From contig CABZES010000001.1 of the NCBI GenBank assembly GCA_902524805.1, forward strand, positions 62,001 through 126,000: 64,000 bases of DNA, read 5' to 3'. This DNA is from an uncultured SAR86 cluster bacterium. Lineage in GTDB: Bacteria; Pseudomonadota; Gammaproteobacteria; Magnimaribacterales; AG-339-G14. Under the pieces are notes generated by a model that saw nothing but the letters and a program-made list of their open reading frames with translations, made no database searches and was not told the origin of the DNA. A program made the position numbers and the translations under genes. Positions 1 to 64,000 of this stretch are shown one piece after another (positions within the stretch are counted from its first letter, which is position 1; every line of letters starts with the position of its first letter).

Positions 1-549
1 TTTAGCACCCATACATTTGGCTAACTGAAGTGCAAAAATTGAAACGCCACCAGTGCCTTGAACTAAAACTGTTTCGTTTGCTTTGAGATTACCCTCGTCT
101 ACTAAAGCTCTCCAAGCAGTTAAACCTGCACAAGGCAAAGTCGCTGCCTCAGCAAAATTTAAATTTTCAGGTATTTTTGTTATTGCCGACTCTTTAATGG
201 CTATAACTTCGGTTGCATAGCCATCTTCATTATCACCGATGAAACTTAATAATTCGAATTTTGGAGGGCCATCAATCCAATTAGGAAAACACACGCTCAT
301 AACTTTGTCGCTAACCTTCCAATTTGTAACCTCGTCACCAACTTCAATAATTTCTCCTGCTCCATCTGAGAGCGGTATTCTTTTATCTTCAGTAGGAATT
401 AAACCCAAGGCCACCATTAAGTCGTGATAATTTAGGCTACTTGCAGAGATCTTCATTAAAACTTCATTGCTTTGCAAATCAGGAGAATCGACATTTTCTA
501 GTTTTAGATTTTCTAAGCCACCTGGTTTTTGAATTTGAATCTGCCTCAT
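1..549 (-). CDS. MDR-family zinc-free alcohol dehydrogenase / quinone oxidoreductase, partial (N-terminal 183 residues)
   Basis: The reading frame is open from an ATG at 549 to the left edge, so the C-terminal part lies outside the window. A good ribosome site (AAGGAG) precedes the ATG. The visible 183 residues are the GroES-like half of the medium-chain dehydrogenase/reductase family: the motif SLNYHDL near residue 38, an ENLNFAEAATLPCAGLTAW segment near 128-146, and the start of the dinucleotide-binding fold, VQGTGGVS, at 163-170. I see no structural zinc-binding cysteine cluster in this part, which fits the quinone-oxidoreductase-like branch using NAD(P)H. The substrate cannot be told. It is transcribed away from the 550-913 gap and shows no clear partner gene. 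Confidence 0.85.
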   Translation of the reverse strand, partial: MRQIQIQKPGGLENLKLENVDSPDLQSNEVLMKISASSLNYHDLMVALGLIPTEDKRIPLSDGAGEIIEVGDEVTNWKVSDKVMSVCFPNWIDGPPKFELLSFIGDNEDGYATEVIAIKESAITKIPENLNFAEAATLPCAGLTAWRALVDEGNLKANETVLVQGTGGVSIFALQLAKCMGAK

Positions 550-913
550 TTTGTTTCTCCTTATTAATTGGGTGAACTATTTTAGATCATATCAATCTTA
601 AAAAAATAGTATTAAAAAAATACTTTTTAAAAAAAAATTGAAAAATTGCATAAAAAAGTGTCTTTTTAATAACTTTTTGTAAAAACTTTATAACAATAGT
701 GAGAAAAAAGGTAAAAATGAGGTTTCTTCTATAGCTTTAAATGCTTATTTGACTATACTTTGAGCCTTGTTGGTCCAAATAAGTAATAAAAAAGCTTATT
801 TTGATAACATAAAGTGCAAATTTCAATCTTTTGTCCAATTTGTTTACAAATAATGCCTTTTTCTTATGGTCTATCATATGTTTCAACAATTCATGATTAA
901 ACGGAGTTACAAA
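550..913. other. AT-rich intergenic region with an imperfect inverted repeat, no convincing gene
   Basis: This 364-base gap separates the divergent oxidoreductase gene and the microprotein gene at 914. It is very AT-rich with long A and T runs. An inverted repeat lies at 744-753 (CTTATTTGAC) and 773-783 (GTCCAAATAAG), pairing over ten bases with one bulged C. A third related copy of CTTATTT follows at 794. It probably holds divergent promoters. A 46-codon open frame on the minus strand (737-877) has no ribosome site and is not called. Confidence 0.5.
843..870 (+). promoter_or_regulatory. possible sigma70 promoter for the microprotein gene
   Basis: TTTACA at 843-848 matches the -35 consensus at five of six positions. 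A 16-base spacer leads to TATGGT at 865-870, which matches the -10 at four of six. The predicted start would be near 877, about 37 bases before the ATG at 914. This is pattern matching only, in an AT-rich background where chance hits are common. Confidence 0.3.
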
Positions 914-1015
914 ATGAATGTTTACAGAGCGGTAATAGGCACAGTGGGTTATGTGGTTTGCTTCTCTACCCTACTTTACATAGGTAGTTTAGGAATATTA
1001 ACTTTCGGTGCGTAA
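914..1015 (+). CDS. 33-residue predicted single-span membrane microprotein
   Basis: An ATG at 914 is preceded by ACGGAG at a proper distance and runs 33 codons to TAA at 1013. The peptide is almost entirely hydrophobic from residue 7 to 31 (VIGTVGYVVCFSTLLYIGSL and onward), with one Arg at position 5, so it should sit as one membrane helix with the N-terminus inside. A strong terminator follows 51 bases later, which marks this as a self-contained transcription unit. The pattern resembles the first helix of NnrU/isoprenylcysteine methyltransferase-like membrane proteins (Y-x-V-x-F-x-x-x-L-Y-x-x-G), but that is a weak resemblance from memory. Function unknown. It could also be the leader peptide of a small RNA. 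Confidence 0.55.
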   Translation: MNVYRAVIGTVGYVVCFSTLLYIGSLGILTFGA

Positions 1016-1066
1016 ATCGAAGTTAGAAACGAATAAAGTTTTTTAAAAGTTTCTTCTCCCCCCCTT

Positions 1067-1106
1067 GAACCCCTGAGACTTCGGTCTTGGGGGTTCTACT
1101 TTTTAG
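1067..1106 (+). terminator. strong intrinsic terminator with UUCG tetraloop
   Basis: A 13-pair stem (1067-1079 with 1084-1096, two G-U pairs) closes a TTCG loop and is followed by TACTTTTT. The loop is the exceptionally stable UUCG type. The T-run is on the plus strand, so it ends the transcript of the microprotein gene. Confidence 0.9.
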
Positions 1107-1141
1107 TCTCTTTATTTTTGAAAAGCGCTTTTTGGCAAAGT

Positions 1142-2578
1142 TTAAGAAGAGCAAGATATTTCTAAAGATTTTCCCCATTCAGGAGATGGCTCTGAGTAAC
1201 CTTCATATTTTGGTTGTTCATCAAATGGGTTATTTAAAATATTAGCCAAAAGCTCTACCTCGGAAAAATCTCCACTTTCAGCTTTTTTGATCGCTTGATG
1301 AGCAAGGTAATTTCTTAATATAAATTTTGGATTATTTGTTAACATTTTTTCTTGAGATATTTCTTTGGAAATTTTTTCCTCTTTAAATCGTTCTAGAAAC
1401 TTCTCTAGCCAAGCCTTGCCCTTTTCATCTTGAAATAGATTATTTTTCGTTTCATGTACTTTGTGAAGATTTCTAAAAAAGTTAGTGTAATCGGTTTTTG
1501 AGTCTTGCAAATAGGAGAGCAAAGATTCAATAAGTTTAATATCACTCTCTCTTTTTTCTTCAAGGCCCAATTTATTTCGATAAAGATCAGTTAAAAAGCT
1601 ATAAAAATAATTTTGATAATTCTTTAGAGATTTTACAAGTTTATCTTCCTCAATTATCTCATCTAGGGCAGCTGCTAAAGCCTGACAATTCCATAATCCA
1701 ATAGCAGGTTGATTATTAAAAGCATACCTGCCACTGTTATCTGAATGGTTGCAGATAAAATCTGGATTATAAGATTCCATAAAACCAAAAGGACCAAAAT
1801 CGAAAGTTTCACCAAGCAAAGACATGTTATCCGTATTCATAACTCCGTGAGCAAATCCGACCGCTTGCCAATTGGCAATCATTTCTGCTGTCGATCTAAC
1901 CGTTAGATCAAAAAAAATCTCATACTTATCTTTTTTTTCAACCAAGTCAGGAAAATATTCATCTAAAACATGGTCAAGCAACTCTGTAATATATTCTTTT
2001 TTATTATTGTGTTTTAAATACTCAAAATGACCAAAACGTATATGTGTTTTGGCTGTTCTGACTAACATTGCACCTGTTTCTGTTGTTTCTCTAAAAACCG
2101 GTTCGTTGCTGCCAAGTATAAGTAGAGACCGTGAGGAAGGAATGCCTAGACAATGCATAGCTTCCCCACACAAATACTCTCTTATTGTAGATCTCAAAAC
2201 TGCTCTACCATCTGCAAATCTTGAGTAGGGAGTTTTGCCAGCTCCTTTGATGTGCAAATCTCTCAATCCTTCAGGTGTTTCAATCTGCCCAAATAATATG
2301 CCTCTGCCATCTCCCAATTTAGGAACCCAATTTCCAAACTGATGTCCAGCATAAACCATTGCTAAAGAATCAGAGTTTTCGCAAGAAATATCTCCATTAA
2401 AAACTTTTAATAACTCTTCCGGCTCTAGACCTGGATTAAATCCTAAATCTGCCGCCAAGTTTTCATTAAAAGCAATCAAGTGCGGCTTCTCAAAAGAAGA
2501 CCACTTTTGCTTTGTATAAAACTCATTAGAAAGCTTTGCAAAAGAGTTTTTGAACTTAATACCTTCAAATACATCCAT
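1142..2578 (-). CDS. selO: SelO-family protein adenylyltransferase (pseudokinase AMPylator)
   Basis: SelO proteins have a protein-kinase fold with flipped ATP binding and transfer AMP to Ser, Thr or Tyr of target proteins, linked to oxidative stress. At 478 residues it matches the family length (E. coli YdiU). Visible family blocks are YAGHQFG (76-82), LGDGRG (88-93), KGAGKTPYSR (111-120), HGVMNTDNMS (244-253, with the likely catalytic Asp250) and DFGPFG (260-265). The C-terminus is CSS, the position where human SELENOO carries selenocysteine (U-S-S). The gene stands alone on the minus strand, 41 bases from the divergent DUF2237 gene. The catalytic residues I can recognise are intact, so an active enzyme is expected. 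Confidence 0.95.
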   Translation of the reverse strand: MDVFEGIKFKNSFAKLSNEFYTKQKWSSFEKPHLIAFNENLAADLGFNPGLEPEELLKVFNGDISCENSDSLAMVYAGHQFGNWVPKLGDGRGILFGQIETPEGLRDLHIKGAGKTPYSRFADGRAVLRSTIREYLCGEAMHCLGIPSSRSLLILGSNEPVFRETTETGAMLVRTAKTHIRFGHFEYLKHNNKKEYITELLDHVLDEYFPDLVEKKDKYEIFFDLTVRSTAEMIANWQAVGFAHGVMNTDNMSLLGETFDFGPFGFMESYNPDFICNHSDNSGRYAFNNQPAIGLWNCQALAAALDEIIEEDKLVKSLKNYQNYFYSFLTDLYRNKLGLEEKRESDIKLIESLLSYLQDSKTDYTNFFRNLHKVHETKNNLFQDEKGKAWLEKFLERFKEEKISKEISQEKMLTNNPKFILRNYLAHQAIKKAESGDFSEVELLANILNNPFDEQPKYEGYSEPSPEWGKSLEISCSS

Positions 2579-2619
2579 CTTATTATTATATAAGTAAATT
2601 ATTAGGTAAGATTCTTAAG

Positions 2620-2991
2620 ATGAAAGATTCTAAAAATGTTTTTGGAGAAGCTCTTATTCCTTGTTCTTTTGAACCCCTGACTGGATTTTATCGAGACGGT
2701 TGTTGTTCGACTGGAGAAGAAGATAAAGGCAAACACACAGTTTGTGCTGTCATGACAGATGATTTTTTATCTTTCTCTAAAGCCAAAGGAAATGATCTTT
2801 CCACGCCTATAGAAGAATTTGGTTTTCCAGGTTTGAAAGCAGGCGACCGATGGTGTTTATGTGTTGAACGTTGGGTTGAGGCATGGGAGGCAGGGTTTGC
2901 TCCTAAAGTTATCATGCAAAGCACCGAAGAATCTGCTCTAAATTATGCTCCAATAGAGATTCTCAAAGAGTTTGCCATAGATATATCTTAA
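2620..2991 (+). CDS. DUF2237 family protein
   Basis: This 123-residue protein matches the DUF2237 pattern: N-terminal VFGEALIPCSFEPLTGFYRDG, an internal DGCC at 27-30, a THTVCAVMT-like block, then GDRWCLCVERWVEA near 76-89 and a late PIEILKEF. Cysteine content is high (five Cys), and no signal peptide is seen, so it should be cytoplasmic. No reaction is established for the family. It lies divergent from selO and shares its stop codon with the nuclease gene on the other strand (4-base TTAA overlap). Confidence 0.85.
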   Translation: MKDSKNVFGEALIPCSFEPLTGFYRDGCCSTGEEDKGKHTVCAVMTDDFLSFSKAKGNDLSTPIEEFGFPGLKAGDRWCLCVERWVEAWEAGFAPKVIMQSTEESALNYAPIEILKEFAIDIS

Positions 2992-3476
2992 TTTTTTTGT
3001 CGCCATACCCAGGGCGGAATAGCTTTTTCATTTTTCCAAAGACCAAGTCTGTTTCGTTGGGCAAAAGATTGAGCAAAGAATAATTTTTGTGTTTCGGCAT
3101 ATCTTTCGTAAGCCCAAGCACATCCCGTTTTTACCATTTCAAAGTTTACATCTAGATTTCCATTGTAAAGCCACCCAACCAAGCGACCGTATTTGTCTTT
3201 TTCTCTAAATTTGAAAGAAATCTTTTTATCCTTACCATACAAAAATTTTTCTAAACATTTTCTTGATTCAACACCAAAGTCTTGTTTCAGTTCCGGAGTA
3301 TCGATCTCCGCGAGTCTTATCTTTACTTCTTTGCCATTTAAGAAAGCTCTAATGGTATCGCCATCATGAATTGAAATCCTCTTTAGTGTTTCTAACGAGA
3401 ATGCATTCGAAGAAACACTAAGAAACAGAATAATAAATATGTTTTTTAATTTTTTTAATTGGTTATTTTCGTTCAT
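2988..3476 (-). CDS. secreted thermonuclease-like (SNase) nuclease
   Basis: The 162-residue protein starts with a short charged stretch and a hydrophobic signal segment (about residues 12-27, ending SNAFS), followed by one staphylococcal nuclease domain. Catalytic positions can be matched to the family: HDGDT (37-41), RLAEIDTPE (54-62; Arg54, Asp59, Glu62) and KYGRLVG (95-101; Arg98), then a conserved CAWAYERY. This predicts a Ca-dependent, periplasmic or secreted nuclease that could scavenge nucleotides from DNA or RNA. It is monocistronic. An inverted repeat ACTTTTA/TAAAAGT sits just upstream, in the gap shared with the divergent secreted protein. Confidence 0.9.
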   Translation of the reverse strand: MNENNQLKKLKNIFIILFLSVSSNAFSLETLKRISIHDGDTIRAFLNGKEVKIRLAEIDTPELKQDFGVESRKCLEKFLYGKDKKISFKFREKDKYGRLVGWLYNGNLDVNFEMVKTGCAWAYERYAETQKLFFAQSFAQRNRLGLWKNEKAIPPWVWRQKN

Positions 3477-3534
3477 TTAATGCTTCACTTTTAAGTAAAA
3501 GTATCACATATTAATGATCCATAAAATTTTTCAA

Positions 3535-3542
3535 AGGAGAGA
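3535..3542 (+). promoter_or_regulatory. ribosome binding site AGGAGAGA of the secreted protein gene
   Basis: AGGAGAGA lies three bases before the ATG at 3546. The same octamer precedes the other secreted unknown gene (49904-49911, minus), and GGAGAGA precedes the gene at 57198. All are complementary to the CU-rich loop of the hairpin at 8503-8542. Confidence 0.6.
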
Positions 3543-3545
3543 AAA

Positions 3546-4232
3546 ATGAAAAAAATATTATTAACTTTAATAGCATTCAGTGGACTAAGCTTTGCTGAGG
3601 ATACTTATTATGCTTACTACGGAATCGCTACAAGCAATCCTGCGGCAGTGGTTGCGGCAATGGATAAATTTAGCGCTTCTGAATGCGGCCAAAAAAGCCC
3701 AAGCTCAGTTGCGTTGATGAATGAAACATTTAACGGTGCTGAGACATCAACTCACACCTTTGTAGTAACTTACGATGACGCTAAAGTATTGAATGATTCA
3801 CTTGCAATCGTTAGTGCTTGCCCTGAAGCGGCAACTTTTTTATCAGAAATGGCTGCTGTTTCAGTTCCGACGGAACAAACTTTAGTTAAAGCAGTTTACG
3901 AAAGAGGTGATTGGACACAAGATTCAGCCTTTTTAGTATTCGAAATGAATATTAAAAATGAAGCAGCCTATTTTGATGCTTATAAAACCTTTACTGACGC
4001 TTTAGTCGAAAAAGGTCAGATCACAAGTTCATATGGTTTAGAAAGAGTAGTTGCAGGAACAGATTACTCTCATTTTGCTTTTATTGGCGCTAAAGACATG
4101 ACTGAATTGATGGAGTCTATGGATTTGTTGACCATGGAAAATCCAGACTTTGCCAAATTTCAAAATGCAGTTCGAAGAAATAGAACTTTAGTTAGAAGAG
4201 GGATTGTTAATCCGGTTAAAGGTTGGGAATAA
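3546..4232 (+). CDS. secreted protein of unknown function
   Basis: The first 17 residues (MKKILLTLIAFSGLSFA) are a typical signal peptide with cleavage before EDTYYAYYG, so the 211-residue mature protein is periplasmic or secreted. It seems built of two similar-sized halves (about 18-110 and 111-228), each with alternating strand-like and helix-like stretches that suggest ferredoxin-like folds. That is inference. The first half carries the only cysteines, Cys47 (SECG) and Cys92 (SACP), able to form one disulfide. No known motif or active site was recognised. It has a strong ribosome site and its own terminator, which suggests good expression. A protein of related design is at 49116-49901. Confidence 0.8.
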   Translation: MKKILLTLIAFSGLSFAEDTYYAYYGIATSNPAAVVAAMDKFSASECGQKSPSSVALMNETFNGAETSTHTFVVTYDDAKVLNDSLAIVSACPEAATFLSEMAAVSVPTEQTLVKAVYERGDWTQDSAFLVFEMNIKNEAAYFDAYKTFTDALVEKGQITSSYGLERVVAGTDYSHFAFIGAKDMTELMESMDLLTMENPDFAKFQNAVRRNRTLVRRGIVNPVKGWE

Positions 4233-4243
4233 ACTCCTAAGAA

Positions 4244-4273
4244 AAAAAGGGGGAGCTTAAGCTCCCCCTTTTT
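4244..4273. terminator. bidirectional intrinsic terminator between convergent genes
   Basis: A perfect palindrome with 13-base arms (4244-4256 and 4261-4273) around TTAA: A5-G5-AGC on one side, GCT-C5-T5 on the other. It has a T-run in both orientations, so it can end the secreted-protein gene on plus and rmuC on minus. Confidence 0.93.
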
Positions 4274-4281
4274 CTACTAAG

Positions 4282-5169
4282 TTATTCGTCCTTAAGCTCT
4301 TCGGAACCTTTATTTAACTCTCTACCCAGTACATTTATTCGGGTCTGTAAAGCTGAAACTTCTTTCACAGAGGAATCTAATTTTTTTAAAACTCCTTCAG
4401 TACTTTTATCAAAGTTATCAAATTCTGACTTAATTCGTCTTACTACCTCAGCAACTTTCGCAGCTGTTTCATTCAATTGAAGATAATGATGTCCTATTCG
4501 AACAGTATCTAGAAAAGCGGCAAGAGTGTTTGGTCCTTGAATTAAAACCTTTTTTTCTGAAAGACAATCTTGTCTTAAATTATCTATTTCATCTACAAGA
4601 TCAATGAGTTTTTCTGAAGCTATATACAGGACGGCATAATTAGAAGTTGAATTTTGGCGAAGATATTTATTTGCTATATCTTCCGCATCTCTTAGGATCG
4701 CTGTTCTTAAATCTCTTAATACATTAGACCTAACATTTGATTGATTGGCCTCTTGATACTGTTTGTACTGACCAGCATAAAACTTGGAATCTATGGGGAT
4801 AATTAGTCCGTCTGCAGTTTCAATTGCGCAATCCACTCTATCCTGAGTTTCTGGATTTATATTTTTTTGAAACTCATAATTTCCATCCGGCATGATGTCT
4901 TTAACAATTGATTCAAGATTCCATTCTCCTAATCTTCCAGTTGTGACATTGCCTCCTAAAAAACGGTTGAGTTCATTAATTGGAGTTGTGACGGAGGTTA
5001 GTTGGTTTTCAATTTCATTAATTTCTTTTGAAACAGTTTCTAACTTATTTTCTATATTTATAGACTCTTTTGACTTATTTTCATCCCTATTTTTTGAACT
5101 CATAAAGATAAAAAAAACCAAAGCTAAGGTCACTAAAGAAAGAATTAATGAAATTAAGTTTATGTCCAC
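4282..5169 (-). CDS. rmuC: RmuC-family DNA recombination protein
   Basis: RmuC proteins are nuclease-fold proteins that limit DNA rearrangement at inverted repeats. This copy has an N-terminal membrane helix (about residues 5-23), a predicted coiled coil (about 30-70) and the RmuC domain, with the blocks LGEWNLESIVKDIMP, RVDCAIETADGLIIPIDSKF and VLIQGPNTLAAFLDTVRIGHHY. At 295 residues it is much shorter than E. coli RmuC (about 475), mainly through a short coiled coil and missing C-terminal tail. The PIDSKF block, which holds the nuclease-like acidic and lysine residues, is intact. It follows dsbB and overlaps it by 10 bases, so the two are probably co-transcribed. Confidence 0.9.
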   Translation of the reverse strand: MDINLISLILSLVTLALVFFIFMSSKNRDENKSKESINIENKLETVSKEINEIENQLTSVTTPINELNRFLGGNVTTGRLGEWNLESIVKDIMPDGNYEFQKNINPETQDRVDCAIETADGLIIPIDSKFYAGQYKQYQEANQSNVRSNVLRDLRTAILRDAEDIANKYLRQNSTSNYAVLYIASEKLIDLVDEIDNLRQDCLSEKKVLIQGPNTLAAFLDTVRIGHHYLQLNETAAKVAEVVRRIKSEFDNFDKSTEGVLKKLDSSVKEVSALQTRINVLGRELNKGSEELKDE

Positions 5170-5636
5170 TTAAAAATAGCTCTCACTCGCTCTAGAGAAG
5201 TTAAAAAAATTAAAGAACAACAAATTAAAACCCAACCTGGAATAGAAATGCCCAAGAGACTCCACATAACTTCGGCGCAATTGCCGTCACCAATAAAAAG
5301 CATAGTCAACGCATCAGCAAAATAAGATTTATCAATTAAATAAGCAAGATCGGGCCCACAAGTTGGTACTTGATCTGGCGGTAAAGATTGTAAATATAAA
5401 TGTCGAGTGGCAGAGGCGCCACCACCAGCACTAAAAAATGCGGTGAGTCCAAAATAAACTTTTTGATATTGATTATGAATCAGTCCAATGAGAGCTGCCA
5501 AGCCAGCAATAGCAACTGCGATTCTTTGTATGATACACATCGGACACGGCTCTAAGCCCAAAGCGTACTCCATATAATATGCAGTACCTAGTAAGGCAAG
5601 ACAAAAAACTAATATCAAAGTTAAGGCAATTCTCAT
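5160..5636 (-). CDS. dsbB: disulfide bond formation protein B
   Basis: DsbB is an inner-membrane quinone reductase that reoxidises periplasmic DsbA. The 158 residues hold four predicted membrane helices and both cysteine pairs: Cys31-Pro-Met-Cys34 in the first periplasmic loop and Cys93/Cys120 in the second loop (PTCGPD and GDGNCAEV). The family helix motif CPMCIIQR is plain. Its partner dsbA is at 9856 in this window, in a different operon. The gene is first in a two-gene unit with rmuC. A TATAAT lies in the short gap to the divergent polA gene. Confidence 0.95.
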   Translation of the reverse strand: MRIALTLILVFCLALLGTAYYMEYALGLEPCPMCIIQRIAVAIAGLAALIGLIHNQYQKVYFGLTAFFSAGGGASATRHLYLQSLPPDQVPTCGPDLAYLIDKSYFADALTMLFIGDGNCAEVMWSLLGISIPGWVLICCSLIFLTSLERVRAIFKWT

Positions 5637-5689
5637 TATTAAAAAAAACTCTTACAGTAATTATATCTAACCATTAAACTAAAGTATCC

Positions 5690-8431
5690 ATGGCCAAACC
5701 AGAAAGCACTTCAGATAATGACTCCGTAATTTTGGTGGATGGGTCGTCTTATATATATCGGGCCTATCACGCGTTGCCGCCACTTTCGACTTCAACCGGT
5801 CAGCCAACTGGAGCAGTGAGAGGCGTAACCACTATGGTGATGCGAATTTTAGAAGATCATCCGGATAGTCCAGTGGGCATGATTTTTGATGCGAAAGGCA
5901 GCACATTTCGACACGACATGTACAATCAATACAAAGCTAACCGACCGCCGATGCCAGACGATTTACGTCCACAGATTCAACCTATTTATGATATCTGCGA
6001 AGCTTTAGGCTTGAAGATTTTTGTTGTTGATAATGTTGAGGCGGATGATGTGATTGGTACTTTGGCCACTCAAGCCGAAGCGCAAGGTATCAAGACTGTC
6101 GTTTCAACTGGCGATAAAGACCTTGCCCAATTGGTTACTAAAAATATTCGCTTAGTTAATACCATGAGCAATGAAGTCTTAGATGAAGCTGGCGTCATGA
6201 AAAAATTTGGCGTCAAACCAAACCAAATCATTGACTATTTAGCATTGGTTGGCGATACCTCAGATAACATTCCGGGTGTCCAAAAAGTTGGTCCTAAAAC
6301 AGCTGTGAACTGGTTAACTAAATATGAAACCGTTGAGAATATTATTGCCAATGCCGACGAAATTACTGGAAAAGTTGGCGAATATCTTCGCGAAGGCATT
6401 GAGCAATTAAAACTCTCTCAACAACTCACCACTATTAAAAAGGATGTTGAATTGGATTTTGGTATCAATGATTTAAAGCTAGAAAAAAGAGATACCGATA
6501 AACTACACAAACTTTTCACTGATTTAGAATTTAAAACTCTTATTAAAAGCGCTACTACAAAAGAGAAAACCAAGACAACAAAAAAAGAATACGTCGCGCA
6601 ATCAGCAGAACCACAAACGCCCCCAAAAGCGGTCAATTCAAAGTATCAATGCATTTTAACGGAGAAAGACCTAGATGTTTTAATAAAAAAATTGTCGAAG
6701 GCAAAGATAATAGCCCTAGATACTGAAACCGATAGTCTCGATTTTACTGTAGCTAATTTGGTCGGCATCTCGGTTTCGGCTAAAGCCGGTGAAGCAGCTT
6801 ATATTCCAATCCAGCATGATTACGAAGGCGCGCCCAAACAACTCTCTAAAAAAGTGGTAATTGAAAAATTAAAACCACTCCTTGAAAAAGTACCAGTGGT
6901 TGGCCAACATATAAAATTTGACCGCAATGTTTTGGTTCAACACGGACTGGAATTAAACAACATTGGTAGCGACAGTATGCTGATGTCTTATGTGCTTGAT
7001 TCAACCGCAACTAGACATAATTTAGATGCAATGGCGAAGTTTTATTTGAATTATGAGACCACTACCTATGAGGAAGTTGCTGGTAAGGGAGTCAAACAAA
7101 TAACATTCAATCAAGTGAATTTAGAAAGCGGTAGTCATTATGCTGCGGAAGATGCCGATATAACACTTCGCTGTTATGAATTGCTAAAAGAAAAACTTTC
7201 CCAAAAACCAGAGTTAGAAAAAGTACTTTCTGAAATTGATTTGCCTATGATTAAGGTTTTATCAGAAGTCGAACAAAATGGGGCTTTGATTGATCCTGAA
7301 GTTTTGAGAATTCAATCCAATAATTTAGGTCAACGCATTAGTGGCTTGGAAGAAAAAGCCTTTAGTGAAGCCGGAAAAGAATTCAATTTGGCGTCTACTA
7401 AGGATTTAAGAGAAATCTTTTTTGAAGAAATGAATATGCCGGTGATGAAAAAAACGCCTGGTGGTCAGCCCTCTACCGACGAATCGGTACTGCAAGATTT
7501 AGCCAGAGATTATGAGCTGCCTAAGATTTTGTTAGAACATAGAACCTTGGCAAAATTAAAAAATACCTATACTGATAGCTTACCTGAACAGATCTCGCCA
7601 ACTACAGGACGAATTCATACATCTTATTTACAAGCGGTGACCACAACCGGAAGACTGTCTTCAGCAGATCCTAACTTGCAGAATATTCCAATCAAAACTG
7701 AAGAGGGGCGCATGATTCGTAATGCTTTTGTTGCACCAAAAGGTCAAAAATTATTATCGATTGATTATTCTCAAATTGAATTAAGAATCATGGCACACCT
7801 TTCTAAGGACAAAGGTATGATCTCGGCATTTCAAAACGGCGAAGATATTCACTCTGCAACGGCTACAGAGGTTTTTGGCAATCCAGGTGAGGCTGCTTCT
7901 GAAGAAGATAGGCGCAGTGCTAAAGCCATCAACTTTGGTCTAATCTATGGCATGTCTGCTTTTGGTTTAGGCAAAGCTCTGGGTATTCCAAGAAATATGG
8001 CTCAAGAGTATATTGATTCTTATTTTGCTAAATATCCAGGCGTTAAACTTTATATGGAACAAACCAAAGAAATAGCTAGAGAAAAAGGCTTCGTTGAAAC
8101 CCTATTTGGTAGAAGACTTTATTTACCTGGCATTCATAGCGGTCGCACAAGGCAAGCAGCAGAACGAGCAGCAATTAATGCGCCAATGCAGGGTACGGCA
8201 GCGGATATTATGAAAATTGCTATGATTAATATCCAAGATTGGTTAGAAAAAGAAAAAGCTCAGGCAAAAATGATCCTGCAAGTCCATGACGAGGTTATTC
8301 TAGAAGTTGCAAGCAAAGATGCTGATTCCATAGCGACAAAAATATCAGAAATTATGTCTCAAGCAGTTCAATTGAGCGTGCCTTTGGAAGTCGAAAGCGG
8401 GATTGCCGATAATTGGGGCGAAGCACACTGA
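5690..8431 (+). CDS. polA: DNA polymerase I
   Basis: At 913 residues it is full length with three domains. The 5' nuclease covers about 1-300 (VDGSSYIYRAYHAL, VEADDVIGTLA, GDKDLAQLV, GDTSDNIPGV). The 3'-5' proofreading domain covers about 320-510 and keeps its acidic residues (LDTETD near 343, GQHIKFDRNVL, YAAEDADIT). The family A polymerase follows, with motif A DYSQIELRIMAHLS near 690, the O-helix RRSAKAINFGLIYG near 740 and motif C VHDEV near 864. It should serve Okazaki fragment processing and excision repair. The start at 5690 lacks a Shine-Dalgarno sequence. Order dsbB / polA / hairpin region / engB matches gammaproteobacterial polA-spf-yihA. Confidence 0.98.
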   Translation: MAKPESTSDNDSVILVDGSSYIYRAYHALPPLSTSTGQPTGAVRGVTTMVMRILEDHPDSPVGMIFDAKGSTFRHDMYNQYKANRPPMPDDLRPQIQPIYDICEALGLKIFVVDNVEADDVIGTLATQAEAQGIKTVVSTGDKDLAQLVTKNIRLVNTMSNEVLDEAGVMKKFGVKPNQIIDYLALVGDTSDNIPGVQKVGPKTAVNWLTKYETVENIIANADEITGKVGEYLREGIEQLKLSQQLTTIKKDVELDFGINDLKLEKRDTDKLHKLFTDLEFKTLIKSATTKEKTKTTKKEYVAQSAEPQTPPKAVNSKYQCILTEKDLDVLIKKLSKAKIIALDTETDSLDFTVANLVGISVSAKAGEAAYIPIQHDYEGAPKQLSKKVVIEKLKPLLEKVPVVGQHIKFDRNVLVQHGLELNNIGSDSMLMSYVLDSTATRHNLDAMAKFYLNYETTTYEEVAGKGVKQITFNQVNLESGSHYAAEDADITLRCYELLKEKLSQKPELEKVLSEIDLPMIKVLSEVEQNGALIDPEVLRIQSNNLGQRISGLEEKAFSEAGKEFNLASTKDLREIFFEEMNMPVMKKTPGGQPSTDESVLQDLARDYELPKILLEHRTLAKLKNTYTDSLPEQISPTTGRIHTSYLQAVTTTGRLSSADPNLQNIPIKTEEGRMIRNAFVAPKGQKLLSIDYSQIELRIMAHLSKDKGMISAFQNGEDIHSATATEVFGNPGEAASEEDRRSAKAINFGLIYGMSAFGLGKALGIPRNMAQEYIDSYFAKYPGVKLYMEQTKEIAREKGFVETLFGRRLYLPGIHSGRTRQAAERAAINAPMQGTAADIMKIAMINIQDWLEKEKAQAKMILQVHDEVILEVASKDADSIATKISEIMSQAVQLSVPLEVESGIADNWGEAH

Positions 8432-8450
8432 TCAATGAACTTTTTTCTAT

Positions 8451-8542
8451 GGAGATATGTCTAAAAACATTCTCCTAAGAAAACTAAGGATTCTTCCTTA
8501 GAGCCCATTGATACTCTCTCTCCTCCTTTTTGATCAATGGGC
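8451..8542 (+). ncRNA. candidate small RNA at the spf (Spot 42 / ErsA) position, three hairpins
   Basis: Between polA and engB lie three consecutive perfect or near-perfect hairpins. Hairpin 1 is 8451-8460 with 8467-8475, one bulge. Hairpin 2 is CTAAGG/CCTTAG, 8484-8489 with 8496-8501. Hairpin 3 is GCCCATTGAT/ATCAATGGGC, 8503-8512 with 8533-8542. The 20-base loop of hairpin 3, read on plus, contains CTCTCTCTCCTCC, an anti-Shine-Dalgarno-like stretch. Enterobacterial Spot 42 and pseudomonad ErsA sit in this exact gene context and orientation. I see no plus-strand T-run terminator and no clear promoter. Part of the structure also serves as the engB terminator on minus, so the RNA is a hypothesis. 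Confidence 0.35.
8476..8501 (-). terminator. likely intrinsic terminator of engB
   Basis: Read on the minus strand, the stem CTAAGG-AAGAAT-CCTTAG is followed by TTTTCTTA. It comes 44 bases after the engB stop, with the longer 10-pair hairpin (8503-8542) in between. Confidence 0.6.
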
Positions 8543-8544
8543 GC

Positions 8545-9156
8545 TTAGGTGGATTCTACCCAAGATAAAATATACTTTGATAATTGATCAACTCCATCAT
8601 GAGTTCTAGCAGAAAATAGAAGCGGTTCGTTAAGCATTTCTAAATCACTCAATTCTTTTTTGCTTGCATACAAAACATTTAATCCTTTGCTACGGGATAA
8701 TTTATCGGCTTTGTTGAGTAACAATTGAACTGGAAGCTCATACTGACGGCACCAAGCCAAAAAATCCAAGTCAGTTTTTTGAAAAGGGTGCCTGATGTCC
8801 ATGATTAAAATGATGGCCCTCAGCGAATCTCTAGAATTCATATAACCAGTAATCTGTCTGCCCCAGTCTTTTTGCATTTTTTTTGATGCTTTGGCATAAC
8901 CGTAACCAGGCAAATCAACTAATTTATAATTTGTATCGTTATTAATGCTAAAAAAATTTATGGATTGAGTTCTACCTGGCGTATTCGATGTTTTGGCTAA
9001 TTTTTTTGAGTTCGCTAATGCATTAATGATGCTTGATTTCCCCGAGTTTGAGCGACCACAAATTGCCACTTCGTGGCCAAAATCTTCAGGATAAAGCTTG
9101 GCTTCAGGACAGGCTGATAAAAATTCTATATTCAAATAACTACTTTTTCTATTCAT
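8545..9156 (-). CDS. engB: ribosome biogenesis GTPase EngB (YihA/YsxC)
   Basis: EngB is an essential GTPase in assembly of the large ribosomal subunit. The 203 residues carry the G motifs in order: GRSNSGKS (34-41), the TPGRTQSINFF switch block (59-69), DLPGYG (81-86) and NKADK near 147, with SAR near the end as the G5 element. Length fits the family. Its place opposite polA is the gammaproteobacterial arrangement. The 3' end is followed by a hairpin with a purine-rich loop and then a terminator. Confidence 0.97.
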   Translation of the reverse strand: MNRKSSYLNIEFLSACPEAKLYPEDFGHEVAICGRSNSGKSSIINALANSKKLAKTSNTPGRTQSINFFSINNDTNYKLVDLPGYGYAKASKKMQKDWGRQITGYMNSRDSLRAIILIMDIRHPFQKTDLDFLAWCRQYELPVQLLLNKADKLSRSKGLNVLYASKKELSDLEMLNEPLLFSARTHDGVDQLSKYILSWVEST

Positions 9157-9189
9157 CTCTAAAAAAGGGTAAATTCAATTGCTATGGTA

Positions 9190-9195
9190 TATAAT
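9190..9195 (+). promoter_or_regulatory. -10 element of the cytochrome c4 operon
   Basis: A perfect TATAAT lies 33 bases before the ATG at 9228. No convincing -35 is placed 16-18 bases upstream. It would drive the five-gene run from cytochrome c4 to the cupredoxin. Confidence 0.45.
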
Positions 9196-9227
9196 TCACG
9201 CTCGCATAGCCCGCAATATAGAACAAA

Positions 9228-9875
9228 ATGATTAAAAAATTAATTTTTTCAGCTTTTATTTTACTTCTAGCACCACTTTTTTATGCCGCTTCAGATTCAG
9301 GTGCAAGTAAAGTTGCAAAAGCTCCCCTTAGAGGAGATCCAATTTCTGGAGAAGGAAAAGTTATGGTTTGTGCTGGTTGTCATGGAGTTGATGGAAACAG
9401 CGTGGTAGGGCAATGGCCCACTTTAGCTGGACAACGAGAAAGCTATTTATTTGACCAACTTGAACACATCAAAGATGGAGAAAGAGTCATTGCTTCAATG
9501 ATGGGATTACTTGATGCCTATGATTATGATGACTTGAGGGACATGGCAGCTTATTACGCTGCGCAAAAAGTGAAAGTCGGACAAGCGGACAAGTCTAATT
9601 TAGCTCTAGGAGAAAAAATCTATAGAGCAGGAAACCTGAATTCAGGAGTTCCGGCCTGTACAGGCTGTCACGGAGCCAAAGGAAAAGGAATTGAATCTGC
9701 CGGTTATCCGATGTTAAGCGGCCAAAAAGCTGAATATGTGGTTACTTCTCTTGTTGCCTATCAGAGTGGCCAAAGAGGTCATGACTCCAAAGGAAAATCA
9801 ATGCAAGGGATTGCGGCCAGACTTACGTTAGAAGAAATTCAAGCAGTTGCCAATTATGTCTCAGGTCTTTACTAA
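9228..9875 (+). CDS. periplasmic dihaem cytochrome c4
   Basis: A signal peptide (about 1-20, ending FYA-A) precedes two similar cytochrome c domains with haem sites Cys48-Ala-Gly-Cys-His52 and Cys144-Thr-Gly-Cys-His148. Each domain has candidate Met axial ligands (SMMGL near 90-94, and SMQGIA near the C-terminus). The 215-residue length is typical of cytochrome c4, an electron carrier from the bc1 complex to terminal oxidases, including cbb3 types. It heads an operon and overlaps dsbA by 20 bases. In many gammaproteobacteria cytochrome c4 also lies between engB and dsbA, so the context is expected. Confidence 0.95.
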   Translation: MIKKLIFSAFILLLAPLFYAASDSGASKVAKAPLRGDPISGEGKVMVCAGCHGVDGNSVVGQWPTLAGQRESYLFDQLEHIKDGERVIASMMGLLDAYDYDDLRDMAAYYAAQKVKVGQADKSNLALGEKIYRAGNLNSGVPACTGCHGAKGKGIESAGYPMLSGQKAEYVVTSLVAYQSGQRGHDSKGKSMQGIAARLTLEEIQAVANYVSGLY

Positions 9876-10488
9876 ATTTTTCGCTTTTTCCTTAATTTTT
9901 CTTCTTAGTGCTCAGTGCTCCGAAGCTGCAGAAAAATATAAACCTGGTAGACACTTCGAAGTGTTATCTGAGCCAGTTTTGACAAGAGACAATTCAAGAG
10001 TCGAGGTGGTAGAGTTTTTTTGGTTCGGATGCGGACATTGTTTCACTTTGGAAGCTCTTCTTAGTGATTGGAAAAAAGATTTACCTAGTTCGGTAGATTT
10101 TTATCGATACCCAGTCATTTGGAATAAAATGGTTGAAACTCATGCAAAATTATTTTTCATAGCTGAGGCTATGAACAAACCAGATATTGTTAATGGCGTT
10201 TTCAATGCAATTCACGTTCGACAAAAAATGCTAGCCTCAGATAAAGAAATTATTCCTTTTCTGAAGACTTATGGAGTTTCAGAGGACCAGTACAACCAAT
10301 TAAGCAATTCTTTTGGCTTAAAAAATAATATAAAAAAAGCCGATCTTTTTAGTGAAAAATACGGTATAAAAGGCGTCCCAACTTTTATTGTTAACGGTAA
10401 GTATGCTGTTTCTGGAAATCGCGAGATTGGAACAAAGGATTTACTCAATGTAGTTGATTTTTTAATAGCTAAAGAAAGAAAAAAATAA
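9856..10488 (+). CDS. dsbA: thiol:disulfide interchange protein DsbA, with CGHC active site
   Basis: DsbA introduces disulfides into secreted proteins and is reoxidised by DsbB (5160-5636). The ATG at 9856 gives 210 residues with a signal peptide (about 1-25, ending SEAA). A TTG at 9847 in the same frame would add three residues and is less likely. The thioredoxin active site is Cys59-Gly-His-Cys62 and the cis-proline block is GVPTFIVNG near 169-177. Most DsbA proteins have CPHC. CGHC is the motif of eukaryotic PDI, so its redox potential may differ. The gene sits inside the cytochrome c4 reading frame end and is followed with no gap by the CitE-type gene. Confidence 0.93.
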   Translation: MSQVFTKFFAFSLIFLLSAQCSEAAEKYKPGRHFEVLSEPVLTRDNSRVEVVEFFWFGCGHCFTLEALLSDWKKDLPSSVDFYRYPVIWNKMVETHAKLFFIAEAMNKPDIVNGVFNAIHVRQKMLASDKEIIPFLKTYGVSEDQYNQLSNSFGLKNNIKKADLFSEKYGIKGVPTFIVNGKYAVSGNREIGTKDLLNVVDFLIAKERKK

Positions 10489-11316
10489 ATGAGTAAATAC
10501 AAGTCGAACCTGTTTATTCCGGGGCACACGCTTGACAGATTGGAACGTGGGTTGAATAGTAATGCCGACGCATTGATTATAGATCTTGAAGATGGCTGTC
10601 CAGCTGCTCAGAAGGTTTTAGCTAGAGAAGAGCTGATAAATCTTTTAAAAGAAAATGCATTTACAAAACCAGTTTTCATAAGAGTTAACGATGCAATGGA
10701 AGCCATCGGAAGAGAAGATATTGACGCCATTTCACCTTATCAGGATCAGATCGAAGCAATTATTCTCCCAAAAACACAAAGTTTTGATTTCCTAGCAACT
10801 TTAGCACCAATGATAGATTTCTCAAATAAATTGGTTCCTCTAATTGAAACTCCGAGAGCAATAGACACAGTAACTCAAATAGCTGCTTTCAAAGATGTAG
10901 TAGGCTTATTTTTTGGTGCTGCAGATTCTTCTGCTAGCCTAGGATGTAAGCTTGCATGGGAACCTCTTTTGTATGCGAGACAGAAAGTTGTTTTAGCTGC
11001 TGCAATGTATAATTTATTTACCATTGATGCGCCGTTCTTTTATATGGACGACAAAGAAGGTTTAAAAAAAGAAGCAGAGGCAGTTAAAAATTTAGGCTTT
11101 ACAGGAAAAGCTGCCATTCACCCCGATCAAATAGATTTTATAAATGAATCATTTGCTCCTACATCTGAAGAAATTGCTGAAGGAAAAAAAGTGCTCGAGG
11201 AATATCAAAAATCTGGTGGCGGAGCAGTTAAGATTGATGGCCAAATGGTTGATGAGCCAATTGCTGAAGCAATGAGACTTAAAATTTCTCTTGGAGAAGA
11301 AGAAAACGAAGACTAA
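10489..11316 (+). CDS. CitE-like HpcH/HpaI aldolase-family acyl-CoA lyase
   Basis: This 275-residue TIM-barrel protein belongs to the citrate lyase beta / malyl-CoA lyase group. It shows DLEDGCP (32-38), FIRVND (63-68) and the Mg-binding acidic residues Glu120 (PLIETPRAI) and Asp146 (GAADSSASLG). The C-terminal block VDEPIAEAMR resembles the lid segment of (S)-citramalyl-CoA or malyl-CoA lyases. No citrate lyase alpha or gamma gene is near, so it is not a classical citrate lyase subunit. It starts immediately after the dsbA stop and is five bases before a class III CoA-transferase. The pair could activate and cleave a C4-C5 dicarboxylate, such as citramalate or malate. The exact substrate is inference. 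Confidence 0.85.
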   Translation: MSKYKSNLFIPGHTLDRLERGLNSNADALIIDLEDGCPAAQKVLAREELINLLKENAFTKPVFIRVNDAMEAIGREDIDAISPYQDQIEAIILPKTQSFDFLATLAPMIDFSNKLVPLIETPRAIDTVTQIAAFKDVVGLFFGAADSSASLGCKLAWEPLLYARQKVVLAAAMYNLFTIDAPFFYMDDKEGLKKEAEAVKNLGFTGKAAIHPDQIDFINESFAPTSEEIAEGKKVLEEYQKSGGGAVKIDGQMVDEPIAEAMRLKISLGEEENED

Positions 11317-11321
11317 ATTTT

Positions 11322-12515
11322 ATGTCGTTACCCCTTAAAGGAATAAAGATTCTTGATTTAACGCATATGTTGGCCGGACCCTATGGAACTATGGTTTTGG
11401 CTGATCTTGGTGCAGAGATAATAAAAATCGAGCCCCCTTTGAAAGGAGAAATAACAAGAAACCTTTTAAAAAATGATCCAGATTATTCTGTAGATGGAGT
11501 GGGTGCTTATCACTTAACACTTGGAAGAAATAAAAAAAGTTTAACTTTGGATCTAAAATCTGATCCAGGAAAGAATATTTTTTATCAATTGGTAAAAAAA
11601 GCCGATGTTGTCATTGATAACTTCAGCTCAGGTGTTACGAAACGACTCAAAATTGATCATGAAACTTTAAAGGCTTATAACGAGAAAATTATTTCTTGCT
11701 CGATTAGTGGTTTTGGCGAAGATGCTGAGTCAAATAGACCCGCATATGACAATGTCATCCAAGGTGTGAGTGGTTTGATGTCTTTAACCGGTTTGAATTC
11801 AGAAAATCCAGTAAAGTCAGGAGTTCCAATAAGTGATTTATCGACTGGGCTCTTTGCCGTTATTGGCATATTGACAGCTCTTAGAAAAAAAGAAGCAACT
11901 GGAATTGGTGAGAAAATTGATATATCTATGTTGGATTGCCAGGCTAGTTTATTAAATTATGTGGCTACTATGCATTTAATTTCTGGGAAAGATCCAGAGC
12001 CAATTGGAAACGAACATCCTGTGCATACCCCCTTTAATTCATACAAGACTGCAGATGGTTTTATAATTTTGAGCATTGTGCACGAGGATTTTTGGCCCAA
12101 CCTTGTCAAAGCTTTAGACTTAAAAGATTTAGACAAAGAGGAGTATAAGTCTGCTACTGGCAGGTCAAAAGACAGAGCCGAAATAGACTCACTACTGCAA
12201 AAGATATTTATTACTAATTCGTCCGATCATTGGTTGAAGATTTTAAATGATCATCGAGTACCTTGTGGGCCGGTAAATAAATTGTCCGAGGTTTTTAATG
12301 ATCCAGATTTGATCAAAAGAGATATGATTGCTGAAGTGATACAACCTTCAGGGAAAGAAGTCAAAATGCCTGGCAACCCTTTAAAGATAGGAGATGCCAA
12401 AACAGAATATAAAAGTTCTCCAGAATTAGGCGAACATTCTGCTGAAATTCTTAACAATTGGTTGGGAATGACTGACGAGCAGATAGCAGAGCTAAAAGAA
12501 GAAAATATTATTTAA
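11322..12515 (+). CDS. class III (CaiB/BaiF) acyl-CoA transferase
   Basis: The 397 residues match the formyl-CoA / succinyl-CoA transferase family. It has the N-terminal block GIKILDLTHMLAGPYGTMVLADLGAEIIK-like, split as LDLTHMLAGP (11-20) and ADLGAEIIKIEPP (27-39). It also has the segment VIQGVSGLMSLTG (145-157) and the likely catalytic Asp172 in PISDLSTG. It moves CoA between carboxylic acids through a covalent aspartyl intermediate. Coupled to the upstream CitE-type gene, it suggests a CoA-activation and cleavage module, as in citramalate or itaconate breakdown. No itaconate hydratase gene is present nearby, so the pathway is not settled. Confidence 0.9.
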   Translation: MSLPLKGIKILDLTHMLAGPYGTMVLADLGAEIIKIEPPLKGEITRNLLKNDPDYSVDGVGAYHLTLGRNKKSLTLDLKSDPGKNIFYQLVKKADVVIDNFSSGVTKRLKIDHETLKAYNEKIISCSISGFGEDAESNRPAYDNVIQGVSGLMSLTGLNSENPVKSGVPISDLSTGLFAVIGILTALRKKEATGIGEKIDISMLDCQASLLNYVATMHLISGKDPEPIGNEHPVHTPFNSYKTADGFIILSIVHEDFWPNLVKALDLKDLDKEEYKSATGRSKDRAEIDSLLQKIFITNSSDHWLKILNDHRVPCGPVNKLSEVFNDPDLIKRDMIAEVIQPSGKEVKMPGNPLKIGDAKTEYKSSPELGEHSAEILNNWLGMTDEQIAELKEENII

Positions 12516-12549
12516 TAATAACTTGGACTACCTCTATAATGCCCAACAA

Positions 12550-13167
12550 ATGTGCGTAAGTAAAAAAATATTAATTCTATTAACTTTTTTTGTAAGTTTT
12601 GCGATGTCTTCTGATATGCGTGAATCCGCAATTGAAGAAAGAACCAAACCTATGGGTTCAATATGTCTAAAAGGTGATGGCTGCGGAATATCAAGTGCTG
12701 GCCCTGGTTACAAAGTCAACCCTTTAGCTAAGATGACTGGCGCACCGGCTGAAATAAGTTCTAATAAAATTGCCTTATCGGAGGGTCCTGAGCACGAAGT
12801 TAAAATGCTTAATTCGGGAGTGGATGGAATTATGGTTTTCGAACCAGCAGTAATAAAAATTTCTAAAGGCGATACGGTCAATTTTGTAGCAACAGATATG
12901 TCTCATAATTCTGCTTCTCTTGATGGGATGATTCCGGCAGGAGCGGACTCTTGGAATGGAGCCTTGAGCCAAGACATTAGCATTACTTTTACTGAGGAAG
13001 GAGTTTATGTCTACCAATGTACGCCTCACGCTATGATGGCCATGGTGGGCGTCATTCAGGTTGGCGAAGCTATCAATTTGGATGCAGTGAAAGCTGAAGC
13101 TAGTCAGAAAAAATCTATTTTTGTGTCCAATACAGATCGTCTAGACGAGTATCTTTCACAGCTTTAA
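12550..13167 (+). CDS. pseudoazurin-like cupredoxin with a cysteine-containing N-terminal extension
   Basis: From the ATG at 12550 (a TTG at 12523 in frame would add nine residues before the signal peptide) the protein has 205 residues. A signal peptide covers about 1-20. Residues 30-55 read as an R-x-x-P-x-G-x-x-C-L-x-G-D-x-C segment (Cys39, Cys45). The cupredoxin domain covers about 78-172, with copper ligands His119, Cys157, His160 and Met165 in the pseudoazurin spacing C-T-P-H-x4-M. It would carry electrons in the periplasm, perhaps to or from cytochrome c4 at the head of the same operon. The N-terminal segment resembles the leader of cytochrome c5 proteins, but no CxxCH follows here. Confidence 0.88.
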   Translation: MCVSKKILILLTFFVSFAMSSDMRESAIEERTKPMGSICLKGDGCGISSAGPGYKVNPLAKMTGAPAEISSNKIALSEGPEHEVKMLNSGVDGIMVFEPAVIKISKGDTVNFVATDMSHNSASLDGMIPAGADSWNGALSQDISITFTEEGVYVYQCTPHAMMAMVGVIQVGEAINLDAVKAEASQKKSIFVSNTDRLDEYLSQL

Positions 13168-13862
13168 AAAGCAGCGATTGCTGATTCTAAGTCTTTCCAA
13201 CTTTTAACCTCTGGGACATGGCATTCCTGTCCGTCGGGCCAAGAGTTATCCAAAGCATTAAGCCATATTGCTTTGAACCCAACATTAAGCGCCCCTTGGA
13301 TGTCGTTAACAGGATGATCGCCCACATGACAAATTTCATTCGCTTTGAGTTTAGTGATCGTCATTGCTTCTTCAAACATTTTTGCGCCGGGCTTGCTGTC
13401 ATTGACTATTTCTGCATTCAAATAAAAATCAAACAGATGATCAATACCTAAAGTTTTGATACTTGCATTACCGTTTGTTAAAACTCCCAGCTGGTAAGTC
13501 TCTTTTAGTTTTTTTAAAACTTCTAGAACATGATCAAAATAAGTTACCTTATGGCGCTCATCTAAAAAAATTTTAAAAGCCACTTCAGAATCTTTCATAG
13601 CATCTGAACTTTCAACACCATTTTCCAGCAACAATGTCTCAATAACTTTTTTTCTTAATTCAGATAATCTATTTGCTAAGGAGGGTTCAGCTTTTATTAG
13701 CGTTTGCCACATTTCCCTTTCTTTTTTACTAAAAAGGATTCCATCCATTTGGGGATGTTTTTCGATCAACCAATCATTTGAAAGTTTGTGAGAATTCATG
13801 ATGACGTCATATAGAGGCCATAAGGTGTCATCTAGATCAAAAGTAACTGCTTTAATGGTCAT
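13164..13862 (-). CDS. yigB: HAD-superfamily hydrolase (YigB-like)
   Basis: HAD phosphatase with motif I FDLDDTLW (Asp9 and Asp11), motif II LTNGN, Lys in SKPGAKMFEEA and motif III HVGDHPVNDIQGA. YigB dephosphorylates FMN and similar compounds in E. coli, and the same role is likely here. The start at 13862 is one base after the xerC stop; upstream in-frame starts at 13877 and 13895 lie inside xerC and are less likely. It is the last gene of the lysA-dapF-DUF484-xerC-yigB unit, the order known in E. coli and Pseudomonas. Its stop overlaps that of the cupredoxin gene by four bases. Confidence 0.88.
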   Translation of the reverse strand: MTIKAVTFDLDDTLWPLYDVIMNSHKLSNDWLIEKHPQMDGILFSKKEREMWQTLIKAEPSLANRLSELRKKVIETLLLENGVESSDAMKDSEVAFKIFLDERHKVTYFDHVLEVLKKLKETYQLGVLTNGNASIKTLGIDHLFDFYLNAEIVNDSKPGAKMFEEAMTITKLKANEICHVGDHPVNDIQGALNVGFKAIWLNALDNSWPDGQECHVPEVKSWKDLESAIAAF

Positions 13863-13863
13863 A

Positions 13864-14745
13864 TTATTTTTTGGCATGAGGATGGCTTTTGTCATAAACC
13901 TTAGCCAAATGCTGAAAATTTAATTTTGTATAAATTTGGGTAGTTGATAAATTAGCATGACCAAGAAGTTCTTGTACAGCTCTTAAATCACCGCTTGATT
14001 CTAGAATATGAGAGGCAAAAGAATGTCTTAGCATATGGGGATGAATATATGGCAATCCCATCTTACTACTCATTTTTTTCAAACCATTTTGTACCGACCT
14101 TTGACTTAATCTCTTTCCTAAATTATTAATAAATATTGCTCTCTCTTTGTTCTCAACACGTGCATCACGATGTTTAAACCAAATTTTGATAGCTTCAATA
14201 GCTTTTGAACCGATTGGGACTTCTCTTTCTTTTTGCCCTTTTCCTAAGACTCTGCACATCTGACTTTCAATGGAAAGATCGTTCATATCCAACTGACATA
14301 ATTCAGAAAGCCTCAATCCAGAAGAATACAACAATTCAGCAATAGCTTTGTCTCTATAGTCACCCCAAGTTTTGGGTTCAAATTGCAACAATTTATTTAC
14401 CATATCTGTATCTAAAGCTTTTGGTAAAAGTGAATTCAATTTAGGCGCAGAGATACCAAGTATCGGGTTTTCTCTTGTTAAACCCTCGAGGCTTAAATAC
14501 TTATAGAAACTTCTTAGTGAAGATAAGATCCTAGCAATGCTCCTTGGACTTAGTCCTTGACGTCTATAGGCCCCTATGAAGTTTCTAATATCCGCTTGTT
14601 TTAAATCCGACCAAGAGGTAAATTTTTTTTCTGAAAGGAAGCTATCAAATTTAAGCAAGTCGTTTTCATAGCTTTTTATAGTATAGTCAGAGTAGTTTTT
14701 GGCATTCTTAAGATATTTTAAGAAGTTTCTAATATCTTTATGCAT
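13864..14745 (-). CDS. xerC: tyrosine recombinase XerC
   Basis: XerC with XerD resolves chromosome dimers at dif. With the ATG at 14745 it has 293 residues, with an N-terminal SAM-like DNA-binding domain (about 1-85) and a catalytic domain carrying Arg145, Lys169, His237, Arg240, His263 and nucleophile Tyr272 (motifs SSGLRLSEL, HPHMLRHSFASH, LLGHANLSTTQIYT). A GTG at 14754 in the same frame would add three residues. It overlaps the DUF484 gene by eight bases. Its place between DUF484 and yigB favours XerC rather than XerD or a phage integrase. Confidence 0.95.
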   Translation of the reverse strand: MHKDIRNFLKYLKNAKNYSDYTIKSYENDLLKFDSFLSEKKFTSWSDLKQADIRNFIGAYRRQGLSPRSIARILSSLRSFYKYLSLEGLTRENPILGISAPKLNSLLPKALDTDMVNKLLQFEPKTWGDYRDKAIAELLYSSGLRLSELCQLDMNDLSIESQMCRVLGKGQKEREVPIGSKAIEAIKIWFKHRDARVENKERAIFINNLGKRLSQRSVQNGLKKMSSKMGLPYIHPHMLRHSFASHILESSGDLRAVQELLGHANLSTTQIYTKLNFQHLAKVYDKSHPHAKK

Positions 14746-15424
14746 CAATCTCACCTAAAAGAGAATCAATCTGATGGCTCAAAACAGCTAATACGAATTC
14801 TAAAAATAAAGTTTCACTGTCTTTGGTAAATTTTCCTTTTTTTGAACTTCCTAGAGCCAAAGTACCTGCAATTTTATCAGAGGAAAACTTACAAATTGCA
14901 CCTTCCTCAATCATTGCTTTGCTTCCAAAAATCAATGTCGAAAGTTCAGACTTTAGTCCTCCTAAATAAATCATATTTTCTTTGAATACATTTGAAAAAA
15001 TGGGAGTAGCTATTTCTGGAGAGATTATTTTCTCAGCAGATAAGTCATAAAGCTCTTCCTGAGTGAAGAAAAATAATTTACATTTTTCTGTGCCGAATTC
15101 TTTTTTAAAAAATAACTCTACTTGATCGCTAAGATTGTCTAAGTTCTTTGCTTTAAGAATTACCAAAATTAATTTTTGAACTTTGATAAATAATTTTTGA
15201 TTAAATTCAGCGTTTGTCAGAAATTCACTTAACTTAGAATTTGTAAACAAACTTTTCTTTTTGATTATCTCAATTTGTTTCTCAATCAAAGACACTGCCT
15301 CACCGCTCTCGTGTTTTATGTCCAAATCTTCTAAGGAATCTGGGTTCTTTAAAAAAAAGTCTGGGTTTTCGCTTAAATATTTAACAACTTCACTTTCAGA
15401 TATTTTTTTACTAAAAATGCTCAT
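14738..15424 (-). CDS. DUF484 family protein
   Basis: A 228-residue protein with the DUF484 layout: an N-terminal helical part (SESEVVKYLSENPDFFLKNPDSLEDL) followed by a GAF-like domain ending in GTLALGSSKKGKFTKDSETLFLEFV. GAF-like domains often bind small ligands, but no ligand is known for this family. The gene always tends to sit between dapF and xerC in gammaproteobacteria and does so here, overlapping both neighbours (dapF by four bases). A role with XerC has been guessed from context only. Confidence 0.88.
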   Translation of the reverse strand: MSIFSKKISESEVVKYLSENPDFFLKNPDSLEDLDIKHESGEAVSLIEKQIEIIKKKSLFTNSKLSEFLTNAEFNQKLFIKVQKLILVILKAKNLDNLSDQVELFFKKEFGTEKCKLFFFTQEELYDLSAEKIISPEIATPIFSNVFKENMIYLGGLKSELSTLIFGSKAMIEEGAICKFSSDKIAGTLALGSSKKGKFTKDSETLFLEFVLAVLSHQIDSLLGEIDA

Positions 15425-16239
15425 ATATTTAATGTTACCTCTTTTGCTCTATAGTTCGCACTGCCAGTTAGAGACACTTTTCCAGAAGATAAATCTATTT
15501 CCGTTTCTAAAAATCCTTCGTTGAAATTTACTTTGATTTTTTGACTCAAATTTCTTGTTTTTCGCCCAATTATCGCAGCAGCACAAGCACCACTTCCACA
15601 AGCTTGGGTTTCACCAACGCCTCTTTCGACAACTCTCAGGTTTATTTCAGAATCGTTGATACTATTAGCAAAGCCTACATTGACACCGTCTTTAAAAATT
15701 CCACTTTTCTGTAATGCTACCCCAACTTCCGGAACATTTAGCTCTTTATCGTAATTGAAAATAACTGCATGAGGATTACCCACGGATACCGCATCAAAAA
15801 ATATTTCTTTGTCATTAAAATTAAAAGAATTAATGTCGCCATCTTTGATTCCAATATCTTCAGATTCAAAACTAATATTGAACATATCAACTTTAAATTG
15901 GTTTTTTTTTGTATTGGAAACAATGATAAGGTCGCTTCCAATCATAAAATTTATTTGATCAGAAAAAACTAATTTTTGATCAAATATATATTTAGATATG
16001 CAGCGAATACCGTTTACACAGTTTTCTGCCTCACTTCCGTCTTGATTGAAAATTTTAATTTGAAAATCAAATTTATTATTACTAGGAGGTAAGATGAGCA
16101 TAATTTGATCGATTGAAAAGTCATGATCAAAATTCAATACTTTGGAAATTTCTTTAGAACTTGGTTCAAAGAATTGAGTAACTCCATCGATAACAACGAA
16201 GTCATTTCCTAGAGACTCCATATATTGAACTACCAACAT
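15421..16239 (-). CDS. dapF: diaminopimelate epimerase
   Basis: DapF converts LL- to meso-diaminopimelate for lysine and peptidoglycan. The 272 residues contain both catalytic cysteines: Cys74 in ENCVNGIRC and Cys214 in ETQACGSGACAAA, plus SVGNPHAV in the middle. The usual N-terminal MHGLGNDFVVID is MESLGNDFVVID here. It starts directly after lysA, so the two are translated in tandem. Meso-DAP from this step feeds lysA next door and the peptide that Mpl (51346) recycles. Confidence 0.97.
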   Translation of the reverse strand: MLVVQYMESLGNDFVVIDGVTQFFEPSSKEISKVLNFDHDFSIDQIMLILPPSNNKFDFQIKIFNQDGSEAENCVNGIRCISKYIFDQKLVFSDQINFMIGSDLIIVSNTKKNQFKVDMFNISFESEDIGIKDGDINSFNFNDKEIFFDAVSVGNPHAVIFNYDKELNVPEVGVALQKSGIFKDGVNVGFANSINDSEINLRVVERGVGETQACGSGACAAAIIGRKTRNLSQKIKVNFNEGFLETEIDLSSGKVSLTGSANYRAKEVTLNI

Positions 16240-17460
16240 TCAAATATCCTCTAATTGTATAGTATCCTCAAAACTTTCTGCTTTTCTTATCTCAGAAAAG
16301 TTAGTTCCTGAAACTAATATTTCTGCCGGCTTTAGGCGCAAATTATAATTCGAACTCATACTCGATCCATATGCACCGGCGGAATATATAACTAGGTGAT
16401 CGGCTTCTTTAGCTGATATGGAAAAATCGTCCCCAAAAGAATCAGCGGTTTCACACACTGGTCCGACTATGGAGAAGATACCATCTTCATTTTCACTGGA
16501 AGAAATATTTTCTATTTTGTGTCTGGCATTATAAAGAGAAGGGCGCATGAGATCATTCATGCCTGCATCAACAACTAAAAATTTTCTTTGACCATTTTCT
16601 TTAATACCTATTACTTTAGTGATGAGTACCCCAGCCTGAGCAATCACTGATCTACCAGGCTCTAAAAGAAGATCGTATTTTCCTATTTTATTTTTAATTT
16701 TTTTAACAAGTTCTGAGGGATCAAAATTAGTTTGCATTTCGTAATCAATTGCCAATCCACCACCAACGTCTAAATGATCTATGGGGTGACCAAGAGCTTC
16801 TATTTTACTTGCGAGACCTTGCAATTTTGCTAATAGCTCTAAATATAGTTCTGTATCAGTTATTTGTGAGCCAATATGAGCAGTCAGTCCAACCAAATTA
16901 ATTTGTTCCTTTGAAAATTGTTTTGCTAAAAGCAATGCTTCTTCCTCTGACATACCAAATTTACAATCTGCCTTTCCTGTTTCAATGTAGGGGTGAGTGT
17001 CGCCCTCCATATCTGGATTGATTCGAAAAGAAATCCTAGGACTTTTATTTAAGTCAATTATGTTTTTCAATTCAAAGGCAGATTCCACATTTATAGAGTA
17101 AATATCTAAGTCGGCAGCTAATTTTAATTCAGCGCTAGTTTTGCCAACCCCTGAAAAGACAATTTTTTTTGGATTAGCCCCTGCTTTTAATACTTTTTGT
17201 AACTCTCCACCAGAAACAACATCAAACCCCAATCCTTTGTCTACAAAATTTCTTAAAATATTTAGATTATTGTTAGCTTTCACAGAGTAACAAACCAAGT
17301 CAGAAGAATCCATATTTGACATGTAAGCTTCGCACGAGGCATCTAAGCTAGCTTTTGAATATAGATAAAACGGAGTAGGAATTTCTTTAGTTATTTCCTC
17401 AATTGAAACATCTTCAAGAAATAATTTTCTTTCTTTAAATGTGAAATTATCTGGTCTCAT
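16240..17460 (-). CDS. lysA: diaminopimelate decarboxylase
   Basis: A PLP-dependent fold III enzyme making lysine from meso-DAP, 406 residues. Lys61 in CYSVKANNN is the PLP lysine. HIGSQI, the glycine-rich GGGLAIDY, EPGRSVIA and VCETADSFG carry the substrate and phosphate-binding residues and the active-site Cys. The start overlaps the end of the small lipoprotein gene lptM, as in Pseudomonas lppL-lysA-dapF. No lysine riboswitch is visible in the short leader. Confidence 0.97.
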   Translation of the reverse strand: MRPDNFTFKERKLFLEDVSIEEITKEIPTPFYLYSKASLDASCEAYMSNMDSSDLVCYSVKANNNLNILRNFVDKGLGFDVVSGGELQKVLKAGANPKKIVFSGVGKTSAELKLAADLDIYSINVESAFELKNIIDLNKSPRISFRINPDMEGDTHPYIETGKADCKFGMSEEEALLLAKQFSKEQINLVGLTAHIGSQITDTELYLELLAKLQGLASKIEALGHPIDHLDVGGGLAIDYEMQTNFDPSELVKKIKNKIGKYDLLLEPGRSVIAQAGVLITKVIGIKENGQRKFLVVDAGMNDLMRPSLYNARHKIENISSSENEDGIFSIVGPVCETADSFGDDFSISAKEADHLVIYSAGAYGSSMSSNYNLRLKPAEILVSGTNFSEIRKAESFEDTIQLEDI

Positions 17461-17560
17461 GGTTGATAAAGTTTTCTGTTGGTAATGACAAAGGTCCCTT
17501 CACACCGCAAGCGGAGAAAGATATTAGAACGAGAAAAGTAAATACAGCTATTTTTTTCAT
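17447..17560 (-). CDS. lptM: LptM (YifL/LppL)-type small outer membrane lipoprotein
   Basis: A 37-codon gene with a strong ribosome site (GGGAGG, nine bases before the ATG at 17560). The peptide has a signal sequence with lipobox FSAC (Cys18), followed by the family signature C-G-x-K-G-P-L-x-L-P at 18-27 and a short hydrophilic tail. E. coli LptM (YifL) has the same CGxKGPL motif and also lies upstream of dapF. It binds the LptD-LptE lipopolysaccharide translocon and helps its disulfide maturation. The gene overlaps the lysA start by 14 bases. Short length explains why automated calls miss it. Confidence 0.85.
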   Translation of the reverse strand: MKKIAVFTFLVLISFSACGVKGPLSLPTENFINHETR

Positions 17561-17578
17561 TTTTAAAAGCCTCCCTAT

Positions 17579-17695
17579 TCAATGATGAGGCGGTTTCTCA
17601 TATTGTATAGGATCAAAGTCGTGTTTAGACTTTTCTTGCTTGGATTTTGTTCTTACTTTTTTAGATTTTTTAGAAGTTTTTTTCAATTCGATCAA
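17579..17695 (-). CDS. possible 38-residue lysine-rich peptide
   Basis: An open frame runs from TTG at 17695, which overlaps the stop of the upstream oxidoreductase gene (TTGA), or from TTG at 17686, to TGA at 17579. The peptide is very basic at first (KKTSKKSKKVRTKSKQEKSK) and ends FDPIQYEKPPHH. There is no Shine-Dalgarno sequence and no ATG, so translation would depend on coupling. It fills the gap before lptM almost exactly. In an AT-rich sequence such a frame may arise by chance. Confidence 0.3.
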   Translation of the reverse strand: MIELKKTSKKSKKVRTKSKQEKSKHDFDPIQYEKPPHH

Positions 17696-18786
17696 TAATA
17701 AACAGACTGAGCATATTTACTTTCAAAAGGAATTATTTCATCAAAACGTTCTTCTCTAATTTTTTTAACCCAGTCTGGGTCTGACAACAGCGCTCGACCG
17801 ACGGCGACCATATCGAATTCTTCGGCATCCAATCTACTGACGAGCTCATCTATTGGCGCACTTTCTACTGCATCCTCACCCGCATATAGACCAATAAAAT
17901 CAGATTTTAAGCCAACACTTCCTACAGTGATCGTTGGTAGGCCAGAAATCTTTTTGGTCCAGCCCGCAAGATTAAGGTCCGAACCTTCAAATTCAGGTTC
18001 CCAGTATCTTCTATTGCTTGCATGAAAAACATCAACGCCAGCATCAACAAGGGGCATGAGAAATTTTTCTAATTCATCCGGAGTGTGAGCCAATTTTGCT
18101 TCGTAGTCTTGTTGCTTCCACTGAGAAAATCTAATTGCAACTGGGAAATCTCTTCCTATTTCTTTTCTCGCTCTTTTTATAATTTCACAAGCAAATTTTG
18201 TTCGTTTATTGATTTCGCCTCCATAAGTATCATCTCTTTGATTGGTGCCTTCCCAGAAGAAATTATCGATTAGATAACCATGCGCGCCATGCAATTCAAC
18301 ACCATCAAAGCCAAGATCTTTGATTTTTAAAATATCTTTGACGAAGCACTCAATCAACATTTCTACCTCATCAGCTGTCATTGCGTGAGCAGCTTGTTTG
18401 TTGGTGTTAACCAAACCAGATGGAGTGTAACCGGGTACTTTTGGATCTGGAGCCATGCCTTCTTTTCTCATAGCACCAACATGCCAAAGTTGTGGAAAAA
18501 TTTTTGAACCTTCGGCCTGAACTACTTCAATTATTTTTTTCCAACCTTCATCTGCTTTATCCTGAAATCCAGGTACATTTGGGTAACCACTCGATGACGG
18601 GTGACTGACTTCAACACCCTCGGTAATTATCAATCCCACTTCTCCCGCAGCACGTCTTTGGTAATAATCTTTAACATTATCTCCAGGGATGCCATCCGGA
18701 GACATCATGCGAGTCATCGGAGCCATCGCAATCCTATTGGGCACTTCTAGTTTATTAATTGTTATTGGTTTAAATAAAGATTTCAT
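17692..18786 (-). CDS. old yellow enzyme family NADH:flavin oxidoreductase
   Basis: A 364-residue FMN-binding TIM barrel: N-terminal LFKPITINKLEVPNRIAMAPMTR (in part), GLIITEGVEVS, QLWHVGAMR, then HGAHGYLIDNFFWEGTNQRDD, the family signature, with FPVAIRFSQWK and a C-terminal FDMVAVGRALLSDPDWV phosphate-binding block. The active-site region HGAHGYLIDNF is intact. Such enzymes reduce activated C=C bonds or nitro groups with NAD(P)H; the natural substrate is unknown. It has a clear ribosome site (TAGGAG) and lies between argH and lptM on the same strand. Confidence 0.92.
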   Translation of the reverse strand: MKSLFKPITINKLEVPNRIAMAPMTRMMSPDGIPGDNVKDYYQRRAAGEVGLIITEGVEVSHPSSSGYPNVPGFQDKADEGWKKIIEVVQAEGSKIFPQLWHVGAMRKEGMAPDPKVPGYTPSGLVNTNKQAAHAMTADEVEMLIECFVKDILKIKDLGFDGVELHGAHGYLIDNFFWEGTNQRDDTYGGEINKRTKFACEIIKRARKEIGRDFPVAIRFSQWKQQDYEAKLAHTPDELEKFLMPLVDAGVDVFHASNRRYWEPEFEGSDLNLAGWTKKISGLPTITVGSVGLKSDFIGLYAGEDAVESAPIDELVSRLDAEEFDMVAVGRALLSDPDWVKKIREERFDEIIPFESKYAQSVYY

Positions 18787-18813
18787 AATGTTCTCCTAAA
18801 ATTTGAAACTTTT

Positions 18814-20199
18814 TTAAATTTTTAATTTACTTTTAGCCTGGATTATTTGTTTTGAAACTTGACTTGGAGCTGTTCCGCCAATACTGCTTTTTGAAGATAT
18901 TGACTTCAAAGGATCCAAGTGTTTAAAAACATCTTTCTCAATTAATGCATTTAATTTTTTTAATTCTTTTAATGATAACTCAGATAATAAAAAATCTTTT
19001 GATTCTGCTAGTTGAACGGCTTTTCCTGAAATGGCATGGGCATCTCTAAAAGGAATACCCTTCATTACTAAATACTCAGCTAAATCAGTAGCACATATAT
19101 GTCCGTCATATACATCGGTCAACATTGAGTCTCTATTAAATTCTGCTCCTGCGACCATTGCCGCAGTGATATCTAGTGACCCTAAAGCGTATTCGATGGA
19201 GCCAAAAAGAGGTCCTTTATCCTCTTGATTGTCTCTATTGTAAGAAAGTGGCTGATTTTTAATCAAACTCAGAAGAGAAACCAAATTACCAATCGTTTTG
19301 CTTGATCCGCCTCTAACTAATTCCGCCATGTCTGGATTTTTTTTCTGGGGCATTATTGAAGATCCAGTACATAATTCTTCGGGTAGGTCCACATAATCAA
19401 ATTGCGAAGAGGACCAAATAATCAATTCTTCTGCAATTCTAGATAGATGCACGCCCATTAGACTAATGTTGAACATCATTTCTATAACATAATCACGATC
19501 GCTAACGGCATCTATAGAATTATTAGTAACTTCTGTGAAACCTAAAGATTTAGCTAATTTTTTTCTGTTTATCTTAAATTTATTTCCTGCTAGAGCGCCA
19601 GAACCTAAGGGACTTATCTTTAAGCGACTTTCACATTCTTTAAATCTATCTAGATCTCTAGATAACATCTCATACCAAGCCATTAGGTGATGACCGAGAG
19701 TTATGGGCTGAGCTATTTGCATGTGAGTGAAACCAGGCATTAAAGTTTTTATTTCTGATTCAGCTTTCAAAACGATTATCTCTAAAAGATCTGTGAGACA
19801 GATTTGTATATCTTTTGATTTCCTCAAAAGATATAGCTTTAGATCTGTCACCACTTGATCGTTTCGAGATCTGCCTGTGTGGAGTTTTTTTGCAGCAGCG
19901 CCAATTATCTTCTCCAAAGAAGATTCAATATTCATGTGAACGTCTTCAAGAGTTTCTTGCCAATTAAACTTGCCGGACTCAATTTTTTGTTTTATTTGTT
20001 TCAGCCCTGATTTAATTTTTGATAGCTCACTTTTATTGAGAACTCCAGCAGCTTGCAGAGCTTCTGCATAAGCAATCGAACCAAGAATGTCTTCTTTATA
20101 AAGTTTGTTGTCGATATCTATTGATGAAGAAAATTCTTGAGCTTTTTTTGCTGTTTGTTTTTGAAAACGGCCGCCCCAGCTAGTATTTTTTTTTGCCAT
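18814..20199 (-). CDS. argH: argininosuccinate lyase
   Basis: ArgH performs the last step of arginine synthesis, splitting argininosuccinate to arginine and fumarate. The 461 residues include SRNDQV (HTGRSRNDQVVTD), the TH pair in GFTHMQIAQP, and the superfamily signature GSSIMPQKKNPD with the flexible catalytic serine. The first base of its ATG is the last base of the ahcY stop (TAATG), so translation is coupled. Grouping with ahcY and metK is not a usual operon. The argD gene is at 45712. Confidence 0.97.
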   Translation of the reverse strand: MAKKNTSWGGRFQKQTAKKAQEFSSSIDIDNKLYKEDILGSIAYAEALQAAGVLNKSELSKIKSGLKQIKQKIESGKFNWQETLEDVHMNIESSLEKIIGAAAKKLHTGRSRNDQVVTDLKLYLLRKSKDIQICLTDLLEIIVLKAESEIKTLMPGFTHMQIAQPITLGHHLMAWYEMLSRDLDRFKECESRLKISPLGSGALAGNKFKINRKKLAKSLGFTEVTNNSIDAVSDRDYVIEMMFNISLMGVHLSRIAEELIIWSSSQFDYVDLPEELCTGSSIMPQKKNPDMAELVRGGSSKTIGNLVSLLSLIKNQPLSYNRDNQEDKGPLFGSIEYALGSLDITAAMVAGAEFNRDSMLTDVYDGHICATDLAEYLVMKGIPFRDAHAISGKAVQLAESKDFLLSELSLKELKKLNALIEKDVFKHLDPLKSISSKSSIGGTAPSQVSKQIIQAKSKLKI

Positions 20200-21572
20200 T
20201 AATATTTGTAACTTTCAGGTTTAAAAGGGCCCTCAACTTTCACATTGATGTATTTGGCTTGATCTTTCGTTAGTTTCGTAACAACTCCTCCAAATCCCTC
20301 TACCATATAAGAGGCGACTTCTTCGTCAAGTTCCATTGGTAAGACTTCTATCTTTAATAATTCTTTTTTTGTTTCCTCATCGTTAATAGTTGCAAATGCT
20401 TGTTTGTAAAGAAACATTTGAGCTAACACTTGATTAGCAAATGAACCATCCATAATTCTAGATGGGTGACCCGTAGCATTCCCCAAATTAACCAATCTTC
20501 CTTCAGCTAAAAGGATCAAGTAATCTCCAGCTTTATCTGATCTAGATACTTTGTGAACTTGAGGCTTAACTTCTTCCCATTGCCAATTATCTCGCATGTA
20601 TTGTGTGTCAATTTCATTATCGAAATGACCAATATTACAAACAGTTGAGCCTGCTTTTAGGTTATTTAAAATAAATTTGTCGCAAACATTTATATTTCCG
20701 GTTGTCGTAACAATCAAATCCGTATCTTCTAAAAGTGTTTTATTAATGCATTCGTCATTTCCTTTATTTTCTCCATTAATATAAGGAGAAACTACTTCAA
20801 AGCCATCCATGCAAGCTTGCATTGCACATATAGGGTCTATTTCAGTAATTCTTACAATCATACCTTCCTGTCTTAAGCTCATAGCTGAGCCTTTGCCCAC
20901 ATCGCCGTAACCAACCACTAAAGCCTTTCTTCCAGCCATAAGAATATCGGTCCCTCTTTTGATAGCGTCATTCAGACTATGACGACAGCCATATTTATTA
21001 TCATTTTTAGATTTAGTAACGGAATCATTTACATTGATCACTGGAACCTTTAATTCCCCTTTTTCTAACATTTCCCATAATCTATGAACACCTGTTGTAG
21101 TTTCTTCGGAGATACCATGAATATTGGCTAACATTTCAGGAAATTTTGTGTGAACCATAGAAGCTAAATCCCCTCCGTCATCAAGAATCATGTTTGCATC
21201 CCAGGGCGAGCCATCTGATAAAATAGTTTGTTCAATACACCAATCAAATTCTTCATCGTTCATACCTTTCCATGCAAAAACTGGAATACCAGCAGCTGCA
21301 ATAGCAGCAGCAGCATGATCTTGAGTTGAAAAGATATTACATGAAGACCAACGAACAGAAGCGCCCAATGCAACCAAAGTTTCTATCAAAACAGCGGTTT
21401 GAACTGTCATGTGTATGCAGCCCATAATTTTGGCTCCTGCTAGAGGTTGAGTAGAACCATATTTCTCTCTCAATTTCATCAGTGCAGGCATTTCAGATTC
21501 TGCTAAAGCAATCTCTTTTCTTCCAAATTCTGCTAAAGAGATATCCGCTACTTTGTAGTCTTTAAAATCCAT
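20199..21572 (-). CDS. ahcY: adenosylhomocysteinase
   Basis: AhcY hydrolyses S-adenosylhomocysteine to adenosine and homocysteine with tightly bound NAD. The 457 residues show the NAD-binding GYGDVGKG, the early HMTVQTA block, the [16 protein letters not shown] substrate loop and the C-terminal KPESYKY, whose Lys and Tyr reach the partner subunit's NAD. Length fits the bacterial form with an insertion. It lies nine bases after metK, so the two form a methyl-cycle pair. The SAH-linked adenosine may be handled by the kinase at 63534. No SAH riboswitch fits in the nine-base gap. Confidence 0.97.
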
Positions 21573-21581
21573 AATTTTCCT

Positions 21582-22742
21582 TTAACTTTTATTAATCGTA
21601 CTTGATTTGTCTGTTTTTTCCCAAGAGAAATCGATATCTTCTCTACCAAAGTGACCATACGCTGCAGTATTTTTATAAATAGGTTTTTTTAAATCTAACA
21701 TTTGGATTAATTCTTTTGGTTTAAGTTCAAAATTGTCACTGACAATATTTGCAATCTCTTCATCGGATACGTTTCCAGTTCCAAAAGTATTAATGCTGAT
21801 CGACGTGGGTTCGGCAACTCCAATTGCATATGAGACTTGGATTTCACATTTTTCCGCCAAATTTGCTGCTACTACATTTTTAGCAACATAACGTCCTGCA
21901 TAAGCAGCCGATCTATCTACTTTTGAAGGATCTTTTCCAGAGAATGCTCCGCCTCCATGACGCGCCATACCACCGTAGGTATCAACAATAATTTTTCTAC
22001 CCGTTAAACCACAATCTCCAACAGGTCCACCGATGACAAATCTGCCAGTTGGATTTATATAAATTTTAGTTTTGTCAGTTATCCATTCGGAAGGGATAGT
22101 TTTGTTTATAATTTCTTCTCTGATTCCTTCTTCTAGATCTTTTTGGGAAATTTCTGGGCTGTGTTGAGAAGACAAAACTATTGCAGAAATATAATTTGGT
22201 TTACCCAATTCATCATAGACAAAACTTAACTGACTTTTCGCATCTGGACGCAGCCAAGGCAATAATCCAGATTTCCTTACTTCAGCTTGTTTCTTTACGA
22301 GAAGATGTGAGTAAGTAATAGGTGCAGGCATCAAAACACTTGTTTCGTTGTTGGCATAACCAAACATTAATCCTTGATCTCCAGCACCTTGACTTTCATC
22401 GGTGCCACTTCCTTCATCAACGCCCTGGGCAATATCATTTGATTGCATACCAATTGCGTTAATTATTTCTACTTTTGATCCATTAAACCCGACATCGTCA
22501 TTGTCATAACCAATATCATTTATAACTTTTCTAACGACTTCTTCTAAATTTGGCTCTGCATTGGAGGTTATTTCACCGGCAATGACAACTAAGTCAGTTT
22601 TTACGAGGGTTTCACAAGCGACTCTTGACTCAGGATCATCTTTTAAAAATGCATCCAAGACGGCATCTGAAATTTGATCTGACATTTTATCAGGGTGTCC
22701 TTCAGAAACGGATTCGGAAGTAAAAGTTTTGTATTCGGACAT
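21582..22742 (-). CDS. metK: S-adenosylmethionine synthetase
   Basis: MetK makes SAM from methionine and ATP. The 386 residues begin with the ATP-binding [19 protein letters not shown] and contain [12 protein letters not shown] and the signature [19 protein letters not shown] with catalytic Lys and Asp. It heads the metK-ahcY-argH run. The 75-base gap to the divergent tkt gene is too small for known SAM riboswitches and shows none. It holds a 9-base inverted repeat. Confidence 0.98.
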
Positions 22743-22768
22743 GATTTATTTTTTTTAAACGGAATGAA

Positions 22769-22800
22769 TTCTACTATGAAGTGAATAAGAAATAGTAGAA
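22769..22800. promoter_or_regulatory. inverted repeat in the metK-tkt divergent promoter region
   Basis: TTCTACTAT (22769-22777) and ATAGTAGAA (22792-22800) are perfect inverted repeats nine bases long, separated by 14 bases, in a 75-base gap between divergent genes. The centre-to-centre distance is 23 bases, near two DNA turns, which would suit a dimeric regulator. It could also form a weak RNA hairpin. Confidence 0.35.
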
Positions 22801-22817
22801 AATAGACAAAAAAATTC

Positions 22818-24797
22818 ATGGCCAACCAACAAGATTTAGCAAACGCAATAAGGGCTCTTTCCATGGATGCTGTTCAAGCTGCTAAATGCGGACATCCCGG
22901 AATGCCAATGGGTATGGCTGACATAGCGCAGGTCCTTTGGAAAAAACACTTAAAATACAACCCCAACAATCCAGACTGGTTTGATAGAGACCGATTTGTT
23001 CTATCGAATGGCCACGGCTCGATGCTGCTCTATTCTTTGTTGCATCTTACAGGGTTTGATTTACCAATGGCTGAATTAAAAGCTTTTCGACAATTGGGGT
23101 CTAAAACCCCCGGACATCCAGAATGCGATGTAACGCCAGGCGTTGAAACAACAACTGGTCCGTTAGGACAAGGCATTGCAAATGCTGTTGGAATGGCTAT
23201 GGCAGAAAAGATTCTAGCTAAAAAATTCAATAAAAAAGAAACAGATTTGATTGATCATTACACGTATGTTTTTTGTGGCGACGGTTGTCTTATGGAAGGC
23301 ATTTCTCATGAAGTATGTTCTTTTGCAGGCACTCAAAAACTCAACAAACTCATAATGCTCTATGACGATAATGAAATAAGCATTGATGGCAGAGTAGAAG
23401 GCTGGTTCACTGATGATACGCCTGGTAGATTTGAAAGTTATGGATGGAAAGTAATCAGAGAAATTGATGGACATAATTTTGAAAGCATAGATCAAGCTTT
23501 GAAAGAAGCTAAGAAGTCCAATAAACCAACTCTGATCTGCTGCAAGACTGAAATAGGCAAAGGCTCACCAAACAAGGCAGGCTCAGCGGATGCACACGGA
23601 GCTGCACTTGGCGATGATGAAATCGTTCTCACAAGAGAAAACATAAATTGGCCGCATGAGCCTTTTTTCGTTCCAGAAGATATTTACAAGGACTGGGATC
23701 ATAAAAGCATCGGTCAAAATATCGAAGATCAGTGGCTAGAAAAATTAAATGAATATGCAAAAAATCACCCAAGTGAAGCCAAAGAATTTGAGAGACTTGT
23801 ATCCGGTGACCTACCAGTTGAATTTGAATCCACAATTTCAGATTTAATCAAAAGTTTTGAAACAGACGAGTCGGATTACGCTAGCAGAAAGTGTTCAGGA
23901 ATTTGTTTAGATAGTATAGGGCCAGTCATGCCTGAGTTGATAGGCGGCTCTGCTGATCTAACTCCATCCAACAATACTCAATGGAAAGGAGCTGTACAAC
24001 TAAGCTCGGATGGCACAGGAAATTATCTTAATTATGGAGTGAGAGAATTTGGCATGTCCGCGATTATGAATGGCTTAATATTACATGGCGGTATCAGACC
24101 TTATGCCGGCACTTTTTTAACTTTTCTTGATTATGCAAGAAATGCAGTGAGAATGTCTGCTTTGATGAAACTTCCAGTAGTTTACGTATACACCCATGAT
24201 TCAATTGGTGTTGGTGAAGATGGTCCAACTCATCAACCAGTCGAACATATATCAATGTTAAGAGCCACTCCTGGAATACACGCTTGGAGACCTTGTGATG
24301 GGGTTGAAACTGCTTATGCTTGGAAGCATGCCCTAGAATCAAAGGATTTGCCTACCGCGTTAATACTATCCAGACAAAACTTACCGCCACAAAATAGAAA
24401 CGATTCCGGATTGATTGCTAAGGGCGGTTACGTTCTACGAGAAGCAGAAGACGAAGATCTCGTCATTATTGCTACCGGCTCAGAAGTTGAATTAGCTATA
24501 AATTCTGCTGAACTTCTTCAAGCTGAAGACATAAAAGTAAAAGTGGTTTCTATTCCGTGTACAGAATTATTCGATTCGCAATCTGAAGAGTACAAACTTC
24601 AGGTCTTAGGAACTAAGCCAAAAGTTGCTATCGAAGCGGGCTCAAAAGATTTTTGGTTCAAATATTTAAATGCAGGAGATGAAGTAATTGGGTTAGATTG
24701 TTTTGGTGAGTCTGCGCCTTTAAAAGATCTGCTTAAGCATTTTGGCTTTACCAATGAAAAGGTTGTAGAGACTTGTAAAAAAGTCCTAGGAAAATGA
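22818..24797 (+). CDS. tkt: transketolase
   Basis: Thiamine-diphosphate enzyme of the pentose phosphate pathway, 659 residues. Visible motifs: GHGSMLLYSLLHLTG near the start, the ThDP signature GDGCLMEGISHEVCSFAG, and in the second domain GVREFGMSAIMNGL with the conserved Glu and EDGPTHQPVEH. The ATG lacks a ribosome site. It overlaps pgk by four bases (ATGA), and fba follows, forming a compact carbon-metabolism operon. In many gammaproteobacteria a glyceraldehyde-3-phosphate dehydrogenase gene lies between tkt and pgk; it is absent here. Confidence 0.97.
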   Translation: MANQQDLANAIRALSMDAVQAAKCGHPGMPMGMADIAQVLWKKHLKYNPNNPDWFDRDRFVLSNGHGSMLLYSLLHLTGFDLPMAELKAFRQLGSKTPGHPECDVTPGVETTTGPLGQGIANAVGMAMAEKILAKKFNKKETDLIDHYTYVFCGDGCLMEGISHEVCSFAGTQKLNKLIMLYDDNEISIDGRVEGWFTDDTPGRFESYGWKVIREIDGHNFESIDQALKEAKKSNKPTLICCKTEIGKGSPNKAGSADAHGAALGDDEIVLTRENINWPHEPFFVPEDIYKDWDHKSIGQNIEDQWLEKLNEYAKNHPSEAKEFERLVSGDLPVEFESTISDLIKSFETDESDYASRKCSGICLDSIGPVMPELIGGSADLTPSNNTQWKGAVQLSSDGTGNYLNYGVREFGMSAIMNGLILHGGIRPYAGTFLTFLDYARNAVRMSALMKLPVVYVYTHDSIGVGEDGPTHQPVEHISMLRATPGIHAWRPCDGVETAYAWKHALESKDLPTALILSRQNLPPQNRNDSGLIAKGGYVLREAEDEDLVIIATGSEVELAINSAELLQAEDIKVKVVSIPCTELFDSQSEEYKLQVLGTKPKVAIEAGSKDFWFKYLNAGDEVIGLDCFGESAPLKDLLKHFGFTNEKVVETCKKVLGK

Positions 24798-25957
24798 GCC
24801 AAATTGAAAACTCTGTCAGGTCTTTAGACCTAACCAATAAAAGTGTCTTATTGAGAGTTGACTTTAACGTTCCTTTGAAAGGAAATGAACTTTTAGACGA
24901 CGAAAAACTCGTAAGAGCATTACCTACAATTAAATTTCTTGCGGAAAAAGTAAAATCCTTAAAAATCATTTCCCATCTTGGCAGACCAGAAGAAACAGGT
25001 CTTGTGCAAGATAAATTTTCACTAAAGCCTGTAGCAAAAAAACTTGGCGAACTGTTACACGAAGAAGTAAAACTTGTGAATTCTATAAAAGAATTAAAGT
25101 CTTTGGACAACATCTCTATGCTGGAAAATATAAGGTTTTATAAAGGCGAGAAACAAAACGAAGAAAATCTCTCCAAAGCCCTGGCAGATACAGCCGATGT
25201 GTTTGTTATGGATGCTTTTGGTACAGCACATCGCAAACAAGCCTCAACCTATGGCGTAACAAGTTTTATAAAAGAAGCATGTGTAGGTTTTTTAGTAGAA
25301 GAAGAATTAAAAGCTTTAGAAAGGATTATCGATTCTCCTAAAAAGCCTCTTTTAGGAATAATCGGAGGTTCAAAAATATCAACTAAAATGAAGGTGTTAG
25401 AGTCTTTGACCAAGCATGTTGATCATTTAATTATTGGCGGAGCTTTAGCTAATACCTGTCTTAAAGCATTAGGAAAAAATATTGGTAAGTCTTTATATGA
25501 AGAAGATTTCATCGAGCTTGCAAAGACAATTATAAAAAATAAAAAAATACTATTGCCTTCACATGTTGTCGTTACTAAAGGTAGGGATTCAGATTCAGCA
25601 GAAAAACATGTTGATCTGGTTGACGACGACGACATAATTTTTGATGTTGGCCAAACTTCTATTGAGGATTTTACTAAATACATAAATTCTGCAAAGACGA
25701 TAATTTGGAACGGGCCCATGGGATATTTTGAAGAGGAAAGGTTTGCTCAAGGTACAGCAGGAATAGCCATTAAAATTTCTGAATCACAAGGTTATAGCAT
25801 CATTGGCGGTGGTGAGACTTTGGCTTCTTTTTCAAATTTAAATATGATGGATTGTGTTGATTACGCGTCTACGGCTGGAGGTGCCTTTCTAGAATATATA
25901 GAATTAGGTACATTACCGTGTATAGAAGTGATAAAAAATAAGAAATTGGGGAATTAG
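24794..25957 (+). CDS. pgk: phosphoglycerate kinase
   Basis: Pgk interconverts 1,3-bisphosphoglycerate and 3-phosphoglycerate with ATP. The 387 residues show the signature SVLLRVDFNVPL, the substrate arginine region ISHLGRP, MDAFGTAHRKQAS, the GGSKISTKMKVL hinge block and GGGETLASF near the C-terminus. It overlaps tkt by four bases and ends two bases before the aldolase start. The set tkt-pgk-fba serves both glycolysis and gluconeogenesis. Confidence 0.97.
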   Translation: MSQIENSVRSLDLTNKSVLLRVDFNVPLKGNELLDDEKLVRALPTIKFLAEKVKSLKIISHLGRPEETGLVQDKFSLKPVAKKLGELLHEEVKLVNSIKELKSLDNISMLENIRFYKGEKQNEENLSKALADTADVFVMDAFGTAHRKQASTYGVTSFIKEACVGFLVEEELKALERIIDSPKKPLLGIIGGSKISTKMKVLESLTKHVDHLIIGGALANTCLKALGKNIGKSLYEEDFIELAKTIIKNKKILLPSHVVVTKGRDSDSAEKHVDLVDDDDIIFDVGQTSIEDFTKYINSAKTIIWNGPMGYFEEERFAQGTAGIAIKISESQGYSIIGGGETLASFSNLNMMDCVDYASTAGGAFLEYIELGTLPCIEVIKNKKLGN

Positions 25958-25959
25958 AT

Positions 25960-26970
25960 ATGTCATTGTCATCATTAGAAGAAATAGCAGCTTATTTGGT
26001 ATCAGACGGAAAAGGATTTTTGGCTGCAGATGAGAGCACAGGGACAATTGGTAAAAGATTTGACGCAATAAATACAGAATCAACTGAAGACTCGAGAAGA
26101 GACTATCGAGAATTGTTATTCAGAGCGCAAGGCATGCAGGATAATATTGGTGGCGTTATATTATTTGACGAGACGCTTCGACAAAGTGCTACAGATGGCA
26201 CACCACTTAAAGATTTAATAAATTCAACCGGAGCTTTACCGGGTATTAAAGTAGACAAAGGTATTAGTCCTTTCAACGACTCAGATGAAGTTTTAACAGG
26301 CGGTCTTGAGGATCTCGACGAAAGATGTGCTGAATATTTCTCGTTAGGCGCAAAATTTACTAAGTGGCGTGCAGTGATAAAAATTGGTGAGGGCATACCT
26401 ACTCAAGAATGTATCGATGCCAATATGAAGGCATTAGCAGATTATGCAAAAATTGTTCAAGACAACAAGATGGTTCCTATGGTTGAGCCTGAAGTACTAA
26501 TGGATGGCGAACATTCAGCTCAAACCTGTTTTGACGTTACTGCCAACTGTTTAAAAACACTCTTTTCAATGTTGGCAGCAAATGGAGTAAATGTTAAAGG
26601 AACGATTTTAAAACCTAACATGGTTGTCTCTGGAACCGAAGCTCCTGTGCCAGCGGGCGTGCAGGAAGTTGCTGAATTAACTCTTAAGGTATTAAAAGAA
26701 AATGTTCCTTCTGAGTTGGCAGGGATTGCTTTTCTATCTGGCGGACAATCAGATCTCTTGGCCACTGAGCATTTAGATGCGATGAATAAAATCGGTGGGT
26801 TGCCATGGCCGTTGAGTTTTTCTTATGGAAGGGCTTTGCAACAACCTGCTTTAAAAGCTTGGATGGGACAAAGCGATAATAAAGAAGCAGCTCAAAAGGC
26901 TTTCAGTCACCGAGCTTCAATGAATAGACTCGCTAGTAAAGGTGAATGGCAAAAGGAGTTAGAAAATTAA
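25960..26970 (+). CDS. fba: class I fructose-bisphosphate aldolase (animal/plant type)
   Basis: The 336 residues match the Schiff-base aldolases of animals and plants rather than the zinc class II enzyme usual in gammaproteobacteria. The N-terminal block FLAADESTGTIGKRF (about 20-34), VEPEVLMDGEHS and the Schiff-base lysine in GTILKPNMVVSG are visible; the C-terminal Tyr of animal enzymes is not seen. The start follows pgk after two bases. A metal-free aldolase may suit low-zinc seawater, which is inference. The stop TAA is followed after two bases by the tatC stop on the other strand. Confidence 0.95.
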   Translation: MSLSSLEEIAAYLVSDGKGFLAADESTGTIGKRFDAINTESTEDSRRDYRELLFRAQGMQDNIGGVILFDETLRQSATDGTPLKDLINSTGALPGIKVDKGISPFNDSDEVLTGGLEDLDERCAEYFSLGAKFTKWRAVIKIGEGIPTQECIDANMKALADYAKIVQDNKMVPMVEPEVLMDGEHSAQTCFDVTANCLKTLFSMLAANGVNVKGTILKPNMVVSGTEAPVPAGVQEVAELTLKVLKENVPSELAGIAFLSGGQSDLLATEHLDAMNKIGGLPWPLSFSYGRALQQPALKAWMGQSDNKEAAQKAFSHRASMNRLASKGEWQKELEN

Positions 26971-26972
26971 AT

Positions 26973-27683
26973 TTATTTTTTAATTAACTTTGCTCCAAAC
27001 AAACCAAGTTCAAATAAAATCCACGTCGGAACGGCTAAAAGCGTTTGCGAAATTATATCTGGCGGAGTTAAAAGCATTCCAACTATAAAACAACCAATAA
27101 CCACATATGGTCTTGCATTTGCAAGAGCCGCCACAGAAGTGATTTCACTTTTGACCAAAGTAAATATTACGATTGGCATTTGAAAAGCTAGACCAAAAGC
27201 TACCAAAAGTTTGATCACAAAGCTCAGATAACTAGAAATATCAGTCATAACTGCTACTCCCTCAGGAGCAGCGTTAATAAAAAAAGAAAAGATTAAGGGA
27301 AAGACCGCATAAAAAGCAAAAAAAGTCCCAAGATAAAATAAGAGAGTACTCAAGCCAGTTAAACCAATGGTATAAATTTTTTCAGATTTAAAGAGACCAG
27401 GAGATACAAACTTCCAAAGTTCAAACATTAGATATGGTATTGCAATAAAGATAGCTATATAAAAAGTTAATTTTAAAGGCGTTAAAAAAGGCGAAGTAAC
27501 TTCAGTTGCTATCATAGAAGAGTTCTCTGGAAGAAAACGTACTAGAGGTTCGGAAATTAATAAATAAATTGAATCTTGAAAAAAAGCCAAACAAGCAAAG
27601 ATAAAAACAGTCACACCAAGAGCCCTAAGAAGTAAATTACGAAGCAATCCTAATTGTTCTAGCATCGAACTTTTATCACTCAT
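26973..27683 (-). CDS. tatC: Sec-independent translocase subunit TatC
   Basis: TatC recognises twin-arginine signal peptides. The 236 residues have six predicted membrane helices and the family blocks FLTPLKLTFYIAIFIAIPYLMFELWKF (in part), SPGLF near the first periplasmic side, and the late RPYVVIGCFIVGMLLTPPDIISQTLLAVP region. It overlaps tatB by eight bases at the end of the ubiE-ubiB-hisE-tatA-tatB-tatC run. Confidence 0.97.
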   Translation of the reverse strand: MSDKSSMLEQLGLLRNLLLRALGVTVFIFACLAFFQDSIYLLISEPLVRFLPENSSMIATEVTSPFLTPLKLTFYIAIFIAIPYLMFELWKFVSPGLFKSEKIYTIGLTGLSTLLFYLGTFFAFYAVFPLIFSFFINAAPEGVAVMTDISSYLSFVIKLLVAFGLAFQMPIVIFTLVKSEITSVAALANARPYVVIGCFIVGMLLTPPDIISQTLLAVPTWILFELGLFGAKLIKK

Positions 27684-27870
27684 CTTTATCTTTTTCCTGT
27701 TTTTCGAATCCCTCAGAGTAAAATTCTTGCTTGAGACGATTTATACCATTTCGACCTTTTATAAAAAGCTCTTCTACTGTAGTGATGAATTGAGGTAGCC
27801 TAGTCGGCCCTAAAATTAATAAAGAAATTACACAAATTAGAAGAAGTTCAAAAAACCCAATACCAAACAT
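27676..27870 (-). CDS. tatB: Sec-independent translocase subunit TatB, minimal
   Basis: Sixty-four residues: N-terminal membrane helix with the TatB-type GFFELLLICVISLLILGPTRLP (Gly-Pro at the helix end), then an amphipathic helix of about 25 residues. The usual long C-terminal tail of TatB (E. coli 171 residues) is missing. Identification as TatB, not TatA, rests on Glu at position 8, the GPTRLP motif and position between tatA and tatC. Confidence 0.88.
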   Translation of the reverse strand: MFGIGFFELLLICVISLLILGPTRLPQFITTVEELFIKGRNGINRLKQEFYSEGFEKQEKDKDE

Positions 27871-27882
27871 TTAAATTTTAAG

Positions 27883-28113
27883 TTAAGAGTCTTCCTCTTC
27901 TTTTTTTATTGTTTCCGACATCACCTCGGCTGCATCATCAACTGCAGATGGTGGAGAAGATTTTTCTGTTTCATCGTTAACTGCTTTTTTAAAACCTTTG
28001 AAGGCAGAGCCTAAATCTCCACCCATGTTTCTGAGTCTTTTGGTTCCAAAAATTAAAATGATAATCGCTAGAATTATCAATAACTGCCAAATACTTATTC
28101 CACCAAATCCCAT
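27883..28113 (-). CDS. tatA: Sec-independent translocase subunit TatA
   Basis: Seventy-six residues with the TatA pattern: a short membrane helix ([18 protein letters not shown]), the hinge FGTKRLR, an amphipathic helix [15 protein letters not shown] and an acidic tail. It forms the size-adaptable Tat pore. It sits between hisE (one-base overlap) and tatB (12-base gap). Confidence 0.95.
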
Positions 28114-28442
28114 TACGACCTCCTAGACTTTTCCTCTACGCCTGAAACTCCTTCTCTACGTTCTAATTCGTTTAATATTTCCAAAGGGTTAATTTCGTTA
28201 AAAGCTAATAATACCATGGTGTGGAACCAGAGATCGGCTGCTTCATGAACAATTTCTTTCTTTATTACTGTTTCTGCTTTGCTCGCTTCAACTAATTCTG
28301 AAGATTCCTCTTCAATTTTCTCAAGAATTTTTTCGTTTCCAGCGTTATACAACTGAGCCGTGTATGAGTTATCTCCTGCATGATTTTTTCGATCAATCAA
28401 CAGGTTGCTGAGCCTTACAAGAATATCTTTTTTTTCGTTCAT
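28113..28442 (-). CDS. hisE: phosphoribosyl-ATP pyrophosphatase
   Basis: Second step of histidine synthesis, 109 residues, all-alpha NTP pyrophosphatase fold. The metal motif appears as [13 protein letters not shown] with a later [15 protein letters not shown]. HisE next to tatA is the Pseudomonas order (hisI-hisE-tatABC); hisI is not present here. It overlaps ubiB by four bases. The N-terminal [19 protein letters not shown] block is typical of stand-alone HisE. Confidence 0.95.
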
Positions 28443-29983
28443 AAAAGAATAATTGAAGAAATTATAACGATAATTGCTGCGGTTGATGAAATAAACAAGA
28501 ATCTCGAGTTTTGTTTTTGTTTGGAAATATCATCTCTCAGATTTTTTATTTCATTATTGAATTCGTTTAAATTGGCAAGATTATTGAATATCGATTCTAA
28601 TTTTTCAGGCAATTCATATGCTTTTTCTGCAAAATCACCCGTATTATTTTTAAGTTGGTCTATTATATTTTTTGGGTTGTATCGCTTAGAAATCCAATTT
28701 TGAATGAATGGTTTTGCCGTAGTCCATAAATCCAAGTTTGGATAAATCTGACGTCCTAACCCTTCAATATTTATTAAGGTCTTATGAAGTAATAAGAGTG
28801 ATGCAGGCAAGGAAAGTTCATAGGAGCGCGTTTCTTCAAATAAGAAAAGCAACATCTCACCAAAATTAATTTCACTAAATGGCCTTTCAAAAATTGGATC
28901 AATCGCGGTTCGAATAGTTACTTCCAACTCAATGGTTTTAGTTGAGCTTGAAACCCAACCAGCACTTATCATAGTTTTAGCCACTCCTGAATAATTTCGA
29001 CTAAACATATCAGCTAACATTTTTCCAATTAGAAATTGTTCCTTTTCTGACAAGCTTCCACAGATAGCATAATCAACTGCAATATAAGTTGGCTCCTTTG
29101 GATTCTCAGCATCTACAAAAATATTTCCAGGATGCATATCGGCATGAAAAAAATTGTCATCAAAAAGTTGCTTAAAAAATATACTTACACCTCTTTCTGA
29201 TAGTTTTTTTAAGTCTACTTTTTTTTCCTCTAACGTTTTTATATCTGTGACAGGAACTCCTTTAATTTTTTCTAGAGTTAATGTCTTGCTTGATGAATAC
29301 TCAAGGTAAACTTTTGGAATATAGAGTAAGTTAGAATTTTTAAAAAATTTTGATGTTTGTATAGTGTTGCCAGCTTCTTTTTTTAAATCAACCTCTGATG
29401 TAATAACGTATTCATATTCTCTGATCATATCTAAAAGCTGTAGTCTCCGGGCATCCGCATCAAAGGTGTTAGCAACCTTTCCAATCATTTTTAAGACTGA
29501 CAAATCGCCTTCTATTTTTTTCTTTAGGTTAGGTCTTACAACTTTGACAACTACTTCTTCTCCACTTATTAATGTTGCTTCATGAACTTGAGCTATAGAA
29601 GCAGCTGCTAAAGGCGTATGATTAAAATCTACAAATAGTTCTTCAAGAGGGCGGCCTAAATCTTTTTCAATTATTTCTATTGCCTCATCTGAGGAAAAAG
29701 GGCTTAGATTATTTTGAAATTTTTGTAGCTCTTGTATTACTTCCTCTTCAAGAAAATCTGGCCTGGTCGAAAGTAGTTGACCAAACTTCACAAAAATTGG
29801 TCCAGCGGTTTCTAAAGCTTCTGCTAATCTAACCCCAAGCTTTTTCTTAGTTGGTATGAGATTAAATGGTGATATAAAAAAAACTACTTTCAGCCAAAAA
29901 GGCAAAATTTCTTTAGGAAATAGTTCACTCAACTTAAACTTTAGAAAAATAAAAAATATTCTTATGAGTCTAATTAAAGGCAT
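28439..29983 (-). CDS. ubiB: ubiquinone biosynthesis ATPase UbiB
   Basis: An ABC1/ADCK-type atypical kinase that supports ubiquinone synthesis. The 514 residues show the family KxGQ motif (FVKFGQLLSTRPD), the alanine-rich loop AAASIAQVHEA replacing the kinase P-loop, and HADMHPGN in the catalytic loop, with a C-terminal membrane helix near 495-514. It begins the base after the ubiE stop. The ubiJ gene that normally lies between ubiE and ubiB is absent. Confidence 0.96.
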   Translation of the reverse strand: MPLIRLIRIFFIFLKFKLSELFPKEILPFWLKVVFFISPFNLIPTKKKLGVRLAEALETAGPIFVKFGQLLSTRPDFLEEEVIQELQKFQNNLSPFSSDEAIEIIEKDLGRPLEELFVDFNHTPLAAASIAQVHEATLISGEEVVVKVVRPNLKKKIEGDLSVLKMIGKVANTFDADARRLQLLDMIREYEYVITSEVDLKKEAGNTIQTSKFFKNSNLLYIPKVYLEYSSSKTLTLEKIKGVPVTDIKTLEEKKVDLKKLSERGVSIFFKQLFDDNFFHADMHPGNIFVDAENPKEPTYIAVDYAICGSLSEKEQFLIGKMLADMFSRNYSGVAKTMISAGWVSSSTKTIELEVTIRTAIDPIFERPFSEINFGEMLLFLFEETRSYELSLPASLLLLHKTLINIEGLGRQIYPNLDLWTTAKPFIQNWISKRYNPKNIIDQLKNNTGDFAEKAYELPEKLESIFNNLANLNEFNNEIKNLRDDISKQKQNSRFLFISSTAAIIVIISSIILL

Positions 29984-30736
29984 TTAAGGCTTATCTCCAT
30001 AATGAAGGGCTACAATACCGCCAGTCATATTTTGATATTCAGTATTAATGAAATCAGCGTCATCCATCATTTTTAAGAATTCATCTTGATTAGGGTGCAT
30101 GCGTATAGATTCTGCTAAATATTCATAACTCTCTGAGTCGCCGGCTATCCACTGACCTAGATGTGGCAAGAAATTAAACGAATAGAGGTCATAAAGATCA
30201 GATACTAAGCTAGATTTAGGTTTAGAGAATTCTAAAACTAATAATCTTCCATTTGGTTTTAGACACCTATTAAATTCCTTTAAAGCCTCATCTTTGTTTG
30301 TTACGTTTCTGATACCAAAAGCAATTGAAATGCAATTAAAAGAATTATCAGGAAAGGGAAGATCTTCAGCATCAGCAACGAGACTTTTTACATTCAAAAG
30401 ACCCGAATCTAAGACTCGATCTCGACCAATTTTTAACATCTTCTCGTTTATATCAGAGAGATAAACTTTTCCCTGGTTTCCGACAATTTCAGAAAATAAA
30501 ATAGCTAAGTCTCCTGTTCCACCTGCTACATCCAAAACCGTGTCGTTTTCCTTAAGATTACTCATTTGAACAGTAGCTCTTTTCCAAAGTCTATGAATAC
30601 CAACAGACATCAGATCGTTCATTAGATCGTATTTATTTGCTACAGAATCAAAAACTCCTTTCACCAAATCAGGTTTTTCATTAGGATTAACCTTTTTATA
30701 TCCAAAATCGGCTTCTTTTTTACTTTTGTCGTTCAT
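29984..30736 (-). CDS. ubiE: ubiquinone/menaquinone C-methyltransferase
   Basis: SAM-dependent methyltransferase of the quinone pathways, 250 residues. It has VFDSVANKYDLMNDLMSVGIHRLWK, the SAM-binding DVAGGTGDLA, and the second UbiE signature in the IAFGIRNVTNKDEAL region. It heads the ubiE-ubiB-hisE-tatABC unit. The 37-base gap to divergent orn holds the promoters. Confidence 0.97.
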   Translation of the reverse strand: MNDKSKKEADFGYKKVNPNEKPDLVKGVFDSVANKYDLMNDLMSVGIHRLWKRATVQMSNLKENDTVLDVAGGTGDLAILFSEIVGNQGKVYLSDINEKMLKIGRDRVLDSGLLNVKSLVADAEDLPFPDNSFNCISIAFGIRNVTNKDEALKEFNRCLKPNGRLLVLEFSKPKSSLVSDLYDLYSFNFLPHLGQWIAGDSESYEYLAESIRMHPNQDEFLKMMDDADFINTEYQNMTGGIVALHYGDKP

Positions 30737-30773
30737 AATATTTTTTTAGATAGTAGTATTGTAAAGTAAACAC

Positions 30774-31319
30774 ATGGAAAAAAAATTAATCTGGCTAGAT
30801 TTAGAAATGACAGGCTTAGATCCAAATGCTGAAAGGATTATAGAAATCTATACCTGCGTAACGAATGAGGACCTTACAGAAATAATTGAAGGCCCCGGAA
30901 TGGTTATTTCTCAATCAAAAGAATTAATTGACGGTATGGATGACTGGAACCAAGAACATCATTCTGCTTCGGGTTTAATAGATGAAGTTTTATTAAGTGA
31001 AATTTCAGAAAAAGAGGCAGAACAAAAAACTTTAGAATTTTTAAAACAACATGTTGGTAAAAATGAATCTCCTCTTTGCGGAAATACTGTGTGGCATGAT
31101 AGAAAATTTCTGAGTTTATATATGCCTGAACTTGAAGATTATTTTCATTACCGTTGCATTGATGTTAGCTCAGTAAAAGAACTAACAAAAAGGTGGAGAC
31201 CAGATATCAATATTCAGCATGCTCAAAAAAACGCCGTCCACAGAGCCGAGGCGGATGTTTATGAGTCAATTAATGAATTAAGATTTTATAGGGATACAAT
31301 CTTTGCTCAATCTAGCTAA
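30774..31319 (+). CDS. orn: oligoribonuclease
   Basis: A DEDDh 3'-5' exonuclease that degrades di- to pentaribonucleotides and c-di-GMP products. The 181 residues hold WLDLEMTGLDP (Asp, Glu), the middle CGNTVWHDRKFL region with Asp and the late HRAEADVYESI (His, Asp). Length matches E. coli Orn (181). It is monocistronic with no ribosome site; a TATTGT lies 11 bases before the ATG, so the leader may be very short. Confidence 0.97.
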   Translation: MEKKLIWLDLEMTGLDPNAERIIEIYTCVTNEDLTEIIEGPGMVISQSKELIDGMDDWNQEHHSASGLIDEVLLSEISEKEAEQKTLEFLKQHVGKNESPLCGNTVWHDRKFLSLYMPELEDYFHYRCIDVSSVKELTKRWRPDINIQHAQKNAVHRAEADVYESINELRFYRDTIFAQSS

Positions 31320-31334
31320 TCAATGTAAATTATT

Positions 31335-31340
31335 TATAAT
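31335..31340 (+). promoter_or_regulatory. -10 element upstream of miaB
   Basis: TATAAT ends 20 bases before the miaB ATG at 31361, giving a leader of about 14 bases. No good -35 is seen at the expected distance. Confidence 0.4.
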
Positions 31341-31360
31341 CCTGCTCTCGAATTAAGAAT

Positions 31361-32701
31361 ATGAAAAAAGTTTTTATAAAGACCCACGGTTGCCAAATGA
31401 ACGAATACGATTCAGAAAAAATGCTGGATATGTTGTCGCTAGAAGAAAAGTTCATTCATACCAATAATCAAGAGGAAGCCGATTTACTAGTTTTAAATAC
31501 TTGTTCAATTCGTGAAAAAGCTCAAGAAAGAGTTTTTCACCAAGTAGGAAGATGGAAAAAACTAAAAGATAAAAATCCTAATCTAAAAATAGCAATAGGC
31601 GGTTGTGTTGCCAGCCAAGAAGGTCAAAAAATCTCTAAAAGAGCTCCTGCCGTGGATATAGTTTTCGGCCCACAAACTCTGCATAGACTTCCTAATATGT
31701 ATAGAAATGCTGTATTAGAAGAAAAAAATCAAATAGATATATCCTTTCCAAAAATAGAAAAATTTGACTACATTCCTGACACAAAAACAGACGAACCTAC
31801 AGCTTTTGTTTCTATTGCAGAGGGCTGTAATAAATATTGTTCTTTTTGTGTTGTTCCTCATACAAGAGGTCATGAGGTAAGTAGACCCGTCCAAGACATC
31901 ATTGAAGAAATAAAAAAACTAGCCGACCAAGGAGTCAGAGAAGTTAACTTATTGGGTCAAAATGTAAATAACTATAAAGGCTTGGAAAACGGAGAAAAAA
32001 AATCTTTAGCTTTCCTGATAGAGAGGACAGCAAAAATTAATGGTATCGATCGAATTAGATATACCACAAGCCACCCGTACGAGTTTCGCGATGACTTAGT
32101 CGATTTATATGCAAATTTACCTGAATTGGTTAGTCACGTGCATTTGCCTATTCAAAGTGGTTCGGATCGAATCTTAAAGTTAATGAGACGAAGATATACC
32201 GTAGAAAAGTACTTAGATTTAGTCGCTAGAATCAAAAAGAATAGACCTAACATTAGCTTATCTTCTGATTTCATCGTCGGCTTTCCAAATGAGTCAGAGC
32301 AAGATTTTGAAGATACTTTAGCTGTTATAGATGAAGTGAAATATGATGAATCTTTCAGTTTTATTTATAGCCAAAGGCCAAATACTCCAGCAGCAGAGAT
32401 GGCAGATAATGTAACTGTAGAAGAAAAAAAAGAAAGACTAGCTATTTTGCAGGACAAACTAAATCATCACGCATTTAACATAGGTAGAAAAATGGTAGGC
32501 ACTGTTGAAACATGTTTAGTAACTGGAATTTCTAAAAAAAATCCAGGCGAATTGCAAGCAAGAACAGAAAATAATAGAGTTGTGAACTTCCCTTCAAGCT
32601 CTAAATTAGTAGGAGAATTTATAGATATCGAGATAGTAGATCAATTAACTAATTGTTTAAGAGGTAAAATAAAAACTGAAAGTAATTTATGCCAAAACTA
32701 A
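31361..32701 (+). CDS. miaB: tRNA-2-methylthio-N6-isopentenyladenosine synthase
   Basis: A radical-SAM methylthiotransferase acting on A37 of tRNAs. The N-terminal domain has three cluster cysteines ([27 protein letters not shown]). The radical-SAM CxxxCxxC is GCNKYCSFC, followed by VVPHTRG. A TRAM domain ends the 446 residues. It starts the miaB-phoH-ybeY-corC operon and overlaps phoH by 13 bases, the order seen in E. coli. Confidence 0.97.
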
Positions 32702-33660
32702 AATTTAAACTCCCCGCCATAGAATCTGAAAATCTCTCTTTACTCTGTGGACCTGTCAATACAAATTTAAATCAAATAGAACAATCTCTTGAAGTAAAAA
32801 TAAAAAGCAGAGGCAATAGTTTTTCTATTTCTGGCGACAAGAATAATGTAATTAAGAGCAAATTAATTATAGAAGATTTAGCTTCTTTAGCTAAATCAAG
32901 GGATTCGGTCAGCGCAGATGAAGTTCATTTTTCTATCAGACGAGCTTTAAACGGGGCAACTAAGGACAATAATGGTCAAATTTTTGAATTAAAAAAAGAA
33001 AAGGATCTTACAGTCCAAACTCCTAAACTTTATGTTTCTCCAAGAAATAAGTCACAAGCAGAATTTCTATCTTCAATCTACGAAAAAGATATTGCGTTTG
33101 GAATTGGCCCTGCCGGAACTGGAAAAACTTATTTAGCAGTTGCAGCTGCTGTAAATCAATTCATGGAAGATAAAGTAAATAAAATAATTTTAACTAGACC
33201 AGCAGTTGAAGCTGGCGAGCATTTGGGATTTTTACCTGGAGATCTATCAGAAAAAATAGATCCTTATCTAAGGCCTTTATATGATGCTTTATACGAGATG
33301 ATGGGTATGGAGAAAGTTAATCGACTTGTAGAAAACGGAAAAATTGAAGTGGCACCTCTCGCTTATATGAGAGGGAGAACTCTTAATGATGCATTTCTTA
33401 TTCTTGATGAGGCTCAAAACTGCACACCAGCACAAATGAAAATGTTTCTAACCAGAATAGGATTTGGCTCAACGGCAGTTGTAACAGGAGACATTACCCA
33501 AACCGACTTACCAAAGGGCACTTTGTCCGGCTTATCAGATGCGATTAAAGTTTTAGAAAAAGAAAAAGGCATTTCTTTTTTCTACTTTCATCCTGAAGAT
33601 GTCGTAAGACACGGTTTAGTTCAAAAAATCATTGAAGCTTATGAGAAAAATTCTTGGTAA
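32689..33660 (+). CDS. ybeZ: PhoH-like ATPase (YbeZ)
   Basis: PhoH/YbeZ ATPase, 323 residues, with an N-terminal KH-like part (about 1-75) and a P-loop domain with Walker [12 protein letters not shown] and Walker [11 protein letters not shown], plus the family [12 protein letters not shown]. It works with YbeY in rRNA processing in other bacteria. The ybeY start overlaps its stop by one base (TAATG). Confidence 0.95.
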
Positions 33661-34115
33661 TGAAAATATTTTTAAATAATTTTGAAGAATCAGGATCTAA
33701 GATAACTAAGAATCAAGTTTCTAATATACTGAATAAAGTACTAGAAGAGGCAGGATTTCAAAAAGAAAATTTTGAAAATAAAGAGCTAAGCATTTCATGT
33801 GTCTCAAAAAAAGAAAGTAGAACTCTTAATAAGAAATATAGAGGAAAAAATAGATCTACTAATGTTTTATCGTTCAGCGCAGATAAAAATTTAACAAAAC
33901 ATACTTTAGTTGGAGATATTATTTTATGTATAGAAATAATTAAAAAAGAAGCAAAAGAGTATTCAAAAGACTTTGAAAATAGACTAAAACATATGATAAT
34001 CCACGGCTTCTTGCATCTTTTAAACTTTAATCATGAAGAAAATCATGAAAGAATAAAAATGGAAGATTTAGAAATTATTATTATGAAAAAGATATCAGCC
34101 GGAGAACCTTACTAG
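33660..34115 (+). CDS. ybeY: endoribonuclease YbeY
   Basis: Zinc metalloprotein for 16S rRNA maturation and ribosome quality control. From the ATG at 33660, which overlaps the phoH stop, it has 151 residues. The zinc motif HGFLHLLNFNHEENH (H-x3-H-x5-H) near residues 111-121 and the upstream RGKNRSTNVLSF are clear. A TTG at 33654 in frame would add two residues and is less likely. The corC start follows after three bases. Confidence 0.95.
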   Translation: MKIFLNNFEESGSKITKNQVSNILNKVLEEAGFQKENFENKELSISCVSKKESRTLNKKYRGKNRSTNVLSFSADKNLTKHTLVGDIILCIEIIKKEAKEYSKDFENRLKHMIIHGFLHLLNFNHEENHERIKMEDLEIIIMKKISAGEPY

Positions 34116-34118
34116 TTA

Positions 34119-35000
34119 ATGAGAGAAGAACCTCCAAGTACAGAGGCTCAATCTGAAATAAAATTGGGCTTAATACAAAAAATTAAAAATTATTTTAGAG
34201 AGCTTTATATAAAGATTTCATATAAGCCTTTGGATCAAGAAGAGTTAACTTCGGTTTTAAGAGACGCCGAAGAAAATAATGTAATAGATAAGGGAATTTT
34301 AGGCATGATAGAAGAAACTATTGAATTTTCTTCAATTCCAGTCAGGGATGTGATGGTGCCAAGATCACAAATGATATTAATTAATAATAATGACTCATTG
34401 GATATCTTGCTTAAAAAAGTAGTTGAATCGTCTCACTCAAGATTTCCTGTTTTAGATGAATCCAAAGATAGCATTACTGGAATTTTACTTGCCAAAGATC
34501 TTTTAAAGTTTGCACCCGGTCTGATAAAAGATGAGTTTGATAGTCAGGAATTTGAACTAGATAAAATTATAAGACCAGTGAAACATATTCCTGAGAGCAA
34601 AAAGATTAATATTCTTCTAGAAGAGTTTAAGTCCAATAGAAGTCACATGGCTTTAGTAGTAGATGAGTTTGGAGAAGTAAGTGGCTTAGTAACTATTGAA
34701 GACGTTCTAGAAGAAATTGTTGGAGAAATTGAGGATGAAACTGATCAGACCGATGATCAGAAAATTACACAGATTTCAAATCGTGAATACAGCGTATCAG
34801 GTTTAACTGAGATTGAAGAATTTAACTTGAAGTTCAATACGTCTTTTGAGGATAACGATTTTGATACCATTGCTGGATACGTAATGAATAAATTTGGAAA
34901 ATTTCCAGTCGTTAACGAATCTATTAAAATTGAAAAAATAAAATTTACGGTTTCATCTGCAAATAAAAAACAAATCAATAAGCTGAGAGTTAGAGTTTAA
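34119..35000 (+). CDS. corC: CorC/YbeX-type CBS domain protein
   Basis: Cytoplasmic protein of 293 residues with two CBS domains (about 65-195; [12 protein letters not shown] and [32 protein letters not shown] in part) and a C-terminal CorC/HlyC domain (about 205-290). Suggested to take part in Mg/Co efflux and in ribosome metabolism together with YbeY and YbeZ. In E. coli the next gene is lnt; here it is coaD and lnt is not present. Confidence 0.93.
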
Positions 35001-35067
35001 TTATTTTTTGAATAAACTTAGCTTGCAGACTTAATTTTAACCAGCCCACTACAATCTATTTTTAGAA

Positions 35068-35073
35068 TATAAT
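35068..35073 (+). promoter_or_regulatory. -10 element directly before coaD
   Basis: A perfect TATAAT is followed by only six bases before the coaD ATG at 35080, so a transcript starting seven bases after the -10 would begin at the A of the ATG. No Shine-Dalgarno sequence is present. This suggests a leaderless mRNA. Confidence 0.45.
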
Positions 35074-35079
35074 ATTTAA

Positions 35080-35559
35080 ATGAGTCAGAGAGCGATTTAC
35101 CCAGGTACATTTGACCCAATGACAAAAGGGCATGTAGATCTTATTGAAAGAGCATGTAATCTCTTTGATGAAATTGTTATTGCTATAGCAGCAAGTGAAG
35201 CCAAAAATCCACTTTTTACCTTAGACGAAAGAATTAAAATTGCAGAAAAAATCTTTGAAAGTAACGAAAATGTCAAAGTCATCGGTTTCTCTGGGCTTTT
35301 AGTTGACCTAGCAAAAGATAACGATGCAAAAATATTAATTAGGGGCTTGAGAGTAGTTGCAGATTTTGAGTATGAATTTCAGCTTGCAAATATGAATCGA
35401 GCAATGATGCCAGAATTAGAAAGTGTCTTTCTAACTCCTAAAGAACAATATAGTTACATTTCATCTTCTTTAGTAAAAGAAATTTGTAAGATGGGTGGAG
35501 ATGTATCCGAGTTTGTTGATCCTTTTTCTTTATCTGAACTAAAGAGAAAATATGGTTAA
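35080..35559 (+). CDS. coaD: phosphopantetheine adenylyltransferase
   Basis: CoaD is the fourth step of coenzyme A synthesis. The 159 residues have [16 protein letters not shown] (nucleotidyltransferase TxGH), the [20 protein letters not shown] core and ISSSLVKEI. The length is standard. Its stop overlaps that of mutM by four bases (TTAA). Confidence 0.97.
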
Positions 35560-36377
35560 TTTTGACAGGTTGAGCAATAGACAGTTTGTCTGTTAGCTTG
35601 TCGAATTTCTTTCAATTTTTTGTTGCACCTAACACAATTTTCACCACCTCTGTCGTAAACTTTTAACTCTTTTTTAAAGTAACCCGGCGCTTCTTCTGCA
35701 TTTGTATAATCTTTTAACGTTGTACCTCCTGCCTCTATTGCTTCCCTTAAAGTTATTATAATTGCATGACTAAGCTCTTCAAATTTAACTTTCGAAATTA
35801 AGCCAGATTTTTTTGTAGGCCTTATCCCAGCCATAAAAAGAGCTTCATTAGCGTATATGTTTCCTACTCCTACTACAATTTTAGAGTCCATTATAAAATT
35901 TTTGATTGGTAAGCTTTTTTTTCTAGATTTTTTAAAGAGATAATCTCCATTAAAATTATTTCCTAAAGGCTCTGGACCTAAATTTTTGATTAATTTATGA
36001 TCGTTTGGATCCTTTCTGGTTTTCAACATTGCTCCAAACTTCCTTATATCGGTATATCTTAATGTCCAACCATCTGTAAAATTGATATCCCAGTGTTCAT
36101 GTTTAACTGGAGGGTTTAATTTTTTAGAAATTCTTAACTTTCCTGACATTCCAAGATGGATTAATACAGAACCCTTCTTATTCGCTAAATTAAGAATAAT
36201 ATATTTTCCTCTTCTATATGCGCTTTCGAAAGACTGATTTTTTAAGAAAGAGCTCATATCAGCTGGAATAGGCCATCTTAGTTTTTTATCACGACAGACA
36301 AAGGACGTAATTTTTTTGTGAAGAATGCCTCTAGATATACCTTTTAAAGTAGTTTCTACTTCTGGAAGTTCAGGCAT
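35556..36377 (-). CDS. mutM: formamidopyrimidine-DNA glycosylase
   Basis: A bifunctional glycosylase/lyase that removes 8-oxoguanine. The N-terminus MPELPEVE gives the catalytic Pro after Met removal and Glu. The helix-two-turn-helix block and the zinc finger [21 protein letters not shown] with a final CSTC are complete in 273 residues. It shares one base with the tolC stop. Confidence 0.97.
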
Positions 36378-37732
36378 TATTCAGTCATAAAATTGCTTAA
36401 GTCATAAACATCCCTCGGTGATAGAGAACCCGAGGCAATTTTTAAAGCAAATTCTGACAAAATAAAGTCATACCTAGCTGAATTTAAATCTCGTTGGGCA
36501 GAAAAGAAGCTTTTCTCTGCATTTAATAAATCTACAATGTTTCTTGTATTCGATTCATAACCAAACCTTGTTGCTTTCAAAGCTAGTTCTGATGAGGTTA
36601 ATGCTTGATTTCTAGCTTTTACATTTGCAATGTTGGTTAAGACGGATGAGTATCTTGATTTTACGTCTCTGATAGTAGATCTCTCAGCTAAAATTTCTTC
36701 TTGTTTTGCTTTTTCCAATAAAGCGTATGCTTCTCTTCTTTCAGAACTAACAAGTCCTCCAGCCATTAAAGGCCACGAAAATTGAAGGCTATATCTCGTA
36801 TTTTCTATCTCAGTTTCATCAAAGCTAAAACCGCTTCCCGAAAAGCCAGAAATAGTTCTATTAGTATTTCTAGTGATATTTCCGACTAAATCTACATCAG
36901 GAAGATGATTAGATAGTTTGCTTCGTGCATTTCTATAAGCAGCTTTTGTCGACATTTGAGCTGCTTTTAAAAGATAGTTATTTCTAAGAGCTAATCCAAC
37001 CCATTCTTCTTGTGACTTAGGATCAGGAGAGCTAATTGGAAAGTCTTTATTTAAATCTTTCAATTCTGGGGCTTCGCCAATAATTGCTATTAATGCTTCT
37101 CTAGAAAACTCAAATTGACCTTCTCCAGCAATAGTTGAAACTTTTGCAAGGTCGAAAAATGCTTGAGCTTCTTGAAATTCTGTTACTGAAGTTACTCCTT
37201 CTTCAAAAAGTCTTTTTGAACGATCGCGTTGTTTTTTTATTGCCGCCTCTTCTGACTTAGCTACTTCTAAGTCTTTTTTTGCTTTTAGTAAATTAAAGTA
37301 AGTTTCAGTTACTCTTAAAATGGTTTCTTGTTGAGCATAACTAAATTGAGCCTTAGCTACTTCACTCATTGCTCTTCCTTGGCCAAATTGAAACCATCGA
37401 TCTAGTCTAAAAATTGGCTGAACTAAGTCGGCTGAATATGAATAAGAATTATTACCATCACTCCCTTCTTGATCAAAAGTTACACTTCCACCCTTGAGGA
37501 CTTCAGATTCATTCCAATTTGTTGAAGCTCTGGTTGTAATATTAGGCAAAAGACCCGCAATACCTTTTGCTTTAGCTTCTTTATTAGCTTTATATGTAGC
37601 TTGGGCGATTCGAAGTTGTGGGTCTTCTTTCAAGGCTAATTCGTAAACTTCAGCAAGAGTCAAAGTTTCAGAAAAAGCATTAAGAGAAAAAAAGGTAAAA
37701 AAAACAGGTAAAAAAAACTTAAAAATATTCAA
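36377..37732 (-). CDS. tolC: TolC-family outer membrane channel
   Basis: Outer membrane efflux/type I secretion channel. The 451 residues start with a signal peptide (about 1-21, ending NAFS) and hold two repeated outer membrane efflux domains with long coiled helices (for example AYELALKEDPQLRIAQA, ALRNNYLLKAAQ). No pump or membrane fusion gene is adjacent, as for E. coli tolC. It follows after the mutM start on minus, upstream of it in transcription. The promoter lies in the gap shared with divergent thiC. Confidence 0.94.
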   Translation of the reverse strand: MNIFKFFLPVFFTFFSLNAFSETLTLAEVYELALKEDPQLRIAQATYKANKEAKAKGIAGLLPNITTRASTNWNESEVLKGGSVTFDQEGSDGNNSYSYSADLVQPIFRLDRWFQFGQGRAMSEVAKAQFSYAQQETILRVTETYFNLLKAKKDLEVAKSEEAAIKKQRDRSKRLFEEGVTSVTEFQEAQAFFDLAKVSTIAGEGQFEFSREALIAIIGEAPELKDLNKDFPISSPDPKSQEEWVGLALRNNYLLKAAQMSTKAAYRNARSKLSNHLPDVDLVGNITRNTNRTISGFSGSGFSFDETEIENTRYSLQFSWPLMAGGLVSSERREAYALLEKAKQEEILAERSTIRDVKSRYSSVLTNIANVKARNQALTSSELALKATRFGYESNTRNIVDLLNAEKSFFSAQRDLNSARYDFILSEFALKIASGSLSPRDVYDLSNFMTE

Positions 37733-37830
37733 CTTTAATCCCCGAAACTGTTAAAAGATTTATAATATAACTATATTAATTTTTTAAAGGTAAAAATACT
37801 ATATAAAATAGATTGTCTTAAAAATTTTAA

Positions 37831-39594
<1,764 letters not shown>

Positions 39595-39603
39595 GAGGAT
39601 TGC

Positions 39604-40083
39604 ATGATTCAGATTGGAGAAAAATTACCTAGTGCTCAGCTTTTCAAAGTGGGCGAAAAAGGAATAGATGAATTAGATTCTCTAGAATACGTTTCAAATA
39701 AAAAAGTCGTTTTAGTTGCTGTTCCAGGAGCCTTCACCCCCACATGCTCTTTCAAACAAATGCCTGGTTTCGTGGATCATGCTGACGAAATATTATCTAA
39801 GAACGTAGATGAAATAATTTGTGTTGCAGTAACAAATCCTTTTGTTATGAAAGCTTGGGGGAAAAGTCTTTCGGTTGGTGAAAAAATAACTATGCTTGCT
39901 GATGGCAATGGAGCTTTCGCAAAAGCCTGCGATCTTGAACTTGACCTTTCTGCAATGGGTATTGGAAAAGTCTCATCAAGGTATGCAATTATTATTGAAG
40001 ATGGAACCGTTACCTCTTTTCTAGATGAAGGTGGCGGAGGATTTGTATTGAGCAGTGCGGAAAATATTTTAGAGAAACTTTAA
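39604..40083 (+). CDS. Prx5-type peroxiredoxin
   Basis: A 159-residue thiol peroxidase with the peroxidatic Cys48 in PGAFTPTCSFKQMPGF and later conserved Arg (SSRYAIIIEDG). Length and motif fit the one-domain hybrid Prx5 class (not AhpC). Further Cys occur in EIICVAV and KACDLE. No glutaredoxin domain is fused. It follows thiC with nine bases and may be co-transcribed. Peroxide removal is the predicted role. Confidence 0.93.
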   Translation: MIQIGEKLPSAQLFKVGEKGIDELDSLEYVSNKKVVLVAVPGAFTPTCSFKQMPGFVDHADEILSKNVDEIICVAVTNPFVMKAWGKSLSVGEKITMLADGNGAFAKACDLELDLSAMGIGKVSSRYAIIIEDGTVTSFLDEGGGGFVLSSAENILEKL

Positions 40084-40084
40084 A

Positions 40085-41980
40085 TTGGTACCTTCAGATT
40101 ATACTTCCGAGTCTATAGAGGTCTTAACGGGTTTAGAGCCCGTTCGAAAAAGACCAGGAATGTATACGGATACAGCGAGTCCAAATCATCTTGTTATGGA
40201 GGTTATCGATAATAGCGTTGATGAGGCTCTTGCAGGTCATGCAAAAGAGATTTCAGTAAATTTGCACAAAGATTTTTCAGTGACTGTTGAAGATGATGGA
40301 AGAGGTATGCCAGTCGATATTCATCCTGAAGAGAAAGTTCCAGGCGTTGAGTTAATTTTTTCGAGACTGCATGCTGGAGCTAAGTTTACTAATAAAGAAT
40401 ATACGTTTTCAGGAGGATTACACGGCGTCGGCGTTTCAGTAGTAAATGCTCTATCGAAAAAATTGAAGGCAGAAATTAAAAGAGATGGAAAAAAGTTTGA
40501 AATTTCTTTTGCTGATAGTTTAAAAAAGAAAGATCTAAGAGAAATTGATAAAGTTGGCCAAAGAAATACTGGAACAAAAATAACTTTTAAACCAGATGAG
40601 AGTTTCTTTGATACGGAAAAAATTTCTGCGAAATCCCTATCATATTCTTTGAGAGCCAAAGCAGTACTTTGCCCTGGATTAAAAATTAAATTTAAAAATG
40701 AAATAAGTGGCGAAAAAGAGGAATGGTTTTTCGTCGACGGTCTGGGCGATTATCTTTCTACAGAATTAGGAGAAGGCGTGTATATTCCAGGAGACCCAAT
40801 TTTAGGAGAATACAGTGACAAAGAAACAGCTTTATCTTGGGCAGTTATTTGGGAACGAGGAGACAGAGAAAGCATTAATGAAAGTTATGTAAACTTGATA
40901 CCAACTTTGCAAGGTGGAACACATGTTTCAGGAATGAGAACTGGAATTACTGATGCAATAAAAGAATTTTGTGATTACAGAAAATTAATTCCGAAAGGAG
41001 TTAAATTAACTCCTGATGATGTCTGGAAGAATTGTTCTTTCATTTTGTCTGTAAAACTCAAAGATCCTCAGTTTACTGGCCAAACCAAAGAAAAACTTTC
41101 ATCTAAAGATTTTCAAAATATTACTGCGTCAATAACAAAAGATTCATTCTCTATTTGGTTAAATCAAGAAACACAAGCTGCAGAGGAGATAGCTTTTCTA
41201 TGTATAGAGAACGCTCAAGCTAGATCTAGGGCAAGCCAAAAGGTAGAAAGGAAAAAAATAACCAAAGGAATTACTTTACCTGGAAAATTATCAGATTGTG
41301 TTTCGTCTGATGTCGGTGAAACAGAACTATTCCTCGTTGAAGGAGAGTCAGCAGGGGGCTCAGCTAAACAAGCGAGAAATAGAAATTTTCAAGCTGTTAT
41401 GTCTTTAAAAGGAAAAATTTTAAATACTTGGGAAGTCAACACCGATGCAGTTACGCAATCGCAAGAAGTAAAAGACATAGCTATGGCAGTGGGACTTGAT
41501 CCTGGATGCAAAGAATTAAATGGTCTGAGATATGGAAAAATATGTATTCTAGCTGACGCCGATACTGACGGTGCACACATCGCTACCTTAATCTGTGCAC
41601 TTTTTTTAAAACATTTTAGGCCACTGGTTGAAAAAGGACATTTATTTGTTGCACAGCCGCCTTTGTTCAGAATAGATCAAGGTAAAGATGTCTTTTATGC
41701 TCTTGATGAGGATGAGAAAGATCAAATAGTTAAGCAGCTAACTAAACAAAATAAAGTAAAGAAAATTGAAATTCAAAGGTTTAAAGGATTAGGAGAAATG
41801 AATCCTTCTCAATTAAGAGAAACAACCATGCAAATTGAAGGAAGAAGGTTATTGAAATTAACCCTAGAAAAAGGAAATACAGCTACTTCGATGATGGATA
41901 AATTATTATCTAAAAAACGTGCGGCCGATAGAAAAGATTGGTTAGAAACAAAAGGAGATTTAGCAACTATAAATGAGTAA
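40085..41980 (+). CDS. parE: DNA topoisomerase IV subunit B
   Basis: Six hundred and thirty-one residues, as E. coli ParE (630), with the GHKL ATPase domain ([50 protein letters not shown]) and the TOPRIM part ([25 protein letters not shown]). The start is the TTG at 40085: the frame has a stop at 40070 and the next ATG is inside the conserved RKRPGMY. It overlaps parC by eight bases. Confidence 0.96.
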
Positions 41981-44210
41981 AGAAGAAAGTTTACCAATAG
42001 GTGGATACGCCGAAAAAGCTTATTTGGAATATTCCATGTATGTTATTTTGGACAGAGCATTACCTTTTGTTGGTGATGGATTAAAACCTGTTCAAAGAAG
42101 AATCGTTTATGCCATGTCAGAATTGGGATTAAAATCCACTTCTAAGTTTAAAAAAAGTGCCAGGACTGTTGGAGACGTAATAGGTAAATTTCATCCCCAC
42201 GGAGATGGAGCTGCCTATGAAGCTATGGTGTTAATGGCCCAAAATTTTTCAACTCGATATCCTTTAATTGAAGGCCAAGGAAACTTTGGTTCTTTAGACG
42301 ACCCGAAAAGTTTTGCTGCTATGCGATATACGGAATGTCGACTATCGGCATACGCCCAAACACTGCTCAGTGAAATTTCTCAGGGTACTGTCGATTGGAT
42401 GCCAAATTTTGATGGCACCTTGATTGAACCAAAATTCCTCTCTTCAAGATTGCCTAATGTTTTGCTAAATGGAGCTTCTGGTATAGCTGTTGGGATGGCA
42501 ACAGATATTCCTCCACATAATTTAAGTGATGTTGTGAAAGCCTCTATTGCACTAATTGATAATCCTAAAATGACTGTCACTGATTTAATTGAATACATCC
42601 CAAGCCCTGATTTTCCAACCAAAGCAGAAATTATCTCCTCTCCAGAAGAAATGTTAGAAATGTACTCGACCGGCAGGGGCTCGGTTAAATTGAGAGCTAC
42701 TTATGAAATAGAGGACGGAGAAATTGTTATTACTGCTCTGCCTTATCAAGTTTCAACTTCTAAGATTTTAGAGCAAATAGCTGCTCAAGTTGAAACCAAG
42801 AAAATAAATATGATTGATGATCTTAGAGACGAAAGTGATGAAGACAATCCTTCAAGAATTATTATAGTGCCGCGTTCTAATAGAATAGATAAGGATGCTT
42901 TGATGAGCCACCTCTTTGCAACTACGGATTTAGAAAAAAACATAAGAGTGAACATCAATGCAATAGGCTTAAACGGAAAGCCGCAAGTATTTGACTTGAA
43001 AAAAATTCTCAAAGAATGGCTTAAGTTCAGAACCGATACTATCAAAAGAAGACTACAACATAGATTGGATTGGGTTAATGACAGGTTGCATATTCTAGAA
43101 GGACTTTTAATAGCTTATTTAAATTTAGACGAGGTAATAAAAATAATTAGAACTCACGACAAGCCAAAAAAAGAGCTTATGAAGAAATTTAAGCTCTCTG
43201 AAATTCAAGCAAATGCCATCTTAGATATTAGACTCAGACAATTAGCCAAATTAGAAGAAGAAGCAATTTTATCTGAAAAAAATGAACTGTCTCTTGAGGC
43301 AAAGGAGCTTGAAAAGACTTTGAGTTCGGCCAGTAGATTAAAAACCTTAATTAAAAAAGAACTAAAAGAGGATTTGGAGGAATTTGGCGACGAAAGAAAT
43401 AGTTCTTTAACCGAAGTCGAGGAAGCTAAAGCTTTTGATGAAAAGGAACTAATTTCTAATGACCCCATGACTGTGGTACTTTCTCAAAGGGGCTGGATAA
43501 GAGCTGCCAAAGGTCACGATGTCGACGCTGAAGCATTGCAGTACAGAGAAGGAGACGGGTATTTGTCTTCGACAAAAGCTAGGAACAGCCAAAACGCAGT
43601 AATATTGGATAATTTTGGTAAAGCTTATTCTTTGCCCATTCATAAATTGCCAAGCGCTAGAGGACAAGGCGATCCAGTCTCAGGAAGTATCAATGCTCAA
43701 TCAGGAGCAACTTTTTCAGGAGTTGTTGCAGGAAATGATGAAGAACTGTGTATTTTATCTACCGATGCAGGGTATGGCTTTATCGCTAAAATTGTCGATT
43801 TACAGACTAAGAACAAATCTGGTAAAGCTGCAATAAATGCTAAAGGTGCAAAACCTCTAGATCCTAAGACGATAAAATCTATTGAAGATTCGTATATCGC
43901 GTCTATCTCAATCGAAGGAAAAATGCTTCTGATCGAAGCTGCTGATTTACCAGTTTTATCAAAGGGAAAAGGGAATAAAATTATTTCTATTGATAAGGGC
44001 AAGCACGCAGCAAATGAAGATGGCCTTCTTTTTTTATTGGCTCTTCCAAAAGACGCGTCTTTGAAAGTATTTAGTGGCAAACAACATTACGTAATAAAAC
44101 CGAACGATCTAAAGAATTTTGTTGGCGTCAGAGGAAGGAAAGGAAACTTTTTGCCTAAAGGGTTCAGAAGAGTAGAAAATGCAGAAGTGCTTTTACCAGA
44201 TGACGGGTAG
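41973..44210 (+). CDS. parC: DNA topoisomerase IV subunit A
   Basis: Seven hundred and forty-five residues: breakage-reunion domain with catalytic Tyr119 ([11 protein letters not shown]) and a C-terminal beta-pinwheel of reduced size, as expected for ParC. It lacks the GyrA box. The quinolone region reads [11 protein letters not shown], with Gly78-79 at the place of E. coli Ser80. It is coupled to parE; together they decatenate daughter chromosomes. Confidence 0.96.
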
Positions 44211-44249
44211 TTTGATATATTTACTTTTAATTTAGTTTAGGAGAATTAA

Positions 44250-44954
44250 ATGAGAGAACCAGTTTTAGATAGAAGTCGTTATATGAACTATAAAGCAGAG
44301 GGTGCTCCGGATGATTTTCATCATGTGGCTTGGAAAACTATGAAATATGATGAAATGATTAATTTTTATTCTAGTTTATTTGACTGTCAGCCTCTTTATA
44401 CCAGCGAAAATCTAACTTTCTTAACATTTGATGAAGAGCATCATAGGATAGCGATAGCTAACACCTCTGCTGCTTTAAAAAACCTAAGCTGGTTTCCAAA
44501 ATTAATGATCAACTTTTTAGTCTCGTTAAGAAACTTTGTCAGCCGTATCACACCTAATTTAGTTGGCTTAGATCATATTTCTTACAAAATGGATTCGATA
44601 GAAAGTTGGTTTAATTTTTATCATAAAGCCAAAGAAAAAAACTTAAATCCTGCTTGGACTATAAATCACGGCTGGATATCTGGAATTTATTATAGAGATC
44701 CCGACGGGCATTTAGTTGAAGTTTTCTATGAGCATTTCAGATCAGCTGAAGAATTTAGAACAACTGACGCTATTTCTCCTGATTTTGCCGAAGAACCCAT
44801 TGGAACAAATATGGATATAGATGTCTTATATGAAATGTATAAAAGTGGTACTCCTTTTGAAGAACTAATAGTCAAAGGCAACACTGTGCCTGAAGGAAAA
44901 AAACCAGTATTTGGAATGGAAGCCGTTATGAATATGAGGAAAAAATTTAAATAA
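44250..44954 (+). CDS. VOC-superfamily (glyoxalase/extradiol dioxygenase-like) protein
   Basis: The 234 residues hold two vicinal-oxygen-chelate modules. Likely metal ligands are His in DDFHHVAWK, His in GLDHISYKM and Glu in HLVEVFYEHF. The last block YYRDPDGHLVEVFYEH is typical of glyoxalase/type I extradiol dioxygenase proteins. A central helical insert (SWFPKLMINFLVSLRNFVSR) is unusual. The substrate is unknown. It has its own good ribosome site (TAGGAG) and is followed by the M48 lipoprotein gene eight bases later. Confidence 0.85.
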   Translation: MREPVLDRSRYMNYKAEGAPDDFHHVAWKTMKYDEMINFYSSLFDCQPLYTSENLTFLTFDEEHHRIAIANTSAALKNLSWFPKLMINFLVSLRNFVSRITPNLVGLDHISYKMDSIESWFNFYHKAKEKNLNPAWTINHGWISGIYYRDPDGHLVEVFYEHFRSAEEFRTTDAISPDFAEEPIGTNMDIDVLYEMYKSGTPFEELIVKGNTVPEGKKPVFGMEAVMNMRKKFK

Positions 44955-44962
44955 ATAGAAGA

Positions 44963-45715
44963 ATGGTTAGAAAAATATTTCTCTCATTAGTTCTTCTTTT
45001 TCTTTTTGGTTGCGTCGCGCCAAGCACAACTTTTGAAGAGTTAGATCAATCTCAAATTGATGAAGCAATAGCAATAATCAAAAATACAGAACTTGCAAAG
45101 CCAGTAGAGAGATCTAGGAAAGAATCGGTTATTTTAGTGGAGGATATTATTGAAAAAATAACACCCGCCGCTAATCAGTGGTGTGAAGAGAATAACGTCC
45201 CTAAGGCAAGATGTAGTTGGAAAGTTAATTACCTAGATGACGACATGTTCAATGCATTTGCTTCCGGAAGAAATACAATTACTTACACTAAGGGACTTAT
45301 GAATGGCGTAGCCTCAGAAGAAGAAGTGGCGTTTGTCATAGCTCATGAAATAGCTCACCACTTAGGCAATCACATAGCTAACGCGCAAAGAAATATTTTA
45401 CTGGGTAGTCTTGCTGGAAGAATTTTGGGAACTGTAGTAGATGGATCCGACGACTTAATTTCTCAAACCACAGATTTGGGTGCCAGATTTGGCTCTTTGG
45501 TCTTTTCTAGAGATCAAGAAAAAGAAGCAGATTATTTTTCTTTAATAATTTTAAATAATTCGGGATATGATTTGCTGGAAGCAAGAAATATAATTATTAG
45601 AATGGCGCAAAGATCAGAAAGAGAAGATCGCTCATCTTTTTTTGATACTCATCCAACAGGGCCGGAAAGATTAGCTAGTTTTAATAAAACTTATAAAGAA
45701 TTCTTAAAAAATTAA
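44963..45715 (+). CDS. M48-family metalloprotease lipoprotein
   Basis: A 250-residue protein with a lipoprotein signal (lipobox LFGC, Cys17), so it should be anchored in the outer membrane facing the periplasm. The zinc motif is HEIAHH near residues 128-132, with a downstream Glu in REKEAD-like EKEADYFSLII. This is the LoiP/YcaL type of E. coli that degrades misfolded outer membrane proteins. Its stop overlaps the argD stop by four bases. Confidence 0.92.
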   Translation: MVRKIFLSLVLLFLFGCVAPSTTFEELDQSQIDEAIAIIKNTELAKPVERSRKESVILVEDIIEKITPAANQWCEENNVPKARCSWKVNYLDDDMFNAFASGRNTITYTKGLMNGVASEEEVAFVIAHEIAHHLGNHIANAQRNILLGSLAGRILGTVVDGSDDLISQTTDLGARFGSLVFSRDQEKEADYFSLIILNNSGYDLLEARNIIIRMAQRSEREDRSSFFDTHPTGPERLASFNKTYKEFLKN

Positions 45716-46905
45716 CTTAGCTTTTTTGCTGCTTTTTCAAACCTCTTAAATCCTTCTTCAATTTCAGAGTCTTCAATAATCAAAGATGGAGCCAATCTTA
45801 TGGTTTTGTCACCAGAGGCTTGAACAAGAATTAGTCTTTTTTTATAGCACTCATTTATAAAATCTGCTGCCTTAATTTTTTTAAAGTCACAACAAATCCA
45901 AAGCCCTGCCGATCTAATATCTTTAAATAAATTATATTTTTCAGATAATTTATTTAGTTCTTGATTGAATTTAATAGTTTTTTGAATGACGCCTGTTAAA
46001 ACTTTTTTATTAGAAATTATTTCCACTACTTTTTTTGCAACTTCGCAAGCTAAAGGATTTCCACCGAAAGTGCTCCCATGAGTTCCAGGCTGAAATGCTT
46101 GAGCTATTTTGGTTGTGGTTAAAGTAGCGCCAATTGGTATTCCCCCGCCTAAGCCTTTAGCTAAGGTTGAGATATCGGGATTGACACCATAGCCCATGTA
46201 GGCCATCAATGAGCCTGTTCTACCAATACCACTTTGAACCTCATCAAAAATGAGCAGGCAATCGTTATCATCTGCTAATTTTCTAAGACCTTCTAAGAAA
46301 GGATTTTCTGCCCTGATTATTCCTGATTCACCCAGTATGGGTTCAATAAATATAGCTGCAGTTTTTTTGTTTAAGACTTTTTTTACTGATTTTAGATCAT
46401 TAAACGTAGCTCTTTTAAAGCCTTTAAGAAGTGGCCCAAAACCAGTTTTTTGAATTTTAGAATCTCCAGCAGTGATATTAAGCATTGAGCGGCCATGAAA
46501 AGCATTAGTGAAAACTATAATTTCATGTTTTTCAGGTTTCTTCTGATCAAAAAAATATTTTCTGGCTAATTTAATAGCTGCCTCATTGGCCTCATTTCCT
46601 GAATTAGAGAAAAAAACTTTATCAGCAAAAGTTTTTTCGGCAAGCATTTCGCTTAATTCCAAAGCTGGCTTATTAAAAAGATAATTACTAACGTGCCATA
46701 GCTTAGAAGATTGTTCTTTAAGAACTTTATTGAGTGCTGGATGAGAATGTCCTAAACATGTAACAGCAATACCGCCTCCAAAATCTACATAGTCTTTGCC
46801 TTTGTCGTCCCAAAGAATAGATTTCTTCCCTTTGACAGGAATAAATTCTGCAGGGGCATAATTTGGCATCAATGCCGTTCTATCAATAGAATTATTTTTT
46901 TTCAT
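45712..46905 (-). CDS. argD: acetylornithine aminotransferase
   Basis: Class III PLP aminotransferase, 397 residues, in arginine (and perhaps DAP) synthesis. It has FSNSGNEANEAAIKLAR, TNAFHGRS, FDEVQSGIGRTG, and the PLP lysine in TLAKGLGGGIPIGA. The length fits ArgD. It is monocistronic here, away from argH. Succinyl-DAP transamination (DapC) is a possible second role, as known for E. coli ArgD. Confidence 0.93.
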   Translation of the reverse strand: MKKNNSIDRTALMPNYAPAEFIPVKGKKSILWDDKGKDYVDFGGGIAVTCLGHSHPALNKVLKEQSSKLWHVSNYLFNKPALELSEMLAEKTFADKVFFSNSGNEANEAAIKLARKYFFDQKKPEKHEIIVFTNAFHGRSMLNITAGDSKIQKTGFGPLLKGFKRATFNDLKSVKKVLNKKTAAIFIEPILGESGIIRAENPFLEGLRKLADDNDCLLIFDEVQSGIGRTGSLMAYMGYGVNPDISTLAKGLGGGIPIGATLTTTKIAQAFQPGTHGSTFGGNPLACEVAKKVVEIISNKKVLTGVIQKTIKFNQELNKLSEKYNLFKDIRSAGLWICCDFKKIKAADFINECYKKRLILVQASGDKTIRLAPSLIIEDSEIEEGFKRFEKAAKKLS

Positions 46906-46958
46906 TAAATATAATTTTTTTTAGAATAGTCATAATGACTTTAAAGTAATATTAAAAC

Positions 46959-47447
46959 ATGGTTATAGCAGATCGTCTCAACTCTGATAATTCTTTTAGA
47001 GTTTCAATTACCCCTAATCGTTCGATTTCTTGGCGTGGTAATTTAATATTCGTTTTTTTAGTTTCTGTTCCTTTAACCATAATAGCTTTGGGATTTTTGT
47101 ATGTTGGAGCACCTATTATTTTGCCTTTTGCCGGCTTAGAGATTTTACTTGTTCTTACAGCTTTATATTTTGTTTTCAAAGATGCAAATAGAAAAGAAAT
47201 TCTTACATTTACTCCTGAAAAATTAATTATCGAAAAGGGCAGATTGAGACCAGAAACAACAACAGAATTTGTTAGAGAGTGGGCTTATGTATTTGTTGAA
47301 AAGGCAACTCACCCTTGGTATCCATTGCACATAGTTATTTCTTCAAAAGGCGAAAGGGTGCCGATTGGAGATTTCCTCACGGAAGAAGATAAAAAAATTC
47401 TTATTGCAAAGATGGATGAAATTATCCAAGAATTAAGAACTATGTAA
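46959..47447 (+). CDS. DUF2244 inner-membrane protein
   Basis: A 162-residue protein with an N-terminal cytoplasmic SFRVSITPNRSISW block, two predicted membrane helices (about 26-48 and 50-70) and a C-terminal soluble half. This is the DUF2244 pattern; no function is known. In some proteobacteria such genes lie close to cytochrome oxidase genes, but none is here. Its stop is two bases from the stop of the acyl-CoA dehydrogenase gene on the other strand. Confidence 0.85.
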   Translation: MVIADRLNSDNSFRVSITPNRSISWRGNLIFVFLVSVPLTIIALGFLYVGAPIILPFAGLEILLVLTALYFVFKDANRKEILTFTPEKLIIEKGRLRPETTTEFVREWAYVFVEKATHPWYPLHIVISSKGERVPIGDFLTEEDKKILIAKMDEIIQELRTM

Positions 47448-47449
47448 GC

Positions 47450-48616
47450 TTACTTTGCTCTTTGATTAAATCTGCGACCAATCATAGCTGAAGCGATATT
47501 GACTTTCTGCACATCAATTGTGCCGCCTGCAATTCCCCATCCGAAAGAATCTCTTACTTTGCGCTCCATGCCATATTCTTTATTAAAGCCATAACCGCCC
47601 ATTAATTGCATCGCGGTTGTCGTAACTTCTCTGGAAATTTCATTAGCAAAACATTTTGCTGAGCTGGATTCCAGAATATCTGGTAACCCATTTGCAGCAT
47701 TGAATACCGCACGATGGATTAGGAGACGCGAAGCTTCTACTTTCATTAACATGTCTGCCAATTTAATTTGGACAGCTTGAAAATCAACAATGGGTTTTCC
47801 AAACTGCTCTCTTTCTTGAACATAATTTTGAACATAGTCCAAGGCAGAAGAAGCTTGAGCGAGAGCCATTGTGGCATTTCCACATCTTTCTAAATCAAAA
47901 GTCTCCATGAGCTTTTTAAAGCCATCTTCAGGTTCAACGAGAAGGTTTTCAATCGGCACCTCAACATTATCAAAATAAATATCTGCAGAGGGGATCCCTC
48001 GCCAACCCATGAGGTTTTCATTATTTCCAAAAGTTAGACCAGGAGTATCAATATCAACAAAAACTGCCCCAATCCCTTTAGCTGCCGGAGCATCTGACAT
48101 TCTTGCGTAAACCACGTAGCCATCGGAATGGCCAGCACCAGAACACCAGCGTTTATTTCCATTGATAATAATTTTATCGCCTTTTATTTCTGCCTTAGTT
48201 TTCAAATCGGTTAGTCCTGTACCAGCTCCTGGTTCAGACATACTCACCGCGACAACCATTTCACCACTACAAACTTTGGGGATAACTCTTTCTTTTAGAG
48301 CATCAGTAGCAAAATGTTGTAAAACTTTCACAGGCCCAGCATTTGCTTCAAAAACTGGCCAGCCAACTGCAGAAGAGATTTTTCCAAATTCTTCTAAGAT
48401 AATTATTGCTTCTAAATTTGTAAGGCCTTGACCGCCATATTCGGCGGGCGTGTTTACGCCAAGAAAACCCATTTCGCCAATTTTCATTAAGGCATCTTTC
48501 GGAACAGGGTCGCCTGTTTCTTCTAATTCATCCGCTAAAGCAGGCAACTCATTTTGTGCATATTCACGAGCTACTTTTTGAAGTTCTAGTTGTTCAGAAG
48601 TTAGTTTAAAGTCCAT
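47450..48616 (-). CDS. acyl-CoA dehydrogenase
   Basis: FAD enzyme of beta-oxidation type, 388 residues from the ATG at 48616 (MDFKLTSEQ). A TTG at 48640 in frame would add eight residues and is less likely. Visible: VAVSMSEPGAGTGLTDLKT, KRWCSGAGHSDGYVVYARMSD, the REQFGKPIVDFQAVQIKLADM helix and MQLMGGYGFNKEYGMERKVRDS. The catalytic Glu near YGMERKVRD region cannot be assigned with certainty. Substrate chain length is not predictable. The promoter region (48617-48667) is shared with the divergent thioesterase. Confidence 0.92.
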   Translation of the reverse strand: MDFKLTSEQLELQKVAREYAQNELPALADELEETGDPVPKDALMKIGEMGFLGVNTPAEYGGQGLTNLEAIIILEEFGKISSAVGWPVFEANAGPVKVLQHFATDALKERVIPKVCSGEMVVAVSMSEPGAGTGLTDLKTKAEIKGDKIIINGNKRWCSGAGHSDGYVVYARMSDAPAAKGIGAVFVDIDTPGLTFGNNENLMGWRGIPSADIYFDNVEVPIENLLVEPEDGFKKLMETFDLERCGNATMALAQASSALDYVQNYVQEREQFGKPIVDFQAVQIKLADMLMKVEASRLLIHRAVFNAANGLPDILESSSAKCFANEISREVTTTAMQLMGGYGFNKEYGMERKVRDSFGWGIAGGTIDVQKVNIASAMIGRRFNQRAK

Positions 48617-48667
48617 AGTTATTATTAAATGTGCGAGCAATTATACACATTGAGTTAAAATATCGAC

Positions 48668-49081
48668 ATGCCCAAAGAAAAAAAATATCCTATTCCAGAA
48701 GGGTATGAACTCATCAATCAAACTGAACATCATATTCGTCACATTGGCGATGGTTTTCACAGGCGTGATGAAGACGGCAATCTGATAATGGCATTTTGGA
48801 TTAAAAAAGAAAATTGCAATTCAGCTGACGTTGCTCATGGAGGCATGCTAATGAGTATTGCTGATTATTCATTAGCTTCAGCCTCGATGCCTTCAAGAGA
48901 TAACTATGTAGCGACAATAAGCTTTAGATCGGAATTTATTGCTCCTGCCAAAATTCATTCCTTAGCCGAAGTTCATACCTCAATAACTAGAACTACCAAA
49001 TCTTTAGTTTTTGGTGAGGGAAAAATATATTGTCAGGGAGAAATTGTCTTTAGTTTCAGTGGAGTTGTAAAAAAAATATAA
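48668..49081 (+). CDS. PaaI-type hotdog thioesterase
   Basis: A 137-residue hotdog-fold protein with the pattern NSADVAHGGMLMSIADYSLASAS, in which the active-site His-Gly-Gly and Asp are recognised, and the C-terminal YCQGEIVFSFSGV strand. It should hydrolyse acyl- or aryl-CoA thioesters. The divergent acyl-CoA dehydrogenase gene suggests a link in acyl-CoA metabolism. A terminator follows at once. Confidence 0.88.
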   Translation: MPKEKKYPIPEGYELINQTEHHIRHIGDGFHRRDEDGNLIMAFWIKKENCNSADVAHGGMLMSIADYSLASASMPSRDNYVATISFRSEFIAPAKIHSLAEVHTSITRTTKSLVFGEGKIYCQGEIVFSFSGVVKKI

Positions 49082-49108
49082 AAAAGGCTTCTTAAAGAAG
49101 CCTTTTTT
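49082..49108. terminator. bidirectional intrinsic terminator
   Basis: GGCTTCTT and AAGAAGCC arms (49086-49093 and 49095-49102), flanked by A-run and T6, end the thioesterase gene on plus and the secreted protein gene on minus. Confidence 0.9.
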
Positions 49109-49115
49109 AATTGGA

Positions 49116-49901
49116 TTATTTAACCCAAGGTTTCCCTAATCTAACTCTTTCCATCTGATAAACTCTAGGGCTATCACAGCTTACAATAGAACCATAGGTT
49201 TCTAATTGTTTTAGTGGACCACCATTATTTACAAATGTTTGAGTTTCACTTCCCCTTTGGCTCCAAGAAGAAGATATATCCATCATTTTAAAGTCAAAAG
49301 ACGCATCTTGAGGCATTCCGGCTGTTGGAAAAAGTCTAAAAACTGGGTCTTCTTTTCCTAGTTTTTTTAAAAAAGCGTTATATTTTGCATCTGCTTTCAA
49401 AAGATCGGCATACGTAACACCTTCATTAATTGAACAATCCGAAAAAGAAAAAATTTCAGAAGCTCTAGGACCTTCGTGTTTGTCTTTTCGGTTTTCTTCA
49501 TAAGTAGTAAGACTCGCAACAAAAGCATGACTATTGCACTTCCAAACAGAATTGAAATCTTCTGCTATTTCTGTACCGTTGTTGTAATAATTCTCTAAGC
49601 TCTTTCCCATCCCTTCAAAATTATTCCAAGCACCCATCCAGATAAGGGTATTTTCAAAATCAACATTGCTTGCTGCAATTGGCGTTAAAAGAAATGCTGT
49701 ATAAGAATTATCATTTGAACGATCGTTAAATTTGTTCCATTTTTCAATTACTTTATATAAATCAGCTTTGGTTTTTCCTGGTTGAAATTCACAATTTGAG
49801 TAAAATTCCATCGGCGTAACATTTGGTTGTTGCTGAGCAACTGAAATAGAAGAAATTAATAAGAGCATTATAGGTAATACAATTTTAAAAATATTTTTCA
49901 T
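49116..49901 (-). CDS. secreted protein of unknown function with an internal duplication
   Basis: A signal peptide (about 1-22, cut after VA-Q) precedes two repeats, about 31-130 and 149-250. Each starts with an aromatic-rich strand and cysteine (FYSNCEF, Cys37; FSFSDCSI, Cys156), then G-x-T-x-A-D-L-x-K, an Asn-Phe or Asn-Ala-Phe helix, a Trp-containing strand and a second cysteine (WKCNSHAF, Cys122; VSCDSPRV, Cys242). The cysteine spacing is 85 and 86 residues, so one disulfide per repeat is likely. I do not recognise the family. The ribosome site is AGGAGAGA, as in the other secreted unknown (3546), and it has its own terminator. Confidence 0.82.
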   Translation of the reverse strand: MKNIFKIVLPIMLLLISSISVAQQQPNVTPMEFYSNCEFQPGKTKADLYKVIEKWNKFNDRSNDNSYTAFLLTPIAASNVDFENTLIWMGAWNNFEGMGKSLENYYNNGTEIAEDFNSVWKCNSHAFVASLTTYEENRKDKHEGPRASEIFSFSDCSINEGVTYADLLKADAKYNAFLKKLGKEDPVFRLFPTAGMPQDASFDFKMMDISSSWSQRGSETQTFVNNGGPLKQLETYGSIVSCDSPRVYQMERVRLGKPWVK

Positions 49902-50041
49902 TTTCTCTCCTAAAAATATACCGTCCTAATAATTTAGAACAATTAAAAAGATTAGCACTTACGTTATTAAAAAAAAATACTTTAAAGCATATTTTTAACG
50001 ATAGTCTGTCGTATAAATTAGAAACCTCTCAAAGATAGAAA

Positions 50042-51295
50042 TTAAAAATTTTTTAATTTTTTCTTTACTAAATATTTTTTAAGAGACGCTACGTCAGGAA
50101 TTCCATTTTTAAAGAAGCAAGGCGCCTCTCCAACAATAAGTGGACTTAAATATCTTTTCCCTGACGAGGTAATTTCAAAACCATTTTTTGAAATAAAATT
50201 TTTTGGCATAGTTTTTTCAACATTCGCAATATTTTTAAGAGGTGCAGTTTCTATTTTCCACTTGTAAGGGGTGTTACTTATCCTTTTGATAACAGGCATA
50301 ACAGCAGTCTCGCCAGAAATTGCAAGTTTAACTGCATGTTTTCCAACGGCGTAAGCCTGATCTAAGTCGGTTTTAGAAGCGATATGTCGAGCTGAGCGTT
50401 GTAAGTAATCAGCTACTGCCCAATGGTTTTTTAAACCAATTTTTGAAATCATACTTGCTAGCACTGGAGCAACACCTCCTAATTGCTTGTGTCCAAAGGC
50501 ATCTGTTGTTCCTGAGTCCGCTAAGAATTTACCATTTTTTGTTTGAGTTCCTTCCGACGCAACAATCACGCAGTAACCATTATTTTTTACAGTCTGTTTG
50601 ACTTGAGAGATGAATTTAGCTTTTTCAAAAGGTACCTCTGGCAACAAAATTATGTGAGGCGGATCACCAGCTTCAGTCGCTGCCAAACAAGATGCTGCTG
50701 CTATCCAACCTGCATGACGACCCATGACTTCTAAGATAAAAACTTTAGTAGAAGTTTCAGTCATGCTCTTGACGTCTAATCCAGCTTCTAGAGTTGAAGT
50801 TGCGACATATTTTGCTACGGAACCAAAACCAGGTGAACAATCCGTAAAAGGCAGATCATTGTCTACAGTTTTTGGAATGCCAATGCATTGAAGAGGAAAT
50901 TTAAGCTTTTTAGCCATCTGAGAAACTTTGTAAGTAGTATCTTGGCTATCACCTCCACCATTATAAAAAAAGTATCCGATATCGTGGGCAGCAAAAACTT
51001 CAAAAAGGCGTTCATATTCGGCTTTCTGTTTTATAGGATCTTGTAATTTATATCGACAGGAACCAAAAGCACCGCCAGGTGTATTTTTTAATTTAGCGAT
51101 AGTAGTTTTTGATTCTTTCGAGGCATCAATTAAATTTTCATTTAATGCCCCAAGAATACCATTCTCGCCGCAAAGGACTTTATTGATTTTTTTTGATTTA
51201 GCAGCCGTTTCTATGACACCACAGGCTGAAGCATTAATTACCGCAGTAACCCCACCTGATTGGGCATAAAAAGCATTCTTTTTTGAATTCATCAT
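50042..51295 (-). CDS. pfp: pyrophosphate-dependent 6-phosphofructokinase
   Basis: A phosphofructokinase-family protein of 417 residues. GGGDS at 113-117 carries Asp116 at the place where PPi enzymes have Asp and ATP enzymes have Gly. PKTVDND at 141-147 has the PPi-type Lys142. The enzyme would catalyse reversible phosphorylation of fructose 6-phosphate with PPi, useful for both glycolysis and gluconeogenesis together with fba, pgk and tkt. The gene is monocistronic, with Met-Met at the start. It is followed (upstream in coordinates) by a 140-base gap without signal. Confidence 0.9.
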   Translation of the reverse strand: MMNSKKNAFYAQSGGVTAVINASACGVIETAAKSKKINKVLCGENGILGALNENLIDASKESKTTIAKLKNTPGGAFGSCRYKLQDPIKQKAEYERLFEVFAAHDIGYFFYNGGGDSQDTTYKVSQMAKKLKFPLQCIGIPKTVDNDLPFTDCSPGFGSVAKYVATSTLEAGLDVKSMTETSTKVFILEVMGRHAGWIAAASCLAATEAGDPPHIILLPEVPFEKAKFISQVKQTVKNNGYCVIVASEGTQTKNGKFLADSGTTDAFGHKQLGGVAPVLASMISKIGLKNHWAVADYLQRSARHIASKTDLDQAYAVGKHAVKLAISGETAVMPVIKRISNTPYKWKIETAPLKNIANVEKTMPKNFISKNGFEITSSGKRYLSPLIVGEAPCFFKNGIPDVASLKKYLVKKKLKNF

Positions 51296-51332
51296 GAGAA
51301 ATATAACTGAAAAAAGTAGTTCTGGAAAAAGA

Positions 51333-51338
51333 TATAAT
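51333..51338 (+). promoter_or_regulatory. -10 element directly before mpl
   Basis: TATAAT ends seven bases before the mpl ATG at 51346. With transcription starting seven or eight bases downstream, the mRNA would begin at or next to the ATG. No ribosome site is present. Same layout as coaD. Confidence 0.45.
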
Positions 51339-51345
51339 CAGCAAG

Positions 51346-52692
51346 ATGAAAATTTATGTCTTAGGAGTTTGTGGAACCTTCATGGGAGGCTTAGCGCAAC
51401 TGGCAGTTCAAAAAGGTTTTGAAGTTGCTGGCTGTGATGAAAATGCTTACCCCCCGATGAGCAACGTATTGGCAGAACAAGGCATAAAAGTAGATCAAGG
51501 GTTTAGTACAAGAAATATAGCTGATGATATCGACCTCTTCGTTATAGGAAATGTTGTTTCCAGAGGAAATCCAATGATGGAAGAGATATTAAAAAGAAGA
51601 CTTAAATTTGTCTCCGGTCCACAATTTTTAACGGAATCAATTTTAGAAGATAGACATGTCATAGCAGTTAGTGGAACGCATGGCAAAACTTCTACGTCTT
51701 CCATGCTAGCTAAAGTTCTCATTGATGCTGGTCTAGATATTGGCTATATGATTGCCGGTCGAGCAATAGATTTAGATGCAACAGCTTACTTAGGCACGCA
51801 TAAATATTTTGTTATCGAAGCTGACGAGTATGACACTGCTTTTTTTGATAAACGCTCTAAGTTCATTCACTACAGCCCTTCAACTTTATTGATAAATAAT
51901 TTGGAATTTGATCATGCCGATATATTTGATGATTTGGACGCAATAAAAAAACAATTCCATCATTTACTTAGAATATTACCTAAAGATGCAAAGCTGTTTT
52001 ATCCGGTAGATGACTTAAACATAAAAAAATTATTAGAGATGGGTGTCTATTGCAAAGAAGAATCATTTGATGCAGAAGGTAAGAGTAAGGGCTGGCACGT
52101 CAGAATTAATAATCCAGAATGCTCTTCATTTGACATCTTTCAAAATAATAAAATTATGGGGTCTATAAATTGGAATTTAATCGGAGAGCACAATAAAAAA
52201 AATGCTTTGGCAACCTTTATTATTGCTGCTTCTTTAGGACTTAAAAATAAACAAATTTCAGAATCTCTCTCAGCATTTAAGGGAACTGCTAGAAGAATGG
52301 AAATGATAGGAGAGAAAAACTCTATTTCCGTCTATGATGATTTCGCTCACCACCCAACTGCTATCAAATACACTTTAGATGGTTTAAGAAAAAAAGTCGG
52401 CGACCAGAAAATCATTTGTTTACTAGAAATGAGATCCAATACAATGTCCTCTGGTTACCATGACGAGGCGATACCCAAATCTCTTGAAGATGCCGACAGT
52501 GTTTTTTTGTTCTCAAAAAATCAAAATCAAATAAAAAAAATAGCTGCAAAAAGTAAAAATTTTTCAACTTGTTCAGGAACTAGAGAATTTTTAAATTTTT
52601 TGCCTGAATTCAAAGAACCAGACACTCACATCATATGTTTATCAAATGGATCATTTGATCAAATCCATCACGCTATTCTAGAAAGACTTTAA
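51346..52692 (+). CDS. mpl: UDP-N-acetylmuramate:L-alanyl-gamma-D-glutamyl-meso-diaminopimelate ligase
   Basis: Mur-ligase family recycling enzyme, 448 residues, that attaches recovered tripeptide to UDP-MurNAc. The N-terminal VLGVCGTFMGGLAQLA and CDENAYPPMS are Mpl-specific. The P-loop is SGTHGKTSTSSM, then EADEYDTAFFDKRSKF and YDDFAHHPTAI. It shares four bases of stop with typA on minus. Confidence 0.96.
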   Translation: MKIYVLGVCGTFMGGLAQLAVQKGFEVAGCDENAYPPMSNVLAEQGIKVDQGFSTRNIADDIDLFVIGNVVSRGNPMMEEILKRRLKFVSGPQFLTESILEDRHVIAVSGTHGKTSTSSMLAKVLIDAGLDIGYMIAGRAIDLDATAYLGTHKYFVIEADEYDTAFFDKRSKFIHYSPSTLLINNLEFDHADIFDDLDAIKKQFHHLLRILPKDAKLFYPVDDLNIKKLLEMGVYCKEESFDAEGKSKGWHVRINNPECSSFDIFQNNKIMGSINWNLIGEHNKKNALATFIIAASLGLKNKQISESLSAFKGTARRMEMIGEKNSISVYDDFAHHPTAIKYTLDGLRKKVGDQKIICLLEMRSNTMSSGYHDEAIPKSLEDADSVFLFSKNQNQIKKIAAKSKNFSTCSGTREFLNFLPEFKEPDTHIICLSNGSFDQIHHAILERL

Positions 52693-54476
52693 AAAGTAAA
52701 AGATTTCTTTCTTAGTCTTATTGCGCTTGGAGTTACTTCTACCAACTCGTCATCTTCTATAAATTCTAAAGCCTGCTCTAAAGAGTGTTCTATATGAGGA
52801 GTTAAAATAAGATTTTCATCTGTGCCCGAGGCTCTAACATTAGTGAGTTGTTTTGCCTTGGTAGGATTTACTGGTAAATCGTTATCTCTAGAATGCAGAC
52901 CGACAATTTGCCCTTTATAAATATCAAGCCCATGACCAACAAATAATTTTCCTCTATTTTGAAGATTGAATAGCGAATAAGATAAAGTTTTCCCGCTCGT
53001 CATCGATACCAAGACTCCATTTTGCCTATTAGTTACTTCACCTTTTTTAGCTGAGCCGTAATGATCAAAAACGCTTGTCAAAATCCCTGAGCCACTTGTT
53101 AAAGTTAAGAAATGCGACCTAAATCCAATCATTCCTCTTGAGGGCGCTATAAATTCGAGTTTGATTCTTCCTTTCCCATCTGGTTGCATATTTTTTAACT
53201 CTGCTTTTCTTAAACCCATTTCTTCCATGATTGAGCCTTGATGTTCTTCTTCGAGATCGATAACAATTTGCTCAAAAGGTTCATGAATTTCTCCATCAAC
53301 CTCTTTTTGAATTACTTCAGGTTTTGACACGCCTAATTCAAAACCATCTCTTCGCATACTTTCAATTAAAACCGACAAATGTAATTCGCCTCTGCCAGAA
53401 ACCTTAAATTTATCTGATGATTCGCCAGGCTCAACTCTCAGCGCGACATTACTCAAGAGTTCTTGTTCAAGTCTTTCTTTGATATTTCTAGAAGTTATAA
53501 ATTTTCCATCCTGCCCTGCAAAAGGGGAATCATTTACTTGGAAAGTCATACTTACGGTAGGTTCGTCTACGGATAAAGGAGGAAGAGCTTCAACTTTTTC
53601 AGGATCGCATAAAGTATCTGATATATATAGGTTTTCTATTCCGGTGATACAAACAATATCTCCTGCTTCTGCCTCTTCAACTTCTACTCTTTCTAATCCA
53701 TCGTGACTCATAACTTGTAGAATTTTCCCCTTCCTCTGATCTTCTTTTTTATCAATTACTATCACCTGATCATTAGGCTTGAGTTTTCCACAAGTAATTC
53801 TTCCAACGCCAATTACACCCACATAGCTATTACTATCCAAAGCACTTATTTGCATTTGAAAAGGTTTTTCGGTGTCAACTTCTGGAGGACTTACTTCTTT
53901 AAGCACTAAGTCCAAAAGAGGAGCCATGTCCTCTTTAATATCTTCTAGCTCATTTCCTGCTACACCGTTTAGTGCGGAAGCATAAATTACAGGGAAATCC
54001 ATTTGTTGGTCATTTCCTCCAAGCCGGTCAAAAAGATCAAAAACCTGATCCAAAACCCAATCAGGCCTAGCTCCTGGCCTATCAATTTTATTTATTACTA
54101 ATATCGGATTGAGACCTTGTTCAAAGGCTTTTTCGGTGACAAATCTAGTCTGTGGCATTGGTCCATCTACGGCATCGACAAGTAAAAGAACAGAATCAAC
54201 CATGGATAAAACTCTTTCAACTTCTCCTCCAAAATCAGCATGGCCAGGAGTATCAACAATATTTATTTTATGATCTTTCCATCTTATAGCTGTATTTTTT
54301 GCCAAAATTGTAATGCCCCTCTCTTTTTCTTGATCATTTGAATCCATGATTCTCTCGGAACCAACATCTTTCCTATTTAGAGTTCCAGATTGTTGAAGCA
54401 ACTTATCAACTAAAGTTGTTTTGCCATGATCAACATGAGCAATAATCGCGATATTCCTTATATATTTTGGATTCAT
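52689..54476 (-). CDS. typA: ribosome-associated GTPase TypA/BipA
   Basis: Translation-factor GTPase of 595 residues. G1 [10 protein letters not shown]2 ERGITI, G3 DTPGHADF, G4 NKIDRPGA, then EF-G-like domains and the TypA-specific C-terminal domain ([31 protein letters not shown]). It helps 50S assembly at low temperature and stress. The start is about 60 bases downstream of the rpmE2 stop. Confidence 0.97.
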
Positions 54477-54539
54477 AAAATTTTAGATTTAAAAAGTGTA
54501 TTCTTTAAATGAATAACTTTAATGAGAGTCAGTTAAGAA

Positions 54540-54908
54540 TTATTCTTTTTCTTTTGAAGCTTCTTCATCAACAACTTCTTCAGTCGGAGCTTCAGTCACT
54601 TCTTCTTTGACTTCTTCAACAACTTCCTCGGCAGGAGCTTCGGCTAGTTCTTGCTCAGCCGATGCGGTTTTAGCAAAACGCTTCTTGAATCTGTCAACTC
54701 TTCCGCCAGTATCAACAATTTTATGTTTTCCAGTGTAAAAAGGATGAGAGGCAGATGAAATATCAAGAGGGTAATACGGATAAGTTTTACCATCTTCCCA
54801 TTCTTTAGTTTGGTCCGTATTAAGGGTTGAAGGAATAAGGAAGTATTGATCCACACTAGTATCGTGGAAAAGGACTTCTCTATATTCTGGATGAATTTCT
54901 TTCTTCAT
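54540..54908 (-). CDS. rpmE2: large ribosomal subunit protein bL31, type B, with acidic C-terminal tail
   Basis: Residues 1 to about 85 match bL31 type [19 protein letters not shown], the [33 protein letters not shown] core, and no CxxC zinc ribbon, so this is the zinc-independent form. Residues 86-122 form an unusual low-complexity tail rich in Glu, Ala and Val ([15 protein letters not shown]-like), making the protein about 35-40 residues longer than usual. An extended -10 promoter lies just upstream. Confidence 0.93.
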
Positions 54909-54934
54909 AACTCTTCTTTAAAATATGCTGGCGC

Positions 54935-54943
54935 ATAATACCA
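54935..54943 (-). promoter_or_regulatory. extended -10 promoter of rpmE2
   Basis: Read on minus, TGGTATTAT (an extended -10 with TG) lies 27 bases before the rpmE2 ATG at 54908. The -35 match is poor, as is usual for extended -10 promoters. Confidence 0.45.
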
Positions 54944-54970
54944 GAAGAACTTTTTTTAAGAAATAGAATT

Positions 54971-55405
54971 TCACTTGTTATTTTTCTTTAAAGTTTTACT
55001 TTTATCTGAGATGTTTACTACTTTTTTAATGCCATAAGGTTCAACATATTTTTTTCCATCTAAAAAATAAAAACCTTTATTTTTTATATACCATTTAGAT
55101 ACTTCTAATTTATTTTCATCTTCTACCCATGAAATGTCATACATAGACTCTTTTATAGAAGTTGTTTTTTCTTGATTGACATAAATAAAAGGACTTCCTT
55201 TAAGTTTGTGAGCTTTTGAGAGCCATGCATTTAGAAATCTTTTGATTCCTCTTTTGGTTTTTCTTCGAGACGGATTTGCCTGGCACCACTCTTTAGCTGC
55301 ATTGATCTCGTGATAAACATTGCATTCATGATAAGTCCTTTGCCAGGAGATTAAATCATTTTGCTCAATTTCATAGTAAGAACCATCTTTTAGAATAATT
55401 TCCAT
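54971..55405 (-). CDS. unknown protein with phage replication-protein-like motif
   Basis: A 144-residue basic protein. Residues 37-67 (AAKEWCQANPSRRKTKRGIK and then RFLNAWLSKA) read like the W-x-x-A-N-P-x-x-R-K-T-x-R-G-x-x-R-F-x-x-x-W-L segment found near the C-terminus of many phage and plasmid replication proteins. The rest shows no motif I know. No signal peptide or membrane helix. It lies back to back with a MazG-like gene, a type of gene also common in phages, so the two may be a remnant of a mobile element. This is inference from memory of motif patterns. Confidence 0.7.
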   Translation of the reverse strand: MEIILKDGSYYEIEQNDLISWQRTYHECNVYHEINAAKEWCQANPSRRKTKRGIKRFLNAWLSKAHKLKGSPFIYVNQEKTTSIKESMYDISWVEDENKLEVSKWYIKNKGFYFLDGKKYVEPYGIKKVVNISDKSKTLKKNNK

Positions 55406-55472
55406 GTTTTATTTATTTACTTGAAATAATATAGAAGAATTACGGAAAAAGTAATGAACCAAAGGAGAAAAT

Positions 55473-55841
55473 ATGTCCTATCAAAAAGATGTTGAAAATT
55501 TTATGACGGCTGGAGAACAGCCTTTAAAAACAGAGCTTTCTTTAAAAGGAAATCAGCAGACTCTTTATATGAATTTGATCACCGAAGAGTACAAAGAAAC
55601 GTTAGAAGCATTTGAAAACAATGATCTAATTGAAGTAGCTGATGGCTTGGCGGATATGGTTTGGGTGATTATGGGCATGTGTTCAAGTTGCGGCATAGAT
55701 TTTAATAAAGTTTGGGAGGAGGTCAGAGCATCAAACATGAGTAAATTTGTTGATGGTAAGGCAATAAAAAACGAGGCCGGAAAAATTATGAAACCGGAAA
55801 CTTATTTCAAACCTAATATAAAAAAAGTTTTAGGGATTTAA
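55473..55841 (+). CDS. MazG-like all-alpha NTP pyrophosphatase (phage-type)
   Basis: A 122-residue protein with the metal motif of the superfamily: Glu38, Glu39 and Glu42 in LITEEYKET, then Glu54 and Asp57/Asp61 in EVADGLADMVW. The C-terminal NMSKFVDGKAIKNEAGKIM block with later KPETYFKPNI is characteristic of the phage and bacterial MazG-like group that acts on noncanonical NTPs or phosphoribosyl-ATP analogues. A clear ribosome site (AAAGGAG) precedes it. It overlaps the convergent tsaE by 12 bases. Confidence 0.85.
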   Translation: MSYQKDVENFMTAGEQPLKTELSLKGNQQTLYMNLITEEYKETLEAFENNDLIEVADGLADMVWVIMGMCSSCGIDFNKVWEEVRASNMSKFVDGKAIKNEAGKIMKPETYFKPNIKKVLGI

Positions 55842-56276
55842 TTCAACTGAGCATTTTCTTTCACTCCTTGAAAGATGCTGTAGTGAGATTTTCATGTTAA
55901 ATTTTTTTAAGTATCCAAAGCTATTTTCTGGCCATTCTATAAATATAATTGCATTTGGTTCATTTAAATATTCTTCCAAACCAATAGACTCAAGTTCAGA
56001 ATAATCATTTATTCTGTAAAGATCCATATGATAAATGGTCTCTAAAGCTAGTTCGTAGGGCTCAATAATTGTAAAGGTTGGGCTTTTCACCTGATCATTC
56101 GCTCCCAAAGCATGAATAATTTCCCTTACTAAAGTTGTCTTTCCAGTTCCAAGATCGCCAATAAGAAAAACAATAAAAGCCTCTTTATTTTTTCTCTGCT
56201 GAATTTTTTCAGCTAATTCTATTCCTAAATTTTTAGTATCTTCCAAAGACTTTAAAGTTACTTGGTTATTCATCAA
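55830..56276 (-). CDS. tsaE: tRNA threonylcarbamoyladenosine biosynthesis ATPase TsaE
   Basis: TsaE is a P-loop protein needed with TsaB and TsaD for t6A37 in tRNA. The 148 residues show Walker A GDLGTGKTTL, the KSPTFTII switch and the HMDLYRI motif. It overlaps nnrD by four bases, the pair order known from E. coli (nnr-tsaE). AmiB and MutL genes that often follow are missing here. Confidence 0.96.
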   Translation of the reverse strand: MMNNQVTLKSLEDTKNLGIELAEKIQQRKNKEAFIVFLIGDLGTGKTTLVREIIHALGANDQVKSPTFTIIEPYELALETIYHMDLYRINDYSELESIGLEEYLNEPNAIIFIEWPENSFGYLKKFNMKISLQHLSRSERKCSVELNP

Positions 56277-57106
56277 ACAAGTTCTTTAACAATTTCTAGA
56301 ACATCAGTTGGCGTTAAACCATTTTCGCCGAGAGTATCGGCATATTCGTCTGCTGCTTCAGCATGCAAGTCTACACCCAAACAAGCAGCATTAATTAGCG
56401 TCATTTTTTGAGCCACGAAACTACTTATAATTCCACTTAAAACATCTCCCATGCCGCCAGTTGCCATTCCGGCATTTCCTTTTTCGCAAATGAAATATTT
56501 ATCTTTCCAACAAATAACAGAGTCTTTTCCTTTTAAAACAACTACCGCTGAAAATTTCTTCGATATTTTTATTGCACTTTTAATTCTATTTTTTTTTATG
56601 TTTTCTTTTGAAGTATTTAAAAGAACTGAAGCTTCGCCGACATGAGGAGTGAGAATGATTTTTTTTGGTAGGGGTAATTTTTTCTGAAATTTTGGAAGAA
56701 GATTTAATCCATCTGCATCGATAAGCATAGGTAGATTATTTTTTTTTGCCGCTTCTAAAGATTTATATATTACTTGTTCAGACCAATAATCTTTGCCTAA
56801 TCCTGGCCCTAAACAAATAACGGAAGGCGAGTTTAAATGTTTTTCTAATGCTTGACCGGAATCTACAGATTTCACCATTACTTCTGGACAAAAACTTAAT
56901 GAAGCAGATAAGTGGCAAGATCTGGTCGCTAAAGAAACTAATCCGGCTCCAGAGTATACCGCTGCTTTCGAGGCTAATAAGCCTGCTCCACCAAACCCAA
57001 TGTTTCCCCCAACTACCAGCACATGTCCAAAATCTCCTTTGTGAGCATCTGAAGGTCGAATTAATTTCTTTTTTAAATTAATCGGGTTTATTTTTTGAGC
57101 TTTCAT
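56273..57106 (-). CDS. nnrD: ADP-dependent NAD(P)H-hydrate dehydratase, stand-alone domain
   Basis: A 277-residue ribokinase-like repair enzyme that restores hydrated NAD(P)H. It has the HKGDFGHVLVVGGNIGFGGAGLLA N-terminal core (residues in part), GPGLGKD, TPHVGEA, and the GNAGMATGGMGDVLSG block with the catalytic Asp. The epimerase NnrE domain, usually fused at the N-terminus in proteobacteria, is not present: the protein begins with the dehydratase. It is co-transcribed with tsaE. Confidence 0.93.
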   Translation of the reverse strand: MKAQKINPINLKKKLIRPSDAHKGDFGHVLVVGGNIGFGGAGLLASKAAVYSGAGLVSLATRSCHLSASLSFCPEVMVKSVDSGQALEKHLNSPSVICLGPGLGKDYWSEQVIYKSLEAAKKNNLPMLIDADGLNLLPKFQKKLPLPKKIILTPHVGEASVLLNTSKENIKKNRIKSAIKISKKFSAVVVLKGKDSVICWKDKYFICEKGNAGMATGGMGDVLSGIISSFVAQKMTLINAACLGVDLHAEAADEYADTLGENGLTPTDVLEIVKELV

Positions 57107-57197
57107 TTTTTTGTTAAGTAGTTTGTAACATTTATTGCAACCCTCGTCATTATAGATATAGTAATGTACTAATTAATTTTTTTTGGAGAGATAAAAG

Positions 57198-58175
57198 ATG
57201 ATCAAAACAAAAATCACAGAAATGTTTGGGATACAACATCCAATCATTCAAGGAGGAATGCATTATGTAGGTTTTGCCGAAATGGCATCTGCAGTTGCTA
57301 ACGCTGGGGGCTTGGGAATAATTACTGGTCTTACTCAAAAGACACCGGAAGACTTAGCTAAAGAGATAGCTAAATGTCATGAAATGACTGATAAACCTTT
57401 TGGAGTTAACTTAACCTTTTTACCAGGCTTTCAAGAGCCTGACTATCCTGGTTACATTCAAGCTATTGTTGAAGGTGGAATTAAAATCGTTGAAACTGCT
57501 GGAAGAAGCCCAGAAGCATATATGCCAGATTTGAAAGGCGCAGGAATTAAAGTGATTCACAAATGTACTTCTGTAAGACATTCACTCAAAGCAGAAAAAA
57601 TAGGTTGTGATGCTGTAAGTGTCGATGGATTTGAATGTGGAGGTCATCCTGGCGAAGACGATATCCCCAATATGATTCTTCTTCCAAGGGCAGCAGAAGA
57701 GCTATCTATTCCATTCGTAGCTTCAGGCGGCATGGGTAATGGGCAGCAGCTTGCAGCTGCATTATCGATGGGCGCAGATGGAATAAATATGGGCACCAGA
57801 TTTATTGCTACTAAAGAAGCTCCAGTTCATCAGAATGTAAAAGACGCGCTAGTTGCCGCTTCGGAATTAGATACTGAACTAATTATGAGGCCGTTAAGAA
57901 ATACAGAAAGAGTATTATCCAATGCAGCAGTTTCTAGTATTTTAGAAAAAGAAAAAGAGCTTGGTGACAATATCCAAATAACAGATATCTTGGATGAAGT
58001 AGCCGGGGTTTATCCCAAAATTATGCAGGAAGGAACTATGGAAGCTGGTGCTTGGAGTTGCGGAATGGTTGCAGGTTTAATCCATGATGTGCCAACTTGT
58101 TCCGAGTTAGTAGAAAGAATAGTTTCTGATGCAGAAGAGATAATAAAAACTAGACTTTCTAAGTTTGTTGCTTAA
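57198..58175 (+). CDS. nitronate monooxygenase (2-nitropropane dioxygenase family)
   Basis: An FMN TIM barrel of 325 residues: IQHPIIQGGMHYVGFAEMASAVANAGGLGIITG in part, then KPFGVNLTF, CDAVSVDGFECGGHPGEDD with the family Gly-His-Pro-Gly-Glu-Asp and VASGGMGNGQQLAAALSMGADGINMGTRF. It resembles class II nitronate monooxygenases and enoyl-ACP reductase FabK-like proteins; FabK cannot be excluded. Good ribosome site (GGAGAGA). It is followed after three bases by a NUDIX gene. Confidence 0.88.
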   Translation: MIKTKITEMFGIQHPIIQGGMHYVGFAEMASAVANAGGLGIITGLTQKTPEDLAKEIAKCHEMTDKPFGVNLTFLPGFQEPDYPGYIQAIVEGGIKIVETAGRSPEAYMPDLKGAGIKVIHKCTSVRHSLKAEKIGCDAVSVDGFECGGHPGEDDIPNMILLPRAAEELSIPFVASGGMGNGQQLAAALSMGADGINMGTRFIATKEAPVHQNVKDALVAASELDTELIMRPLRNTERVLSNAAVSSILEKEKELGDNIQITDILDEVAGVYPKIMQEGTMEAGAWSCGMVAGLIHDVPTCSELVERIVSDAEEIIKTRLSKFVA

Positions 58176-58178
58176 TTA

Positions 58179-59048
58179 ATGGCAAAAGACCAAGAGTTTC
58201 CTGACATCTTGTCTAAACAAGAATCAGTAAACATTAAGAAGGCTGAACCTGGAGCTGAACCTTCTGTTCCTAAACCAGCAGCTACAGTGCTGCTGGTTAA
58301 AGCTCCTTCAAACAAAGTAGAAGTTTTTATGATCAAGCGAAATGCCAAAACAAATTTTGGTGGAGCTTGGGTTTTTCCAGGTGGAAAACTTGATCCTGTT
58401 GATGAAGAAATAGAAATAAATAGCTTCTGTTCTGGCCTTACTGACGAGATGGCATCACAAATCATTAATGTCGATAATGGTGGTTTGAATTATTGGATAG
58501 CTTGCATAAGAGAATGCTTTGAAGAATGCGGAGTTTTGCTTGCATATAGGGAAAACGGAGATTTATTTGGTGCTTCTGATGATGAGGAAATGAAAATTGT
58601 AGCTTCCTATAGAGAGAAACTAAATAAAGGTGAACCGGTTTTATTAGAATTATGTAAAGAACTAAATCTTAAACTTGCTGTTGACCGACTAGCATACGTA
58701 TCTCATTGGATCACGCCTAAAATGGAAATGAAACGTTACAGCACAAGATTTTTTATTGCCTTAGCACCTTCAGATCAAGAAGCAATTCACGATGGAAGTG
58801 AAGGCGTTGAAAGCACTTGGATAACTCCAGAAGAAGCAATTAAACAAGGTGAAGAGGGCAAGTTTCCGATCATTTTACCTACTATAAGAAACCTAGAAGC
58901 GATAGTTGGATTTTCTTCAACTGACAAATTATTGGAAAACAAAGTTAAATATCAAAGTGAAGTATCCTCAATAGAACCTAAATTTTTTATGAAAGACGGG
59001 AAGATGATAGGGCTACTGCCCGGCGATGAGGGCTATGAAGATCATTGA
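58179..59048 (+). CDS. NUDIX hydrolase (NUDT7/19-like)
   Basis: A 289-residue NUDIX protein. The box is split: GGAWVFPGGKLDP near residues 64-76 and, after an insert, RECFEECG near 109-116 (R-E-x-x-E-E-x-G). Such an insert within the box occurs in NUDT7 and NUDT19, which cleave CoA or acyl-CoA. The neighbours are FMN oxidoreductase and metallo-hydrolase genes, which does not settle the substrate. The stop lies inside the next gene's start. Confidence 0.85.
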   Translation: MAKDQEFPDILSKQESVNIKKAEPGAEPSVPKPAATVLLVKAPSNKVEVFMIKRNAKTNFGGAWVFPGGKLDPVDEEIEINSFCSGLTDEMASQIINVDNGGLNYWIACIRECFEECGVLLAYRENGDLFGASDDEEMKIVASYREKLNKGEPVLLELCKELNLKLAVDRLAYVSHWITPKMEMKRYSTRFFIALAPSDQEAIHDGSEGVESTWITPEEAIKQGEEGKFPIILPTIRNLEAIVGFSSTDKLLENKVKYQSEVSSIEPKFFMKDGKMIGLLPGDEGYEDH

Positions 59049-59850
59049 AGTATCTCCATTAGTTAGAAAAATTACTGCGGATAATGGTGGAGTTTTTACT
59101 GGTGCTGGAACAAATACTTATTTAGTAGGTCATCAAGAAATTACTGTGATTGATCCAGGCCCTGCTTCGCAAAAGCACATAGAAAATATTGCAAAAATTT
59201 GTGGAGATGATATCAAGCAGATCTTGGTTACCCACACTCATAACGACCATTCACCGGGCGCTAAATTACTTCATCAAAGAACTGCAGCTCCTGTCATGGG
59301 AATGTATGCCCTTCATAAAGAAATGCAAGACCCAACTTTCAAAGCAAAAAGGGAATTGAAACATGGCGATGAAATTGTTGAAGCCGAATACACTCTTAAA
59401 GTAATTCACACTCCTGGCCATGCGTCCAATCATCTTTGCTTTTTACTTGAACAAGAAAAGCTAATTTTTACAGGCGACCATATAATGGATGGTTCCACCG
59501 TAGTGATTGCTCCTCCAGATGGAAACATGAAGCAATACATTGATTCCTTAGAACTTCTTAAAGAAATAGACCTTAAGTTCCTAGCTCCCGGACACGGAAA
59601 TATTATGGAGAATCCGCATTCGGTGGTGGATTGGATAGTAAGTCATAGAATGTTTAGAGAAAAAAAGGTAATCGATTCAATTACAGAAGCATCAAAAGCA
59701 ACTATTGAAGAATTGATATATTCTGTTTACGATGATGTTGATAAGAATCTTTATGGCATTGCGAAATATTCACTAGAAGCTCATTTAAATAAACTCATAG
59801 AAGACGATAGAGTGCTCAAAGACGAAGAGCATTATTTTTGGAAAGGTTAG
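59035..59850 (+). CDS. metallo-beta-lactamase fold hydrolase (LACTB2-like)
   Basis: A 271-residue protein with the zinc motif THTHNDHS (His67, His69, Asp71, His72 from the ATG at 59035), a later HTPGHASNHLCF and TGDHIMD metal block, and a winged-helix C-terminal region (ASKATIEELIYSVY-like). The layout resembles LACTB2-type endoribonucleases. An upstream ATG at 59026 is also possible. It overlaps the NUDIX gene by 14 bases and shares the stop bases with msrA. Confidence 0.88.
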   Translation: MKIIEVSPLVRKITADNGGVFTGAGTNTYLVGHQEITVIDPGPASQKHIENIAKICGDDIKQILVTHTHNDHSPGAKLLHQRTAAPVMGMYALHKEMQDPTFKAKRELKHGDEIVEAEYTLKVIHTPGHASNHLCFLLEQEKLIFTGDHIMDGSTVVIAPPDGNMKQYIDSLELLKEIDLKFLAPGHGNIMENPHSVVDWIVSHRMFREKKVIDSITEASKATIEELIYSVYDDVDKNLYGIAKYSLEAHLNKLIEDDRVLKDEEHYFWKG

Positions 59851-60488
59851 TCTTCTAAACTGATACCGCAACCGCCGTGACCACAATAGCCATTAGGATT
59901 CTTTGCTAAATATTGCTGATGATATTCTTCGGCAAAATAAAAATTAGAAATTTCTTTTACTTCAGTAGTTATCTCACCATAACCATTTTTTGTGAGAGCT
60001 GATTGATATTTATCCTTAAAGAAATTTATTGTTTCTAAATTGTTTGGATCTGAATAATAAATTCCAGATCTATATTGGGTTCCCATATCATATCCTTGTC
60101 TCATTCCTTGAGTGGGATCGTGATTTTCCCAAAATACTTTTAAAATATCATCTAAAGGAATTTTTTCTGGAGAAAAAATAACTTGCACCACTTCATTATG
60201 TCCTGTTTGACCAGAGCATACTTCTTCATAAGTTGCATTTGGAGTATATCCAGACGCATAACCTACAGAGGTAAATTCTATTTCGGGTAATTCCCAAAAA
60301 AATTTTTCTGCTCCCCAAAAACACCCCATTCCAAATTGGAGCTCTTGCAATTCGTTAAGATTCAGCTTGTTATATGATTTCTTTGTTACAAAGTGAATAT
60401 CAGGATAAAAAATTGCATCTAATCGACCGGGAAGGGCTCTGGATTCTTCAACAAGCTTAGATTTATCGTACAAAGTAAAAATAGACAT
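59847..60488 (-). CDS. msrA: peptide methionine sulfoxide reductase A
   Basis: MsrA repairs methionine-S-sulfoxide. The 213 residues have the active Cys56 in FGMGCFWGAEKFFW, the NYEEVCSGQTGHNEVVQV block (in part) and resolving cysteines Cys202 and Cys207 in YCGHGGCG. The N-terminal extension of about 45 residues is like E. coli MsrA. It overlaps the acs gene by one base. Confidence 0.96.
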   Translation of the reverse strand: MSIFTLYDKSKLVEESRALPGRLDAIFYPDIHFVTKKSYNKLNLNELQELQFGMGCFWGAEKFFWELPEIEFTSVGYASGYTPNATYEEVCSGQTGHNEVVQVIFSPEKIPLDDILKVFWENHDPTQGMRQGYDMGTQYRSGIYYSDPNNLETINFFKDKYQSALTKNGYGEITTEVKEISNFYFAEEYHQQYLAKNPNGYCGHGGCGISLED

Positions 60489-62416
60489 TATTTATTAACT
60501 CTTTCTTTAATAAGTTTGTCAACAATTGAAGGGTCTGCAAGGGTCGATGTGTCACCCAACTGATCCAATTCATTCGAAGCTATTTTTCTCAGAATTCTTC
60601 GCATAATTTTACCTGATCTAGTTTTTGGTAAATCATAACAAAACTGAACAGAATCAGGTTTTGCGATGGGACCAATCTCTTTGACGATGAGGCCAATTAA
60701 TTCTGTATGTATTTCATTAGATGGTTTTGCTTCTTTCATTAGATTTACATAACAATAAATACCTTGGCCTTTGATATTGTGCTCAAAACCTACAACAGCA
60801 GCTTCTGCAACTGATTGGTGTAAAACCAGAGCGCTCTCAATTTCTGCCGTACCCAGTCGATGACCGGAGACATTTAAAACATCATCAACCCTTCCAGTAA
60901 TTCGATAAAAACCATCAGCATCTCTTTCTGCACCATCACCGGTAAAATAGTAACCTTTATAAGTCTTATAATAGGTATTAATGCACCTTTGATGATCGCC
61001 AAAGACTGTTCTAATTTGAGAAGGCCACGAATTTTTTATAACTAAATTTCCTTTACCAGGTCCCTCAATTTCCTGACCCTGTTCATCAATTAACGCAGGA
61101 TTTATTCCAAGAAAAGGTTTGCCGGCACAACCTGGCTTTTGGTCAGAAAAACCTGCCAAACCCGAAATCATTATGCTGCCAGTTTCGGTTTGCCACCAAG
61201 TATCTACTATCGGACATTTTCCTTTGCCAACTTCATGAAAGTACCATTCCCATGCTTCAGGATTTATAGGCTCTCCAACAGTTCCAAGAACTTTTAAAGA
61301 ATCTCTTGAAGACGATTTTAACGGCTCATTGCCATGTGCCATAAGGGCCCTGATAGCGGTTGGAGCCGTATAAAAAATATTGACTTGATGCTTATCAATC
61401 ACATTCCAAAATCGAGAAACATCTGGAAAAGTTGGTATGCCCTCAAACATTAGAGTAGTTGAAGCATTTGCCAAGGGCCCGTAAACGATATAAGAATGAC
61501 CTGTGACCCAACCGACATCTGCTGTGCACCAATAAATGCTATTTTCTTTTAAATTAAAAATGTATTTATGACTTAGAGCAGCACCTAATAAATAACCACC
61601 AGTGGTATGCAAAACTCCCTTTGGCTTGCCTGTCGAGCCTGAGGTATAAAGGATAAATAATGGATCTTCTGCATCCATTTCTTCACATGGGCAATCCTCT
61701 TCAAAATTATTAATTACTTGATAATAATCAATGTCAATTTCGTTATCATTTATGAGGAAATTTTTTGTTCTGTTAACAACTATTGTGCTGTGTACATTTG
61801 GGCAATCTTCTAAAGCTTTATCTACGTTATTTTTTAATGGCACAAGCTTCCCACCTCTCAAACCTTCATTAGCTGTTATTACTATGGTGCAATTTGAATC
61901 TAAAATTCTATCCTTCAAAGACTCAATAGAAAATCCGCCAAAAACTACAGAATGAATTGCTCCAATTCTTGCACATGCCAACATTGCGTAGGCCGCTTCA
62001 GGGATCATGGGCATGTATATACAGACTCGATCACCTTTTTTAACGTTTCTTGACTTTAAAAGATTTGCAAATTTACAAACGTTTTTATGAAGTGTTTGAA
62101 AAGATATTTTTTCATTGTCATTGGGATCATCTCCTTCCCAAATAATTGCTGTTTTATCACTGCAGGTTTCAAGGTGACGGTCAACACAGTTAAAACAAGC
62201 GTTTAATTTACCGGCTTTAAACCATTCAACTTCTCCAACTTCCATTTTTGATAAAGCCACTTCATTCCAATTAGAAAACCAGTCTAAAGTTTCTTTGGCT
62301 TTTATTTTCCAAAATGCCTCAGGATTATTAATAGACTCAAGATACTCAGTGTTGAAATCTTCTTCGGAAATTATGGAATTTTCTTTTTCAGCTTCGCTCA
62401 AAGAATATTTTTTCAT
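60488..62416 (-). CDS. acs: acetyl-CoA synthetase
   Basis: AMP-forming acetyl-CoA synthetase, 642 residues, converting acetate, ATP and CoA to acetyl-CoA. Visible: the P-loop-like [36 protein letters not shown], the WWQTETGS motif, [21 protein letters not shown] hinge region and C-terminal [14 protein letters not shown] with the acetylatable lysine. A protein acetyltransferase (Pat) gene is not seen. The msrA gene is downstream. Confidence 0.97.
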
Positions 62417-62439
62417 AAAATAATTTTATCTTGAAAGCC

Positions 62440-62880
62440 TTAGTCAAGGTTAAAGTTTTTAAACTTTTTAGCTTTGCAATCAACTTCTCTAAGGGGTTCA
62501 ATGAAAAAGTTTCGATTTTGCCAATCATAGTGAGGGACTTTTAAGAGAGGTGTGTTTATTGTTTCGTCATCAAAAAAAACAATGTCGATATCTATCGTAC
62601 GCGGCTTCATATGAGAATTTTTTTCCCTTTTTAATTTCGTTTCAATTTTTTGCAGACTTTCAAGAAGATTTATAGGTGTAAGTCTAGTCTCAACTTCTAA
62701 AGCAAGATTAAAAAAAAATGGTTGTTTGATAGGGCCATAAAAAGGAGATTTAAAGATTTTACTTTTCTTTAAAATTTTTGTTTTAGGTAGTTTATTTATT
62801 TCAAACCTGGCGTTGGAAAGATTTTTATATCTATTGCCGAGGTTAGTTCCTAAAACTAAATAAGCAATATGAGAAGACAT
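62440..62880 (-). CDS. folK: 6-hydroxymethyl-7,8-dihydropterin pyrophosphokinase
   Basis: FolK transfers pyrophosphate to the pterin in folate synthesis. The 146 residues show YLVLGTNLGNRYKNL, SKIFKSPFYGP, and the metal and ATP block RTIDIDIVFFDDETIN. It starts inside the end of the dksA gene (one-base overlap), the dksA-folK arrangement of other gammaproteobacteria with intervening genes lost. Confidence 0.94.
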   Translation of the reverse strand: MSSHIAYLVLGTNLGNRYKNLSNARFEINKLPKTKILKKSKIFKSPFYGPIKQPFFFNLALEVETRLTPINLLESLQKIETKLKREKNSHMKPRTIDIDIVFFDDETINTPLLKVPHYDWQNRNFFIEPLREVDCKAKKFKNFNLD

Positions 62881-63488
62881 TAACCGAATTGTTGTTTTTC
62901 CTTAATTTCATCTACTGTTTTGCAATCGATGCATTTTGTTGCAGTAGGCCTGGCTTCTAATCGTTTAATTCCTATTTCGACACCACAGGTTTCACAGTAT
63001 CCATAAAAATCATCATCAATATCCTTCAAGGAAAGCTCTATTTTTGAAATAAGTTTTCTTTCTCTTTCCCTTTTTCTAAGCTCAAGCATAAATTCTTCTT
63101 CTTTCGACGCCCTATCTAAAGAATCTGGAAAATTGCTTTGGTCTTGTTGAATCAACTTTTCAGTTTTTTCTTGTTCGTTGTCCAATGCATTCTTCCAAGA
63201 ATTTAAAATATTTATGAAGTGTTTTTTCTGAGATTTATTCATATATTTCTCAGTCTTTGAAATTTTATAAGGAACAAAAGATTTAGCAAATGAATCAAAA
63301 TCTGCTGGATTTATTATATTTTTTTTAGCCGGAGATTTCTTTTTTGCCGCAACTTTTTTTACAGGAGCTTTCCTTTTTGCCGAAGCTTTTTTTGGCGCAG
63401 CTTTTTTCTTAACCGAAGCTTTTTTTGGCGCAGCTTTCTTAGCACTTTTGGTGCTTTTTGTTGCCTTTTTTTTCTTTTCAGTAGCCAT
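62880..63488 (-). CDS. dksA: RNA polymerase-binding transcription factor DksA with a histone H1-like N-terminal tail
   Basis: Residues about 75-202 match DksA: the coiled coil with the tip DSLDRAS (Asp, Asp, Ala, as in E. coli D71, D74, A76), then the four-cysteine zinc finger [26 protein letters not shown]. This binds the RNA polymerase secondary channel with ppGpp. The first 56 residues are an extension very rich in Lys, Ala and Pro in an 11-residue repeat ([11 protein letters not shown]-like). It resembles histone H1 or AlgP tails and is absent from E. coli DksA (151 residues). It may bind DNA or RNA. Confidence 0.95.
63380..63437 (-). repeat. dksA: 33-bp tandem repeat in the dksA tail region
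   Basis: Two matching 25-base units (starting 63380 and 63413) recur with a 33-base period, or 11 codons, encoding the KK-AAPKKAS repeats of the tail. Repeat slippage could change tail length. Confidence 0.75.
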
Positions 63489-63533
63489 AATTATTTAGAG
63501 GGATGGCAATTTATCAAATCGGAAGATATGTTG

Positions 63534-64000
63534 CTACCTATTTCTTATTTTTTTAAAATTTTTCAGGCTTTTCACATACTCTTCATCAGGCAGCCTTGGT
63601 CCAAAATTTTCCACTCCTTTTGAAGCCAGAAAACAACCAAAACTTGCTGAAATTTCATTTTCATATCCAGCAGACAGTTTATGAAGAACTCCACCTGCAA
63701 ACATATCACCAGCACCATTAGTATCTATCGCACTAGCGGGAAAGCCTTCAATTTTAATAATTTTATTTTTTGAACTCACTATTGCGCCTTCCTTTCCTAA
63801 TGTTATGAAAGAAGTTTCTGCATAATTTTGCAATTCATTAGCAGAAGTTTCTATGCTTTCAGAATTAGAGAATGCTTTAGCTTCTTCTTTATTACAAAAT
63901 AAATAATCTATTTTAATTTCTAGCCACTCTAATAATCTATTTTTAAAACCTTTGACAATAAAAGAATCTGAAAGGCTAATTGCTATTTTTGTCCCATTTT
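63534..64000 (-). CDS. PfkB-family sugar kinase, probably adenosine kinase-like, partial (C-terminal part)
   Basis: The frame is open to the right edge, giving 155 codons of the C-terminal part; the N-terminus lies beyond the window. The signature is DTNGAGDMFAGGVL, with the catalytic Asp and the anion hole, near residue 95 of the visible part. LSDSFIV and IDYLFCNKEEAKAF correspond to the central PfkB core, and FITLGKEGAIV to the ATP-binding strand. The pattern is closest to adenosine/ribokinase-type proteins of marine proteobacteria, but the distinguishing N-terminal region is not visible. With ahcY producing adenosine, an adenosine kinase fits. Confidence 0.8.
   Translation of the reverse strand, partial: NGTKIAISLSDSFIVKGFKNRLLEWLEIKIDYLFCNKEEAKAFSNSESIETSANELQNYAETSFITLGKEGAIVSSKNKIIKIEGFPASAIDTNGAGDMFAGGVLHKLSAGYENEISASFGCFLASKGVENFGPRLPDEEYVKSLKNFKKIRNR

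Follow-up and report, generated by a model that had tools for sequence, protein, structure and literature searches.

The window, a stretch of 64,000 nucleotides, derives from the genome of an uncultured SAR86 gammaproteobacterium, 1.05 Mb in size (31 contigs, ∼80% complete); the closest named relatives of its polA are SAR86 assemblies from single cells and metagenomes. Two convergent genes flank the locus studied here: polA on the plus strand, with its stop at 8431, and engB on the minus strand, with its stop at 8545, leaving a gap of 113 bases. In P. aeruginosa, the gene encoding the small RNA ErsA lies in the polA-engB intergenic region (PMC8575079). The original prediction had placed a small RNA in the SAR86 gap, at the same locus and in the same orientation as ersA, a placement borne out by the gene coordinates. 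The plus strand from 8432 to 8560 folds with −40 kcal/mol compared with −24 kcal/mol for shuffled sequences (z = −4.8; 0 of 200 shuffles as good), and the minus strand of the gap region gives z = −3.4. An Rfam scan of the 64-kb window yielded no match, and a scan of the locus at E 10 returned chance matches only (mir-2366, PreQ1); the Spot 42 model found no match in the window at its gathering score, nor any at E 10.

Comparison was made with other genera of the same SAR86 family (f1), referred to as g2, g3, and g4, the genus of the window being g1. A small-RNA gene is very probably present at the locus, with an anatomy differing from the one first proposed. Its features are as follows.

8437 to 8442, plus strand: GAACTT, −35 box of a predicted sigma-E/AlgU-type (ECF) promoter; GAACTTTT is invariant in 18 of 18 distinct sequences.
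8459 to 8464, plus strand: GTCTAA, −10 box (TCTAA at 8460 to 8464), invariant in the 18 distinct sequences from three genera.
8468 to 8478, plus strand: predicted 5′ end and 5′ seed, the start (∼8468 to 8472) being placed by its distance from the −10 box.
8484 to 8501, plus strand: hairpin A, CTAAGGA-TTCT-TCCTTAG, which folds in g1, g2, and g3 with differing loops.
8503 to 8542, plus strand: hairpin B, with a 10-bp stem GCCCATTGAT/ATCAATGGGC and a 20-base C/U-rich loop at 8513 to 8532.
8544 to 8549, plus strand: CTTAGG arm, tentatively predicted to pair with CCTAAG at 8474 to 8479 and so to close a three-way junction.

The spacing and sequence of the two boxes fit the published AlgU/RpoE consensus, GAACTT-N16/17-TC..A. 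The AlgU consensus is given as GAACTT-N16/17-TCtgA (PMC10651043), and GAACTT-16/17-TCCAAA precedes rpoE in Shewanella, Pseudomonas, and E. coli (PMC4336711). When the gaps of relatives are aligned, GAACTTTT and GTCTAAA appear as invariant blocks flanking a spacer of variable sequence, which measures 17 bases from GAACTT to TCTAA in the window and 16 in g2 and g3; the GAACTTTT block is also present in g4. Contrary to the initial impression that no plus-strand promoter is clear, a sigma-E-type promoter with invariant boxes is thus predicted, and it is because of this type that a sigma-70 scan is blind to it. Three hairpins had been described in a row, of which the second and third (8484 to 8501 and 8503 to 8542) stand. 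The first (8451 to 8475), on the other hand, coincides with the core promoter and falls outside the RNA, since its left arm is the promoter spacer, which varies from species to species in contrast to the conserved −35 and −10 boxes.

The genome carries rpoE (best match to TIGR02939 at 213 bits, under the NCBI cut-off of 236, with Sigma70_r2 and r4_2 present), an anti-sigma factor gene rseA (RseA_N, E 1e-4, just below the Pfam cut-off), and a gene for a DegP-like protease (degP), consecutively arranged as an rpoE-rseA-degP operon. Ahead of rpoE lies TGAACTTATGCACAATGCACCTGTCAAA (GAACTT-N15-GTCAAA), the same signature as that of the locus promoter. It is kept in other g1 and g2 genomes, with a close variant, TGAACTTGTGGACAATACGCATGTCTA, in g3 and AAACTT..GTCAAA in g4. 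Among nine genome matches to GAACTTN14-16GTCWNA, only the polA-engB site and the rpoE site are intergenic and ahead of a transcription unit. The narrower pattern GAACTTN16-17GTCWAA matches the polA-engB site only, missing rpoE because the rpoE spacer is one base shorter. A broad pattern, GAACTT-N15-18-TCTAA, was discarded as unspecific (14 matches versus 10 in a reversed control). Judged by its promoter, the small-RNA gene seems to be activated by the envelope-stress sigma factor.

The RNA proper is predicted to extend from ∼8468 to between 8542 and 8549, about 75 to 82 nt, with a start reading about CAUUCUCCUAAG. Every g1 to g3 sequence contains the 9-mer TTCTCCTAA (8470 to 8478), which lies outside any stem, while the loop and ends of hairpin A vary across these genera. 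On the minus strand, the complement of hairpin A is followed by TTTTC, producing a terminator-like scan match, and hairpin A may double as an engB terminator in g1. As originally described, the 20-base loop of hairpin B carries CTCTCTCTCCTCC. At the 3′ end, conservation between g1 and g2 reaches as far as CTTAGG, after which the g2 sequence diverges; the CCUAAG/CUUAGG pairing displays no covariation and is broken in one g2 genome. No U-tract is visible after hairpin B in g1 and g2, which counts against the small-RNA reading. The earlier remark that there is no clear T-run accordingly holds for the window's genus but not for the sister genus g4, where GAACTT-N15-GTCATA occurs at the same position with a segment ACUCUCCUAUU, followed by a different hairpin and U7, which together make a strong terminator.

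Covariation was evaluated with 18 distinct sequences that represent the three SAR86 genera g1 to g3. The RNAalifold consensus from an initial MAFFT alignment was poor owing to a gap in the 3′ arm, and trimming of the 3′ ends restored the register. All ten pairs of stem B are kept in all sequences (180 of 180 cells are standard pairs), and five of the ten show compensatory changes, affecting 34 cells compared with a shuffled mean of 11. When the partner was moved by 1 to 3 columns, pairing fell to 18 to 52%. Independent covariation events are few, as most of the changes reflect the difference between g1/g2 and g3, plus one change within g3. The loop remains C/U-rich throughout the 18 sequences, so that the combination of a covarying stem and a conserved loop, suggested as a check at the outset, is what the alignment displays, and the refuting outcome named there, a lack of conservation in loop and stems, did not arise.

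The RNA chaperones Hfq (PF17209) and ProQ (PF04352) were each found in 0 of 41 SAR86 genomes, with positive E. coli controls; 26 of the 41 are at least 90% complete and several consist of a single contig. It seems that the SAR86 order has dispensed with both of these general chaperones of small RNAs. Since Hfq is absent, any action of the SAR86 RNA must be Hfq-independent. The absence of a U-tract in g1 and g2 would fit an RNA freed from dependence on Hfq, though g4 still has a U-tract.

Three ribosome sites in the window had been matched to the loop of hairpin B, and their positions proved correct: AGGAGAGA occurs at 3535 to 3542 (plus strand) and 49911 to 49904 (minus strand), and GGAGAGA at 57185 to 57191 (plus strand), all just upstream of starts. 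The corresponding features are listed below.

3535 to 3542, plus strand: weak candidate target site of the secreted protein gene 3546 to 4232, by sequence match.
49904 to 49911, minus strand: candidate target site TTTAGGAGAGAAA of the secreted protein gene 49116 to 49901, where 5 of the 6 orthologues within the genus retain AGGAGAGA.
57185 to 57191, plus strand: weak candidate target site of the nitronate monooxygenase-like gene 57198 to 58175, by sequence match.

With real matches, these three genes are possible targets, but weak ones and not established. The GAGA extension, proposed to take the complementarity past the general 16S anti-Shine-Dalgarno match, persists at 49904 in the 5 of 6 orthologues, but most of the complementarity is to the Shine-Dalgarno core, and at 3535 the GAGA extension of AGGAGAGA is lost in close orthologues. 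By duplex energy with the 5′ seed, gene 49116 to 49901 leads the 63 window genes, and with the loop it comes second. About five ribosome regions of these 63 genes score among the top 1% of background against the 5′ seed, versus 0.6 expected; such enrichment is to be expected from any Shine-Dalgarno complement and is therefore no proof of targeting. Orthologue upstream regions and duplex energies for the 63 genes revealed no clean conserved target. Shine-Dalgarno sequences are sparse in this lineage, with GGAG at most 20 bases upstream of the start in only 9 of the 63 window genes, three of which have GGAGAGA. The exported unknowns 3546 to 4232 and 49116 to 49901 and a lipoprotein (L224) have the rare ribosome site GGAGAGAAAA in common; the product of 3546 to 4232 weakly matches DUF6854, and a single genome may carry as many as four of its relatives.

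Genome-wide, GGAGAGA-N2-9-ATG occurs 25 times compared with 8 in a reversed control, and ∼11 of the matches precede plausible genes, including the two secreted protein genes above and genes for a lipoprotein, an HflC-like protein, and a phosphomannomutase/phosphoglucomutase. The best PDB matches of the latter (1k35, 2fkf, and others; E 1e-139) mark it as a homologue of AlgC, the best known of ErsA's targets; we take 1k35 and 2fkf to be P. aeruginosa AlgC. The ribosome site of this AlgC-like gene reads AGGAGAGA in five of eight g1 genomes and AGGAGAAA or GGGACAAA in the rest, and AGGAGAGA is absent from it in g3 and g4. The site offers a lead but falls short of demonstrating a conserved circuit. 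Upstream of the same gene (L255, G000:C3:31660-31869), a CATTATAA block is strongly conserved in g1 to g3 and is possibly the gene's own promoter.

We consider it likely that the locus holds an independent plus-strand small-RNA gene with a sigma-E (RpoE)-type promoter, acting within the SAR86 envelope stress response through C/U segments that block Shine-Dalgarno sites. Under envelope stress, sigma-E would transcribe the RNA from the plus strand, exposing C/U-rich segments in the 5′ UUCUCCU and the hairpin loops. These would most likely pair directly with strong Shine-Dalgarno sequences (AGGAGA) in a restricted number of mRNAs, among them probably those for exported proteins, and the pairing would block translation, much as ErsA does at algC or sX13 on G-rich motifs, but in SAR86 without Hfq or ProQ.

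A sigma-E small RNA could also act otherwise, by titrating a protein or the ribosome as an anti-Shine-Dalgarno-like decoy, or as a metabolic regulator resembling Spot 42. The resemblance of the C/U segments to the 16S anti-Shine-Dalgarno sequence and the poor conservation of the target sites would suit such a role. We nevertheless regard it as unlikely, because the scarcity of GGAG near starts makes the matches a selective set, and because the C-rich loops of sX13, also encoded at the polA locus, repress specific mRNAs (PMC3771888).

The distribution of the RNA bears on whether it is a gene in its own right. A covariance model detected exactly one copy per genome in 28 g1 to g3 genomes, and the RNA is present in all 24 genomes of these genera in which polA was found. 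Elsewhere among 203 SAR86 genomes the model retrieved nothing convincing, and the other families are without the RNA at the model's sensitivity; a match in family f4 (E 9e-4) was marginal and not accepted as a copy outside f1. In g2 the RNA is kept although engB is absent, and the sequence after it differs from species to species (at one g2 locus, L012, a ceramidase-like ORF follows, as judged by eye). Likewise, in the g3 genome G027 a gene for a 271-aa dioxygenase-like protein (by eye; L021 2238-3053) separates the RNA from polA, putting 846 bases between them, yet both promoter and RNA are intact. Persistence without engB and past an inserted gene therefore indicates an independent unit, and a polA/engB terminator would not behave in this way. 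That the region is a bidirectional terminator or 3′ UTR between the convergent genes, yielding no separate RNA, is accordingly improbable: it would account for the short gap and for the likeness of hairpin A with TTTTC to an engB terminator, but not for the lack of a U-tract after hairpin B on either strand, the invariant ECF promoter, or the conserved 9-mer outside any stem. Very improbable is a sigma-E-driven transcript that continues into the engB 3′ end in antisense and regulates the GTPase gene in cis, for although hairpin B in g1 closes 2 bases short of the engB stop with no terminator visible and the CTTAGG arm overlaps that stop, g2 keeps the RNA and its structure with engB gone, and the strong terminator of g4 stops at the engB end.

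An independent sigma-E small RNA at this locus invites comparison with known systems. ErsA is controlled by the ECF sigma factor sigma-22/AlgU (PMC7565897, PMC8395346) and, with Hfq, represses algC by pairing at its ribosome site (PMC6321483). The SAR86 RNA occupies the same locus and orientation relative to polA (g2 keeping the polA side only), and has an AlgU-type promoter, GAACTT-N16/17-TCTAA, in common with its own rpoE, as well as C/U-rich putative pairing segments and an AlgC homologue in the genome. In contrast to ErsA, it is shorter and occurs without an Hfq family match. The likeness concerns locus, promoter class, and C/U segments; the Rfam scans gave no ErsA match.

In Xanthomonas, the sX13 gene lies downstream of polA, and its C-rich stem-loops act Hfq-independently on G-rich motifs near start codons; the RNA is 115 nt long, has three stem-loops with CCCC/CCCCC loops, and is confined to the Xanthomonadaceae (PMC3771888). 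The SAR86 RNA resembles it in its location at polA and in its C-rich loops on stable stems, but has two predicted hairpins with CUCUCUCC/CUCCCC segments rather than three with CCCC/CCCCC. Its predicted anatomy combines the promoter class and locus of ErsA with the C/U-rich loop presentation of sX13. As both Hfq and ProQ are absent, sX13 is the better mechanistic model.

Spot 42 (spf), found in E. coli and Vibrio, is Hfq-dependent and acts in carbon metabolism (PMC3771888). It shares the position after polA, but its Rfam model is unmatched in the window, and ErsA is the better fit because of the sigma-E-type promoter. The original assignment to a Spot 42/ErsA locus is strongly supported as regards a small RNA (ECF promoter, covarying stem, C/U loop, persistence), with Spot 42 fitting worse than ErsA. 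MicA, RybB, and MicL, the sigma-E small RNAs of E. coli, are similar in their sigma factor but differ in locus and sequence and depend on Hfq. In the E. coli sigma-E regulon, three small RNAs constitute a repressive arm acting on envelope genes (PMC12153292).

Outside SAR86, GAACTT-N14-17-GTC follows polA at a distance of no more than 260 bases at 7 of ∼75 other polA loci (L036 to L110), against an expectation of 0.33 derived from the remaining sequence of those loci. The seven loci (L038, L039, L046, L059, L069, L071, and L077) belong to two Endozoicomonas, a Chromatiales bacterium, an Ectothiorhodospiraceae bacterium, Glaciecola, Paraglaciecola, and Bermanella; since the two Endozoicomonas loci are related, at most six cases are independent. 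Several of the seven have C-rich stretches and U-tract terminators. These loci probably encode unrecognized ErsA-like small RNAs. Alteromonas polA loci presumably carry a Spot 42-like sequence instead.

In the open-access literature searched, no description of a SAR86 small RNA was found. The wider reading, which we judge about as likely as not, is that a chaperone-free sigma-E small RNA in genome-reduced SAR86 silences strong-Shine-Dalgarno mRNAs through its C/U loops, and represents one branch of an ancient polA-linked class that also comprises ErsA, sX13, and unrecognized RNAs of, among others, Endozoicomonas, Bermanella, and Glaciecola. The evolution of polA-locus small RNAs was explicitly left open by the authors of the sX13 study (PMC3771888), and the present finding would open it to study across ErsA, sX13, and Spot 42. 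SAR86 are abundant bacteria of the surface ocean, in which polA-linked small RNAs would now be tied to the sigma-E response, and a lineage without both major RNA chaperones would provide a natural test of how small RNAs act without Hfq.
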